Shown here: positions 1 through 64,000 of the stretch, in pieces
How the letters are laid out: every line of letters begins with the position of its first letter
How positions within the stretch are numbered: the stretch's first letter is position 1
Source of the DNA: Arctopsyche grandis
Taxonomy: Eukaryota; Arthropoda; Insecta; Trichoptera; Hydropsychidae
Assembly (NCBI RefSeq): GCF_051622035.1
Contig: NC_135355.1
Span: forward strand, 42,201,486 to 42,265,485
Direction: 5' to 3'
Length of the DNA stretch: 64,000 bases
Translations under genes and position numbers: made by a program
The notes under the pieces: generated by a model
Databases searched by the model: none
Told to the model about the DNA's origin: nothing
The model's input: only the letters and a program-made list of their open reading frames with translations

Positions 1-470
1 CACCACCAACGTGAGAAAAGTTATCACGCATATGACCGATGTTATCCCTTGGATGCGGATTTTCTCTAGCTTGAGGTGGTCCTTCTCTAATATGAGGTGG
101 GCCTTCTCTAATATGCGGTGGGCCTTCTCTAATGTGAGGTGGTCCCTCTCTAACATGAGGTGGTCCCTCTCTAACATGAGGTGGTCCTTCCCTGACATGC
201 GGTGGTCCTTCTCTGATATGAGGTGGAACTTCTCTAAACGGTGGACCATTTTCTCGATAATTCGAAGGTTCGCGATACGGAGGCACTCCTCCAGGTCCTT
301 CCCTCATCACTTGGGGTCCTTCGCGGAACGACGACGGCGGACCGTCCCTGAACGGTTGGGGCCCGTCTCTAAAGCCAGGAGGCCCGTCTCTGAATCCAGA
401 AGACGGCCCTTCCCTGAAATTGGGAGGACCGTCTCTGAAATTAGGAGGTGTGCGGTCCCTAAATCCAGGC
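1..470 (-). repeat. Degenerate coding repeats in last visible RBBP6 exon
   Basis: The minus-strand reading frame of the last exon holds short in-frame tandem repeats. Toward the gene's 5' side the unit is FRDGPP-like (roughly 310-540). Between about 66 and 235 it becomes a heptapeptide GPPH[V/I]RE, seven consecutive copies with mostly synonymous changes. The plus-strand open frame over the same bases (arginine/serine/tryptophan-rich) is an antisense shadow of this repeat. Confidence 0.85.
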
Positions 471-3400
471 ATCATTTCATCTCTAAACTGTAAAACGTCT
501 CTGAAATTACTTCCAGGACCACCGTCCCTAAAGCCCATAGGATGACCTTCTTTAAATCCTTGTTGAGGACCATCGCGGAACGGCATTCGCTGGTCTCTGT
601 AATTGGAAACGGGGCGCTCGCGTTCCCTGTTTCTTTCGTTGATGCCGGGCGGGATAATTTCTTCTCTCCGATCGATGGGCGGATGTTCAAAACCGGGAGG
701 CGGGGGTTGAGTCCCTGGCGGAATGTCTTCGAATGGCATAGGACCGTATCGCATACGTGGTCCAGACTCCACTCCAGGTGGAATCATCTTCATTCCCATC
801 AGAGGTTGAGGATGACCTCCAGGAGGACCGTTATTCCGTTGATTATACCTGTTCATACAAAAAAAAGCATTAAACTCTTGCACAATGCATACGCTACGAC
901 AAAAAAAAAAATATTAAAACTGAAGAATGACTGTGTTTAAAAAAAAACGATAGGATGGTCTGTGACGAGTAAACCGATATATGTATGAATATCAAACTTG
1001 CCCCTGAAAGTGAAGTATAATGAAAATTCAATAACCACAAACGACTTTAATTATTTTCGAAATATAATATTGAAGTATCATTATAGCCGTAGCCGCTATA
1101 TACATACATAAAGGCGGTATGAATTTGTGTAAAACTATGACAAATAATATCTATTGCTGGAATAATTGCGTAGTTTTATTAATTAAAACATTGAATCGTA
1201 GTAAGAATAACACTTGCGAGTGTTGAAAAATTTGAATATATTTGAAATTGTGTCCAAAACAAAGTTTTTCTTACTACAATTCACTAATATGTATATCTGA
1301 AAATAAATGGAGACTAAAATTAAATTGAAAAGCTCACTTTCACACATGATGTGTACATATTTTCAAATTATGATTTTATGTATTTATATTTCGTAGCCGA
1401 GTCGTACGCATTTTGAAATAAAGAGACAATGCACATGCAGATAGTGAGCTTTTACAATGTAAACATTACCCATATTTCGTCTTAACGGCGAAACATAAAA
1501 CAAACTTCACAATGCAAGATTTTTCAGTTCCGACGGGTCTTCGCTCTTCGCCAATCTTCTACGATGTTAAAAGTCTGAATTACGTCTTGAAAATTACACT
1601 TCGGTACTAAACAATAAATTACAATCTTCTCTCAATAATAAATCATACTGAAATTGAAAACAGTGTGTTTGGAAATCCTCAACGCAACTACATAGGAAAG
1701 ATAAAATGTGAAGGTATCCCGGAATTTAAAAACATTCGTACATACATACAAGTCCAGATTTATATATATATTTAAAAAAAATGTAAACAAATAAATTAAA
1801 TATTCATATGAATTTAATTCTTATTAGTTACTCGTGATTTGCATTAGAACTAAATGATTCAATGAAAAAACATGCAAACCATCGATAAAAAAAATTGATA
1901 AAACAACCATCAAACATTAAAATGATTTTGTAGAGCATTCGAACCAATTATTAGATCAGATAAAAACACACACACACACACACACACATAGGAACAGTGA
2001 GACGATGAAATAATAGAGTAAGGTAAATACAGGATGCAGGGTCATAATAAATGCATTTTTTTCAGTGTCGATAATTTATTTTCCCCCTATTTTATATAAA
2101 AAAAAACAAAACAGATATTTACTCATCATCATTATGAAGACACCTGTTTAAGATTAACCCTCTCTCTCTCTCTCTCTCTGAATGCATGAGACACCATCGA
2201 TTTTTCTCAACGCAACAATAATCAGCAAGACACGACGACGACGTATAGATTTTTTTTCGGCTAATAAGTCTTCGGGAGCAGTAACAATCTTCTAATGACA
2301 ATTTTTCATATCCTTATATCCCAGGCGTTTGGCAATAACTTCACTAATTTATTATATAAGAAGGCCGGTGAAACTTATGAATTCATTCGAATTCAAACTC
2401 AGATTAACTTTCACAATAAGTAATAACAAAAATATATATACAACACTACATCATATATACATATGTAAGGCATCATGAATAAAAATGCAGCGGCAAGCAT
2501 TATATAAATATTAACCAAATACATTTTATGTATACACTGTAAACGCACTTTATTATTATAAGTATTACTAAATATTCTAACGATTGGAAACAATTATTAG
2601 TTTATTTACTAGACTAGCGATTCTTAACCTTTTTTGTTTCTCCCCTTTTCAAAATCAAGTTACAAAGGAAACTAGTTGCTTTAAAATACATTTATCAAAC
2701 TTAAAAAGATGATTTATTTGTTCATCTTCAAGATAGTGTATACCAGGTAGGTTAAGTTAAAGATTTATAAATTGGCAGGCCCCCCCCAAATCTTTCTGAA
2801 GATTCCACAAACCACTGGTTAAGAACCCCTAATCAATATAAACATTATAAATATAAATTACAAAAAAAATAAATAACAGTATTGTAAAAAAATATTTGAC
2901 CGATAAGAGTTAATAATTTAATAGATTATTATAATACATGTTATACTTAATAATTCTATATCACAGATCAATACACATACAATAAAAGTTTGCTTAATTA
3001 TAATAGAGTTTTCATCAATGACTTTCACAGAAATTAAAACAATAACCGTGTAAAAAATGGTCAGTATTTTTAAACAAATATTAATTTCTTCCTGACACAA
3101 ATCAAACAAAGTCACCGATCAATTAAATACAACAAACTCTATGCGCACATTTCAGGTGCGAAAATAACTGTATCACAATGGTAAACGGATTATTCGGCAA
3201 AAAGCGATCTCGTGCAAGTCACTAAAATCTCGATCACGGAACATTTGGCACTCGAGTTTTCATAATTACAATATTTCGCGTATGTTACTTTCGATTGATG
3301 GAGTTTATGGGTGCCGGACGTTCCGTGATCGAGATTTTAGTGACTAGTCACCGAACCTTATCACAGTATGTATCACATTTTTATAATATGTAACTAGAAA

Positions 3401-6400
3401 GGAAATTGACAGTAAAAATAAATTAACATTAACAATATAAGTATATAAAAAAAAAAAAACAGACAAACAATTAAAAGTTGATTCAACGTTCATCATAAAA
3501 TACAACATACAAAATCGGATATTGAATGTAAGGCACTCAATATTTAGCCCTTTGAGTGCTGACGTCTTTTCTGTTGAAAGCCCGCAACAATTTCCAACTA
3601 CAATTATTCAGAAATCCAATAGAAAGCAGGAATAAAAATTGTAGCTAATCCAACAAAAGGATTTCGAGTTTTGTAAAGGTGTGCTTAGACTCTCTAATAT
3701 ATCTTGCAACAATATAAAATAAACAAAACAAGTCTATTAATGAATGTATTTTTCCAAAACTATGTAGTTGCCTCTTTTTCATTGTTGTTAAAATGTAATG
3801 CTCACAATCTAAATGCCAAGCCACAATCTAAAATGCTCAGCAGTTAGAGATTTCCATCAGGAAATTCTGCTATGGTTATAAATTCAGAAAGTACGGTGTA
3901 AACCAGTCTTTATAAACATTGACACGGATTACACGACCCATGTTCAATGCATATTTTTTCAACGCAACCTGGAAAGGCTTAGTGGGTAGTATTCTTGTTT
4001 ATTTTTTACATACTTAAAATACAACGCCTATCGGCGTTGGTCAGCATTCAAAGGGTTAAATAAAGGACATATGGTCACCGTAGATATAACATAAATTAGC
4101 CTTTTGGTAAATCTAAAATAAAATCGTATTATACAAATGTAAGCACTAATTGACATAAATTTAACACCGAGAAAACTCACATCATCATCGATCTATCAAT
4201 TAAATTCAAATTATCACATTTCAGTTAAAATCAGTCTTCGAAAACACAATATTTGACCGATTCAAACATAATACACACATCGTCGCATACATATATAATC
4301 AAATTATGTACATATATTAAATATAATATCTGGCTTGTTTGTTATAAACCTGGTACGAATCAGGGCTGTGCAGTTGTTGAAAATCGAATGACTGCGACTA
4401 TGATTTCTCATTTATATTTCAACTTACAATTACACTCGGAACGAGTCCACTCAGACGTTACCCGCAGAGTCAAAAGTATATGTTAGGAAAAATGTTAATC
4501 TTGTGTGCTTTTTATCTTCCGGCTTAACCCCAGGAAGAATTATTAGGCGCTACTTGAGTATGCGGTCTACCTTTGAATCGCAGTCGACTATTTTTTTTTA
4601 TTTGTATCGTAGCAACGACCTGTTTATTATAATTTTTGTTTTTTCCTACCACCCCGTAATGTTGTCGAAGCATTTCTATCAAAATATCATCAGCAGCGAA
4701 GAAAATACCGACCCTAACAACCTAATCTTAAAAGAATAGGGCCAACCCTAACTTAACCTAACCTAACCTGACCCTTAAATAAATAGGTGTTATGTAATCT
4801 GCTAAGATATGTCTATTTTTTAAGTTTTATTTCATCAATATTTTCACAAAAAAACACCTATTTATTTAAGGGTCAGGTTAGGTTAGGTTAAGTTTGTCAG
4901 CAAGGAAACCCGAGTGGCTGGAGCGGCACACTAACGAGGCACTCAGAAGGGTATCCAATCGGATAGACGGAGCGGGACTATCGCTTGCAAGGCAGAAGAC
5001 GAAGAGGAAGAGAGGCGATCTTTTTCATCCACCGGCGAAAGCTGACGCCGCCGACTATCAACATAGGAGAGCCGGTACTGTTTCAGAATTCCCTGAAATA
5101 TTTGGGAGTCCATCTGGACAAAAAACTCAATTTCCGGGAGCACGCGACAAGGTTGGCCGAAAAAACGGCAACAGTAACAGCGGCGCTGGGACGACTGATG
5201 CCAAACTTCGGAGGGCCGAAACCAAAGAGAAGGAAGCTGCTGAACAGCGTTGTCCATTCGACGCTTCTCTACGCAGCACCAGTCTGGCGGATTCCATGGA
5301 AATAGAAAGGACGAGGAAAAAGTTAGCCTCAATACAGCAGAGAAGCGCACTCAGAGTAGTCACAGCGTACTCGACTGTCTCCGAGAACGCTGTTCTGGTA
5401 GTTGCAGGAATAGTCCCGATAGGTCTGCTCGCGAAGGAGAGGAAGCAACTCTTCGACGGCTCGAGAGGCAATGCATCGGAATCCCGAGAAGCAGCGACAC
5501 GCAGGCGGAATGAGATACGGCAAAAGCTGATGAGGTAGGACGAAGAATGTAAAAGACACTGGACCTACAGGATCATCCCGTCCGTGGGCGACTGGGTTGA
5601 GAGGAAACACGCGGATACCAGTTTCCACTTGACACAGCTGCTGACGGATCACGGCTGCTTTGGCAAGTACCTCCACAGGATCAAAAAGGAGGCCGAAACA
5701 AAATGCTACCACTGCGAAGCCGAAGTGGACGACACAGAGCATACCCTTTTCGGGTGCCCAGCTTGGGCGGAAGAAAGAGAAAGAATGGAGGAAATCAGAG
5801 TGACCTCACCCGAAAACCTGGGCAAGAAGCTAATAGAGAAGATGGAAGCTTGGGTAATCATCGACACGTTCACGTCAACGGTAATGCGCAAGAAGAAGGC
5901 GCACGAACGAGAGAGAAGAATGCAATGCGAGATTGATGGAAGAAAGAAAGAAAGAACGACGATGATTGAATAGACCCCCACTCTTTGAAGTAATACACGA
6001 AAGTCCCAGAGAGTGGAGGTCGGGGGTGGGGTTTAGCCGGAAAAATCCAGCACTACCCTGCAGTTCGGACTGTAGGCTGTCTTCCGAAAATTCCCCACCT
6101 CCAGCGCAGCGAAAAAAAAAAAAGGTTAGGTTAAGTTAGGGTTGGCCATATTATTCAGTCTCACCATCACACGCGAGAACTGAGACAGAGCGAGACCGCA
6201 TATTAAAGTTAAAACGTGGAGGTAGATCGCATACTAAAGTAGATATGTGAAGGTAGACCGCATACTAAAGTGGCACCAATTATTATTACACGTGCCCAAT
6301 TAATCGCAACTTAAGCACTTGATCGCCACGCGATTTTAGAAACTGATTCAACCCCTGACACCACCTCTTGAATATATCACAAACCAACGGATAAAAACAT

Positions 6401-9400
6401 TGACTTTTTTCAACTTAATTAGTATCACAGGATATTTTTCGATGTCGCTGTGAAGAAACCAAAATTAATTTCGAGTCGTAGCCTTAAAAACGAAGGTGGG
6501 CGGCTTGTGGCGATGAAGTGGTTAAAACCCATTTGCCGCAGCCTGGGTTACTGATTGATGATGCGTGTCAACTAAGTTTACTTACGAGTGCTCTCGTATA
6601 GTGTCAACTTGGTATTAACAGCATATGTACGTGAATATTGACTCACTAATGAATGTATAAAGCTAATGTTTGTGATGAAAATGACTCAATGTACGCAGAT
6701 ATCCGAGATGCAGTATATCTTTTTCTCATGTTTATCACAAATTGAGATATATAAATGAAATTTATACATGGTCACAACAAAAAACGTTATCAATTGTTTA
6801 CTGTGTACGTAGAAAATATTAAAACGAAATAAGATCCAATTGACATTTTATAATTGGTGTCGGATTCTAGGAAAATGCCAGAGTCGCGTTTTTCAACGAC
6901 TCCACAGCCTTGAATTTAAACACATTTAAAAATATCACATTACAATATCAATTCAACATCAAAATATTTCTTTTATAACAAAATATAAGTAATAGAACAG
7001 CAAAAATAAAATGTATAATACAATCAAAACACAGGTATTTAGGCATACATAAACAAATAAGACTTATATCTGAACAAATTATTGATTGATGGAACAAAAA
7101 ATTTCAAACTACAATCTGACATATTATTATAATACGAATATTAGTCACAAAGTTTTGATACAATTTTCGACTAGTTTTTACGTGCTAATTTTTACAAACA
7201 ATACTCATCGAGTCCTACAAAAAAAAAACCACATATTTTCAGTGCAATTTTCTTAATACAATTACATCTTTATATGTAATTATTAATCACAGGAAACAAA
7301 TTGCACTTCAAAAATAAAATTAAATACACATGTAAAAAACAATTTCATAAATTATATATTTTTCGCATCGATTATATATTCTACTTTGAGCGGAATACAA
7401 ATTTATTTTTTTGTACAAATTCAAACATACATACAAACATTACTGCCTAATACAAATATAATACATATAAAAAGAAAGTCAATAATTTGTTCAGACAAAT
7501 AAATACCTGACATTTTTAAAAAATTGAAAAAGTCCAGCATACCTGTTATGCGGTGCGTTGACGGGGCCAGGGCCGGGGCCGGGGCCAGGGCCAGGGCCAG
7601 CTCCGGAACCAGTGCCGTAGCCGGTAAAATGTCTAGGACGGGGACCGGTGGGGGGTATTTGACGAAGACGTTCCTGACTATTGGCACGAGGAGGACCCTT
7701 GAACGGCGACGCACCCACAAATCTGCAATAAGTCAAAACGCAAAATTAATATCTAACGAATTGTGTCAACCTAGCGTGCTACAATGATCAAACAACAAAA
7801 CAAATGGCTAATACAGTAAAAAATAAATAAAAAAAAAAACACAAATGTACTACAATAAAATTCGAGCACATAAAACCATTTTGATAAAAAATAAAATAAA
7901 TTAATGACGATTATGGGTCACCTAATTATGATTGCAATTTTTATACATGTGCTTGGGGCCATAATGCTAATGATTTGGGGCAACTTGACACTTAAACCAT
8001 AGCAAAAATGAAACAAATCTTTATCTATATATATATATATATATAAATGAATGTCTCTGTGTGTGTGTGTGTCTCGTATAGGCTGCTAAACCACTCAAAT
8101 GATTACGATAGAACTTTCAGGATTTGTTGTATGCATGTCCAGGAAGCTTACTGTGAAAAAAAAACGGGAAAAAACCTCATAACACTATAGCAGCTGCGCG
8201 GTTAAAACTGTTGAACGTCGCCAGGGGCCGGCACAATTTTTTAAAAATTAAACTTTATATATATTCACATGTACATGCATATAAATCCGTTTCCATTCCC
8301 GTTTTTGGGCGATTTTTTTTCACAGTAATCTTTCCGGACATGCACGAAACAAATCCTGTAAGTTTCATCGTAATCGGTTGAGTAGTTTAGGAGCCCAAAC
8401 GAGACAAACAGACAGACAGACAGACATTGATTTATATATATATATATATATAGATATATAGATTAAAATAAATATAAAATAAAAAATTAAACATAATTGT
8501 ATCATCGACCAGAAACGATTGACGAAAACGTAATACAAAAAGATATCAGCGGACTGAAACAGTTCGCGCAGTCGTGAATCATATATAGACAGTAGATAGG
8601 AATATTTTATTACAAAAATTATATAAGTTAGGAATAAATGGTATAGTATTAAAGTGGCTTTCAATCATACTTAAATAATAGAAGGCAAATAGTAAAAATT
8701 GATAAGGTGTTATCCTCTGAATTTGTAACACCTCATGGAGTGCCGCAAGGGTCCAAATTGGGACCCTTATTATTTATATTATATATAAATGATATTGTTA
8801 AGGTAATTAAGATGTGTAAAACACATTTGTTTGCAGATGATACATTGATATATATGATTGGAAAGAATGTTGATGTAATGTCTGAGATTTTAAATATAGA
8901 ATTAAATTATGTGAATGACTGGTTGTGTGAAAATAAATTAAAGTTGAATGTGAATAAAACAAAAATGATGTGGTTGAATGGTAAAAATAAAAATATATTG
9001 AATGAAATTAGAATTGATGATAAGTTAATTGAAAAAGTTGAAAATATAAAATACTTAAGTGTATACATAGATTCAGCACTAAATTTTAAAATGCACGCTG
9101 ACTATATAATAAAAAAAATGGCTAGAAAAGTTGGTATATTATGTAGATTAAGAAATATTTTAAGTAAAAAAAGTAAAATTTTAGTGTTTAATTCAATTGT
9201 CTTGCCACATGTGGTTTATTGTGCCACTGTGCTTAATTTGTTTAGTGGCCAAGATTTAGAAAAAATGCAAAAAATACAGAATAAAGCTATGGGAGGTATT
9301 TTGAATGTGAGTAGATTTAAGAGTATTGGAAATATGTTAGATGAATTAGTATGGATGAGTATTAGAATTACTCTAAATATTAGTACATTGTCTTTTGTTT

Positions 9401-12400
9401 ATAAGTTAGATCATAAGTTATTACTTAAGTATTTTGATGATTATATAATAAGGAATAGAGATAAACATAGTTTTTATACTAGAAATAAGGACAAACTAGT
9501 ATAAGTTATATAAGTTAATTATAAATTTTAGAGTTAAGTATTAAGATGTATTTTTAAATTAGCTTGATAGCTAAAATATATATAAATAAATATATGCATC
9601 AGCGGCCAATAAGAGTTGGCACCAACATGATGCAAATATGAGTCAGCGGCCACCATTGTGTTAATAATAATATTCGTAATTACGATTGTACCGACGCGAA
9701 AGTTTGAAACGCCATTGTGTAGTCAAGGAAATGTGTTCGTTGGTAACCACATTATCAGTTAGTTTATGACGACAAGGTGGTGAAGAGACGTCATCCGAGT
9801 TCCAACCATCACTTGAAACGGGAACGGGAATTGCACGCCTTATTCTGGCATTGCAACGCATGCTTGGTTCAGCTAGTAGTATAATAATATTGTAACGTGG
9901 GGCATTATGGGGATTAAAAAGTGCATTCGGGAGTCGACAATGAAGACCCTCGGATAAGGCCGAGCGGCACTTCCCGCTAGCTCTCAGAATCCTGACAAGA
10001 GCGTGAGATTGTTTGTGCCCGAGACCGTGAAACTGTAAACAATGGAGAAACAAACGGATCAGGGAAGCTGTAGTGAGCAGCTTGCCTTTCATAAAGAGGT
10101 ACTTAGGCCATATCAGATCAATCTGGAACGAGCGCTGGCTGCTTGTGGACCTCCTTAATCATCCAATAAATGCTGTGAAGCGACTTTAGCCTTTGATTTG
10201 GATCCTCCACCCACCCCTACGCAACAATATGTATAAAAACGGACGCAATGTATGTGGCGGAGGGATGAACAAGTATGGAGATTTCAAAAAAACAAATAGA
10301 ATACCAGGAGTATACATAAGCATAGGGATGTGGCGTGATGACCGATCGTGTCAAGGAGACGCGGGAAGTGAGGCGTCTGACATGTGCTCCTGATATTGAA
10401 CACCTCACTTGGAACGGGTGACGTTAGCGTCCGATGCGCTGCGCGGGAGCGTACAAATATACACACATCCACGAAGACACACACACACATTCATTCATCA
10501 TTTCGAAGCGGGCGAACGAGGAGCGTTTTAATAAGCGCGTGCGCCTATAAATTGCCTTACAGTATATTTATATAAAACATATAACTTTATTTTAATTCGT
10601 GTATCAATTCCTTTCCGAAGCCACCCGTTGAAATCAACGGGCACAACAGTAGTTCATAATAATAGACGATTGTTAAAAATGAACACCTTTGACGCTGGTG
10701 GGACGGTGGACCTTGCGGTGGTGGAGTGCGGAGTGGAGAACGATAACGAGCTGGAGATCCTCTTCTTCTTGCCCTGCCCGATCGCGGAGAGTGAGAGCGG
10801 GATACGGAACGGGAGCTGTAACATAGATGTAAAAATGCACTCACCGCCGAGACGATAAAGCAAACAGTGGTGGTCGTGTAATACACTTACCGACTGATCG
10901 AGAATGAGTTGGAGCGACGATCGCGAGATCGACGCCGCGGAGGAGGTGGAAGTAGCGCCCGTCTCGGAGGTGGACTGCGTGAATACGATCTATACTTTTC
11001 ACCGCCGGCACGACGAGCACCGGGCGAGCGTCCTGATCCCGGCAGTGAACGCGATCGTGACCTGAAATAATTAACAGTACATTAATAATGGCAACAAATT
11101 ATTTGGTTAGTTTATAATTCCAAAAGTGGTCAGTAAAAAAATTAATAAAAATTTATTAGCAATTAATTATAAACTTGATCAGTAACATATTCTTAACACA
11201 ATGTTGGCCGCTGACTCATATTTGCATCATGTTGGTGCCAACGCTTAGTGGCCGCCGATGCATATATGATTCACGACTGCGCGAACTGCTTCAGTCCGCT
11301 GATATATTTTCGTATTACGTTTTCGTCAATCGTTTCTGGTCGATGATACAATTATGTTTCATTTTTTATCTTATATTAGATTTATTTTCTTTTTATTTTA
11401 ATCTATATATTATATATAAAATTGAATGTCTATCTGTCTGTCTCGTATGGGCTCCTAAACTACTCAACCGATTACGATGAAACTTACAGGATTTGTTTTA
11501 TGCATGTCCGGAAAGATTACTGTGAAAAAAAATTCCGTTCCGAAAAAAAATTCGAAAAAAAAAAATACGGGAATGAGTGTCATTGCAACGCAATAATTTC
11601 GTAATTTGCGTAAAAAAAATTCGTTAAGTGTTCCTATAGATACAGAACCATCGATATTTTCCATTTTTTTTATTTTATTTTATTTCATTCTTATGCATGT
11701 ACATGCGAATATATATAGTTTCTTTTAATTATTTTTTAAAAAATTGTGCCGGCCCCTGGTGAAGTTAAACAGTTTAACCGCGCGGCCGCTATAGTGTTAA
11801 TGATCAGTAGAATATAATGAACAATCAGTAAATTATTCATTTTTATTCAGTAAAGAATTCTTTTTTTATCAGTAAATAAATCCTTTTTGATCAGTATTTT
11901 ATTTAAATACTGATCAAAAAGGATTTTATATCAGTGAAATTATAATTTTTGACAGTTGAATGATAGCGCTTTGCCCCGCTATGGTCCACTCCCACTCTCC
12001 TCGTGGTCCAAACACCGCAATATCCATCCAAACACATCGTGATATATTTTTTTTTAAAGTTTTATTTCATCAATATTTTCACAAAAAAAAACATATCTTA
12101 GCAAGCCAACACTTAATTATTTAAAGCTGAACCTTAGGTTAGGTTAGGTCAAGTTGATTTGAGTCAAGGTTTTTGATCAGTATTTTATTTAAATACTGAT
12201 CAAAAAGGATTTTATATCAGTGAAATTATAATTTTTGACAGTTGAATGATAGCGCGGTGCCCCGCTACGGTCCACTCCCACTCTCCTCGTGGTCCAAACA
12301 CCGCAATATCCATCCAAACACATCGTGATATTCTTTTTTTTTTTTTAAGTTTTATTTCATCAATATTTTCACAAAAAAAAACATATCTTAGCAAGCCAAC

Positions 12401-15400
12401 ACTTAATTATTTATGGCTGAACCTTATGTTAGGTTAGGTCAAGTTAGGGTTGGCCCTATTCATTTAAGATTCGGTTGTTAGGGTCGGTATCTATTTTTGT
12501 CAAATTTTATATACTTTTAGATATATATTATATATTTAATGAAGCTGACATCATTCATGTGCATTTATATCAATAATACGATATAAGGTCTGTTCATACC
12601 TATTCAGCACGACCCGTATCCTGCAGGTGTCATGCAAGTGCGGATAGTATTCTTTGGTACATTATATGGACGTATTCATACTCCATTCGCGCATGCACAT
12701 TTACGCATTCATGCGCGTCCATATAGAATGTACCAAAGAATACTATCCGCACTTGTATGACACGGGTCGTGCTGGATAAGTATGAACGTCTGTTCATACC
12801 TATAATCGTAAACGTCAACAGACACGCGATATGCGATATGGCAACACTGACGATTTTCTGGCTGTCAAAATGAAATGATCATTTTTAAATGATATTACTG
12901 ATCATCTTATAATAATTATCAAACGTTTCATTTTATTATCTGATCACTTTGGTTTAATAACTGACCATTTAGTCTAATAACTGATCATTTAGTTTAATAA
13001 CTGAGTATATGACAACTGATCACAGCATACTGATCATTTAGAATACTCATTGATAATTTCGAAATATTAACTGACAATTTAGTTATTTTTGTTGATCAAA
13101 AGCTGAATAAATTACTGATATGCATTGAAGTAGAATGGGTAGAAGCGCTCTTTGCTTCCAAAAATGTTGCCACAAAATCTCCGTGCAAACGAAGATACCG
13201 GCTGTTTTGCTCAGTTGTTTGTTAAACTCTGTAGCAGTAGGATCTCTTTGAAATAGGCTCTACTAGATTGAAATAGATGCACGTGCTCTACTAGATTGAA
13301 ATAGATATACTCTTTGAAATAGTTGCACGTGCGTATAGATGTTCGGACCAGCCTCACTCATTGAAAAACAGGGCCGTACACCGTATTCTTTTTTAAAACT
13401 AATGATGGTTGTCGTACCAACATTTCCACGATGAAACTTCTCGGTTGCAAAATTGACATAAATAATGTAAATTCAACATTTAGACATCCTTCTACAGGAA
13501 GAAATGTGGCAGTATTTCTGGATGCTTGCCATATGATCAAGTTAGTTAGGAACACATTTGAATCTCAAAAAATTTGTTTCGATAACGAAGGAAATGAAAT
13601 GAAATGGTCGTATGTATGTAATTTAAATAAAACTCAAGAACTAGAAGGTCTTCATATAGCCAACAAATTATCGCCACGTCATATTTTATTTAGAAATCAG
13701 ATAATGAAGGTTAAATTAGCAACACAATTACTAAGTCGAAGTGTTGCCAAGGCAATAGAATTTTGTAGAGATGATTTGAAAATGCCTGTATTTAAAAATT
13801 CTGAAGCCACCTGTAAATTTATTCAAAAAATGAACGATCTGTTTGACATATTAAATTCTCGAAATTTAGGACATCTTGGGTATAAACATTCATTATTTGA
13901 GGGGAATAAAAATGAAATTTTTAAATTCTTAGATGACGCTACAGATAATCTACGTTCACTAAAAATAACCATTAGAACGAAAACCACAAAAAAAATAAAT
14001 GGAGTAACGGAAGTATAGATAACTCAAAAGATAAAAAATTTGATCGAAACTAAAAATAAAACTGGGTTTTTGGGACTTAAAGTTGATATACAAAGTTTGA
14101 AAACTGTGTATAATAATATAATTCAGGATGAAAAATGTTTAAAATTCATTCCAACCTACAAATTTAGTCAGGATCACATTGAGTTGCTATTTGGAAACAT
14201 CAGATCACATGGAGGATATAATAATAGCCCCAATTGCCAGTTTAAATCAATATACAAGAAGCTACTAAACCACCTAGAATTAAGATCTTCATTTAATGGA
14301 AACTGCATACCTCTTGAAAATATTACTATACTAAATTGTACATCAGCTATTCAACAAATCAATCAAACGTCTTCAAAATATCGTTTTGAGGATGAAATTG
14401 ATGAAAATATTGTTGAAATAGGATATAGCGAAACAACGTCAAAATCTTTGAATTATGAATTAGTTTCGCAAATGTTGTCAGATAATAGTCGCCAAATTAT
14501 CGGTTACATCTCGGGGTGTATAGTTCGATTATTAATGAAAAAAATTAAATGTGAAGACTGTATTGCAAGTCTGTTAGCAACAGAAGAAATGTGGTTTCAC
14601 AAGCTCATTAATTTGCGGAATTTGGGTGGACTATGTTACCCATCATCTGATGTATTCCAAATATGCCTGAAATGTGAAACTGTAATAAGGAAATTAATAA
14701 ATGAAAATGACGGGAAAACATTATCGAACAAAATCACAAACGTAGAAATAGTTTCTGAAATATTAAAATTATTTTTGGGTACCAATATTTTTAGTTATAT
14801 ATCAGTGCATTCTACAGATCAGCCTGTTATACAAAACCATAGATTACAGTTAATTCACGCAACCATTGAAAATTTTGTTAAAATTAGAGTTTATTACATT
14901 TTAAAATTATTTTATTTATGATATGTATAGTACTGTCACACTAACACACTAACATTATTTATAATATGTCATTCTGATTGATATGTCATATTTGTATATT
15001 TATATATTTCTAATTCAACTAAATTCTCGCGACTAGGAGGCTTCCACTTTTGGGGACTGATAACACTCCCAAGGAAGGGATCCTCTTGGGCAGCTATTTA
15101 AATTTTTCACTTAATTTCGCGTAAACGCCTTTCTTATTTCTTTATATGTATTGTAACTATCGTGAAAATTGTTTAAATTAAAGATAACTTGAGTCCCCTT
15201 GGTTATAGTGGAGTACCCTTATGGACCACTGATACAAGGGCGGGAAAGAGGTGGAAGCGCAACTTCCTATGGGTCAAAAGCTGTTAATAGAGATAAAAAG
15301 TGATATTTTGTATTTTTAAATTGAATTAAAATTAATATTTTATCTATTGATACTTCGTAAATAGATAAAATAAAAATATGCCCAATGCCACCCTGAACGT

Positions 15401-18400
15401 CAAGGGACGATCACTTCCACGAATTTTTTTTCCTCACTCTTTTGTCTCTCTTCTGACTTTCCGTCTCTCTCTTCAATGGCTCGCTTTTAAGCGATACTTT
15501 TGTTAGGAATGACTTTTCTATACATTATACTTCAATGCTGATATGCCATAAATAATTGACTACGCCGACTATCTAGAAGACTAAATAAGAAGAAACCACA
15601 CACGATTAATACTACATAAATAGCATACCTGGAATAAGGCGATCTGGTTCGTATGCGGCTACGACTTCTAGACCTGGTGTATCGGGACCTCGACCGAGAT
15701 CTGGATCTAGAGCTCGACCTGGTCCTCGTTCTAGACCTCTTATCGCGCTGCCTCGCTCTCTCTTCCTTCTCCCGTATCATGCGTTGAAACGCCTCCAGCG
15801 GATCTTCGACCACCCTGCATGGCAAGACAGACACTTACAAACAAACCCCGAGAGATAGTAACTAATAGCAACATAGGTATATAAAGACAACTCTACCCAG
15901 GAGGTCCCTGAGCTCCAGGAGGCAGCGGCTGATACGAAGGTGGATAGTGACTCATCGGTTGATTGTACTGAGGTGGTGGCCCGGACAGAGGCGGAGTACC
16001 GGCATAACTGCACAAAACAAACGAACGTAGAATAGCATTCAGCATTAAAAATAAAAAATCATAAAAGAAAATGCATCACACTCACTCGTACGGCATCGAA
16101 GGTCGAATGTGATTCGGAGGATAAGCTCCGGCCGGCATGTGAGGAAAGCTCGGCACCTTAAATTTTCGAAATGAAAATATACACTCACACCATTAAAACA
16201 CAAATATACTCGTAGGTGTTTCAATTGAAACTCACCTGCGCCTGCATGTGATTAGGCGGCGGATGCAATTGGGGCATTTGCCCGCTGCGTTGCTCCCTTT
16301 CGTCCACCGTCGGCGTACCAGACCTCTCCTCTCCGACCATCATATGCTGCAAATTAAACGTAACAATAACACATCACATTTGAACAAGAAATACTAACAT
16401 ATCAAAAAGTGGGAGTGAAACGTACGTGATGTTGGTTCGGAGGAGTTTCCATCCCGGGCGGTTTCAACGACGGCCGCATACCGTGATGCATTCCTGAAGA
16501 ATTAAAAATATTACATACACATAACTGGAAGACGGATCACACAAAGATACAAATAAAAATAAATAGACCGCATACTAAAGTAGCACCGAAAAAAGTATAT
16601 TATCGAATCAATTTTAAAGCAATAAAAAATCACAATCAATAGAAAAAACATCTAACTATTGATTTCAATACTCACTTTGGCCACGGCAATACTAGATTTT
16701 GAGTTAAAGAATGCGAAAGCCAAAAACCCGTAAAAATTGAGCATTTTTTAAAACGCTTATATGTACATCTCATAAACGAGACAAAGCCAATAAAAATCAT
16801 TATCATATTCGAATTTAGTGTGTCAAACTTGGTGTATGTAGATTGATTAGTCTCCGCTCCGGTAATTCGATAAAGGCAGCCAAAGTAATATAAAATTTAA
16901 TATGATTAATTTATTTTCAAATTTTGTAATACATTTGTTTTCAATGTAAACGTTGTAACGTGACGTTCTCCCCGCCGTGCCCTTTATGTCGGGTTGCAAC
17001 ACTGACTGGAAACACTCCTGCCGCGGGAAACGAGGGGGACACGAGGCCGGAGACTCGTCCATTCGCATTTCTTTCGCCACGGGGTACAGACGTCCTCAAC
17101 ATCATCTCTCCTGAGCCGCCTCCATAGCAGGTGTGCCAAGAGATCAGCCATTTTGGGCTGCCGTGGGACGGTTGAGTTATCATAGCTCCCTCCCCGAGTT
17201 CCAACGGTTCGCCACCTGTATCTCCACGCAGCTTCCCTAGAAGCATCAGCCGCTGGAAGACCGACCAGGTGACCCGAGAGCCAGCGTCACAACCACGTGG
17301 ACAGCAGCTGTAGACGAGGCGAGCAGAGTAATCAGGAACCTTCACGAGAAATATTCGGTATCCCAGGTTAGTCCACGTTTTCCTCATAACGCGATTCCCT
17401 GGAAGAACGACGCTTTCCGCCACCTGGTCTCCCACCGCGAGAGCAGTGAGCGCGCGAAAATCGTTACGTCACAACGTTTTGTTTCCGATAACAAGTCAGA
17501 TAGGTACAAACTTCACGATGCATTCATATACTAAAAAAAATAATTTTCAACGTCTGATTCACAATGTATTCTCAAAGTCCTATAATTAAATTGTTTTTTG
17601 AACCATCAAACGATAGGAAGAGTAATTTGATCAAAATCGTTAGGTCAGTTTTCAAGGCAAGTCTAACAAACATAGACGTGCAGGAAAATGAAAATAATAT
17701 TGCCAACAGATAGCCCAGTGGTCAGCATGTCGAATTTAATTACTGAAACGGTACCTCGGAAATTGGCTCATAGCTTCTGATTAAGATTTCAATTTATACG
17801 TATTTGAACATAAAAATTTGGTGCAAACCTTCGTGGTGCCAAAACCTTTTAATCTACCATAAATTTGCCTACCATATGGTGGATGTCTCGAATTTGGAAA
17901 CATGTCGACATTGGAAATGGGAGGACGAGATATCTGCTGATGCATGTTCAGATTGTTGGACTTGTGAGTCTCGTGACCGCCGCCAAATCCGTGCAACGGT
18001 AGAATCTGCGGCTGCATCTGCAGCGGTGGCACTTTCACCGTTATGTTGTCGTCGTAAGATCCATCCGAATCCTCAAATTGATCGGGCTCTCGCGAAGGAT
18101 GATTGCGGGGAGACTCGTTGCCTGAAATTTCAGTGTCATATTAATTTTTTTCATTATTAAAACAACTTGAGCGTTAAAAACAACTGTATAAAAGGTTTAT
18201 TTTTTTTATTTCCTTACGTTGCATATTCGGTGGTCCGTTGACTTCTTTATTATTATCATCGACATGCTGTTGTACGGATTCTGATCCATGTACTGATTGG
18301 GTTTCAGATATAACAGGTTTTGGCACTTGACATAACAAATAAAAACAAATGGATAAACAAACACATACACGATTAAGGTCAGGTCCAATTCTAAACGAAA

Positions 18401-21400
18401 ACCTATGGTAAACAGGACATATAATGCTATTCTACATACAAGTTTGATCTATAACTTTGAGTCCAATTTGTTTGATTATTCACTAAAAAAAGGTTAGGTC
18501 AAAATCAACATGCATTCATATACACATAATTAGTAGTTAGTTAGTAATGTGAGAAATCTTTAAAAAAATACCACAATCCAATAGCTCAAGATTTTATATA
18601 TGTATACCTCTTTGTGACGCAGGTCGAGGTCTCGGACAATAGCCGGTTTGATTTCGAAAGCTGGCAACCGAATTGCGGAGAAACCTGTTCGGAATGAGTG
18701 TCACCGGAGATATGTCTTTCTCTCGACAGTCTGGACATTCGTGATCCTCGGACTCGAGCAGCACCCCGCGAATACCTGCAGCATCAAATTACATCGTCAC
18801 CATAGCACAGATTATATATATACCATTTTATAACAAACGAATAAAAATTATCTACGAACATTCATCGCAGAAGGAATTTCCGCAGCACGGTATCATCACG
18901 GCATCGGTGAGCAAGTCATGACACAGGGAACACAACAGATCTTCTGGAATCTCTTGTCGAGCTGGCAGCTCGGGAGCGTTCAAACTAGTCCCAGTTCCGG
19001 ACTCCATCAGCGCATCCTCAGCACGGTAAGCTTCACTAGAAAATTATGGAAAAAAAAATCAGTTTCACTACTATTTCATTAACCCTTTGAATGCTGAACA
19101 AAAGTCCATGAGCCTGAATACAAAGTAAACAAGAATACTATCCGGTAGCATTGAAAAAAAAAATGCATTGAACATGGGTCGTGTAATCCGTGTCATTCAT
19201 TTGTCAACGTTTATAAACACTGGTTTACATTGGAATTTCTGAATTAATAACCATAGCAGAATTTCCCGATGGAAATCCCTAACTGCCGAGTATTTTAGAT
19301 TGTGAGCATTACATTTTAACAACAATGAAAAAGAGGCAACTACATAGTTTTGGAAAAATACATTCATTAATAGACTTGTTTTGTTTATTTTATATTTTTG
19401 CAAGATATATTAGACAGTCTAAACACACCTTTACAAAACTCGAAATCCTCGGCGGTAGTTATCTCGGATAGTGACCTACGGTTTGTTTGGATTAGCTACA
19501 ATTTTTATACCGGCTTTCTATTGGATTTCAAAATAATTCTAGTTGGAAATGTTGGCGAAATTTTCAGCGTAGCGGACTTTCAACGGAAAAGACGTCAGCA
19601 CTCAAAGGGTTAAACACATAATAATTACCCATTGACATTCAACGGGTAGTTTACGAGTGGAATTGATACGTGATTTTAAATTTAAATTTATCAGAAGCAT
19701 GAATTTTTTTAGCATCAATCATAAAATGCTAAAAATACAGATCTCTACGTACATATTAGAAAGAAGAAAGAACAAAAAGAATATTTGCATGGGGTTTGGA
19801 AATACAAATTTAACACTTTGCAAGCGGGTTGGTCGTGTGGCCGCCTGATGGGCCTGAAACAGGTCCAAATGCTCATCTATCAGATTAAGGAACTGGAAAA
19901 GTCTTTACAAGAGACGAGTTATCGAAAGCAGACGTTTTCGCAGCAACAGGCTGGAAAAGTAGACGATGACGCAAAGCTCTACCGCATTCAGGCGCCCAAA
20001 ACTTAAGTTCCGATAAAACCGAAGGGTTGTCAATGCTCCCCTTTAATACTCCAAAGAAGTATTTGGAAATGGCAATAATTCTTCTCAAAGATAGTGAATC
20101 AAAGCCTAGGACACCTTGTAAAAAGGCAGTGGGAAATAAATAGGGGTTATATTTATATTTCCTCGTGTAAAGGTATTGAAGAAACTTTTTTTGAACTCTT
20201 TCTATCGAGAGAGAGAGAATTTAATTTCAGTGAGACTCCAAACTCTAATATGCTCCAGACAAGCGAACAATAAAGCAACACCATTATATTTGGATCTTGG
20301 AAGTAGTGAGTTTGCTTTGCGCGAAACATTTCCAAGCATTTTGCTAGCCCTACAGCACATATCTGAAAACTGAATCGAAAATTTGAAGTCACTCCTAAGC
20401 AGTATGCCAAGATCTACAGTTGAGCCAGCTCGCGATAACTGATAGTACCGAAGACTATGAGAGAACTCAATAGGGGACGACAGAGAACTTGAAAAGGAAA
20501 TAACATGGCACTTTGTCAAGCTGATAACAATGTTCGACAAATGACGACTATTTTTTTGCTTCAGAGACGAGATATGACTTTTCTTATAGATCTATCCCCG
20601 CCCAGTGAACACGAATCTGGTAATAAAAAATGTTGACTGGCTCGAGATTTGGAGATATGTGTGCTTTTTTATGCGCGATTTTTCTATATCTTGGTGTTGT
20701 TCGGTCGATGTCTCAAAATCTGTCAATTTTCTGTTCAAAATGAATATTGGAGTCTATAGTCGGGTCCAAGTCGTTTTGTCCGTTGTGTTCAAAAAAGCTC
20801 AAATTCAAATTCCAACTAACTGGTCGACAGCGGGAACCGCAAAGGCACCCGTAGGAGTCATCATAGCGCCGGGAGCACTGGGTCCTTCAACGGGCACCAT
20901 AAAACTACGAGGTATTCCTGTACTCCGCTTTATATCCAACTGCTCCTAAACAACGAAACAAACAAAAGTTTCAGGGCTCAAGTCTCACACTATACAGTTC
21001 ACGGTGAATGTGTGCACTTACGGCGCCAGTTCCTAAAGGACAATTTTTAATCCAATGTCCCGGCTCGTGACAACGATAGCAGCGGTAATTTGGCGGCACC
21101 TCTCCTCGTTGATTCGCACCCCGGATTTTCTGATAGCTGAACAACAAATATCAGTTTACAAACTTAAAATACCTCCCGACACAGATTAAACCGAAACTGC
21201 CTTCTAGCATAATCGAAAACCCGATAAGTTCAATAATAATTTTAAATGATTACAACATGCAGTTGTACAGAATAAACAAAATGGAAGATTATTGAATCAT
21301 TTAAAAATGAATGACCATTATCTTCGAATTAATCGGATGTCCTAATTACGATGCAACATACTTGCTAGGATCATAGTCTAATGTGGATTGCGATATCATC

Positions 21401-21846
21401 GCCATTATTTTATCCTCTTCGGAGCCTTCCATCCGGGAGAGGTCCGTAGTTCCTTTGTGAGCCACGGCGGGCTCGAGGCGAGCTCCGACGGGTCCGGCGA
21501 CTCCATCCCAAGATTTTTTCACTTGCTGCGTCAGCGGTATTCGCGCCACCAGTAAGGAAGTGTTTTTGGGAATCAAAGCGGTGTTGTCGGTGTACACTGA
21601 AAGCACAATACGGATGTTTCAAATCAAAGGATTACGTCGAGTCGATGAATATAGTCGAGGAATAATAATATATACGATACCTTCTTTAGTTTGGGCATTG
21701 GTGACTTGAAGGTCGAAGTCGGACGTTTTTCCGATCCTCTTCTGTTGTATGATGGCAGCCTTCAGATCACTTATGGATATGTGTAATCCGTCGAACGTGA
21801 CGGTGTCATACTCGAGGGCGCTTTTGAACTTATAATGGACCGACAT
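1..21846 (-). CDS. RBBP6: RBBP6/snama-type E3 ubiquitin ligase, 17 exons, 3' end outside window
   Basis: Nuclear RING-type ubiquitin ligase; RBBP6 family members act in p53/Rb-linked turnover and in mRNA 3'-end processing (family knowledge). Coding exons, all in phase: 21681-21846, 21362-21596, 21022-21136, 20821-20945, 18860-19035, 18608-18775, 18218-18325, 17873-18121, 16426-16493, 16236-16346, 16086-16156, 15897-16007, 15629-15814, 10891-11061, 10687-10815, 7543-7722 and 1-848 (open at the edge), at least 1072 residues. Domains: ubiquitin-like DWNN (about 1-76, start MSVHYKF), CCHC knuckle C153-x2-C156-x4-H161-x4-C166, RING-type finger about 249-289 (CSLC, CCGNSFCDEC, CPDC), proline-rich stretch about 365-560, RS-rich block about 580-720, then a glycine/proline and FRDGPP-rich tail. 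The start is the ATG of the DWNN domain; a polypyrimidine-AG at about 21893 suggests an upstream non-coding exon. The large introns carry many transposons. Exon borders are inferred from splice consensus; family assignment is very secure. Confidence 0.95.
2615..2831. mobile_element. Possible hAT-type MITE
   Basis: The ends are short imperfect inverted repeats (left TAGCGATTCTTAACC, right GGTTAAGAACCCCTA). TAG-x-GGTTCTTAACC-like termini are familiar from hAT-type elements. No coding capacity and no clear 8-bp target duplication were found, so the call is tentative. Confidence 0.35.
3218..3344. mobile_element. Foldback MITE with perfect 25-bp arms
   Basis: Bases 3218-3242 and 3320-3344 are exact reverse complements (25 bp) around a 77-bp loop. 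The arm (GTCACTAAAATCTCGATCAC...) is also found near 27127 and 27425, so this belongs to a dispersed family whose longer copies carry GGATTATT-like ends. It lies in an RBBP6 intron. Confidence 0.7.
3548..4055. mobile_element. piggyBac-type MITE, copy 1
   Basis: A 508-bp non-coding element with inverted ends CCCTTTGAGTGCTGACG / CAGCATTCAAAGGG. The right flank is TTAA and the left flank is TTAG (probably a mutated TTAA). It is an inverted-orientation relative of the copy at 19083-19609 over its whole length. TTAA targets and CCC-starting ends are hallmarks of piggyBac-type elements. Confidence 0.75.
4755..4890. mobile_element. Short foldback element with TTAGGTTAGG ends
   Basis: The two arms (about 38 bp, AACCTAACCTGACCCTTAAATAAATAGGTGTT and its complement, here shown in part) are near-perfect inverted repeats around a loop with TTTATTTCATCAATATTTTC. 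The same loop sequence recurs at about 12055-12085 and 12345-12380, next to TTAGGTTAGG again, so this is a dispersed family. Confidence 0.6.
4891..6122 (+). mobile_element. R1-clade LINE 3' fragment with frameshifts and poly-A
   Basis: Decayed non-LTR retrotransposon tail on the plus strand. The frame at 4985-5305 gives LGVHLDKKLNFREHATRLAE and then LLYAAPVW, typical of the region downstream of the R1-clade reverse transcriptase. The frame at 5584-5973 gives the C-terminal Cys/His motif CYHCEAEVDDTEHTLFGCPAW. The two parts are in different frames, so at least one frameshift or indel separates them. The element is 5'-truncated, keeps a 3' UTR and ends in an A-tract at about 6111-6122. It sits directly beside the foldback element at 4755-4890 inside an RBBP6 intron. 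Overlapping minus-strand open frames are shadows. Confidence 0.85.
8040..8175 (+). repeat. Partial copy of dispersed repeat family A
   Basis: Plus-orientation partial copy of the repeat seen more fully at 11195-11800 (shared GGCTGCTAAACCACTCAA, TTACGATAGAACTTTCAGGA and GCATGTCCAGGAAG-type blocks). It lies tail to tail with the minus-orientation copy starting at 8178. Confidence 0.6.
8178..9662 (-). repeat. Repeat family A, inverted copy split by a LINE
   Basis: Bases 8178-8594 and 9585-9662 together match the plus-orientation repeat at 11195-11800 in reverse complement (shared TGACGAAAACGTAATAC, AGTTCGCGCAGTCGTGAATC, GGCACCAACATGATGCAAAT and others). The match breaks at an ATATAT stretch where the LINE at 8594-9585 is inserted; in the other copy the two halves are contiguous at about 11265-11270. 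Confidence 0.75.
8594..9585 (+). mobile_element. 5'-truncated LINE, reverse transcriptase C-terminal half
   Basis: The open frame 8707-9504 (265 residues) carries reverse transcriptase motifs: HGVPQGSKLGPLLFILYIND, the catalytic HLFADDTLIYM (DD intact) and NKLKLNVNKTKMMW. A related stretch in another frame at about 8600-8690 shows that the domain extends upstream through a frameshift. The 3' end is a short AT-rich microsatellite (TATATATAAATAAATA) rather than a poly-A tail, as in CR1/L2-like or related clades; the clade was not resolved. The very AT-rich codon use matches the local composition. Insertion is into a family A repeat, so it is younger than that repeat. Confidence 0.85.
9891..10226 (+). 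mobile_element. Solo LTR, Gypsy-like, ATAT target duplication
   Basis: A 336-bp block starts TGTAACGTGG and ends CGCAACA, flanked on both sides by ATAT (9887-9890 and 10227-10230). It is more GC-rich than its surroundings and has AATAAA near 10163. The TG...CA ends, a 4-bp duplication and no internal domain nearby identify a solo LTR. Two further TGTAACGT-starting solo LTRs lie at 16954-17473 and 44429-44699. An overlapping minus-strand open frame of about 140 codons is incidental. Confidence 0.75.
10231..10665. repeat. Dispersed repeat family B, copy 1
   Basis: It shares blocks with 44940-45330 in reverse orientation: AGTATGGAGATTTCAAAAAAAC, CCAGGAGTATA-like sequence, and at its right end CCGTTGAAATCAACGGGCACAACA, matching the GTTGTGCCCGTTGAAATT end of the other copy. 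The middle is GC-richer and contains (CA)n near 10481-10491. No coding potential was recognised. Confidence 0.5.
11195..11800 (+). repeat. Repeat family A, uninterrupted copy
   Basis: Plus-orientation copy of the repeat whose inverted partner is at 8178-8594 plus 9585-9662. It begins ACACAATGTTGGCCGCTGAC and runs through CTGTCTGTCTCGTATGGGCT and CGATTACGATGAAACTTACA to the GC-rich CCGGCCCCTGGTGAAG / CGCGCGGCCGCTATAG end. Related sequence (ACAGACAAACATTGATTTTT, AACAATCGGTTGAATGG) is near 46800-46920. Confidence 0.65.
11885..12444 (+). repeat. Tandem duplication, unit about 286 bp
   Basis: Two direct copies (about 11885-12158 and 12171-12444), offset by 286 bp, nearly identical. Each starts with a palindrome (TTTTTGATCAGTATTT ... 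AAATACTGATCAAAAA), includes CCACTCCCACTCTCCTCGTG and ACACCGCAATATCCATCC, and ends with the TTTATTTCATCAATATTTTC block and TTAGGTTAGGTCAAGTT. Confidence 0.8.
12588..12790. mobile_element. Long foldback MITE
   Basis: The two halves form a hairpin with only short mismatches: CAAGTGCGGATAGTATTCTT near 12638 pairs with AAGAATACTATCCGCACTTG near 12735, and the outer CTGTTCATACCTATTCAGCA pairs with TGCTGGATAAGTATGAACG. Arms are about 80 bp around a loop of roughly 35 bp rich in CATTCGCGCATGC. It is non-coding. The outer motif GTCTGTTCATACCTAT recurs just right of the element at 12788. Confidence 0.8.
12870..13100. repeat. TGATCA-rich short repeats
   Basis: Imperfect units of about 20 bp of the type CTGATCATTTAGTTTAATAA are repeated at roughly 12900-13040, with further CTGATCA/TGATCAG motifs back to about 11800. 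The array lies immediately upstream of the P-element-type transposase remnant and may be its subterminal repeat region (inference). Confidence 0.5.
13390..14921 (+). pseudogene. P-element/THAP9-type transposase, broken
   Basis: Two open frames (13431-14018 and 14040-14921) encode successive parts of one P-element/THAP9-family transposase separated by a stop at 14016-14018 and a short gap with a frame change. The first part has the family hallmark FLDACHMIKLVRN, preceded by DGCRTNISTMKLLGC, readable in the same frame upstream of the ATG. The second has FSQDHIELLFGNIRSHGGYN and a GGLCYPSSDVF region typical of the C-terminal part. The N-terminal THAP zinc-finger domain is not visible, so the copy is also 5'-incomplete. 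Without repair it cannot make a full transposase; a domesticated fragment is possible but unsupported. Confidence 0.85.
16954..17473 (+). mobile_element. Solo LTR, Gypsy-like, ACGT target duplication
   Basis: A 520-bp GC-rich block starts TGTAACGTGACG and ends CGTTACGTCACA, so its ends are also inverted repeats. It is flanked by ACGT at 16950-16953 and 17474-17477. It shares the TGTAACGT start with the solo LTRs at 9891 and 44699. It lies in the RBBP6 intron between the exons at 16426-16493 and 17873-18121. The 164-codon minus-strand open frame over it has no recognisable domain and is judged incidental. Confidence 0.8.
19083..19609. mobile_element. piggyBac-type MITE, copy 2
   Basis: A 527-bp non-coding element with ends CCCTTTGAATGCTGAAC / GACGTCAGCACTCAAAGGG and exact TTAA on both sides (19079-19082 and 19610-19613). 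It is homologous along its length to 3548-4055 in reverse complement. It sits in RBBP6 intron 4. Confidence 0.85.
19870..20550 (-). mobile_element. LINE fragment, post-RT region, minus strand
   Basis: On the minus strand, 20550 to about 20210 reads NIVISLTKCHVISFSSSLSS, then STVDLGILLRSDFKFSIQFS and CRASKMLGNVSRK. This matches the layout of the region after the reverse transcriptase in Jockey-like LINEs (KCHxISF ... VDLGVxFDxxLxF ... KASKxLGFI). A further piece at about 20088-19885 (IAISKYFFGVLKGSIDNPSV) fits the C-terminal segment. Frameshifts separate the blocks and no catalytic core remains. Confidence 0.7.
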
Positions 21847-22510
21847 TGTTCAAGATAGGAAAGCGAAGTTTGTTCGGGAACATTGCACGAATCCTACGGA
21901 AAATTTTCATGTAATTATAGAGAAAGGGGGGAACGTTCAATCACATAATGTTTATATTTTATCATAAATGTTGCGAATCAAAACGAATTTTTTCAAATCG
22001 ATATCTGGAAGTAAAGAGGATCGGTAAACACCGAGAATAGCATTGTCTAGCATTTGGATCAGTGGTTCTCAACGTGGTTCCTGGGGACCCCCAGGGGTCC
22101 CTATGACCAATGATCATGCTCGTGAAGACTTACGAGTGTTACTCACAAACATAGAAAAGAACATAAATAATCTCATATCATTCCATCAAGTTCACCCGTC
22201 ACATTGAAACAAAAAGGGGTTTGTGTATTTTAAAACAAGTTATAATTTCAATAAATACTACTATAGGGTTAAAGGTTTCAACCGTATCCCAGTCTATGGA
22301 AACTCAGTTGAGTTTGGAAGAAAATCTTTATTTGCTCGATTAATACATATTTGTTATTGTATGTACGACGAAGTATATATTTATTTATTGAATAATCAAC
22401 AGGCCTCAGATGTAGAAATTCATAAAAATAAAGAATAAATATAACAAAATAACATCTGATCCCCAATTATAGATTTTTACAAAATACATAATATATCTAC
22501 ATAGTACATA
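21847..22510. other. RBBP6 upstream region
   Basis: It contains a likely splice acceptor (TTTTCCGTAG near 21893, minus strand) for a 5' UTR exon. It also has a CAGTGGTTCTCAACGTGGTT motif at about 22060, resembling hAT-type transposon ends, and an E-box-LTR relative at 22267-22400. No CDS was recognised. Confidence 0.5.
22267..22400 (-). mobile_element. LTR-like fragment, E-box family copy A
   Basis: Short fragment related to 25304-25850 and 39595-40150 (shared GGTTTCAACCGTATCCCAG, CAGTTGAGTTTGGAAG, TTATTGTATGTACGA). It lacks the E-box part. Confidence 0.6.
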
Positions 22511-23396
22511 CAGGTATTCCTCGACTTAAGACGGAGATACGTTCCTGAACCTCGGTCGTAAGTCGAAGCCTCGTAACTTCTAAGCCGTTAAAGGGTCCAT
22601 CCTTTATCTATATTTCTTATAGCATGAAGGATATTATAATTTCTCCAAAATTCTTGAAAAGTTTTTCCTTCTTCTATTGCTTCAATGCCTTGCGCAAATG
22701 TAATTTTTAAATAATGAGCTTTAAGAGACGCAATGGAATTCGCTTTTCAATCTCGTCATCAATCCAAATCACTAGTAATTTTTCCATTTGTTGAATGGGT
22801 CCGAGTCTTTTTTTATTTATTATTTAAGATTTGATTGACAAGGACCCTTTAACGGCTTTACGATTTTTTTCTTTATCTTTTAAAATAGTGGAGACCATTG
22901 TATGTGACAATTTCAAATTATTTGCCAAGTCCATCACTTTTTTACCACTATCATATTGTTTTATCACTTCAAGTTTCATTTCTAAGTCTATCACCTTTCT
23001 CTTTTTTTTAGCAAGAGTTTCTTTATCAGTCATTATCCCGTTTCTTTAACACATATTATAAATGTTCTTATAAATAAAAATTTGAGCACTAATCAACACG
23101 AAATTGAGAAAATAAACATCCTAAAATAATAACGAACAGTTATATAACAAACAGTAACGACCGTATGAGTTTGCTACCGTCGTGCGACTGGTAAATGAGT
23201 CATAACTTAATTTTTAAAACTACTGCGATGTTTCATTTCTTCCAAAAGAGAATTCCCCGTTTTCATAACTCACATCCGCTTGAGATTTATCAATCAATTT
23301 TTGAAAAATAATTAATTAATAAAAATTATATAATTTTTTTTCGGTCGTAAGTGCGAACCGCCGTAAGTCGAACCGTCGTAAGTCGAGGACTACCTG
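22511..23396 (-). mobile_element. pogo/Tigger-type element, internally deleted
   Basis: An 886-bp element bounded by TA dinucleotides (22509-22510 and 23397-23398), with inverted ends CAGGTATTCCTCGACTTAAG / GTAAGTCGAGGACTACCTG. Only the N-terminal DNA-binding part of a transposase remains (22824-23033), so it cannot move itself. Internal short inverted repeats (GCCGTTAAAGGGTCC near 22583 and GGACCCTTTAACGGC near 22844) lie on either side of the deleted region. Confidence 0.85.
22824..23033 (-). pseudogene. Pogo/CENP-B-type transposase N-terminal remnant
   Basis: A 69-codon open frame beginning MTDKETLAKKKRKVIDLEMK, followed by LEVIKQYDSGKKVMDLANNL and SHTMVSTILKDKEK. This is the psq/CENP-B N-terminal helix-turn-helix of pogo/Tigger transposases, which binds the element's ends. 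The second DNA-binding domain and the DDE catalytic domain are absent. The ATG is plausible as the original start. Confidence 0.8.
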
Positions 23397-23431
23397 TATA
23401 GACAAACAAATGAAAAAGAAAAGAATAAAAA

Positions 23432-23881
23432 CTAAAATATGACTAAATAAGACAATGCATAATTAAACATAATGTGATATAATATGATTTGATAAAGAAT
23501 ATATAATAGAAATAGAAAGGAGATACCGAATAGATCAATGTCATTCAGCTCCTCGTTAAACATACGATAAACACGCTGCAGATAAGAATATTTTTGCGAA
23601 TCAGTATTGAAAGGATTAAGTGAAAAGAGTGCAACATGTCTAGAATACTTAACTGGGATCTTGAAATCAACCATATTCAGTAAATCAGAACAATCAAGGA
23701 AACCATATGTAAATGCTTCGACGGGTGAACCATGGCCGAGCTGCCAAAGCTCACTGGCGTTAGTTCCGTTGATCTGCCAGTGCATCTGTTTCAGTTGCAC
23801 ACGCAGTCGTGTGCAGTCTGCTTGATTAGAAGTGCATTCCAGAAGGGTGCGGACTTCTGTATGATGCGAGTGTATTGACAT
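23432..23881 (-). CDS. Unrecognised ORF, possible exon of an unknown gene
   Basis: A 149-codon open frame starting MSIHSHHTEVRTLLECTSNQ. Its first 117 or so residues have balanced composition (LRVQLKQMHWQINGTNASEL, TYGFLDCSDLLNMVDF, KYSRHVALFSLNPFN), while the rest is hydrophobic and AT-driven. A good donor (CTATTCG/GTATCT) on the minus strand near 23530 suggests the real exon is about 23530-23881 and the tail is intron. I do not recognise the family. A continuing exon was not found before the pogo-type element at 22511-23396 or beyond it. It could be a small gene, a lone exon or an old transposon fragment. Confidence 0.4.
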   Translation of the reverse strand: MSIHSHHTEVRTLLECTSNQADCTRLRVQLKQMHWQINGTNASELWQLGHGSPVEAFTYGFLDCSDLLNMVDFKIPVKYSRHVALFSLNPFNTDSQKYSYLQRVYRMFNEELNDIDLFGISFLFLLYILYQIILYHIMFNYALSYLVIF

Positions 23882-24535
23882 CGATAATGAATAAGTACGC
23901 GATGCGATATATCCCTACACTACTTTATGTTTAATTTATATACGTCACCATTCAAGACATCAAAATTAAATTTGTAATCTTTCTACTATGCAGTTGTGTA
24001 TTGTGTATTTAACTTGGGGGTACATGGTCCACGGGGAAAATTAGTTTGGCAACTACTGATTTGGATCTATATACATATAAAGTTGTCTCGGTGAATCACA
24101 AACGAATGCGTTTATATTATATTATGGATGTGAGTAAAACGGAAGCTGAAACGTCAATTCGACACAAGTCACGGATTATTTACGACATACTTGCAAGAAT
24201 TTGTTTTTAGAAATATATCCGACGGTTAATTAACGGCAGAGAATTACACAATATAAGTACCCTGTTGGATCTTACGTCAAATGCTGGGGCGATGCTATTC
24301 TTGGTGTTTACCAAAGGATCGAATATTCTTTTATAATATATTTTGATTTTGACGTATGGGAGAAAGATTATAGGAATGAACCGGGTTGAAATGAGTTTGT
24401 GAGGTTATGATCGTTATGCAAATAAATGGGTATATACAAAATATTTGAGTTTGATGTTGCGAGGAGTTTTGACAGTTTTGATGATTTTGACAGGACGAAT
24501 TTGAAGGTGGAACGTTTGAGAGTCGCTTTCAGTTT
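23882..24535. other. Intergenic, no feature seen
   Basis: AT-rich, with no convincing coding frame, repeat pair or element end seen. Confidence 0.4.
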
Positions 24536-24539
24536 TAGG

Positions 24540-25040
24540 GGCTAAAGCTGTGGATGGGGATGGGGACTGCGGTGGTGGTGAAGGTGAAGGTGAGGGTGAG
24601 AGGTGACAGCGGGAGAGCGGGAGAGAGGGAGGGCACCGGCAATGCTGTACGTCAAAGGAGCCAGCACTGACACTGACACTGACACTGACACTGACGATGA
24701 CGATGACTTGGACGAAGACAACTTGGAGATGGGAGATGGGAGATGGGAAGTGAAAAGTGAAAAGTGAGAGCTCGAACCGAAGCTGAAGCTGGAGCCGGCC
24801 GAGAGGTGAAGCGAAGACGAGCGCGCGTCAAGCGTCAAGCGTCAAGCGTCAAGCGTCAAGCGTCAAGCGTCAAGCGTCAAGGTGACACCAGTCAGCAGTC
24901 AGGAGTCAGCAGCAGTGGGCAGTGAGCAATCAGCAATCAGCGAACAGCAATCGGCAAACAGCGTGAGCGAGCCGCTGGCTGCGAACCACAAACCGCAAAC
25001 CGCAAACCGCAGACCGCGACTCGGAGCTCGCGAGCCGCAC
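24540..25040. promoter_or_regulatory. GC-rich block of short tandem repeats, possible promoter
   Basis: A 500-bp GC-rich, CpG-containing island in AT-rich DNA, built of short tandem repeats: five CACTGA units near 24665-24694, GATGGGA units near 24728-24748, eight exact GCGTCAA units at 24825-24880, and CAGTCAGCAGTCAG/CAATCAGC-like runs near 24890-24960. It lies upstream of RBBP6 and the unknown ORF, both on the minus strand, so it could hold their first non-coding exon or promoter. A compositionally similar block lies upstream of the carrier gene at 62330-62800. No TATA box or initiator was identified with confidence. Confidence 0.4.
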
Positions 25041-25303
25041 ACGCACGACATAACAACTATTTACACGCCCATCTACTCCATCCGCTTTACACTTTCACTA
25101 ATTCTCCCTTTCTCTCATTCGTACAATGAACACCCACTTCAGTGACTACTTATTTATTGCTACTTAAGTACTCGGACAATTTCAATACGTTTCATTTTAA
25201 GGATATAAACCAGCTCCCGAAAAATAATTTATAATACACCCATATATGTATGTATACAGTATACTAACTTGGAAAAAACTGCACGCCATACATATATAGA
25301 ACA

Positions 25304-25850
25304 GGTGGTCCAGTGAAAGGTTTCGACCGTTTCCCGGCCTATGGAAATTCAGTTGAGTTTGTAAGAGGATCGTTTATTTGCGTTCAATTGGTACAATGGT
25401 TATTGTATGTACGAAGAGGTTTCTTCGGAGAAGTGATCTGTTTGAACTCCAGAGGCTCACTCTGCCGGTGGAGGTTGCTGCGTTGCTTTATATATGGAAG
25501 TTCTAAGCGTGGCGTGTGCAAAAGATCTCTTTGTTCTCCAGGGCACGTGTTCTCAGGGCGAGAGTTTTATAGCTTTGGGGTCAAAGCCAGGACGATGTCC
25601 GTAAGAGAATGGGGTCATACGTTTCCTTTGTTTTCAAGACACGTGTATACGAAGCACGTGTCGAACTATTTTCGAGGTGCGTGTTTTATAGGTTCAAGCG
25701 CCACACATGAATGCTTTTTCTTTGTTTCCACGAACACGTGTAAATGATTGCCACGAGTAAACGATTTTCAGGATATGTGTCGCAGTGGCCTGGTGAGATC
25801 ATTGTTTGTTGTACTATGTGCCTACACATATATAATATTCCGTTTGTTAC
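25304..25850 (-). mobile_element. LTR-like sequence, E-box family copy B
   Basis: Homologous to 39595-40150 (shared CCCGGCCTATGG-like start, GTTTGTAAGAGGATCGTTTA, CAATGGTTATTGTATGTACG, CGTTGCTTTATATA, and a GAGATCATTG-like end). Read on the minus strand it has a TATATAAAGC box (about 25485) and, downstream, AATAAACGATCC (about 25370), the order of a U3-R-U5 LTR. Upstream of the TATA box are four CACGTG sites at 25544, 25640, 25655 and 25735. Clear termini and a target duplication were not found. Confidence 0.55.
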
Positions 25851-26223
25851 AGACATTACTAACAAACTAACCAGTAGATTCTATGACAGAATCACTAATA
25901 ACCATACTGACACACTTGTCAAGAGTCTCGGTGATTACAACTAAATGTCTCCACCCTTCAGGTATAAACACAGATTACTTAAACACCACAACTTGCTTTA
26001 GGTCGTCGACTTTAGAGAGTCTTTAATTAATATATTATAATTAATGTATTAGATGTATTATGAACATTTATAAGAATTGTAAATAGGTTTTTGAGCTCTT
26101 TTTCCTATTATGCTGTACATTAACATTAGAATAATATAATACTATGATTGCTAACCAAATTAAATTAAAATTGTAAAATAGAAAATGATCAGTAGATCAG
26201 TAGCTATTAAAATAGATATAAGA
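25851..26223. other. AT-rich spacer
   Basis: No gene seen. CAGTAGATCAGTAG-like motifs near 26186-26205 resemble the TGATCA motifs at 11800-13100. Confidence 0.4.
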
Positions 26224-26974
26224 TGTGTTCAGACTACTTGTCTGATGATCGGCTTTCGTGGCCTTACGACCCACGATTTGGCCGATATATTTTTGTGCTG
26301 ACCACCCTGACAGGCAACGGCCACTGACAGTTACGCGCCAACGGCTTCGGCGTAAACACGCAGTTCGCTACTCGCCACCGAATCACCAGCTCGGCCACTG
26401 GTGATGTTTGACTATACTTGGAAACCAACTCCAGTATCCGTCCGGTGTGCATCAGAGGAAGCCTGGTCTGTCTTCGTCCAGAAGGAAGACAAATCAGACA
26501 CGCTTGGTGCATAATCTCAAGCCCACGTGTTGCCATTGTTTACTCCCCCCCCCCCCCCCCTTCCCCCCTGCTTGATCTCTGTATAATTTATATAAAATAC
26601 AGTCGCCATACAAACAGACTTACAACCTGTTGTTATTATATAATCTCCCGCCCTTTTTCCACATCACGCACACTACGAAAGAGAAGGAGACAGAGCAGAG
26701 CAGCCATCATCAGCAGAGACCAGACCACCGACGACGAAGGAAGGCACCTTGAGGAAACCAGCTCCGCCCACGATTACCACGAGCTATCTCACAAACCGAC
26801 ATCAGGTGTCTCTCGATTGAGATTCCCTGGCGTCCGTACAAGTTGTATTGTGAACATATACATATGTATATTCATAGCAGTATGGGGGATGAACGAATGA
26901 GACGACTGGCAAGTTGATGCGCGTGCTTTATTTATGACAGCTGAAGGCAGAGTGAGGTAGCTACTCTGAACACA
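26224..26974. mobile_element. GC-rich insertion with inverted TGTGTTCAGA ends
   Basis: The left end TGTGTTCAGACTACTTG and the right end GTAGCTACTCTGAACACA are inverted relatives around about 750 bp of GC-rich DNA. Inside are a poly-C run of about 17 (26547-26563) and a TATATAAAATACAG motif near 26590. No target duplication or domain was found, so the class (LTR or DNA transposon) is uncertain. Confidence 0.4.
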
Positions 26975-27094
26975 GCCGAGCTGGTCCCCACTCGCAGGAA
27001 GGTGACCAAACTCGACCATGTCGTATAGCGAGCCGCCACAGCAGGAACTATTTTTATCAAATATATGCACATTCATACATATTGTACGGTTCAG

Positions 27095-27283
27095 TGATTA
27101 TTGGTCACAAAACGCTCGCCCAAAAGTCACTAAAATCTCTATAACGAAACATCTGGCAGCCGAAGAGTCCATCATACTAACGATAACTATCATGCAAACG
27201 AGAACTCGAGTGCCAAATATTCCGTATTCGCGATTTTTATGGAAAAATTGTCTTTTGAGCGATCGCAATGTGACTAATAATCC
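27095..27283. mobile_element. MITE, GATTATT-ended family, copy 2
   Basis: Ends GATTATTGGTCACA / TGTGACTAATAATC are inverted repeats. It shares GTCACTAAAATCTC with 3218-3344 and GAGCGATCGCAATGTGACT-like sequence with 31386-31475. It is non-coding. Confidence 0.65.
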
Positions 27284-27384
27284 AATTACCATATTGCGTA
27301 TAGAATTTTATTCTTGGGAAGTTAAATGCCGTTTTTGCAACATTAATAAGGATTGTTTTTGATCCGTTCATATACCCATAGTAA

Positions 27385-27495
27385 AGAGTTCAGTGATTAT
27401 TCCGCACAAAGCAATCTCGCACACGTCATTAAAATCTCGATTACAGAACATCTGCCACCCGAAAATTCCATCCTACGAGAGTTACTCATGTAGAC
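27385..27495. mobile_element. MITE copy 3, left part, split by the BEL element
   Basis: AGTGATTATTCCGCACAAAG followed by TTAAAATCTCGATTACAGAAC matches the left half of the 27095-27283 copy. The right half (ATCATACTAATGAGAA ... AAGCGATCGCAATGTCTGA) continues at 31386-31475 on the other side of the BEL element. Confidence 0.75.
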
Positions 27496-27899
27496 TGAAC
27501 GATAGCTTCAGGAGCTGTAATGTGTGTGTGTATGCTGGGTGACCAGTGGCTGTGTGTGTGTGTCGTCGTCTCTATGTGTGTTCAGCTCGCTCTGGAGCAC
27601 GTGCTGGAACAGGGCGGGGTGGGGAATTAGAAACGTCAGCTCGGGTTATCCTCGTTTATTAAGGAATAGATGGCGAGCCGGGGAGTTTGCCGGCGCCTGT
27701 GCCCCTTTATGGCGGGGGCTGTGGATGAGTACGCTGGCTGCAGCTGGTCACTGGTCAGGCAAGGTAGACCAGCTACGCCAGTACCGTCTCGGCCGGCGGA
27801 TGGCGGGCGTCTCGTCCGGCGGATGAGCGCGCCTCGTAAAAATGAGTGCGCGCCCGTAAGAGCCCAAAACACGGCCATGTGGGTTTGTTGGCTCGGACA
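27496..27899 (-). repeat. 3' LTR of the BEL/Pao element
   Basis: 404 bp; on the minus strand it starts TGTCCGAGCC and ends ATCGTTCA. It differs from the 5' LTR at one visible base (CTGGTCAGGCAAG here, CTGGTCGGGCAAG in the other). Contains one CACGTG near 27599. Confidence 0.95.
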
Positions 27900-28300
27900 T
27901 ACTCCCCGGGGTTGGAATATTCACAATATTTCAAGAAAGTTAACATAATAACAAAGCAGACAACAAACAAACAGAGCAGTGGTAACAAACATCTTCTTAG
28001 GAACTAAAGCCAGCCCCCATGGTTAAAAGTGCAAAAAAAAACATTATAGCACACCGACAAAAAAAAACCAAACCAACTACTACAAGGGTAAAGTGTCATT
28101 AGCAACCAAAAGAAAACAAAACAAACTTAATGGATACAGCGTCAATTAGCGCACCACAACCAAACCAACTACACTGGCACAAACACAAAATTAACTTAAA
28201 GGATCAAGCGTCAATTAGCGCACCACAAGCAAACCACTACTACATTGGCACAAACATTTTTGTTATAAGTTTCACACAGAACAAGAAAAAGCACAAAAGA
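27900..28300 (-). other. 3' spacer of the BEL element with a duplicated segment
   Basis: Between the pol remnant and the 3' LTR. It contains a direct duplication of about 70 bp (units from 28136 and 28207, sharing AGCGTCAATTAGCGCACCAC and TGGCACAAACA). No domain is visible in any frame. Confidence 0.6.
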
Positions 28301-28305
28301 CAAAA

Positions 28306-30714
28306 TTATATGAGGGAGGGAGAACAGTGAGTGCACCCAGGCCTAGTCGGCTGGTCAGGGGGCCAACGAGCGTCTCGCCAGCTGCCCTGTCGGTGATGCC
28401 CCTCTGAGTGCACAGGGTGATAATTCGTGCGACGCCGTCGTGCCCAGGAAGCACCAACGCGACTCGCCCCATGTTCTGCATGCCGCTCGGTCGGTAGTCG
28501 AGCTACTCGTTGGGCTGCCTTCCTGGTGTTGCTGTTGAAGGAGTGTGCCGCACTCCTCCAGTGACCATCTCTGCCCGCTGCTGCAGATGCTGGTGCGGTA
28601 GCGCCCGTGCTGCGGGCTGATTGAGCAGATCCTCCCGCTGTTGAGCAACCAGTGGTTCGCCAGCTAGGAATTGACCAGGAGTTTTTGGAGCTGGGTTGGG
28701 AAGGTCGGATGAAATGAGGAACAACGGGTGCGGGTTTACCGCGGCTTCTTTTAGAAGCGGGTTCCCTAGGTTTTGGCAACGGAACTCTTCGGTCCGCCGA
28801 CGGATCACGAGAAGCTTTTTGATGGCAGTTCCCGGAGCGGTTGGTTGTTGGGACTGAGCCCAGTTCCCCACTAACAACCCAGCCGAACGAAGTGTTCAAC
28901 AGGTGAATGGTAGAGCCCCGTTCGCTGGCGAGTGAGGGAGGAATGGAAATATTCCTCCTACCGTCTTTAAGGGACTGATGGAATGCCAAGCATCCGAGGA
29001 CCATGTCGACTGCCCCCGGCGAATCAAATGTGGGGTCAGCCAGGTAAATACGCTGGGGCAACCCCAGCCGTAATTCCGACAGGTCTCTGGATGGAACATT
29101 GTTCGTGATCTTAGGGATCACTAAAAACTCCATCTCCTTTATTTTGGCATGGCTCCTCGACCCCCGAGGAGCAACGTGCAAGACTACGCCCTGGGAGATT
29201 GGCGTTTCCTTACAGCCTACCCCGACCATGCTTGCATTCAATGCATGCGGTTGGATGTTCAACCGCTGACGCAGGTCATTGGAGATGATGTTCATCTCTG
29301 ACCCACTGTCGAGCAGTGCTCGACACTTATGCCAACGCCCATCGCCTCCACGGGCAGACAACACCACTGTGGATAACAGAATGGTGCGAAGGGTTGTTGC
29401 TGCCCTGACGGTTGAATGCAGGGAATGAAGGCTAGGCGCGTGTGGCGCTTCGTTAGCGACGCTTGCAGCCCTTGGGACAGGAGCAGCGTTGAAGTGTTTT
29501 GGAGTCCGAGTAAACTCGGCGTGCAAAAGTGTGTGGTGTAGGTTGCGACAGTGGGAGCAACGAGTTTGGCTCTTGCAAGCTGTCGTCTGGTGGCCAGGAC
29601 GCAGGCAGTTCCTGCAGAGGTTTGCCCTTCGGACCAGGCTGATTCGCTCTGGTGGGGCCAGGTCCCGGAACGAGGAGCATGAGTGGAGCACATGTTCACC
29701 CCGACACTTAGGGCAGGAAACTGCCTTGACTCTCTCGTGATGAGCGGAAGTCCCGGTAACCGCCTGTATGCACGGACGCGGCTGGTGCATCCTCTCGATG
29801 GCCTCGCCGTTCATCTGCACTTGGCACTGAAACCGGAGGAACGTGAGAAATTTGTCGAATGTCCAGTCCTCGTACTTGACCGATTGCTTGTCCCATTGCC
29901 GGGCAGTGTACCGGTCCAGCTTGGACGACAAGGAAGATACGAGGATGTCGTCCCATGTGACGACGGGGACGCCCATGGACCCGAGGGTGCGGGTATGCAT
30001 GGTGATGTCATCCAACAGCCGCCGCAACCCTTGACCGACGTCATGGCCCACAGGCTCAGCGTTGAGCAATGCCTGGACGTGTCTCTGGACCAACAACCTC
30101 TTATTGTTGTACCGGTCCTCGAGAATGGACCAAGCGGTGGTGAAGGCCCCTTCCGCACAGTCGAGGCCGCGGAGAATGTTGCGGGCCTCACCGGTAAGAC
30201 TGGCAGTAAGATATTGGAAGCGGACTGAATCCACTTTACTGCCGTCTATTGCGGCTTGGAAGCGTTGGGAGAACTGGGGCCAATCTTCGAGCTTCCCATC
30301 GAATGTTGGCAGTTCTAGTGCCGGGAGACGAATGGGTTGGTCCACTGGGGGAGTAGCGAGTTGGTCAACAGTGCGACGGACGGTTTGATCGACCGGGAAA
30401 AGGTCGCTTGGGGGGGAGGTTCCTCCCGACAAGGTGATGCTCTTTGCGGCATCTAGTTTGTCCAGCACTGCATCTGTATATGCCAAATAGGCGTCCTCAA
30501 ATTCGTCCCATGTCAGCGCGGACTCCTCCGCCTCTTTGAGCTCTAACGCTTCTAACTCGGACTGCGTGTCCAAGAAATCGAGACGCAGCTGGCGCGCCTC
30601 CTCGAGCTTATATTCGTGTCGGGTCACGCTCGGCGGTAATTGGTCGACCAGATTCGTGAGCTTCGTCAGCCTTCCCCGAAGGGCGCCACGACGACGTCGC
30701 AATTGAGTCGTCAT
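28306..30714 (-). CDS. BEL/Pao Gag-protease polyprotein (802 codons, 3' part frame-shifted)
   Basis: Retrotransposon structural protein with an aspartic protease. Seen in order: a charged N-terminal region (about 1-120); a DUF1759-type Gag segment around LPALELPTFDGKLEDW (about 148-300); Cys/His clusters at about 340-400 (CPKC, CRNCLRPGHQTTAC as a CCHC knuckle, CSHCRNLHH); and a retropepsin-like region with LLDSGSEMN, whose DSG is near residue 466, followed by FGWVVSGELG near 625. After about residue 630 the frame is basic and low-complexity and does not look like BEL pol. The parallel frame carries integrase-end motifs instead, so the last 170 residues probably come from an out-of-frame deletion junction. 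The start ATG at 30714 follows a leader. Overlapping plus-strand frames (for example 29683-30228) are shadows. Confidence 0.9.
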   Translation of the reverse strand: MTTQLRRRRGALRGRLTKLTNLVDQLPPSVTRHEYKLEEARQLRLDFLDTQSELEALELKEAEESALTWDEFEDAYLAYTDAVLDKLDAAKSITLSGGTSPPSDLFPVDQTVRRTVDQLATPPVDQPIRLPALELPTFDGKLEDWPQFSQRFQAAIDGSKVDSVRFQYLTASLTGEARNILRGLDCAEGAFTTAWSILEDRYNNKRLLVQRHVQALLNAEPVGHDVGQGLRRLLDDITMHTRTLGSMGVPVVTWDDILVSSLSSKLDRYTARQWDKQSVKYEDWTFDKFLTFLRFQCQVQMNGEAIERMHQPRPCIQAVTGTSAHHERVKAVSCPKCRGEHVLHSCSSFRDLAPPERISLVRRANLCRNCLRPGHQTTACKSQTRCSHCRNLHHTLLHAEFTRTPKHFNAAPVPRAASVANEAPHAPSLHSLHSTVRAATTLRTILLSTVVLSARGGDGRWHKCRALLDSGSEMNIISNDLRQRLNIQPHALNASMVGVGCKETPISQGVVLHVAPRGSRSHAKIKEMEFLVIPKITNNVPSRDLSELRLGLPQRIYLADPTFDSPGAVDMVLGCLAFHQSLKDGRRNISIPPSLASERGSTIHLLNTSFGWVVSGELGSVPTTNRSGNCHQKASRDPSADRRVPLPKPREPASKRSRGKPAPVVPHFIRPSQPSSKNSWSIPSWRTTGCSTAGGSAQSARSTGATAPASAAAGRDGHWRSAAHSFNSNTRKAAQRVARLPTERHAEHGASRVGASWARRRRTNYHPVHSEGHHRQGSWRDARWPPDQPTRPGCTHCSPSLI
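28350..28740 (-). pseudogene. Remnant of BEL pol C-terminus (integrase end)
   Basis: In frames other than gag, the minus strand reads KTPGQFLAGEPLVAQQ (near 28640-28690), the TPGHFLIGxPL-like motif that follows the BEL/Pao integrase core. It then reads GRVALVLPGHDGVARIITL (near 28410-28470), the DUF5641-type C-terminus. These lie only a few hundred bases after the protease, so RT, RNase H and the integrase catalytic core are deleted, and the remnant itself changes frame. Confidence 0.8.
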
Positions 30715-30958
30715 GACTTCCGAGAAACTGTGAGGGGTGAAATGATATCACGGGGGAGGAAACCCGCGCCGTGAAACAAAAGGGGGGGAAAAACCCACGC
30801 CGTTAAACAAAAAGGGGGGGGGGGGAAACCCACGCCGTTAAACAAAAGGGAAGCGGGATTACAAGATGGCGGACAGCCAACACAAAGGAATAACGGGAGA
30901 GACAAAATGGCTGACGACCAACCTGGTATGCCGACGACAGAGTCCAGCGCTGTAGATC
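30715..30958 (-). other. BEL leader with G-rich tandem repeats
   Basis: The untranslated leader between primer site and gag has about three imperfect 30-bp repeats (AAACCCACGCCGTTAAACAAAA with runs of up to 12 G, plus strand 30762-30850). Their role is unknown. Confidence 0.6.
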
Positions 30959-30976
30959 ATCCGGCTCGAAGGACCA
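30959..30976 (-). other. Primer binding site, tRNA-Tyr type
   Basis: Directly inside the 5' LTR the minus strand reads TGGTCCTTCGAGCCGGAT. Its complement is ATCCGGCTCGAAGGACCA, which matches from memory the 3' end of insect tRNA-Tyr with CCA. Confidence 0.8.
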
Positions 30977-31380
30977 TGAACGATAGCTTCAGGAGCTGTA
31001 ATGTGTGTGTGTATGCTGGGTGACCAGTGGCTGTGTGTGTGTGTCGTCGTCTCTATGTGTGTTCAGCTCGCTCTGGAGCACGTGCTGGAACAGGGCGGGG
31101 TGGGGAATTAGAAACGTCAGCTCGGGTTATCCTCGTTTATTAAGGAATAGATGGCGAGCCGGGGAGTTTGCCGGCGCCTGTGCCCCTTTATGGCGGGGGC
31201 TGTGGATGAGTACGCTGGCTGCAGCTGGTCACTGGTCGGGCAAGGTAGACCAGCTACGCCAGTACCGTCTCGGCCGGCGGATGGCGGGCGTCTCGTCCGG
31301 CGGATGAGCGCGCCTCGTAAAAATGAGTGCGCGCCCGTAAGAGCCCAAAACACGGCCATGTGGGTTTGTTGGCTCGGACA
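30977..31380 (-). repeat. 5' LTR of the BEL/Pao element
   Basis: 404 bp, almost identical to 27496-27899 (one visible difference). It is followed by the TAGAC target copy at 31381-31385. Confidence 0.95.
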
Positions 31381-31385
31381 TAGAC

Positions 31386-31475
31386 TATCATACTAATGAG
31401 AATTTGAGTGTCACGATTCACGATTTTCGTGGCGACGATTGTATTTCGCACAAGCGATCGCAATGTCTGAAAAAA
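31386..31475. mobile_element. MITE copy 3, right part
   Basis: Continuation of 27385-27495 beyond the BEL insertion: ATCATACTAATGAGAATTTG and AAGCGATCGCAATGTCTG match the second half of the 27095-27283 copy. Confidence 0.75.
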
Positions 31476-32806
31476 TCCATTTACTATACTAAATATATAT
31501 CATCTTTGTAGGTATTGAATTTAAAAAAGTATAGATGTGTAATTAAATCTTTTAAAATAATCCTGAATTTTGTAATTATTTGTAAATGAGTATGTGTACG
31601 TAATATTTATTAGTAAGTCGAAATTCCTATTTACTTAGATATAGGCCTCTTATAAATGCAGCATTGAGGATTTTATTTTATTGTTGAATTTGTGCTTTTC
31701 GTTAAAACTAATAGGTTAAATAAAATAAATAGCCGATTAAAATGAGAGCATGTATTATTTAAATGACATCCAAATTGTAAATTAATAGAAAACCTGCAGT
31801 GTAGAGTGAGACATCGTCATACACGCGCACAACTCAAATATATTCGGAGACACGACTTTTAGAACCCTCGTTTTGACAATTCGACACGTTCGGATTAATG
31901 ACCAAAGCAAGTAAAAACTGGGAACAAGGATAACCTTGATCACATACCGCGAACTACGCGTGTCCTAAAGAATGAGATCGAATCCTCCACCATAAAAAAA
32001 CTTTGGCTAGTTTGTGGGGGGACAATGCCCCTCTCTGCTCCCCCCTTCCCCAAATGAAGTCCCTGGAACAACAATTCGATGCGCCCAAATCATGTCCCCT
32101 TCGATAACCGACCTGAAGATTTAAATATCCACACAACAGACACACTCCGCAGTTTTGATCTAGCCACTCGCCAATTGAATTCAGTTCAATCAACCACGCT
32201 GAACTTATATCACCAAATGTTACGCGTTTACAAAATTTATCGAAAAATACATAATATCGTTAAAAAAATGTATAGACATCAGAACCTCTTCAGGATACAT
32301 ACATACATATTTCCAAATTCCACAAATGGTAACCAGGTGTCTATAGCTGTAAAACAAACTGCTTAAAAAAATCCGAGACAAAAGTAAAACATTAAACAAA
32401 AACCGGTGTGTAGATCGACAAATGCTTCTGTCGGTCGACCCATTTTACGAGTCGTCGAATTCAATTCAATCAATTTCATTTGAATATACACCACTGGTTA
32501 TGACTTATGAGTGCCACTGACTTATGACCCCACTTCGCGAGTTACCCGATTTTGTAATTTTGTTCCCGCGCACACAACATCTAAATAAGTAGGTATATAA
32601 TATATACTATATATTTAGCTAATAGGTATGTAAATACCTTCCCGTAAATGATAAAAATGAATGAAATCCAGAATTGAAACAAATCGACAAAATATCGAGT
32701 GAGGGTGTAGTATTGGTTGTTTAAGTTAAAAATTATTGACAATTGTTGTCACTTTGACGTTTGAGCTTGTAAACATATCCAAACGATGAGCGTAGATTGA
32801 AAAAAA
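31476..32806. other. Intergenic region upstream of DGK epsilon
   Basis: AT-rich, no gene recognised. It must contain the DGK epsilon promoter and 5' UTR. A C/G-run-rich patch at 32010-32050 and an ACATACATACAT tract near 32298 are the only notable sequences. Confidence 0.4.
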
Positions 32807-35800
32807 ATGTGCTACCATTTCGCAGAGAATTTTATTTATCCGGTGTTTCGGCTGTTTGTTTACTTTCTTTTGCCGTCAATATCGGCCATTTACATATTTA
32901 ATTGGTGGTATTCAGACATATACGTCACCAAAAAGTATCGCTCCAAAGGTCACAGCTGGCGAAGTATTCAATCCCCCAAATCGATACCATACAATACACT
33001 AGTGAGTAAATTACATCAACGCCATACGCCTCAGTTGAGAGAAGAGTATGCACACAGTATGTATGTTGTTGAATTATTTGCAGTGTTCCGTCTGTGGAAG
33101 ATTGATGATGTCGGCTGTTGGCGAATTTTGCGAACGTTGCGCTTTGAGCGCTTGTCGAGGCTGCAAAAAATTATCAGAGAAAAATAATCCGTGCCGCGTC
33201 TTGTCCATATCTCCGAACGAACCTTTTCTGCACCATTGGGTGAAAGGTTGTACACTCACATTTACAATAACATTCTTCGCCTTTAAATATTATTGATATT
33301 TTCATTTTTATATTAAAAAGTTGGAGCCGTATGCGAAGATTGTAATTTATCAACCGATACGGATGTTGGATACGATTTCTTTTGTTGTTGGTGTCAACAA
33401 ATTAAACACTTTTCGACTGGTGAGCCGTCGAAAGATGAGGTATAAAATACTCATACATATATCGTATATGAACCTTGATACATATAAATTATACTAACCG
33501 TCAATATTGATTTTTCTTTTATGTACCAATTTCAATATAGGTTTGCAACTTTGGTAATTCTCGGTCAATGATTATTCCTCCGTCCCAAGTAAAAATAAGC
33601 AGAACCGGACAAATATCTGTAACTCCACCCGATTGGGATGATTGGCAACCCATAATCTTAGTCGGTCTGTAAATAATTCTCACACACATTTTCTTCTCAT
33701 TTGTATCCATTAATCAATGTGAAATGATTCAATAGGAAACCCTATATCAGGAGGTGGAACTGGAGATGAAGTATTATCTTTGTTTCGTGGTTTGCTTAAT
33801 CCGATTCAAGTTGTCCGTCTTTCGAAAAAAGGTCTACAGTCTGCATTGAATTGGATTCCATCGTCGGCTAGAATCATTGTGGCTGGTGGAGACGGAACTG
33901 TTTCCGCTGTGGTGTCCACTATAACCAATATGAACATTGCAGTATGAATATTATATAATTTCTCATTACTAATCTACAACAAGAAGTTATTTATTTGTGT
34001 CAACGTTTGCAGGATCGTCCTCCTGTTGGTATTCTTCCATTGGGAACGGGGAATGATTTGAGCCGTGTCCTCGGATGGGGAGGCTCTTGCCCTGCTCCAT
34101 TATCTCCCTTTAAATTCTTAAACGATATAAGAAATGCTACAGTTCAACCAATAGACAGGTGCGTATTCTCAATTTCGACCCACTAACCCTTTTTGGTTGC
34201 CGTGGTATTCGGAAGATTAACACATCACAGACCGTCGATTCGTTGTTGAACTATTTTTCTTTTGAGGTATTCTGTACACATCGAAACTTAAACTAAGCAG
34301 TAAAATTTTGACTTATAAAAATAATATCCATCTTAATTTCCTTTACTCGGCTGAATACTATTTTTTTACTAGTCAGAGATAAAAAAGTTTTTCAGACGTT
34401 ACATTTTTTTGCTAACAAATGTAAATATATATTTGGCTCCATTAAGACCTTTTGTACATTTGATGTTTGATTTGATTTTTAAAAACTCTTTTAAATAAAG
34501 CGAAACCTAGTTTCAATTTAACTCATGGTGGAATTTTCCGATCTGAATTTGTTTTATACTTTCTTGCACTAATGAACACCCGTATTTTTAGCATTTATCA
34601 ATAGATGCTAATAATTCAAGATATATACTAATGTACATTTATTATAATATTTTCCCTTAAATTCTATTTCCTAATAATTGTCATTTCATACTATTTTTTT
34701 AGTATTGAAATTTTTTTTATGTTGAAAATGATGTCTAAAAAAATAGATGCTAAAATTTGACATTCTATTCACTAAAATAAAACATGAAAATACTAATCTC
34801 TATTAATGTTTTTATGATTATCATCAGACTTCAAAATTACATTTTGTTTTTTAATATTCTGAAATATACACAGTAACATTTGGCTTATTAGAGTTTGTCT
34901 ATATAACTATATATAATACATACATACATAATGTAAAATACAGGATGTTATGAGGCTAAGTGCAAAGCCTTAAAGGGTTGGTGTTTTTACTAAAAATCTT
35001 TAACCCTTTGCCTGCGGCAATAAATATAGCGAACAAGCCCTGTACGCGGCACCTTTTTCGCGAATTTGGCAATCGAGTTTTCGACCTTAAATACGGATTT
35101 TAATATTTACTCAAGTAACCATATATGTTAATTAACACAAAGTATTATTTTAAACAATAAAACACATAATATATCTCGTAGTTTTGGCTTAATTGTCAAA
35201 TAATCATTCTTCATACAATTGAGACGTATCGTCAACAGACGTGACGTCACATAAACGAGGTTTCAGTTCGGTTCCATAAAAAACTAATTTTGACCGGTAT
35301 ATATTCATTTTAAGCAAATTGAATAGATGGCTTTCAACTCTCCGTAATATATTCAACCAATTTTGAACCTTAAAACATTTGAAATAGGTGCATATAAGGC
35401 TCAAAATCCCGTGCAAAGTTCAGAAATGTTATGGAAGACAGCCGCGCTACAGACTTGTCGCGCAAAGCTTCCATAGAAGACGGCCGCGGGCAAACGGTTA
35501 AAAATGAAATTAAAAACAATCGTAAGACTTTGGACTGAGGTATGTGTGGCTCAAAATTTTCTAAATCATAACTAAATCTTCTAAATTAGCTATCAACCGT
35601 TTCAGGTCATAACATCCTGTATAACATTTCCCAAAAAATGTTTTCAACATTGACCATCTTGAACCAAATGGCGAACAACGTTATACGTATCTTCGTTTGG
35701 CAGCTGGAGACTTAAATGAGCATTTTATTTATCGTCATCACTTTCAGATGGTCGGTTACTGTGGGACGTCGCAAGCTATTCGCATATAATTATTTAAGCA

Positions 35801-36574
35801 TCGGTGTCGATGCTAGAGTGGCACTGGATTTTCACCGTGCTCGTCTTCATCCTCTATATTTGCGTGGAAGTCAATCGATAAATTATGTAATTCAGTGTTT
35901 TCATTTCTAAATAACAAACTATGGCGTAGAACAGAATTTTGCATCTCGCATTGTCCTTTTTTCAGCTCATATACCTGTGCTTGGGAACACAACAGGTACT
36001 ATCTCAAGATTGTCATGGCTTAGAAAAGTTGCTCGAGCTTCACATGAATAATAATGTAATTGCCCTTCCGCCCCTTCAAGCTTTATTATTACTTAACATT
36101 CCCTCTTGGGGAGCTGGTGTTGATGTGTGGAGTGAGTTTTTACTAATTACAATGTATTTTTTTCTAAAATAACGCATTTAAATCACTCAAATAATTGATT
36201 ATTTACTTCATGTGTAAAGATGCCGGTGCTGATCAAAGCGTAGCCAAGCAAAGTATGAATGATGGAAAGTTGGAAGTGTTGGGTATCAATTCATCATTCC
36301 ATATTGCAAAACTTCAGATCGGATTGTCACAACCTATTCGCTTAGGACAAGCATCCAGTATAACGGTAATTATAATATTTTATTATTGATCAATTATTTG
36401 TGACTTAACTATTAATACAAGTTGTTTTTTATTCTATTTTGGGTAATATCAAAGATTAAAATTAAAAATCGAGTACCCATGCAAGTGGATGGAGAACCGT
36501 GGGAACAAAACCCGTGTGAAATTCAAGTGGAACAAATGGGAACAGCTTTGGTACTTTCAAAAACATCCGATTGA
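32807..36574 (+). CDS. DGKE: Diacylglycerol kinase epsilon, complete, 10 exons
   Basis: Phosphorylates diacylglycerol to phosphatidic acid at membranes; the epsilon type acts in phosphatidylinositol turnover (family knowledge). Exons: 32807-33001, 33084-33246, 33321-33439, 33541-33664, 33736-33941, 34013-34158, 35748-35886, 35966-36131, 36220-36365 and 36455-36574; 507 residues, all joins in phase, slightly shorter than human DGKE. Seen: an N-terminal hydrophobic segment (PVFRLFVYFLLPSISAIYIF), typical of epsilon and absent from most DGKs; two C1 zinc fingers (CSVCGRLMMS...; CEDCNLS...CCWC); catalytic NPISGGG; nucleotide-binding GGDGTVSAV; PLGTGNDLSRVLGWG; accessory domain with SIGVDARVALDFH and MQVDGEPWEQ. 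The exon 4 donor was set at GTCG/GTCTGT because only that keeps LVGNPISG in frame. The first ATG precedes the hydrophobic segment. Intron 6 holds a MITE at 35004-35497. Confidence 0.96.
35004..35497. mobile_element. piggyBac-like MITE in DGK epsilon intron
   Basis: A 494-bp element between TTAA at 35000-35003 and 35498-35501. The ends CCCTTTGCCTGCGGC and GCCGCGGGCAAACGG are imperfect inverted repeats. It is non-coding and differs internally from the 3548 and 19083 copies, so it is a second piggyBac-type family. Confidence 0.75.
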
Positions 36575-37879
36575 TGGAATTTATCAATCATTGTCAATTT
36601 TAATAGTTTTATGTGAGCTTTTCGGTGTTAAATATGTATTAAAAATATATCTATAAATGTGTTTAATCGCTGTTTTAAATATAAATATCTAATTTATTTA
36701 TAATTGAAATATAAACACATCTAAATTTGTGTGGCTTTTTGTCGCATAATTTAACAATGTATTTAAAAAGTAAACTATTTATCATGATTTTAATTATAAT
36801 ACTAGTCTTTATCTATACCACAAGATCGTGTGTATTCTATTTGACTATTTACAATTTTGATCTCACGTATGGAACTGAAAATGAAACCTGATTATTTTTA
36901 TTTATACTATATTTTAGAGTTTGAGTTTTGTAATTGAATCTCTTGATTTAACCAAAAATTAATAAATTAGAAAAGTGGTCTGTCACAATTAGAAATTATC
37001 ATTATAACGGATGAATGAAATGCTTTTGTAAACATTCAATTTACTGTAGACAGTTTAAGAAGTTTTGTACACACATTCGGTATAAAATTTCGGGTAAATT
37101 ACAATTTACCCAAAAGTCTACACACTCTATTATACATAATTGAGAATATGTATTTTTGTATGAATATACAAGTATGTAGTTGTTAATTTATCAAGAATAA
37201 TGTGTCATTTCGAATCAAATACCAATGATGACTCCAAATATCTCATTTTAATTTTTTTAATACATGATTTTATTTAAGTTTATATTATTTATTTTGTACT
37301 TAGTTTATATCTGTGATACTAAAAAAGTGAACAAAAAATTATTTTCCTATATTATAATACATAGATTTTTTTTTGTTAACTCATTCATTTCTAATAAATT
37401 TAATTTTGATAAATGTTAAAACTTGAAAGTACTCTATTGTTATTGTCATAAAAATGTTGTTATCGAGGATGTGCTTTTAATATGTCGTGTTCATGTGTCT
37501 TTTATTTATTAATAAATGTAATTTATCAATTCCGAGTTTTATTTTTGAATGAAATTTATTTTATTAGATGTGTACAATTAAATAGGAAATATTTTTTAGA
37601 TAATATATATTTTTATTTAAGCTTTTATTGTACATTTCCGTATTATTCAGAACCAATTCTACAATTATAAATATATGATACGCTACAAAAGAAAATTAAG
37701 CTGTATGAATGCATTTTGTGTACATTTAAAAATCAATTCATGTTTCGTATATTTTAACAAAGCAATGCAAATTATTATGATTTCCTTATTAAATATTTGT
37801 TTCACAATTCCCAATTGAAACTTATATAAATATGTAATAGTTAAGGTAAACTATGCGAGACATTTGTGAATTTGAAATT
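36575..37879. other. Convergent intergenic region, DGK epsilon / LRR gene
   Basis: Very AT-rich. It must hold the 3' ends of DGK epsilon (plus) and of the first LRR gene (minus). No other gene or clear element was seen; candidate AATAAA signals occur on both strands but could not be assigned. Confidence 0.4.
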
Positions 37880-39097
37880 TCAATATTTTTTGATGATCTT
37901 TACATATGCATTATATATTTCTTGGTCTTTAGAAGCATTTCTAATGCATCGTGCCTTATCAGTTACAACGCAAATTGGTTTTTTACCATCAAAGTATGAG
38001 GTAACGTAGTATGCAATTTTACGTCTTTGGAGAACATTCAGCAACTGTTCCAAACAAACACATTGCCATGGGTTTTTGTGCAAATAGAGTGTTTTGAGTT
38101 TTTTAGGAATCGTCGCTGGGACAAGATTGGTAAACCGATTTGCCGATATATCCAAAGTTTTCAGTGTGACTGTGGTGAAGACAGGTAAATTCTGCAGTTT
38201 ATTATTTGAAACACTGAATGTGTCGAGTTGAGGCAAATGCGTGGCAGCAGTCACGTCACTTAATTGATTTGTTGATAAATTCAACATTTTTAAGACCTTC
38301 AAGCTTAAAAACACGCTTTCTTCCAGATTAGATAGTATATTGTTCGAAAGATCTAAAAATTTCAAATTTTTCAAATCGTTAAAATGCAAATTTGGTATCT
38401 CTGATATACCATTCCCTGCCAGATGTAATTTCTGCAGCGTGACGGCCATGTCAAAGATTCCTGACGGCATGTTATTAAATTTACTGTACTCCAAATTTAT
38501 CGTTTTCACTTGCTTCAAGGCATCAAATATTCCAAGTGGTAGTGTTTCCATCACATTGTAAGATAAATCGAGGTACGTTATTAAATTTGGTTTGTCGAAG
38601 AGACCTAGTGGAAGTCCGACTATATTGTTGTGTTGCAGATGAAGACTAGCGAGATTAGCGAGAGGGTCAAGGGCTCCCAATGCGATATGTGTTAATTTGT
38701 TGTGAGACAAATCTAAAGTTTGGAGACCAGACATTTGATCGAACAACCCCAGAGGAATCTCGGCTATACTATTGTATGAGGCATTCAACAGAATCACCGT
38801 TTGCAACTCATCTAATACTCCAAGGGGTAAATTGCTAAGACTGTTTAGCGAGATGTCCAAAACTTCTAGAATTGGTAAATTTCCAAACGATCCAAAGTCG
38901 ATAGCAGTCATCTTGCAGTTGGATAAGTAGATATTTTTGGTGATTGGACCGTCAGAGACAGTTCCGTACTGAAGTGTGTTATATTCTTCGTTCGACGTAC
39001 ATGTGACGTCTTCGCCATCTTTGTCACAAGTTAACTCACAATTGTGGTACACTATAAGATTTGTTGCGATAAGAAACAAAATATTCACTTTCAACAT
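37880..39097 (-). CDS. Secreted leucine-rich-repeat protein, paralog 1
   Basis: A 405-residue single-exon protein, function not known. Seen: signal peptide (about 1-20, MLKVNILFLIATNLIVYHNC); N-terminal Cys cap (CELTCDKDGEDVTC); about eleven LRRs with consensus LxxLDLSxNxLxxLPLGxFDxL from about 60 to 330; an LRRCT cap (NPWQCVCLEQLL, with further Cys near 374 and 381). No transmembrane helix or GPI signal at the C-terminus, which is lysine-rich (KIIKKY), so probably an extracellular soluble protein. LRR proteins of this layout in insects include hemolymph immune factors such as LRIM/APL1, but those have coiled coils not seen here, so the comparison is only structural. The tandem paralog lies at 41592-42818. 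Confidence 0.92.
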   Translation of the reverse strand: MLKVNILFLIATNLIVYHNCELTCDKDGEDVTCTSNEEYNTLQYGTVSDGPITKNIYLSNCKMTAIDFGSFGNLPILEVLDISLNSLSNLPLGVLDELQTVILLNASYNSIAEIPLGLFDQMSGLQTLDLSHNKLTHIALGALDPLANLASLHLQHNNIVGLPLGLFDKPNLITYLDLSYNVMETLPLGIFDALKQVKTINLEYSKFNNMPSGIFDMAVTLQKLHLAGNGISEIPNLHFNDLKNLKFLDLSNNILSNLEESVFLSLKVLKMLNLSTNQLSDVTAATHLPQLDTFSVSNNKLQNLPVFTTVTLKTLDISANRFTNLVPATIPKKLKTLYLHKNPWQCVCLEQLLNVLQRRKIAYYVTSYFDGKKPICVVTDKARCIRNASKDQEIYNAYVKIIKKY

Positions 39098-41591
39098 TGT
39101 TTTGATATGTACAGTTCAACACAACGGATGAAATGGACTGAGTGAATATCACAAAAAGTGGTAAAACCTGTACTCAATAAAATGACGCCGTATTCGATAT
39201 ATAATACAAAAAATATAATAGTGGTCAGCCAAGATGTTATCCTTGAGATGAACCCCATTAAAAGTTCATTCATATCTCATTGTCAGTTTTTTTTTTAATG
39301 ATAATAAATCATATGCATTCGTTTTTGTTCAAGAATTATTAAATTTAATTTAGACATCCGAGTATCGTTAGAGCAGGATAAATTTCGAGTTCCGAACTGA
39401 GCAACTGTTTTATTTTTTTTTTCGGAATTATTATACAATAATAAATTTATAACATTCTCATATTACTACTTACCTTCTCTCCCCGACAAGAGTTTAACTC
39501 TTTAATCTTGGTTAGCTGATTTTTTATTTATTTATTATGTTATATTAGCTAAATTATTTAGATGTGTATGTCTACATATGTATATGTAAAGCAGGGAAGG
39601 TATGTTAACCGTATCCCGGCCTAACGAAACACATGTTGTGTAGTTTGTAAGAGGATCGTTTATTTTTGTTCAATTGTTACAATGGTTATTGTATGTACGA
39701 AGAGGTTGAGCTTCGGAGAAGTTAGCTGGTTGAACTCCAAAGGTTCACTATGGTGTTGGGAGCTGGTGCGTCGCTTTATATACGTTCTGGCTTGAAGCGT
39801 GCCGCGTGCAGATGCTTTGTCTTCGTTTCCAGGACACGTGTGTTAGAGACACGTGTTGACCTGTTTTCGAGGCACGTGTCTTCGGTACACGTGTGGTTTA
39901 TAGCTATGGGGTCAGCGCCAGGACGTCGTTCGTTTGAGAATGGGGTCGTGTGCCACGCGTAAACGACTGCCACGTGTAAATGGTTGCCTGATGACATCCC
40001 TGTTGGGTTTCGTTCGTTTTACGATCGAGCGATGAACTCTTTCTTCTGGAATGGTCGAAGGGGACGTTGCCCTTGAGTTATGCATGTTTGTACAGGATCG
40101 ATGATGAGATCACTGGTTTTGCTTCGTAATAGCACAAGTCGTGCAATATTCCTACAAATACTTACTTACAATATACAAACACATACATATCTAATTTTAA
40201 TACATATAAATAAAATTAGATAATGTTAAGATCATAGATTTCCGTATTATCTCGGAGGTAATTATTATGAATAGTGCTTTTCTTTTTTTTTTAATGTTTC
40301 TCCAAGAATGCTATGTATAACCATCAATAATACTGATAGCATGCATAAAATTTATTCTAAAATGAATTAATTCCAAAAGTTATTAATTATTAAGGTCAAT
40401 TAATAAACTAATGCCAATATGTATTAATAGGATTATGAATATCTATATCAGGTTTGGATATATGCCATCTGATACCTAATTATTATTATTATTTATATTG
40501 TATGATTTTTTGTATTTAATTTAGCTAGTGAAAAATTAATTGAAAAAAATTCTATAATATAAAACATGTGTATACGTTTATATGTCCATATGTATGAACT
40601 TTTGTAAATAAATTGAAAAAAATTAAAAATCTACTCATTTTTTAAATTTATTTTTTTATTTTATCGGGAATATGGTTAGTATTTGGTGTCATGTTCGTAA
40701 GACTTATTTTTATAGATGAATAAATGTTGTGATTTTTCCCTAAAATTAAACTAGTTTTATGCATAAGTGTAGGTACATATTAAAAAAATTCATTTTTGAA
40801 AATATTACTTTATTTAAAAAAATAAACCTTCAGTTTAGTTATAATATACATACATACATCAAGTGTCGTTGAGAATTATAATACATTTCCTAATTCATAA
40901 TCCAATTGGAAAGTTTTTCGTTTACAAGCAATATAAAATATCTTTGATAAATTTGTCAGTTTTAGTCAATTTCGATGAACTCACGATTTGACTATTTTTT
41001 CGCTTTCGGGATTATACTTCCCCAAACTACCAAAATTTAATATAATATTTATCGCAAAATATTTCTCAACTACAGAGATAACACAATGGTTCACTTTAAC
41101 TTGAGCAATGAGTTAATTTTTTGTATATAGTGATCAAACACGTTTCGGGAGTTAGTTTAATTACTCGCGATCCGATTTCAGAGCGTGTTCAAAATCAACT
41201 GGCGAAAAATCTGAACAAACACACAGAGTTTAGTTTTAAAATTGATATAATATATTTTGGTCGCGTTCTATGATTTATTAAAGGAAAGATGTTTAACTAA
41301 TAAAAAGGTCGACTTGTATCCCATTATAAAACCGACATGCTTTTGACTTTTATAAAATAGTTTTGGTGGAAGATTTCAATGTTATTCAAGAAAATAGTAC
41401 TAATTTGTTTTATTGTTATAACACTAGAAAAATATAAATGTACATATATGTACAAGAGTAAGACAGAATCCTCAGCTATATGTACATAAAATAAAACGAG
41501 ATTTAAATACATTGAAAAATAAGAGAGTTTTACATAAAAATTACAGAAGTTAAATAATCAGTGAAAAAGGCGCGCCGCTTCGCGGCCCCCC
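39098..41591. other. Spacer between the two LRR genes
   Basis: It contains the upstream region of paralog 1 and the E-box LTR copy C (39595-40150). The rest (40150-41570) is AT-rich with TACATACAT-type tracts and no gene recognised. Upstream of both LRR genes the minus strand shares a TACAGGTTTTACCAC / TACAGGTTTGACCAC motif (near 39160 and 42905), a possible conserved promoter or 5' UTR element. Confidence 0.5.
39595..40150 (-). mobile_element. LTR-like sequence, E-box family copy C
   Basis: Homolog of 25304-25850. On the minus strand a CGTATATAAAGCGACGC TATA box lies near 39777, with AATAAACGATCC downstream near 39660. Five CACGTG sites (39835, 39850, 39873, 39888, 39971) are upstream of the TATA box. 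Exact ends were not found. Confidence 0.55.
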
Positions 41592-41645
41592 TTAAGCCTC
41601 GGCGCCCCCCCGCATTGCGGGGTCTGCGGTCGTGGTAGCTACGAC
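41568..41645. repeat. GC-rich patch forming the 3' end of LRR paralog 2
   Basis: About 75 bp (GGCGCGCCGCTTCGCGGCC, CCTCGGCGCCCCCCCGCATT, GCGGGGTCTGCGG), strongly GC-rich in AT-rich DNA and with small palindromes. A similar patch with GGCGTCTGCGCCCCC is at 46248-46345. Confidence 0.65.
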
Positions 41646-42818
41646 ACTGTTAGAAGTATATTCAACACATCGTCCTGTATCACTGATGACGCACTCAGGC
41701 TGTGAGCCATCAATGTATAGAGAAACGTCATATGTGATACCTAGTTTTTGAAAAGCAGTTAGCAATTGATCCAAACAAGCACATTGCCATGGATTTTTGT
41801 GTAAATATAGTTCATTTATTTTTTTTGGAATCCATGCTGGAGCAAGAAAGGTAAATCGATTTGCAGATATGTTTAAGGTTCTCAACGTAGTCGTAGTGAA
41901 CACAGGTAAGCTCTGCAATTTATTATTTGAAACATCCATAGTATTGATTTGAGGCAAATGCGTAGCAGCAGTCACATCTTTTAATTGATTCGTTGATAAA
42001 TTCATCATTTTCAAGACCTTCAAGCTTAAAAACACGTTTTCTTCTAGATGAATTAGTGCATTGTTCGAAAGATCTAGAAATATCAAATTTTCCAAATTTT
42101 TAAAAAGGAAATTTTTTATTTCAGATATACCATTTCCAGCGAGATATAATTTCTGTAACATAATGGACTTGTCGAAGATTCCCTGTGGTATGTTATTAAA
42201 TTTACTGTACTCCAAATTTATCGTCGTCACTTGCTTCAAGGCATCAAATATTCCAAGTGATAGTGTTTCCATCACATTGTACGACAAATCGAGGTAAGTT
42301 ATTAAATTGGGCTTGTCGAAGAGCCCTAGTGGAAGTCCGACTATATTGTTGTGTTGCAAATGAAGACTAGTTAGATTCGCGAGTGGGTCAAGTGCTCCCA
42401 ATCGAATGTGTGTTAGTTTATTGTGAGACAAATCCAAATCACGGAGACGAGGCATTTGATCGAATAGTCCCAGAGCAATATCGTCTATATTATTGTATGA
42501 GGCATTCAACAGTAACACTGCGTGTAATCCATCGAGTACTCCAAGGTTTAATGTGTCGACACTATTTAGAGAAATGTCTAAAACTTCCAGATTTGGTAAA
42601 TTTCCAAACGATCCCATGCTGATAGAGGCCAAGTTGCAGTTTGATAAGTTGATACGCTTGACGATGGGACCGTTCGGGGTGATTCCGTATTGAAATGCAT
42701 TGTAGTCACTATTTGATGAACAGGAGATGAACTCGCCATCTCTACCGCACTTTAACTCACAATTAATTTGCACTATGATAGTTGTCGCAATCACAAACAA
42801 AATTTTAACTTTTAGCAT
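41592..42818 (-). CDS. Secreted leucine-rich-repeat protein, paralog 2
   Basis: Tandem paralog of the 37880-39097 gene, same strand, 408 residues from the ATG chosen at 42818 (MLKVKILFVIATTIIVQINC), which aligns with the paralog's start and signal peptide; the open frame extends 19 codons further upstream but those look untranslated. Same layout: signal peptide, Cys cap (CELKCGRDGEFISC), about eleven LRRs, LRRCT cap (NPWQCACLDQLL). Residues from about LDLSHNKLTHI to NLEYSKFNN are almost identical to paralog 1, the flanks much less so. The last 17 residues (VVATTTADPAMRGGAEA) are unrelated to paralog 1 and encoded in a GC-rich patch, so the original C-terminus seems replaced. Function not known; extracellular location inferred. 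Confidence 0.9.
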   Translation of the reverse strand: MLKVKILFVIATTIIVQINCELKCGRDGEFISCSSNSDYNAFQYGITPNGPIVKRINLSNCNLASISMGSFGNLPNLEVLDISLNSVDTLNLGVLDGLHAVLLLNASYNNIDDIALGLFDQMPRLRDLDLSHNKLTHIRLGALDPLANLTSLHLQHNNIVGLPLGLFDKPNLITYLDLSYNVMETLSLGIFDALKQVTTINLEYSKFNNIPQGIFDKSIMLQKLYLAGNGISEIKNFLFKNLENLIFLDLSNNALIHLEENVFLSLKVLKMMNLSTNQLKDVTAATHLPQINTMDVSNNKLQSLPVFTTTTLRTLNISANRFTFLAPAWIPKKINELYLHKNPWQCACLDQLLTAFQKLGITYDVSLYIDGSQPECVISDTGRCVEYTSNSVVATTTADPAMRGGAEA

Positions 42819-44428
42819 CTTTCCGATGTGAATAATGTTCGTATACTTCGAGGCAAAGAATGAACCGTACTGCAAAATTAAGCAATTTAAAGTCGAAATT
42901 GGTGGTCAAACCTGTATCAAATAGGGGAAATCAGGTACGAAAGTATCATGTCATATACATCATGTCAACACAGAAAGACAACGGTACTCCATCGCGAGCA
43001 AAGCGGTCATTTTAAAAGGATTTCAGCTTAGCTTAGCAGCTCCTCTCCTCCCGGAAGAGCTAATTTCTATAGTTCAAGCTCCACTGCAGAAGAGGCGAGA
43101 AACTGAGGGAAAAACCGCGCAAAATGGAAAAGTTTCAAGACGATTTGAAGACTATAGGAAATTTAGTTCAATCTTTTGCCAAAGCAAACTAATCTACTGA
43201 TCGTTTACGAATCGAGCGGGACGAGGTGAGATGCTAGATGCCACCAATCCTCTCCCCCGTGTTTGGTGCTATTTTTAAAAGCAAAAGCTTTAGTTTATTA
43301 AAATTCTCTTCGTCTAAATCACGAAATGAGGTGCAAAACTTCTCATTCTCTTCCCGAGTCCGAATATGTCACTTTTTATATTGTTTCAAGTGAATTATTT
43401 TTTCGTGATTTGAATCAAGATCATTTGATCACTTTATCGATTAGCTTCGCTCGCAGTGGAACTCCGTTTTTCAATAGACAACATTTCGGGGTATAAATCT
43501 AACTGTAAAATGTTATATTCTAGATAATCCGCCATTCCCTCAAACCAGACTTTTCAAAATGGGTATAATTTCTAAATTTCTTGTCAAACAGGCAAAGATG
43601 CGGCCGTCAAAGATGCGGCAAAGCCCCGGTCAAAGATGCGGCCCACGACTTCAATTACATAATAATATTAGAATTATACTCGAAACACCGTCATAAAGTC
43701 TCAGCTTCGCGACAAAAAACTTGAGCGATTTGCATTTTATAATGTGGAAAAATCAACAAAACTGGCTGATCTTCTTGTTAAGCGCCGAGAAAATAAAAAT
43801 GAAACCTCAACCAAAATTTCGTGTAAATTTTAAGTGATCATTTTTCTTTGCTTTGGGCTTGTGATTTTTAATTAAGTGATCAATGCTTCTTTCATCAGAT
43901 TTCGATATATACAATTGGATTTTAAATGAAAAATGTTACTTTTGTCCCGGGTTTCCCCCGCGATAAAATTTAATATATGTATAATTTCGAAAGAGATTTT
44001 GTAAGTGTTAACCAGAGTCGCACTGTCCATATGTGCGAATTGTGCAAATGACACGGCCGCCGAATTTCTTGACGGAGCCGTCTTCGGGTCCCCTTTTATT
44101 ATTACTAGATGTGAAACAAAAATCTAAAAGGCGAACGAACAATGGTAAAAATAACACTTTTTCCTAGATGTCTTGCCGGATGTTAACACGGCCGCCTTTT
44201 GTATCGTTTTGTATTTTGTACCGAGAGAAGATTTCCAAATGCAAACCCATACAACAAAGGTTGTGACCGTGAACAAGAAAATTGGCCATGTTCGGTGCAA
44301 TAAATTTTGTTTACGACGTACAATTCTTTGGATTAGTTCGAAGCTTACAATATTGGAACGCCACTTGGATTGACGTTTTGTTGGCGAAAGCGCACGTGCT
44401 GAGGACCCCTTCCATACAAATATAATAT
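42819..44428. other. Intergenic region upstream of LRR paralog 2
   Basis: Contains the paralog 2 promoter region. Further right are AT-rich DNA and a short direct repeat CAAAGATGCGGC (three copies at about 43592, 43609 and 43630). No gene recognised. Confidence 0.4.
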
Positions 44429-44699
44429 TGTTGCGTGAAGAGGGGGCTTCCAGGATCGGAGGGAAAGACGCAGTTGGGTTATAGAAGCGGTTTATTCGTC
44501 TGCTGTCGTCGGCGCTCCAGGTCGGAATGGTTTCCAATTCGAGAGCGCCCCCTATTTATACATATTTGGGCTCAACAACTATTGGTCGATGAGTCGGACG
44601 ATCCCATTGGCCGTTGCATACGGCTCGTAGAGGCCATTTTGGTGGGAACGGGAGATCAGGTGATCTGCACTAGTAAACTCACCTAATCTCTACGTTACA
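44429..44699 (-). mobile_element. Solo LTR, Gypsy-like, ATAT target duplication
   Basis: 271 bp; on the minus strand it starts TGTAACGTAGAG and ends CACGCAACA. ATAT lies on both sides (44425-44428 and 44700-44703). Minus-strand signals in LTR order: TATAAATAGGGGGCGC near 44555, then AATAAACCGC near 44490. Same TGTAACGT start as the solo LTRs at 9891 and 16954. Plus- and minus-strand open frames across it are incidental. Confidence 0.8.
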
Positions 44700-44939
44700 A
44701 TATCAACAAAGTTTATTACTCACAAATTTCTCCGAAAAGTATCACTCTTACGACTCAAAAGCTACGAAATTTTATTTTTTCAGTTCTCCTCGGTCTTTCC
44801 TCGATAGTTGTCGTAAGATCGTTTAAAGAATTTTATAAATTTATAACTCTGTTTTTACAATATTAACGAATTCTTGTTTTTTATTTATCATTAAAATTAA
44901 CGATTTAGCGGAAGACTTAACGTTTATCGGGCGCACAAT

Positions 44940-45330
44940 ATAAATTAACTAGTGTTGTGACCGTTGAAATTTCGACAGGTGGTTTCGGAAACAAATTGAT
45001 AAATGATTTAAAATGAAGTTACAATACGTGTAGTAATAATTATTCGGAATCGAAACTGAAACAGGAATCGGAAATCAGAACTGAAACGGGGATCGGAAAA
45101 CGGAACTGAAAAAGGAATTGGGATCTAGAACTGACAGAGAAATCCGGATCTAGCACTGAAAAAGGAATCAAAATCAAAATCGAAATCGATATATAATAAT
45201 AATTAATAATACATCCTGGCATATTAAAATTTGTTTTTTTGAAATCCCCATACTGGTTGACGCACAAAAATACGTATTACATATATCGCGTCTCATTTTG
45301 TATATATTACTAGTGTTGTGCCCGTTGAAA
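44940..45330. repeat. Dispersed repeat family B with minisatellite
   Basis: Bounded by ACTAGTGTTGTGACCGTTGA (44950) and ACTAGTGTTGTGCCCGTTGA (45310). Inside, 45047-45190 is a degenerate minisatellite of about 24 bp (CGGAAATCAGAACTGAAA-type units). The right part matches 10231-10665 in reverse complement. Confidence 0.6.
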
Positions 45331-46058
45331 TTTTCCATTCAAAACCCTTGTTAGAAGCTTCTCATCAAGTGGCATATCTGAGTGCTAAGAAAAAAGCCTC
45401 AACACGGCCGAGGAATTGGTAAAACAATGTGCATTAGTAATAATTGCTAAATTTCTATTAGGCTCTGAAGCACAAAAGGAAATTCAGCACATTTCGTCAT
45501 TGAAAGATGTAATGCAATCGCGCAATCAAGATCTTAATGATAATATTTTACTGTAAGTAAAATTTTACAGTCAGCTAATATTAATTACAGTGATAATATT
45601 CTACAGTCGACTTTTGATATTTATGCAATACATCAAGGAAAAAGAAGTTGAATGCGAATGAATAGAGTTAAAATAAATAAGAAAAATGTTTTAATGTGAA
45701 TTTAAAAAGTTAATTCACTTGTTTATTTTCATTCGATTTCAAAATGGATCACTTAAATTTCACAACAATTTGACTGCGAATTTTTAACGTTTCAATTCAT
45801 TATCAAATAAAATAAATCGGTACAATAAAGCCAAAATTAATTAAATAGTGAAAAACAAATTCATTTTTTAGTGTTAGTGAATTTGAATTTTAAAATCAAT
45901 TTGTATAATTTTAAGCGATATCGGAAATAAATATCAGTGTTTGTTTAATAATGTGCAACCTTTTTCAAATGTATATTGAAGAACATGATCGGCAAATGCT
46001 TTTAAGCTATTGCTATGGATACTACAACCAGCTGGTGAATATTAACATTATTTTATAC
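45331..46058. other. AT-rich spacer
   Basis: No gene or clear element seen. Confidence 0.35.
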
Positions 46059-47330
46059 TAGCTGTACTACCCGGCTTCGCTCGGTATTTGTTAAATAAAC
46101 ATTTTAAACAATAGTTTATTTGAATAGTTTTATTTTATATAAATTTATTTGAATACTGATATATTTTTTTTATTAAATTGATTGTCACGAACAAACAAAC
46201 ATATGTATATATGTAGTAAGTCTCTTATAAAAAATTACATGTAAACCCCCGGCGTCTGCGCCCCCTAGGGCTCCACCCCCGTCGTCTGCACCCCTAGGGT
46301 GCGGAGCCCTAGGGCTTTGCCGTCGGCACCTACGCCCCCGGGAACTTCGAATCCTTTGAATCGCAAAAAAGCGAATTATTTGTTCGATGACGTCACGGAT
46401 TTCTACGAACGAAGGATACATACATACATATATAAAGTCTCTTTCCAAATTATATATTAGATTGATGTGCAACTTCATTTAATAATACATGTATCATGTA
46501 TGCTAATTGTGCATTAAGCATTTTTAATTCATTTTTATATACAACCAGCCGAACCCGGCATGCGTTGCAATGCCACAATAACGCATGCAATTCCCGTTCC
46601 CATTTGTCGGAAAAACGCAAGCGGCGAACTTGACTTGAATTGACTAAAAAAAAAAAAAAAAAAAAGGCGACGAACACTTTTTCAATTATTCAATTTTTTG
46701 TTTATTTTACCCTAATAACTTAGGTTGCGAACTGATTTGAAATTATTTGCCATGCAATACCACTCGTTCCCGTTTTTCCCGTTTCCGTTCCAGTTTTTGG
46801 GGGATTTTTTTTACAGAAACCATCGCGGACGTGCACACAATAACTATTGTAAGTTTCATAACAATCGGTTGAATGGTATAGGAACGCATACGTGACAGAC
46901 AAACATTGATTTTTATTATATATTATACTAGTTGTTTTACCCGGCTTTGTAATATAAACGGGTATTTGTAAAATAAACAGCTTAAACATGGCGAATGTAA
47001 TAGTAAATATTTATTTTCTTTTTTATTAAATTTATTTGAATCGAAAAAAATATATATTGAATCGTCATAGAAACTGTTTTGTTTACGAAGTAACCAATCA
47101 AAGATACAAAATTACAAAGTCTCTTTCGAAATTATACATTAGATGTATAATATATTATACCAGAATCCGGCAGCCTCCCCAATTTATTTGAATCGACAAA
47201 AAAATATATCGAATCGTCATAGAAACTGACTTGCTTTCGATTCCCAACCAACAATACTTACATATAATATACATATACGTATATACAAAGTCTCTTTCGA
47301 AATTATATACAAATTAGATGCAAACAATTT
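46059..47330. repeat. Dispersed repeat family C cluster
   Basis: Several partial copies with the start ACTAGCTGTACTACCCGGCT / ACTAGTTGTTTTACCCGGCT (46059, 46928) and the end CAAAGTCTCTTTCGAAATTATA (about 46434, 47120, 47290). A reverse-oriented copy lies at 49105-49265. The 46540-46920 part carries AACCCGGCATGCGTTGCAAT and an ACAGACAAACATTGATTTTT tail. The termini resemble widespread insect non-autonomous retroelements or Helitrons; the class was not settled. Confidence 0.55.
46248..46345. repeat. GC-rich patch with CCCTAGGG palindromes
   Basis: About 100 bp with repeated CCCTAGGGCTCC / CCCTAGGGTGCGG / GCCCTAGGGCTTTGCC motifs embedded in repeat family C. The plus-strand GGCGTCTGCGCCCCC resembles the patch at 41568-41645. 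Confidence 0.55.
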
Positions 47331-49104
47331 AAATCGTCTTCCAAGCCCGCTGTAGCCTTAGTACTTACATAAATACATCATTTATCGGGCAAAAAGTTCA
47401 AACTTAAATTCATAGATTTTCCGGAAGTAGATCCTTTCCCTGTGCGTCTCATTTTTTTAATTTTTATTATTTAATTAACTCCTTCTTCTCAACAGTTTCT
47501 CAACAGATAGGGCTGAAAGTATTTTAGGTAATATAAATATAATACGTTAGTATTTTTCAAATATTTTTGCCTCGACCGGAAGTAGTACTTTCGCTCGAGA
47601 GAATCACAAGAGTTTTTCTCCGAAAGCAAATTGAAATGAAATCTCATATCTAATGAGTTTCAACTTAATATCAAGTAACATAATAAATTTAGCCAAGATC
47701 CGTAAACCGAATTTTTCTATTTTTTCGACCCTTAAAATATATTTGCTTTTCACAAAGAAAATTCCAAAAAATTTAATCGAAGCTTTTCAAAAATTATTTT
47801 GAACTTTAAAATGTTCGTAAATAAAGCCAAAGTAAACTATATTAAATAAAGTATTCTTGATCGTGCATTTTCAATAAGAAGAAATATAATATAATATTAG
47901 ATTATATATAAACAAAATCTTAATATTACACATAATTTGGTGAAAATACGTTTTTGTACCTACGTTATGTAATTATTCCATTTATTTCATTAGAATTTTA
48001 TTTCTCTCATAGATCAATATATGTACGTAATTACACTTACATATCTTTATATTTACACAACAGTATTTTACACAAAGAAAAAATATAGAAAGAGAAACAG
48101 CTTATCACTTCAATTTCGTGCAGCGTTTCAATGTTGCAAAATTTCATGACATGTTCAGCCGTATAAAACTAATTCACTCTACCGTGCGTAAAAACACGGG
48201 AACTTTCAGAAATTAAAAAATCGATTAAACAAAAGAAATACCAATTCTTTAAATGAAAATGCAAATAATTAAAATTTGTGTATGAAAAAATGTATTTAAA
48301 GACATACACCATTACATTTCAGAAGCGCTGGCATAAAGCCAATTCCAGAAATTCATAATATTCAAGAAATACTTTGATTGATTTGATTAAATTATTAAGA
48401 TAATATAAAAATAAAAAAGATGTAAATAATTGAGAAACGTTTCTTGAAATTGTTGACACTTACTGAAAAACTTGATGAATAGCTTAAAAATACGTCCAAT
48501 AGAATTATACCATAAAAATATTATTAAACAAAATAACAGTGAAAAAAAATTTTCACCGTTAGTCGAAAATCATTGAAAACGCAAAAAACAGTGTATTCAC
48601 CAAAAATTTTTATCGGAGAGTGTCTGGTGTTATTTGAAATTAATTATTTACGAGAAAAAATTAAACGCTTACTTTGCCGAAGAGAGCGTGAAAAACAATT
48701 CTACAGACTGTTTGAGAATAACTGGAATTTAATAAACGGATGGAAATCTGGAAAATCATTTGTATTTACGAAGCTACATTATTTGTAAACGAATTTTCGA
48801 ATAAAAACATATTAAAAAAAAAGTTTCAAAGTGTTGATAATTTCTCAAAAAAGTTGACAGTACTAGAAAATTTCACGATTCAATAAAAACCCGTTAATAA
48901 CCATGATATAGTAGAAGTAAAATGTAAAAATATTTGAGAACCGTTGGAATGTAGCAAATCGCAAAAACATATATGTACATACATATGTAGTTTACTAATT
49001 CACGCTGTTTCAATGAAATTGATCTTCATTTTAAAATAAAAATTATAATTATGAAAAGTTTGAGAGTCGTTGATTAAAATTATTTAGTAACTATCACTTA
49101 ATGA
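47331..49104. other. AT-rich, old repeat sequence
   Basis: No gene recognised. CCGGAAGTAG motifs occur near 47424 and 47578 with a GATCCGTAAACCGAATTTTT stretch near 47697, relating this area to the array at 53124-53890. A 71-codon open frame at 48573-48788 has no recognisable feature. Confidence 0.4.
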
Positions 49105-49265
49105 TTAATCTAATATATAATTTCAAAAGAGACTTTGTATGTAAGTATGTGTGTATCTTTGGTTGGGAACTTAAAACAGAACAAAGTTTCTATTTATTAT
49201 TAGATTCACCATTTTTAAGCTGTTTATATTACAAACACTGAGCGAAGCCGGGTGAAACAACTAGT
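49105..49265 (-). repeat. Repeat family C, reverse copy
   Basis: Reverse complement of the 46928-47150 type: TATAATTTCAAAAGAGACTTTG start and GAGCGAAGCCGGGTGAAACAACTAG end. Confidence 0.65.
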
Positions 49266-49760
49266 GGAAAATAACGGAAAAGTTGAGAATTCAATGAGAA
49301 GTATTATTTAATTGACGAAACGTGTGAAAAATATTTGACAGCCACTGGTTTGATTTTTAAGTGCAATTTTAATGTAAATGTAATACAGTCAATTTCGAAT
49401 TAAAGTTTTATTACAATATTTAAAAAAGAAAAATTATAAGAAATGAAATATAACATTTCTGGATTGAATTGAATTGAATTCATTTTTATATAAAATATAT
49501 GTACATGTGTATATGTTTTTAACTTTGGCCACTCTCTTATTTATCAGATCATTTAGATAATATTATTGTATTTATTTATGTAAATAAACGTTAAATATTC
49601 ACAGAAAAATAAAATATATTTTGAGTTGTTGCACATTAGGTGTTTATTCAAACATTTAGATACATTAAAAATTCTAATTTACAAAAATAATATACTTTAA
49701 ATACAATTAAAGATTATTTCATGTCACATTTATTTAATAATACAAAAAAACTGCAATCGA

Positions 49761-52115
49761 TCAAATAATCGAATCATATGGAATGACATGTGCAACCGCA
49801 TTAAATCTCGCTCTGCTAAGACTTGTTGAAGCTTTCCAAGATTTGCTCGTCTCGTCGTATTCCAAAACATCACTTAAATAACTATTTCCATCGAATCCAC
49901 CTGAAAATCAAAACAATAAATTAATTCTACATTTAACACCCATAAATTCAACCTAAGTTACAAAAAAACTCACCCATTTTAAGCAGTTTATTTTGGAAAC
50001 AGCAGAGACTGATTCCAAGTGCAGGTTTCGGTATTTTGGCGAATGCTGTCCACACATTTGCATTCGGATCGTAATGCTCCACACTGTCTAAATAAGTAGA
50101 AGTTTGATCGTCATATCCACCAGCGACGTAAAGTTTCCCCTTGAATGCGACGCTCTAAAATGGTGACGATCAAAATTAAGCTTATTTTATTTTGGAGAGT
50201 TGTAAATTATTTGCGAAAGTTGTGAATAAAACTAATTGATGTTCACCGAATGATATGATCTTCCCTGAATCATCTGAGCGCGGTAAGTCCAAGAATTGGT
50301 CTCCACTGAATACATCTGCACTTCATTCGTGGATATATCTTTTCCATTTTCTTTTGAACGCCCGCCCGTTACGTATATTTTATCGTCGATGACAGAAGCA
50401 CTATGACAATCGACAGGCACCAACAATGGAGCGACGTTCGTCTCCCAATCCCTAGTCTTGCTGCTCCACCTAATCGAAATCAATAATCGTCAACTTCTCT
50501 TTCAATCGATCTGATGAAATTATTGCAATTTAATCACCTTTCCACTGAAGATAAAATTGTTCCTGTCTGTTTTTCGACATCTGTTATTTCAAAACCACCA
50601 ATGGCGTAGACATCGGTGGACGAACCGCGACGAAGTGTCACTGCTGAGAAAGCATAACGAGCGTGATTTAACGGCTTCAATAGATGTTTCTGACCGCTTT
50701 TCAAATCAATGTATTCCACCTGAAAACAAATAAATTGGTTATATTCCGATTTCTCTAAGCAGGTACTTCGCAACACCGGAAAACGTTACTGAAGTCACTG
50801 ATTCTTTCGAAGAATTCTCTCCGCCGATGATAACGATCCAATCTTCCACGAGGACAGACGCAAATCGATGTTTGTTAATTCCAATGTTTTTGGATAGAGT
50901 CCAACTGTTATTAAGTCCGTCAAATATATCGATGGTGCTTGCCATCTGAAAACACGTTATGCAATAAAATAATCAATTTACAATCCAATCAAAATATATT
51001 TTACTTGCGATATAAAGCTCACGTCTAAATGATACCCCCCAACCAGTGCCATTTTTTCCCTTTTTATTTTTCTACGAGGGGTCTCCCTTTGGACGAAAGA
51101 TTTATCATTCTTGTCTTTAATTGCTTGTCTAAGAGTGGTCATATACTCTGCACACGCGTGACAGAACGTTAATATTTCGTCGATGAAAAACTGAAAATAT
51201 AACACATTATTCAAATGGATTTTTTTCAATAAACTGTACCATTCAATTAATCTCAACTACCTCCATCGACACCAAGGATAACCTCACGGATCTCATCAGC
51301 TGTGCCAATTCTTTTTTACGGTTCGCGTTATCATAAATTACCCACAATTTCACAGCATTAAATACGCTTTCTTCGGAAAGCACGTTCATATAATTCGATT
51401 TCAAGATTTCGTTCACGTTGGAGACCGGCAGATTGAGAAAATCTTTAGTTTTGTGCAGCTGAAACAGAAGTGGAATTGAAAAATATTTCAGTGACATATT
51501 TTTTTTATATAATCAACACTCACCGTCTCGAAATTTTCCAAAGTCAAATCCATTGCCTTCGTCTTCAATTCGGAATCTTCCGTTGATTTCAAAACTTTCA
51601 GACAATTAGAAAGATCGGCCGTGTAAAAGTATCGCGGTGGAATTTTCACTTCGAGTCGATTGGCTAGCTCCATTAATTTGTCGTAGTGACGTTCCTCTAT
51701 GCCTAAAATTATATTTCAATTATTAAATTTAATGACGAAAACACGCATTTTGAATTGATTATTTCAGATAATAATGAACTCGTACTTATTTCTCCAGTGT
51801 AACAATACTTCAGGATTGCATTGATAACGTCAGAGTCAAAAGGGGAAAATATCTCCTCCAATTGATCTTTGTTTGTCCAAAAGAATTCGCTGCACGCCGA
51901 TAACACGAACAAATGCACGTAGTATCTGCAATTACGAAAAATAATAGTTAGACTGAAAAAATAATTTGTATTTTTAGTATTTTTGGATTCGAATAAAGAT
52001 ACCTTAGACCTCGAACAATAAAAATGGTGTCGTATTTCTTCTCTTGTATCATGGCATCGTAAAAATACTCCAACCGCTTTGCAGCAAAATCTGACTTTGG
52101 CTTCACTACGAACAT
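49761..52115 (-). CDS. BTB-BACK-Kelch (KLHL-type) protein, 10 coding exons
   Basis: Probable substrate adaptor of a Cullin-3 ubiquitin ligase (family inference). Coding exons in phase: 52003-52115, 51786-51925, 51524-51696, 51261-51458, 51005-51190, 50790-50945, 50538-50719, 50247-50469, 49974-50154 and 49761-49900, giving 563 residues. Domains: BTB (about 12-100, EKKYDTIFIV, HLFVLSACSEFFW, ILKYCYTGEI); BACK (about 105-240, with NYMNVLSEESVFNAVKLWV); Kelch repeats from about 270 to the end (YAIGGFE, VTGGRSKENG, VAGGYDD, GGFDGNSYL). The start was set at the ATG at 52115 because the exon before it (ending 52211 with a good donor) has an in-frame stop and no usable ATG, so it is probably 5' UTR. 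The BTB start is slightly short compared with classic KLHL proteins. Which KLHL ortholog this is cannot be said. Confidence 0.93.
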
Positions 52116-52300
52116 CTTGTTGCTGATTTTCTCTAGATTGCTCCTGAAAAACAAGATGGAAAATTAGACAATATAACTATAAGTGCTGAGCATAATAAAG
52201 TTAGACTTACCAATTGGAAAGAACAGCAGCGAATGGTGTGGAGCACTGTCGTTCTGCCTTTTTATCACGATAGATAAGGATATCTCAACCCTGCTGTTGC
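52116..52300 (-). other. 5' untranslated exon of the Kelch gene
   Basis: The exon 52003-52143 begins at an acceptor (TTTTTCAG) and supplies 28 untranslated bases. An upstream exon ends at 52211 with the donor CAATTG/GTAAGT. Its 5' limit is not defined. Confidence 0.6.
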
Positions 52301-53120
52301 ATTGAAACGTACATACATATATTAATTATTTATTTAAATCAATTGCTTAAACGGATGTGATATAATACCACAGAAAACATGTTTTTACAATAATATGTTT
52401 ACAATAATAATGAAAAACCGCATGGAAATAACCACTCATCCGATATTAAAGTAATGGTCTTCTCACAGATGAAACACAATTTGGAATTAAAAATAAGATA
52501 ATCGATAATAGAATTAGACAAACTACTCAAACCCGCCCTGCATCTTTTGCACTCAAAATGAATAAAATTTTAAAAATGCAATTAATAAGAATTGATTAAT
52601 AACCGCAAAAATGTATTTTCTTCGAGATAATTTCAATATCAATGGAAAAACCACACAAAAAAAACAACTGGCTATTGAAAACAAAAACAGAATTGTTGAT
52701 ACTAGTTTTTTTTCTATGATATTATATCATATACTTAATGCATTGTTTTAATACTCGCTCATTTTATTTTCGTTTTTAAAAACACGAAAATTCGAATTCG
52801 AGATTTTGAATCGATCCATGGTTTTTGAATAATGTGTAGTTTTTGGATTAAATTGTCTCATAAGCCGCTCAACGGATTGGGATGAATCGTAAAAGTTATG
52901 TTATGATAAGTTGCATATACGCATATATGTAAATACTATGTAGAATAATATTGCGAAAATTCGAACTCGAGATTTTGGCTGATTCGAACTCGATCGAATC
53001 GATCACTGATCACGTTTTCATGATCTAGAAAAAATGTGTGTCTGTGTGTATTTTGGGGAAATTTCATATCTAGAAGTTTAAGCTAAATACCAAGTTATTT
53101 ATAAAATTTAGTAAGCATCC
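52301..53120. other. Upstream of the Kelch gene, AT-rich
   Basis: Promoter region of the Kelch gene must be here. A GAAAATTCGAACTCGAGATTTTG-like motif is repeated near 52788 and 52957. No gene. Confidence 0.4.
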
Positions 53121-53123
53121 GTC

Positions 53124-53890
53124 AACCGGAAGTGGCAGTTTACTCTTGTTCGATTTTTCTTCCACTATTTTTTTCGACCCCTTAAACATGTGTGATAGTC
53201 ACGAAAAAAATCAAGTATCATTCTTGTATCAATGTGATGAAAATAAAAAAAATGATTAAATTTTATAAACCGGAAGTGGGATTAAATTCTCTTAGAAAGG
53301 TTAAAAATGTTGTGCCCACTACTCTGTCCACACCCCTGAACTTATTAAGCTGAAAATTTATATTTCTATTCTTTATATACTAACTTGGTAAGAGCTAGTA
53401 GGGTTTTGGCCAGAATTCGTAAAACGGAAGTAGTTTTTTTTTAAAAAACAATATTTCATTATTTTTTCATTATTTTATTTTGACCTTTTAAATTATTTTA
53501 AGCTTCTTGATATATATTGTGTATAATAAAGATAGTGATTTTTAGTAAAAAAAAAAAAAATAATCACTTGATTTAATGAACCGGAAGTGGGTATTTTTTC
53601 CTCGTAGAAAGGTCAAAAATGTTGTGCCCACTACTCTGTCCACACCCCTAAACGTATTAAGTTGAAAATTTATATTTCTATTCTTTATGTACTAACTTAG
53701 AGCTGGTAGGGTTTTGGCCAGAATTCGTACACCGGAAGTAGTATTTTTTTTTAAACAATATTTCATTATTTTATTTTGACCTTTTAAATTATTTTTATTT
53801 TCTTGATATTCAATGAGTATAATACTGATAGTGATTTTTAGTAATAAAAAAAATTTGAACAAAATCTGACAACCGGAAGTAGAACTTTTG
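53124..53890 (+). repeat. Tandem array, ~150-bp period, CCGGAAGT in each unit
   Basis: Six CCGGAAGTGG/CCGGAAGTAG-type sites (one varied to ACGGAAGT) lie at about 53123, 53270, 53427, 53581, 53733 and 53873, spaced 140-157 bp. At a higher level, about 53265-53575 and 53578-53865 are direct copies of a 305-bp unit (shared TTGTGCCCACTACTCTGTCC, GGGTTTTGGCCAGAATTCGT). Confidence 0.75.
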
Positions 53891-53955
53891 TCTTGTGCAA
53901 GTTTCCATACATTTGCGGTCAATTTGTATGGAAAATGCTGTCATAGTTATTAGTA

Positions 53956-54095
53956 GAGCCCGGAATCTGACGAGGCTGTTTATTGTTCAAAGATTGTAAA
54001 TGCATTGTTAAAGGTTTGCCGAACCTTTTTTACAAAGCATTTACAACAATTGAACAATAGGCGGCACGTTTCCGGCCCCTTCAGATTCCGACCTC
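53956..54095. mobile_element. 140-bp MITE with 12-bp target duplication
   Basis: The terminal inverted repeats GAGCCCGGAATCTGA and TCAGATTCCGACCTC, with inner arms TGTTTATTGTTCAA / TTGAACAATAGGCGG, make an imperfect hairpin. The flanks TAGTTATTAGTA at 53944-53955 and 54096-54107 are identical. It is non-coding. A 9-12 bp duplication is compatible with Mutator-like elements, but the class is inferred only. Confidence 0.75.
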
Positions 54096-54107
54096 TAGTT
54101 ATTAGTA

Positions 54108-55020
54108 TTTCATAATCTGTCTGTACGGTTCAATATCGAATTTTGTTTTGTTACCTTCTTATATTACTCAAATACATAGATAAAGTCATGGGTTGGTCAC
54201 ACCCGAATTTTTTTTAAATATTATTGTGTAATAGGCAGTGGTGAAGTGCTAAAAAAAAAAATTCGGATGTGATCAAGGCCGTAGAGAAAATCCGAACCCC
54301 GGTGCAAATTTGAAAATCCGGGCCCCATCTACTTTTTTATTACTAAAAAAATTAATATTACTACAAAATATTATTTATTGAAACGCAGGTACATAGTAGG
54401 TAATAATGTATTGAATTTGGGATGATTTTTTTTCTGTGACAGCTTTTTAAAATGTCTCTATATACATTTGTACGTACCTTAGATTGATACATGTTCATTA
54501 TGGGTTAAAATAATCAACATAGAAAAAAGGTGAATAATAAAAATGAATTCGTAAACGACAAATATTATTAATTTAAAAACTAACTTTGATTTGAAATATT
54601 CTAAATCCAGTCTACCGTTCGCAATTATACAGCAAAATTTGAACGTGTTTGAATAACGTATTTTCCAAAAGTCGAAAGACAAACGGATACTTTTAACGAT
54701 TAAAATCAATCATTTATTATATGTAGTATATTTCTTTTGAATTATTCTAGGCATAATAGCACGTGCATCGCATTTTCAATTTGAAGTTAAATGTGATAGA
54801 TTTTATCTTTATTATCGATGTAAAAATGCACTAATCTCGTACTTTTAACTATCCGCTTGTTACCTGATTGAATTGGCCTATTGGCTATTTTAATAATATG
54901 TTTTGGATATTGTGACGAGGAAACTGACCATTCTGAACACCAAACGGATCTTTCCCTAAATTTTATTATGCCATAAAAAGTAGGTAAAATCCTTCACTCG
55001 AAAACAGTTATACCATTTTG
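54108..55020. other. AT-rich intergenic DNA
   Basis: No gene recognised. A short GC-richer patch near 54280-54330 (AATCCGAACCCCGG, AATCCGGGCCCC) looks like the eroded end of an unidentified element. Confidence 0.35.
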
Positions 55021-55029
55021 CTTAGGGCT

Positions 55030-56005
55030 CGTGTTTAAGTCGAGAATATTCTCGGAGAACGAGAATATTCTCCAAAAGATTATTCGCCGAGAATTTTATT
55101 TTTTCTTGGTTATAAGACATCTCTAGATAGTTTATTAGCTTTTTAGACGATTCTAGGATATTTTTAGAACCTAATAGGAGTAATAGGACTTTTTAGAATG
55201 TCTGGAAGCATTTTGAATGAAATTTTTTCATTGTGACGACAGAAACACTACCACCATGAACGCTTTTCCGCGAAATTCTCACAGGAATGCAATGCTTATT
55301 AACTCTGGAAGCAATAAATTATACATATTTGTATTGCTTTGGTGAATATATTCCAATGAAAATGTTCCAACTTATTGATTTAATCATTCTTTTAAACTTA
55401 ACACACAAGATCGAAAAAAAATATTTTATTCATTTCCTCCCACATCTTTAACGTTCTCATGAATGTTTATCAATTTACTTTCAAAGTTTTCGACGAAATT
55501 TTTTAACACAGATTTTGCATGAGTTTGGGTATTTTAATTGTTATTTCACATTAGTGCGTACTTTTAAAACACATTACATAATATGAAATCGTAAATTTAT
55601 TAAGTGTAGAAACGATAAAAATTGATAAATAAACAATGCGAGTTGCCATTAACACTAAATTTTTTTTTCTTCCAGATCTATAAATAAGTTGCTTGGAGTT
55701 TTTCTCCGAAATCGTTAAATCTTTTAACACAAACTACACAATAGGCGTAATATTTCTGTTGTGTTTCGCCAACTGCTCAAAAGTCACATTTGCTTACCAT
55801 CTGTGTTAAAAATTATGTTTTTGCATTAGTTAATTAATTTTATTCGTGTCTTCCTTCATCTTACCGTTCACATGAATTTATCCATTATTTGAAATTGCAA
55901 CGGAATATGTAGTATAAAAGCCTTCCAGATGCTCTAAAAATGAATATGAAAATTCTCGCTTTGGAGAATATTCTCCAAAAGATTATTACCGAGAATTGTA
56001 CAACA
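55030..56005. repeat. Paired GAGAATATTCTC repeats flanking ~900 bp
   Basis: GAGAATATTCTCCAAAAGAT followed by TATT-x-CCGAGAATT occurs at about 55059-55094 and 55963-55999 in the same orientation. The left site has an extra GAGAATATTCTCGGAGAAC just before it. Between are AT-rich sequences without a gene. The direct repeats could be ends of an unrecognised element. Confidence 0.5.
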
Positions 56006-59000
56006 CTAGTTAGGGCCCAATGATGGCCAGCGATTTAAAAGAAGCCATCTCTATAATGTGCCATAATCTTTCCCTAAACTTCTGCTGGGTATGTGCAAAA
56101 TTTCATTCCCGTACAAATTGATTGCGAAAAATATTCGAATGCATGGAAGATTTAGAAAATATTTTTTGAGACTTGGATTATTTTTGTTTTGATTCATACA
56201 TGTATATATGTAACTCTCCATACGAGTAAATAAATACACTTACGAAATCTTCGTAATGTATTTATGTAAATATACAGTTTCACTGTCTATGGTGTTTATA
56301 TTTTTGGCAATTTATAGGTTGCGTAAACGTATATGTATAGAATACATATTTTAGGCCAAGTAGAAATGTGAAATTAGTAAAACAACCATTTATTATACCA
56401 AAAATAATGTATTTAAAATTTTGAATATACAAAATAACTGTGGATAATACTATATGTACAGTAAAATATATATAAAAAGATAAAATCACAAAATATAAAA
56501 CTCTTTTTCTTTTATTCAGTAAAACATACCATATTTCAATGTAAAAATATGGCTAAAGGAATGATCATTATATCAATTTATCGATAACATACATTAAGAT
56601 ATTAATAAAACAATAATTTAAATAGAAATAAATAATATAAAAATAGGGTTGCCACAACCGTCAATGAATTTCACAAAAAAATCTGACTTTTAGTCAATCA
56701 ATATGATCAATATGATACTTAATCAATATATAATATAATATCAATAATTTCTTAGCTCCCCAAAGGATTTTTTGTGTTTGTAAGTGATAGACTGAAACAA
56801 AGAAAGTTTAAAAGATTCTCAATCATTTTTTTTTTCATACAAGTATAGTATGCAGATATTTTGTTTAAAAATAAACGAATTATCAACTTTATGTAAAAAA
56901 AAAAATATCAAATTCAAAATCATCAAATTCAACAAATCTTGTACCACAAACAAAAGATTGCATGTACTATTTAACATGCTTTTTTTGTATACAATATCTA
57001 AAATGTTAAATATTACAAACACTCAAGTGCATCTAGCGTTTAATTGTCACACAAAAAACATCACATTTACATTAGAACTTCTACGTAATTAGTCTCACAT
57101 AAAAAATATATATTTTTATATACTTAAGTTCAACAGCTACTGATGCTGATAAAAGTAATCAATACAAAAAGAGCCTTGTAAAAATGAGTGTTTCCGTTAC
57201 CATGCCAGATGTTAAAAATAGTTGCAATCTCTAAAAGTCTAAATGATTAGTATCAAACAATAATAAAATTGTAATGTGTAAAATAAATATGTTAGTTGAA
57301 ATACTATAGGATTTCTATATTGATATGATAAATGTTAATAGTAAATAAAGAACGTTAAACATCATATGTTAAATCATTGGTGGAAGTGATATTTTGTTCA
57401 TTGATTATATAAAAATACATACATACATACATATATATATATATATTACATTTGAAACCACGGCATGTTTAGTTAAAAGTTAGGAATGTATTATACCAAC
57501 ATTGCATAAATATATGAATTTAATTCTTTTACAATTTAAAAACAGATATATTAATCAATATACATTTGATATTAAATATTCTATACACTCAGTTATCAAC
57601 AATATAGTTAAAAAAGTCAACAAAAAGTTTATCTAGACATTAAATCTCATACCCTACCATATCTCAAAAAGGACCAAGCACCATATAATTTACCCTTTCC
57701 ACCATTAACGAATGATCAATAAATATTATATGTATATTTTGGATACTGAAATACATACTAATAGAGTTATTGCAATACTAAAATAAAAGTGTGCGAATTG
57801 CAAAATGCACCTGAAACTACAAAAGGAAGAAAAATAGCAACTGCTAATGATAAATATTAGATATCTGCATATCTGTACATACATATAATATGAAGCGACT
57901 GTTAATATTATAATTTAATTTGGGGATGTGGAAATATTTTAACATTTACGGAAGAGAATATTTTAACTGAGTATTTCATCAAAACCCTGTAATTAAGAGT
58001 GATTTCGTAAATTATATATATAGATATTAAAATTATTGTGACACATTTATCATAAAAGTACGGTAAATATTTAAAAATATATATGTATATATATTTTGCA
58101 TTTAATGCAATTTGTATATGGGTTAATATGTATGAATATATTATATATATTTGTCAGAATTTGGCACTACTACAAATATGATTTCAATTATTTTGCATGT
58201 AACTACATTTGTTTAATAGGAATGTATCTTTCATAATGAATTACATGCTTAAAACGAAAATATATGTACTTTATTTAATTTAATTAAATCAAGTCTATTT
58301 GGTTAATAAATACAAACTTAACATATACATATATCATGAAATGTTATTCAACAAACGCCACATTTAATTTCTCAAATACATTCTTCGACATGTATCTATT
58401 AATTAATAAAGGGATCATAAAAAATAATGTTTTAAAATATTTCTTTTAACAACATTGCATACATACATACATATTATATTATGTAAATGAATGTATCATG
58501 ATACTTTATATGCTCTGTTGATAAAATATATCATAAAAAATATATTTTGTAAAACTACGTAATGTTTTTGAGATAATAATATGTGACCTTTTCTACGACT
58601 ACGTAAATTCAATAAATAACAAATTGATAATTTTGTCATTGCAGAATTTAAAAACACTACCATGCATATGGCTGTTACAATACGAGATACATAATAAATA
58701 TAAAATTAATTAATTTAAATAAACGAACAAGCCAAGGAAGTCAAAATATCATAAATTGTCAATTTTTTAGCCAACAAAAAAAGTTTGCTCACATTAAATA
58801 AAATTCACGTTAGTTAAATTATTCAGAAACAAACATGAATTCTCAAATCTTTGTATTCATCGTTAGTATTAAAAATAATATTAAAGAAAAACACGAAAAA
58901 ACCAAACAATTCTATTATAATACATACATATTATATGTAGTTAAAGTAATGGAAATTACACACGGTCAAAATCGAGAACGTGTAACAACTAAACAAATGG

Positions 59001-59072
59001 AATAAACTTCATACTAAATGGAATTGGTTAAGTCTACAGCTAAACTCATAACACAAACAGGTATTTGGTTAA
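56006..59072. other. AT-rich intergenic DNA downstream of the carrier gene
   Basis: About 3 kb, very AT-rich, with (ACAT)n/(AT)n tracts near 57416-57446 and 58080-58150. It must include the 3' UTR of the carrier gene on its right side. Short open frames here are of the size expected by chance. Confidence 0.4.
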
Positions 59073-60831
59073 TTAATTGTCTTTCTTTACTTGTAAATAT
59101 CCGAAGTTCAATCTTAGCTGTTCCAAAAAGACAAACGTTAATATAGTGTGTGGAGCCAGTCTTACAAATGCTGGCACATAGCCTTTGAAAAAGCTCATCG
59201 GTCCTTCTCTAGCGGTGCTGATGATTAAAGCCTTAACTCCTCTAACATCCTTGTCTCCGGCATTCATCGCTCTCGTTTTCAACACGTCCATCGGTTGAGT
59301 CATCGTGGTAGCTATTGCGCCCTAACAAACAGTAATAATATATTATCAATATCAATACAGTCGAATTACACATTACTTTGATAAAATATTGGCACTATGA
59401 ATGTATTCACGGATTCTTTCCTAAATTTTATTCAAGGATGAAAAATACAAATCAAATACATGGTGGGGCTGAAGCAATCGAACGATTAGTAACTTGAAAA
59501 AGAACACTCATTGAAAAGTATATGTCACTTGGGTGAACTTTCAGAACCAATGAATCAATTTTCAGATATTATACTGAGAGAGTAATGGACAATGTTTGAC
59601 ACTATACTGAGCTCATCCGAGTGATATTATCTTCATGTGGCAGAATGCTATTCTATGTATATGCAGTTTGGTTTCATTAAGCGTTAATTTTCAAGATATT
59701 ACTCCTAATTGTTTCCGCTCCACCTTGTACATACACACATAGGTAATTGGAATGTAACTAAAAATATTCCCAACTTACAGCCATCAGACTCGAAACTACA
59801 TGAAGTGCTACATTGTCTTCAAAATACGGTGTCTTAATGAGAAAACCTTTAATTTGATCATAGCAAGACAATTGACCGACAGTCATCAGAACAGCCCTTC
59901 CGACGGCCATACTTGCTCCGGACCACAAGCGGACCAAGCCTTCTTCCCGTAACACTCGAAATAAGCCATCTATTGCATGTTTATAGCTGCATGAATAAAG
60001 TAAAAATGATATTATTCAATACAATAATACATTTATTATAAAAAAAATAACAACAAATGGTTACTTTCGCCGTTGATCTGCTGGCAATTTTACGTCATTT
60101 TGCATACGAACGTTGACTAAATCAGCGGGTGTGCCTATAAAACCACCGGCAGCACCACCTAAAGCAGCCAACATTACTGAGTTTTGAACTGATAGAGGTG
60201 CTCCACCCTATAGTTAAATATGCACACATGTAAGCTTTATAATTAACTCAAAAATTATATGTACATAGATTATAACGGGTGATTCAACAAGTGTGGAAGT
60301 TTTTCTTAAATAGAATATGTTAGATATTTTATGAGTGAACATCAGAATTATTTATCGTATCTGAAAGTTTGATTTATGGCAATTAGTATACATAGAATGT
60401 GCTCGTATAAAATGTATTTTATTTAAGAAAAATCCATGCAAATCGTTGGATCACCCCAAATAATAGTAAAAAAATACATTTCGTTGCGTCATCTTTTGTT
60501 TTGTTACATCGTATATTCCAAATCGCACCATAGAATAAGATAACTGACGTAAAAGAGATGCTGATATTCCATTATAGAAAGCAAGAACACCTAGAAAAAA
60601 AGTTCTATTGTGTAGTAAATAATGTCGAGTGATTTGTAAATAATATTTGAAATTTAATGGAACCATACCTTGATTTTTGATAATGTTTAATGTTAACGTG
60701 CCAAGCGAGACCTTTTTTCCTTGTTGGGTTTGCAATTGCACTTTCAATAGATCTAATGGATGAGTACAGCATGCAGCTCCGGCCGAGGCTACTCCTCCAA
60801 AATACCAGCGCGATATCTTTTGGCCTTCCAT
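59073..60831 (-). CDS. Dic1: Mitochondrial dicarboxylate carrier (SLC25A10 type), complete
   Basis: Inner-mitochondrial-membrane antiporter exchanging malate/succinate for phosphate or sulfate-type anions (family knowledge). Exons in phase: 60669-60831, 60478-60590, 60065-60207, 59779-59986 and 59073-59321; 291 residues against 287 in human SLC25A10. It shows the three carrier repeats, each with the PX[DE]XX[KR] signature: HPLDLLKVQLQ, TPADLVNVRMQ and QPMDVLKTRAM. DIC-specific stretches: the start SRWYFGGVASAGAACCTHPL, MTVGQLSCYDQIK and HTILTFVFLEQLR. The ATG at 60831 aligns with the known family start. An acceptor at about 60855 leaves 23 untranslated bases in this exon, so a non-coding first exon lies upstream, possibly in the GC-rich block at 62330-62800. 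No damage seen. Confidence 0.96.
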
Positions 60832-60854
60832 TATGGTACTAAATTCAATCTAAC

Positions 60855-62325
60855 CTGTAATAAAATCAAATAAGAATTTCAATATACATATTCTTCTCTT
60901 GTACATGATAAAAATGATACGGAAGATGTGCATTTCACTAAACTTTAGTGACTAAAGCTTAACAAACAGACTAATCGTTATCAAAGTGACATGATAATGC
61001 CGACGAATAATGGTTAGCGTTATACTTCAATATTAAATATTGCCTGAATAATAAACGTACATATATCAACTCTATTTGAGATAACAGACAGTTTGCATAT
61101 ATTATGTATAATAATGTACATATATCGTAGATATGTACGCATACATATTATATGTAAGTACAATGAAATTCAGCAAACGTTAATCGAATTTATTTATTAA
61201 ACATCATTAGACTATGTAACATCAATTAAGATACGTCCGGGTCAGTAATCATTTTAGATACTATTGAATCAAAATAAGGTGAAATTTAATACAGGAAGAT
61301 AAGAATCTAAATTATATTTCACTTCATTTAATGAAGAATTGTGAAGTACATACACTTTCGATACTAAAATTTGTTTCACAGTTGAGACTCTTCATAAAAA
61401 TTATTTGGGCAAATATAGTCCTGCAAAAAGATTCAAACGATACGATTTCTTAACACTAGCAACATATTGCTATTGTCACCTCGTACATAGGACCAAATTT
61501 TATAAGCTTACTTTAACTTTGCAGATATATATGAATGTATAAAATATTCTTAAAAATGGCCAAGTTTCAAACCGATCGGAAGAATGTAGAGAATAGTGTC
61601 AGAGCAAAAGGCGAAGTGAAACATATGTATGTAAGCCTTGTAAAAAGTAAGAACCGGTCAGTTTGTGGAGACGTCATACATATGTCAAGAATTGCAGTCA
61701 GCTAGAAATGGACAGGAGAACACTCGAGGCTACAAAAGGTTATCAATAATCTAATCGGTCAATCATCATTAAATTTGTCGACTACAGCGGTTACCTTAGG
61801 CGTGCTAAAAATGAGTCAATTGAAGAACAAACAAGGAAAACACTACACTTATTGGTGAAATAATACATGGACGGCGAATATACATTGTATTACAATATAA
61901 TACACATATGTATATTGTCATCCATTAATAGCACAAAAGGTTGTGAGCAATTTTAAATCCGAATGATCGGAGACTGAAGCTTTTCACAATAAGCAAAGGA
62001 AACTTAACAATCGGAGGCACACAAAACGTTCAATAGGAATGTCACAAGCTACTTTTTAATTCGAATTTAAGGACTGCAGCGTTATTCAATACCGAAATCC
62101 GATCGCACGATTCGTTATGCAACAGACGCGACACTGGAATGAATTAGATTCGCACAGGTGTCGTGTAAATTGATCCAATTCGAATGAAATGCATTTGCAA
62201 CAACACTTCGTATCAATAGAAGACGGAGGTGCGGTGGATTTGGCGACAGAATGAATGGGAATCGTGTGAAAGTTTGCGATTACATTAGACTATATTAGAG
62301 AGGCGATTCGGAATCGTGTAGGCAG
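60855..62325. other. Probable 5' UTR intron of the carrier gene
   Basis: AT-rich and without a coding gene. The acceptor TTATTACAG at 60855 implies transcription from the right. Confidence 0.45.
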
Positions 62326-62329
62326 AGAA

Positions 62330-62800
62330 CGTGACACGCAACATTCGCAGTTGTATTCGCACCGGTATTCGCATTAGCACTGAAGTGTCGGGGTTTGCAT
62401 TCAAGGTCGAGCGGCCGGCGAGTATCGAGCGGCCGAAATTCAAGTTCGAGTCGATTTCAAGTTCGACTTCCGGCCCGGAAGTGACCCGCAGCGCCACCGC
62501 GCCACTGCGGATTCAAAACCGAAACACCAACGTTACCTCGTACGTACAATGCCAATGCACATATTATAGGTATAGCATAGCATCTACAGATGACAGATGA
62601 CAGGTGACAGGTGACAGATGACAAGTGGCGCCGGCCGGCCCGTCACTGTTTGACAGTTGCTGTCAAGCGTGATAGTGACAGTGACAGTTGAGAGTTGGCA
62701 GTTTGGCGCGTGCGCGTTGCTATACGACTGCACGTGGCGCAACAACTGCACGTGGCTGCTCCATCACTGGTCACTGGTCACTGATTTCTGGTCACTAATA
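62330..62800 (-). promoter_or_regulatory. GC-rich block with short tandem repeats, possible carrier promoter
   Basis: A GC-richer block in AT-rich DNA, 1.5 kb upstream of the carrier start. It contains TCGAGCGGCC repeats (62406, 62427), GACAGATGACAGGTGACAGG-type heptamer repeats (62586-62622), GGCGCCGGCCGG (62627), GTGACAGTGACAGTTGAG, two GCACGTGGC sites (62731, 62749) and CACTGGTCACTGGTCACTG repeats (62765). Position and composition suggest a promoter or first exon; no core promoter motif was fixed. Confidence 0.45.
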
Positions 62801-63250
62801 TACTTTTGAGATCGTCAACGTCGTAACTGTTTTGACGTCAAGGGTCCAGTGCGTTTGTCTGCGTCAAGGTCGGCCTCCCACTTCACTTGCTTCATTTTGT
62901 TCTCGCTCTTTCTCTTTTAACCTACGAACGAATCTCCCCGTTTGCCCAATCGGGATGTGCATTATCCATTTGAAGAGTAATACTAATAACACCGTGTCAC
63001 ATCCGTAGGGCTATCGCTCTCACTCTTCGTCGTAGGTAGATCGATTGTGCTTCCTTATTATAAACATTCAATGTGTCATTCAATTTCCATAACGACCGAT
63101 TGTATGAGAAACTCACCTTCACCTCACATTCTAAATTATTTTACTCATTGAACAATATTATTATTAGAAAGACTAGTGCTGTATGTAGGGTTATTAGATT
63201 TCTTGCAAGACGAATTAATTTAATAAATTTAAATTTATTAAATTTTCAAT
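62801..63250. other. Right-flank intergenic DNA
   Basis: Mixed-composition DNA with no recognisable gene. Confidence 0.35.
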
Positions 63251-63254
63251 AGAT

Positions 63255-63455
63255 GTCGGTCAAAGTCCCGACTTACAACCTATCGAATATTGATGGGCTA
63301 TTATAAAGCAAAGGGAATAAAAACAACACCCTGGGTCAAATTATGAGTTCAAAAAACTGTTGAAAATGTATGGTTTGAAGAAATTTCGGACGACATACTA
63401 TAAAAAGTCGTATCGTCCGTGCCGGCAGGTATCGATGCCGTCATAAAAGCAAGAC
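63255..63455 (+). pseudogene. Tc1/mariner transposase C-terminal remnant
   Basis: In one plus-strand frame 63262-63320 reads QSPDLQPIEY, a stop, then WAIIKQRE: the conserved QSPDLNPIENLW block that contains the last catalytic acid of Tc1-type transposases. After a frame change, about 63362-63455 reads WFEEISDDIL, a stop, then KVVSSVPAGIDAVIKARR, matching the C-terminal end. Stops and a frameshift show it is dead. Confidence 0.75.
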
Positions 63456-64000
63456 GATTGTCTAGTAATTATTATATTACTATTTATTGTTGTCATATGT
63501 CCATTCAAAAATATATACTGTAATATTATTTTAGCTAGAGACATTTGAAATACATATAATAAAAATGCCCTATTGTGCATGTTTTTTTAAAATTCGTATC
63601 TCGCCTTAATTTAAAAGTATAAATAATCTTTTTAAATCGTAAAACATGTTTAATAGTTGAAATCAAATAATAAAACCAAAAAAACTCGTGTATAGCTTCA
63701 TGTAATTTAAAAAAATCGAAAACATCGAACAATTGAAAGTGATGCGATTTCTCTGCACGGTACTGTATATGTATGGTGATTGTTTTATCATTCATAAACT
63801 AGTAATTTTGGTGAAAAAAAATTCGCATTATAAATCTAGCACAGCAAGAAATTTTAAGATCTTATAACTAGACGGACTCCGACGGACTGACTTTCGACGG
63901 CTAAAAAAATAGTTCTTTATTGTCAAACATTTGTTTTTGCTCTCCTGGTTTCTTGGACAATGGAGAGGTCTATTATTATTTTATGGCGGCAACTCGACTG
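63456..64000. other. Right edge, no feature seen
   Basis: AT-rich; ACGGACTCCGACGGACTGAC near 63873 is a small repeat. No gene supported. Confidence 0.35.

Follow-up and report, generated by a model that had tools for sequence, protein, structure and literature searches.

The window, i.e., the whole analysed stretch of 64,000 nucleotides, contains a complete LTR element at positions 27491-31385, including its target-site duplications. The element lies on the minus strand, and therefore 30977-31380 is the 5' LTR. Its features are:

27491-27495, no strand: target-site duplication TAGAC, left copy, from the sequence
27496-27899, minus: 3' LTR with the minus-strand ends TGTCCG...CGTTCA, from LTR alignment
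27900-27907, minus: GGGGAGTA, a short purine-rich stretch preceding the 3' LTR, identical in 14 listed copies
27908-28305, minus: non-coding 3' part that contains, at 28116-28256, a 69-bp tandem repeat
28306-28819, minus: pol/integrase-end remnant, out of frame with the gag-protease frame that reads through it
28306-30714, minus: gag-protease frame from the first ATG (30714) to the stop; the open frame, 28306-30747, has 813 aa from stop to stop
28820-28837, minus: junction zone
29113-29331, minus: aspartic protease stretch
29575-29616, minus: CCHC zinc-knuckle-like motif in gag, read in translation
29869-30303, minus: DUF1759 gag domain
30751-30851, minus: leader tandem repeats, about three units of 31-35 bp
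30959-30976, minus: primer-binding site matching the host tRNA-Tyr, just inside the 5' LTR
30977-31380, minus: 5' LTR, from LTR alignment
31381-31385, no strand: target-site duplication TAGAC, right copy, from the sequence

An earlier note on this DNA had described a single LTR difference, a clean TAGAC duplication and a primer site of the tRNA-Tyr type, and all three were recovered. The LTR alignment covers all 404 bases of each, without a gap and with one mismatch, and TAGAC is present on both sides. The primer site matches the 3' end of tRNA-Tyr (CCA added) at 17 of 17 letters by script, with the 18th read by eye, and all five tRNA-Tyr-like genes from a pattern search of this genome end in matching letters. 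In 15 of 16 other copies read, this site has two to three mismatches.

The gag domain is clearly recognized (Pfam E 2.7e-25 on the 813-aa frame), while the Asp_protease_2 match on the same frame (E 5.5e-4) is, with 21 versus 24.3 bits, under the curated cut-off. We take the D-S-G at 29302-29310 to be the protease motif and the CCHC motif to be a zinc knuckle. Pfam gave no match to a family of RT, RNase H or the integrase core at E<=0.1 in three frames of the element, and integrase-end sequence follows directly after the protease in a different frame, both as previously claimed; the gag-protease frame continues across this remnant as far as 28306. The junction, expected near 28700-28850, could be placed at about 28820-28837, where the similarity to the protease of full-length BELs stops and the similarity to the remnant of a second family, f2, begins, within about 15 letters that are alike in both partners. 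The remnant stretch 28481-28735 is 78% identical to f2.

The TG...CA ends of the LTRs, the 5-bp target duplication, and DUF1759 gag and protease in one frame (the latter match below the curated cut-off) characterize the element as BEL/Pao, and its relatives have an RT frame as well as integrase ends of the DUF5641 type; DUF1759 and DUF5641 are presumably markers of this group. As pol is reduced to an out-of-frame remnant lacking RT, RNase H and integrase, the element is a non-autonomous derivative and not an autonomous member of BEL/Pao. It is neither a solo LTR nor a dead fragment, having its internal part and an unbroken frame.

The family of the window element (copy WIN) is named f1 here. 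A genome search scored the best candidates, and every copy number is thus a lower bound. The junction query was covered end to end at 97-100% identity in at least 13 places, which represent 11 independent insertions according to their flanks. The triplicated L017-L019 are counted once because they are one duplicated insertion, and L021, in which f1 parts remain but another deletion has removed the junction, is left out of the 11. The LTR pairs, gaps uncounted, have no mismatch in L009, L010, L013 and L014, one in WIN, L012, L015 and L016, four in L020, seven in L011, and 16-17 in L017-L019, i.e., at most four in 9 of the 11 insertions. Exact 5-bp target duplications are likewise present in 9 of 11. 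The family thus has a common junction and moved recently, in agreement with the proposal of a recently mobilised, non-autonomous derivative, for which several copies with the same junction had been set as the test. The frame is open to aa 799 or further in 8 of the 11, and Gag-Pro of f1 may still be made; young copies may also have open frames merely through their youth. Among 11 LTR-only loci fetched, eight have exact 5-bp duplications, which identifies them as solo LTRs and not hidden full-length parents; the other three are ambiguous.

The other part of the proposed test, a full-length parent sharing the LTR type, is answered by two copies, L022 and L023. With f1 they have in common the LTR type (86%), the protease (90%) and gag (93-94% along most of its length), and they then continue into open RT frames of 717 and 742 codons, which shows that a full-length f1 type existed; on the DNA level, gag-pro of f1 is 90-94% identical to theirs. 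They are the sole two with more than 62% identity among 86 RT matches (485 candidates in the first look). Their gag is broken by an insertion that splits it and by frame shifts. The two are near-identical and probably represent one duplicated stretch, so that, as far as the assembly was searched, the full-length f1 type is represented by two duplicated copies with damaged gag. An integrase fragment near them is 98% like the integrase of L051.

Intact BELs are present in the same genome. Among the next 18 RT matches after L022/L023, stop-free frames of 1764 aa (n=4) and 1798 aa (n=6) were found. An intact copy on C10 has the same primer site as f1, and over the 67 columns starting at that site the leaders of the two are 79% identical. 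BLAST of the f1 LTR, the 3' part and the first 600 nt of gag against the C10 BEL piece gave no match, and the genome search revealed no recombinant between f1 and an intact BEL; the f1 helper is therefore a guess based on the primer site and the short leader match. For f2, a larger family of the same build with about 41% gag identity to f1 and at least 105 remnant matches, one recombinant copy, L056, was found. Its identity to the C10 BEL is 98.1% in the LTR part, 97.1% in the leader and 99.4% in the first 334 nt of gag. Compared with f2, L056 is 73-87% identical over gag-protease and then, after a sharp change, 96-99% in the remnant. Its 5' LTR part is equally close to the C10 BEL and to L040/L054 of f2 (98.6-98.9% over 280 nt). 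L056 is best read as a single copy joining a 5' BEL part to an f2 remnant by template switching between an autonomous and a non-autonomous element, although the exchange could have occurred at the DNA level. We infer a full-length helper for the sister family f2 from this recombinant, and a similar role of a full-length relative for f1.

The sequence of f1 is itself uneven, which fits a mosaic. Among eight young copies (L011, L018 and L020 were left out), the 3' LTRs differ by 0.5-3.6%, versus 0.11-0.70% in gag-pro (Fisher p 2e-9 for L015). This contrast is taken as mosaicism, although a difference in mutation rate may be behind it. A four-gamete signal rests on few sites, with six of seven nc3 sites in one cluster. 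Nucleotide constraint alone is a poorer fit to the common remnant than block exchange, because the copies in question have low values at synonymous sites of the protease (0.008 for L017/L018 versus 0.10-0.11 in gag).

Taken together, f1 is probably a trans-mobilised, non-autonomous BEL/Pao family with its own Gag-Pro, which would obtain RT and integrase from full-length BELs and would have been built by template switching. Its RNA would be packaged in particles built at least partly from f1 Gag-Pro, and then copied and integrated by the enzymes of full-length BELs, most likely those with the intact 1764/1798-aa frames, as hardly any full-length copies of the f1 type are left. Template switching by RT would have joined the LTR-gag-protease half of a full-length element to an older pol-deleted tail in common with f2.

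It is less likely, and in our view rather unlikely, that a full-length f1 simply lost most of pol and was amplified wholly by the proteins of a relative, with gag-protease as a passenger. Deletion derivatives are common, and the short similar letters at the junction resemble those of ordinary deletions. Yet 138 of the 490 bases aligned between the f1 remnant and the f1-type integrase differ (28 blocks), although the synonymous distance between f1 gag-pro and L022 is only 0.07-0.16; the remnant is closer to f2, with 75 differences among 363 bases (16 blocks). On the protein level it matches f2 with 55-65% identity and 77-93 bits (at least 105 rows), versus 47-50% and 46-51 bits for intact BELs (18 rows among the matches listed). 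By identity among the matches listed, its nearest relative outside f1 is a full-frame integrase end at C12:7635146-7635572 (71% over 58 aa, 81 bits); as this is nearer than f2, each of the two tails, that of f1 and that of f2, might have its own origin in a C12-like type. A passenger would agree with the weak constraint on gag (pN/pS 0.59-0.80 in more diverged pairs) and with protease values of 1.29 versus L018 and 0.96 versus L021, which, on 5 and 12 changes, indicate no constraint. In contrast, the protease has a pN/pS of 0.14-0.16 versus four older, mutually similar copies (L027, L028, L042, L044), and gag of L021 is free of stops over 443 codons in spite of 152 differences, with a probability of 0.003-0.01 in simulation.

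The frame is open across the tail in f1 and f2, and when the f1 tail is shuffled by mononucleotides, just 0.3% of the shuffles are stop-free. A new, selected domain overprinted there was considered and rejected: pN/pS is 0.88 for WIN-L040 and 1.65 for WIN-L027, and the WIN-L040 substitutions are nearly equally distributed over the codon positions (24, 22, 25). A protein-guided WIN-L040 alignment gave 0.72 (pN 0.29, pS 0.40), or 0.64 after correction. The out-of-frame tail is thus without sign of protein-level selection, and a weak constraint may remain.

A mutually dependent two-part element, in which L022/L023 give RT in trans and f1 gives Gag-Pro, would make use of an open RT with broken gag on one side and the reverse on the other. 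It is very improbable, because the integrase match near L022/L023 spans only residues 117-322 of 445, the pair is probably one duplicated stretch, and intact BELs are available. A loss of pol by assembly collapse of full-length copies can practically be dismissed, as nothing was found in its favour and the junction occurs at 13 places on several contigs, where, apart from that of the window, there are 10 different 5-bp duplications that are exact or nearly so.

Partner dependence of non-autonomous LTR elements is known from BARE2/BARE1 and the LTR-swapping pairs of soybean; BARE2 lacks gag and is thus the reverse of f1. The best reading of trans-mobilised f1 is as an analogue of plant TR-GAG, but with a protease, and modular. 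TR-GAG are described as LTR elements whose GAG frame is open, which lack RT and integrase and which have a full-length relative, all as in f1, and one of them transposed in Arabidopsis ddm1 (PMC8704663). The window element is TR-GAG-like in its working, but is not filed there, because a TR-GAG has GAG as its single frame and lacks any other pol domain, whereas here a protease stretch adjoins gag and a pol remnant is present. Further differences are its BEL/Pao type, the mosaic build in two families, and a genome with TTAGG telomeres, which we take to be arthropod-like. Members of the plant family ONSEN recombine pairwise during replication (PMC5668417), whereas here a full-length type seems joined to a pol-deleted type. 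In grasses, defective pararetroviruses have autonomous or complementary partners, and region-specific recombination spreads common sequence (PMC5491270); these are plant viruses sharing regulatory parts, whereas here coding halves seem exchanged. The titles and abstract openings of a search that covered few subscription papers, and has little bearing on what is in print, describe no gag-protease-only BEL/Pao family.

Non-autonomous LTR elements are often regarded as short-lived offshoots of a single parent. Here, the assembly retains very little of the parent type of f1, yet the derivative without pol remains young, and f2 has at least 105 remnant matches versus 18 of the intact BEL type among the matches listed in the same search. 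A possible extension, which we propose tentatively, is that the long-lived lineage is the pol-deleted tail, which would repeatedly renew its LTR-gag-protease half from an active full-length BEL by template switching. The half of f1 would then come from one BEL type and that of f2 from another, and L056 would be a fresh case. One genome holds the recombinant, the intact partners and dated copies as the parts for a test. If this is true, a non-autonomous form can keep pace with its helpers and outlast its own parent, and the acquisition of new gag-protease halves by the tail would account for the persistence of such parasites.

The BEL/Pao element at 27496-31380 lies on the minus strand of the window and has the following parts:

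30977-31380, minus strand, 5' LTR
30959-30976, minus strand, primer site
28306-30747, minus strand, open frame with gag (DUF1759) and a weak match to aspartic protease
28306-28819, minus strand, pol/integrase-end remnant
27496-27899, minus strand, 3' LTR

The description in the earlier note proved accurate in these respects: the two LTRs differ at one base in 404, a clean TAGAC duplication is present on both sides, RT, RNase H and the integrase core were not found in the searched frames, and integrase-end sequence directly follows the protease in another frame. The proposed tRNA-Tyr primer site was also recovered, as the letters after the 5' LTR equal the 3' end of tRNA-Tyr (17/17 by script, the 18th by reading), and this end is present in all five tRNA-Tyr-like genes that one pattern found in the same genome. 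The site is perfect in the window copy and in L021, one of 16 other copies read, while the remaining 15 have 2-3 mismatches over 17 letters. The perfect site in the window copy is possibly a trace of primer-templated renewal. Elsewhere in the window, a tandem pair of similar minus-strand open frames (37880-39115 and 41592-42905, 411 and 437 aa) has the look of secreted leucine-rich-repeat proteins, and two plus-strand frames resemble a non-LTR reverse transcriptase end (8653-9504) and a THAP-type transposase (13365-14921).

The element is a recent insertion of a family (f1) with a common junction between protease end and remnant, an open frame, a tRNA-Tyr site and uneven divergence along its length. 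The earlier note had proposed a search for copies with the same junction, and in the genome that the window comes from, 475.7 Mb in 189 contigs, 13 places match the junction query end to end at 97-100% identity. These represent 11 independent insertions, because three of them (L017-L019) have common flanks. Exact 5-bp duplications flank nine of the 11; that of L012 is off by one base, and that of L017-L019 agrees at 4/5 letters. Gaps not counted, the LTR pairs have 0-1 mismatches in eight insertions, 4 in L020, 7 in L011 and 16-17 in L017-L019. Eight of the 11 keep the gag-protease frame open at least as far as aa 799, while it is broken in L010, L012 and L017-L019. At a substitution rate of about 3e-9 per site per generation, 1/404 LTR differences would date the window insertion to some 0.4 million generations ago, an estimate with very wide error. 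Exact duplications were also found at 8/11 LTR-only loci, which are therefore solo LTRs. In eight young copies (without L011, L018 and L020) the 3' LTRs diverge by 0.5-3.6%, versus 0.11-0.70% for gag-protease, and many site pairs failed the four-gamete test in nine copies. Nine more places in contig C2 (31.7-34.1 Mb) span the junction at 87-90% and are older, mutually similar copies. Many such copies, in both orientations, occupy a 3-Mb region (G000:C2:31-34 Mb; L027, L028, L042, L043, L045), which suggests heavy duplication of this stretch.

The note also proposed a search for a full-length parent with the same LTR, and two loci, L022 and L023, fit it: they have the LTR type at 86%, gag at 93-94% over most of its length and protease at 90%, and an open RT frame (717 and 742 codons) comes next. 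An insertion of about 0.56 kb interrupts their gag, which is also frame-shifted, and an integrase match near them spans residues 117-322 of 445. None of the other RT matches listed (86 with these two) exceeds 62% identity, so that the full-length f1 type is, to judge from the best candidates scored, nearly gone from the assembly.

A gag-protease protein search of the genome yielded at least 72 rows. Identity is 41-42% in 51 rows, of which 49 have no stop within the match, and nearly all of their frames are 747-801 aa long. These rows represent a second family, f2 (L040, L041, L054, L055), which has the same build of gag, protease and out-of-frame remnant. At least 105 rows, from a search that scored the best 150 of 553 candidates, are of the f2 remnant type, including L056. 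Both families have the remnant start and some gaps relative to the L051 integrase in common. Their synonymous sites are saturated (pS 0.81 in gag, 0.76 in protease), versus only 75 differences in 363 alignable remnant bases (16 blocks), which argues that the remnant is younger as a common part than the gag-protease split, or is constrained as nucleotides. The f2 copy L040 has TA-rich simple repeats of very different lengths near its two ends (L040:3696-4031 and 7543-8100).

One chimera between an autonomous and a non-autonomous element was found in this sister family. L056 (L056:1-3701, G000:C6:20400800-20404500; 854-aa open frame) resembles an intact full-length BEL on contig C10 at 98.1% in the LTR part, 97.1% in the leader and 99.4% in the first 334 nt of gag. 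Its similarity to f2 is 73-87% in gag-protease and 96-99% in the remnant, and after the remnant 98-99% to L040, L054 and L055 and 75% to L041. The change of similarity is sharp. The LTR part is also near f2 (98.6-98.9% over about 280 nt to L040 and L054, 88% to L041, 79% to L055). The C10 partner has a stop-free 1764-aa frame and a primer site identical to that of f1. We read this one copy as the probable product of an RT switch. At the f1 junction, the stretch resembling the protease end of full-length elements (L022, L025) meets the one resembling the f2 remnant in about 15 alike letters near 28820-28837, and the f1 remnant lies nearer to f2 than it does to the integrase of its own type or of intact BELs. 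Its nearest full-frame relative, among the best 150 of 553 candidates, is an integrase end with DUF5641 on contig C12 (G000:C12:7635146-7635572, 215-aa frame). Since its match to the f1 remnant (C12:7635398-7635571, 71% over 58 aa) exceeds the 55-65% of f2, the picture is complicated: the tail may come from a third full-length type that survives as a relic, for which the C12 sequence is a candidate.

Protease pN/pS is 0.14-0.16 versus L027, L028 and L042 (C2) and L044 (C162), 0.37-0.39 versus L022/L023, and 0.65 (L017), 1.29 (L018) and 0.96 (L021), the last three resting on 3, 5 and 12 changes. Gag values are 0.59-0.80 in the more diverged pairs, and L040 versus L054 gave a gag dN/dS of 0.28. 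Across 443 gag codons, L021 has 152 differences without a single stop, for which simulation gave a chance of 0.003-0.01; the corresponding chances are 0.03-0.04 for L017/L018, 0.11-0.12 for L022 and 0.29-0.47 for L020 and L011. Given the recombination, full-length elements may be where some of this constraint was exerted. No clear constraint on the out-of-frame tail was seen in the f1 remnant comparisons.

In its way of working f1 is probably like the TR-GAG elements of plants, among which a case of transposition in Arabidopsis is described (PMC8704663), but it differs from them in its protease stretch and remnant, its BEL/Pao membership and its modular build. ONSEN elements recombine during replication (PMC5668417), and partnerships of defective elements occur in pararetroviruses (PMC5491270). 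The f1 leader matches that of the C10 BEL at 79% over 67 columns, a short match that would fit a packaging region common to both without proving one. In the proposed mechanism, Gag-Pro of f1 would be made, RT and integrase would be supplied by intact BELs, likely of the 1764/1798-aa type of the same genome, and f1 itself would have originated by a switch that joined the 5' half of a full-length type to an older, pol-deleted tail.
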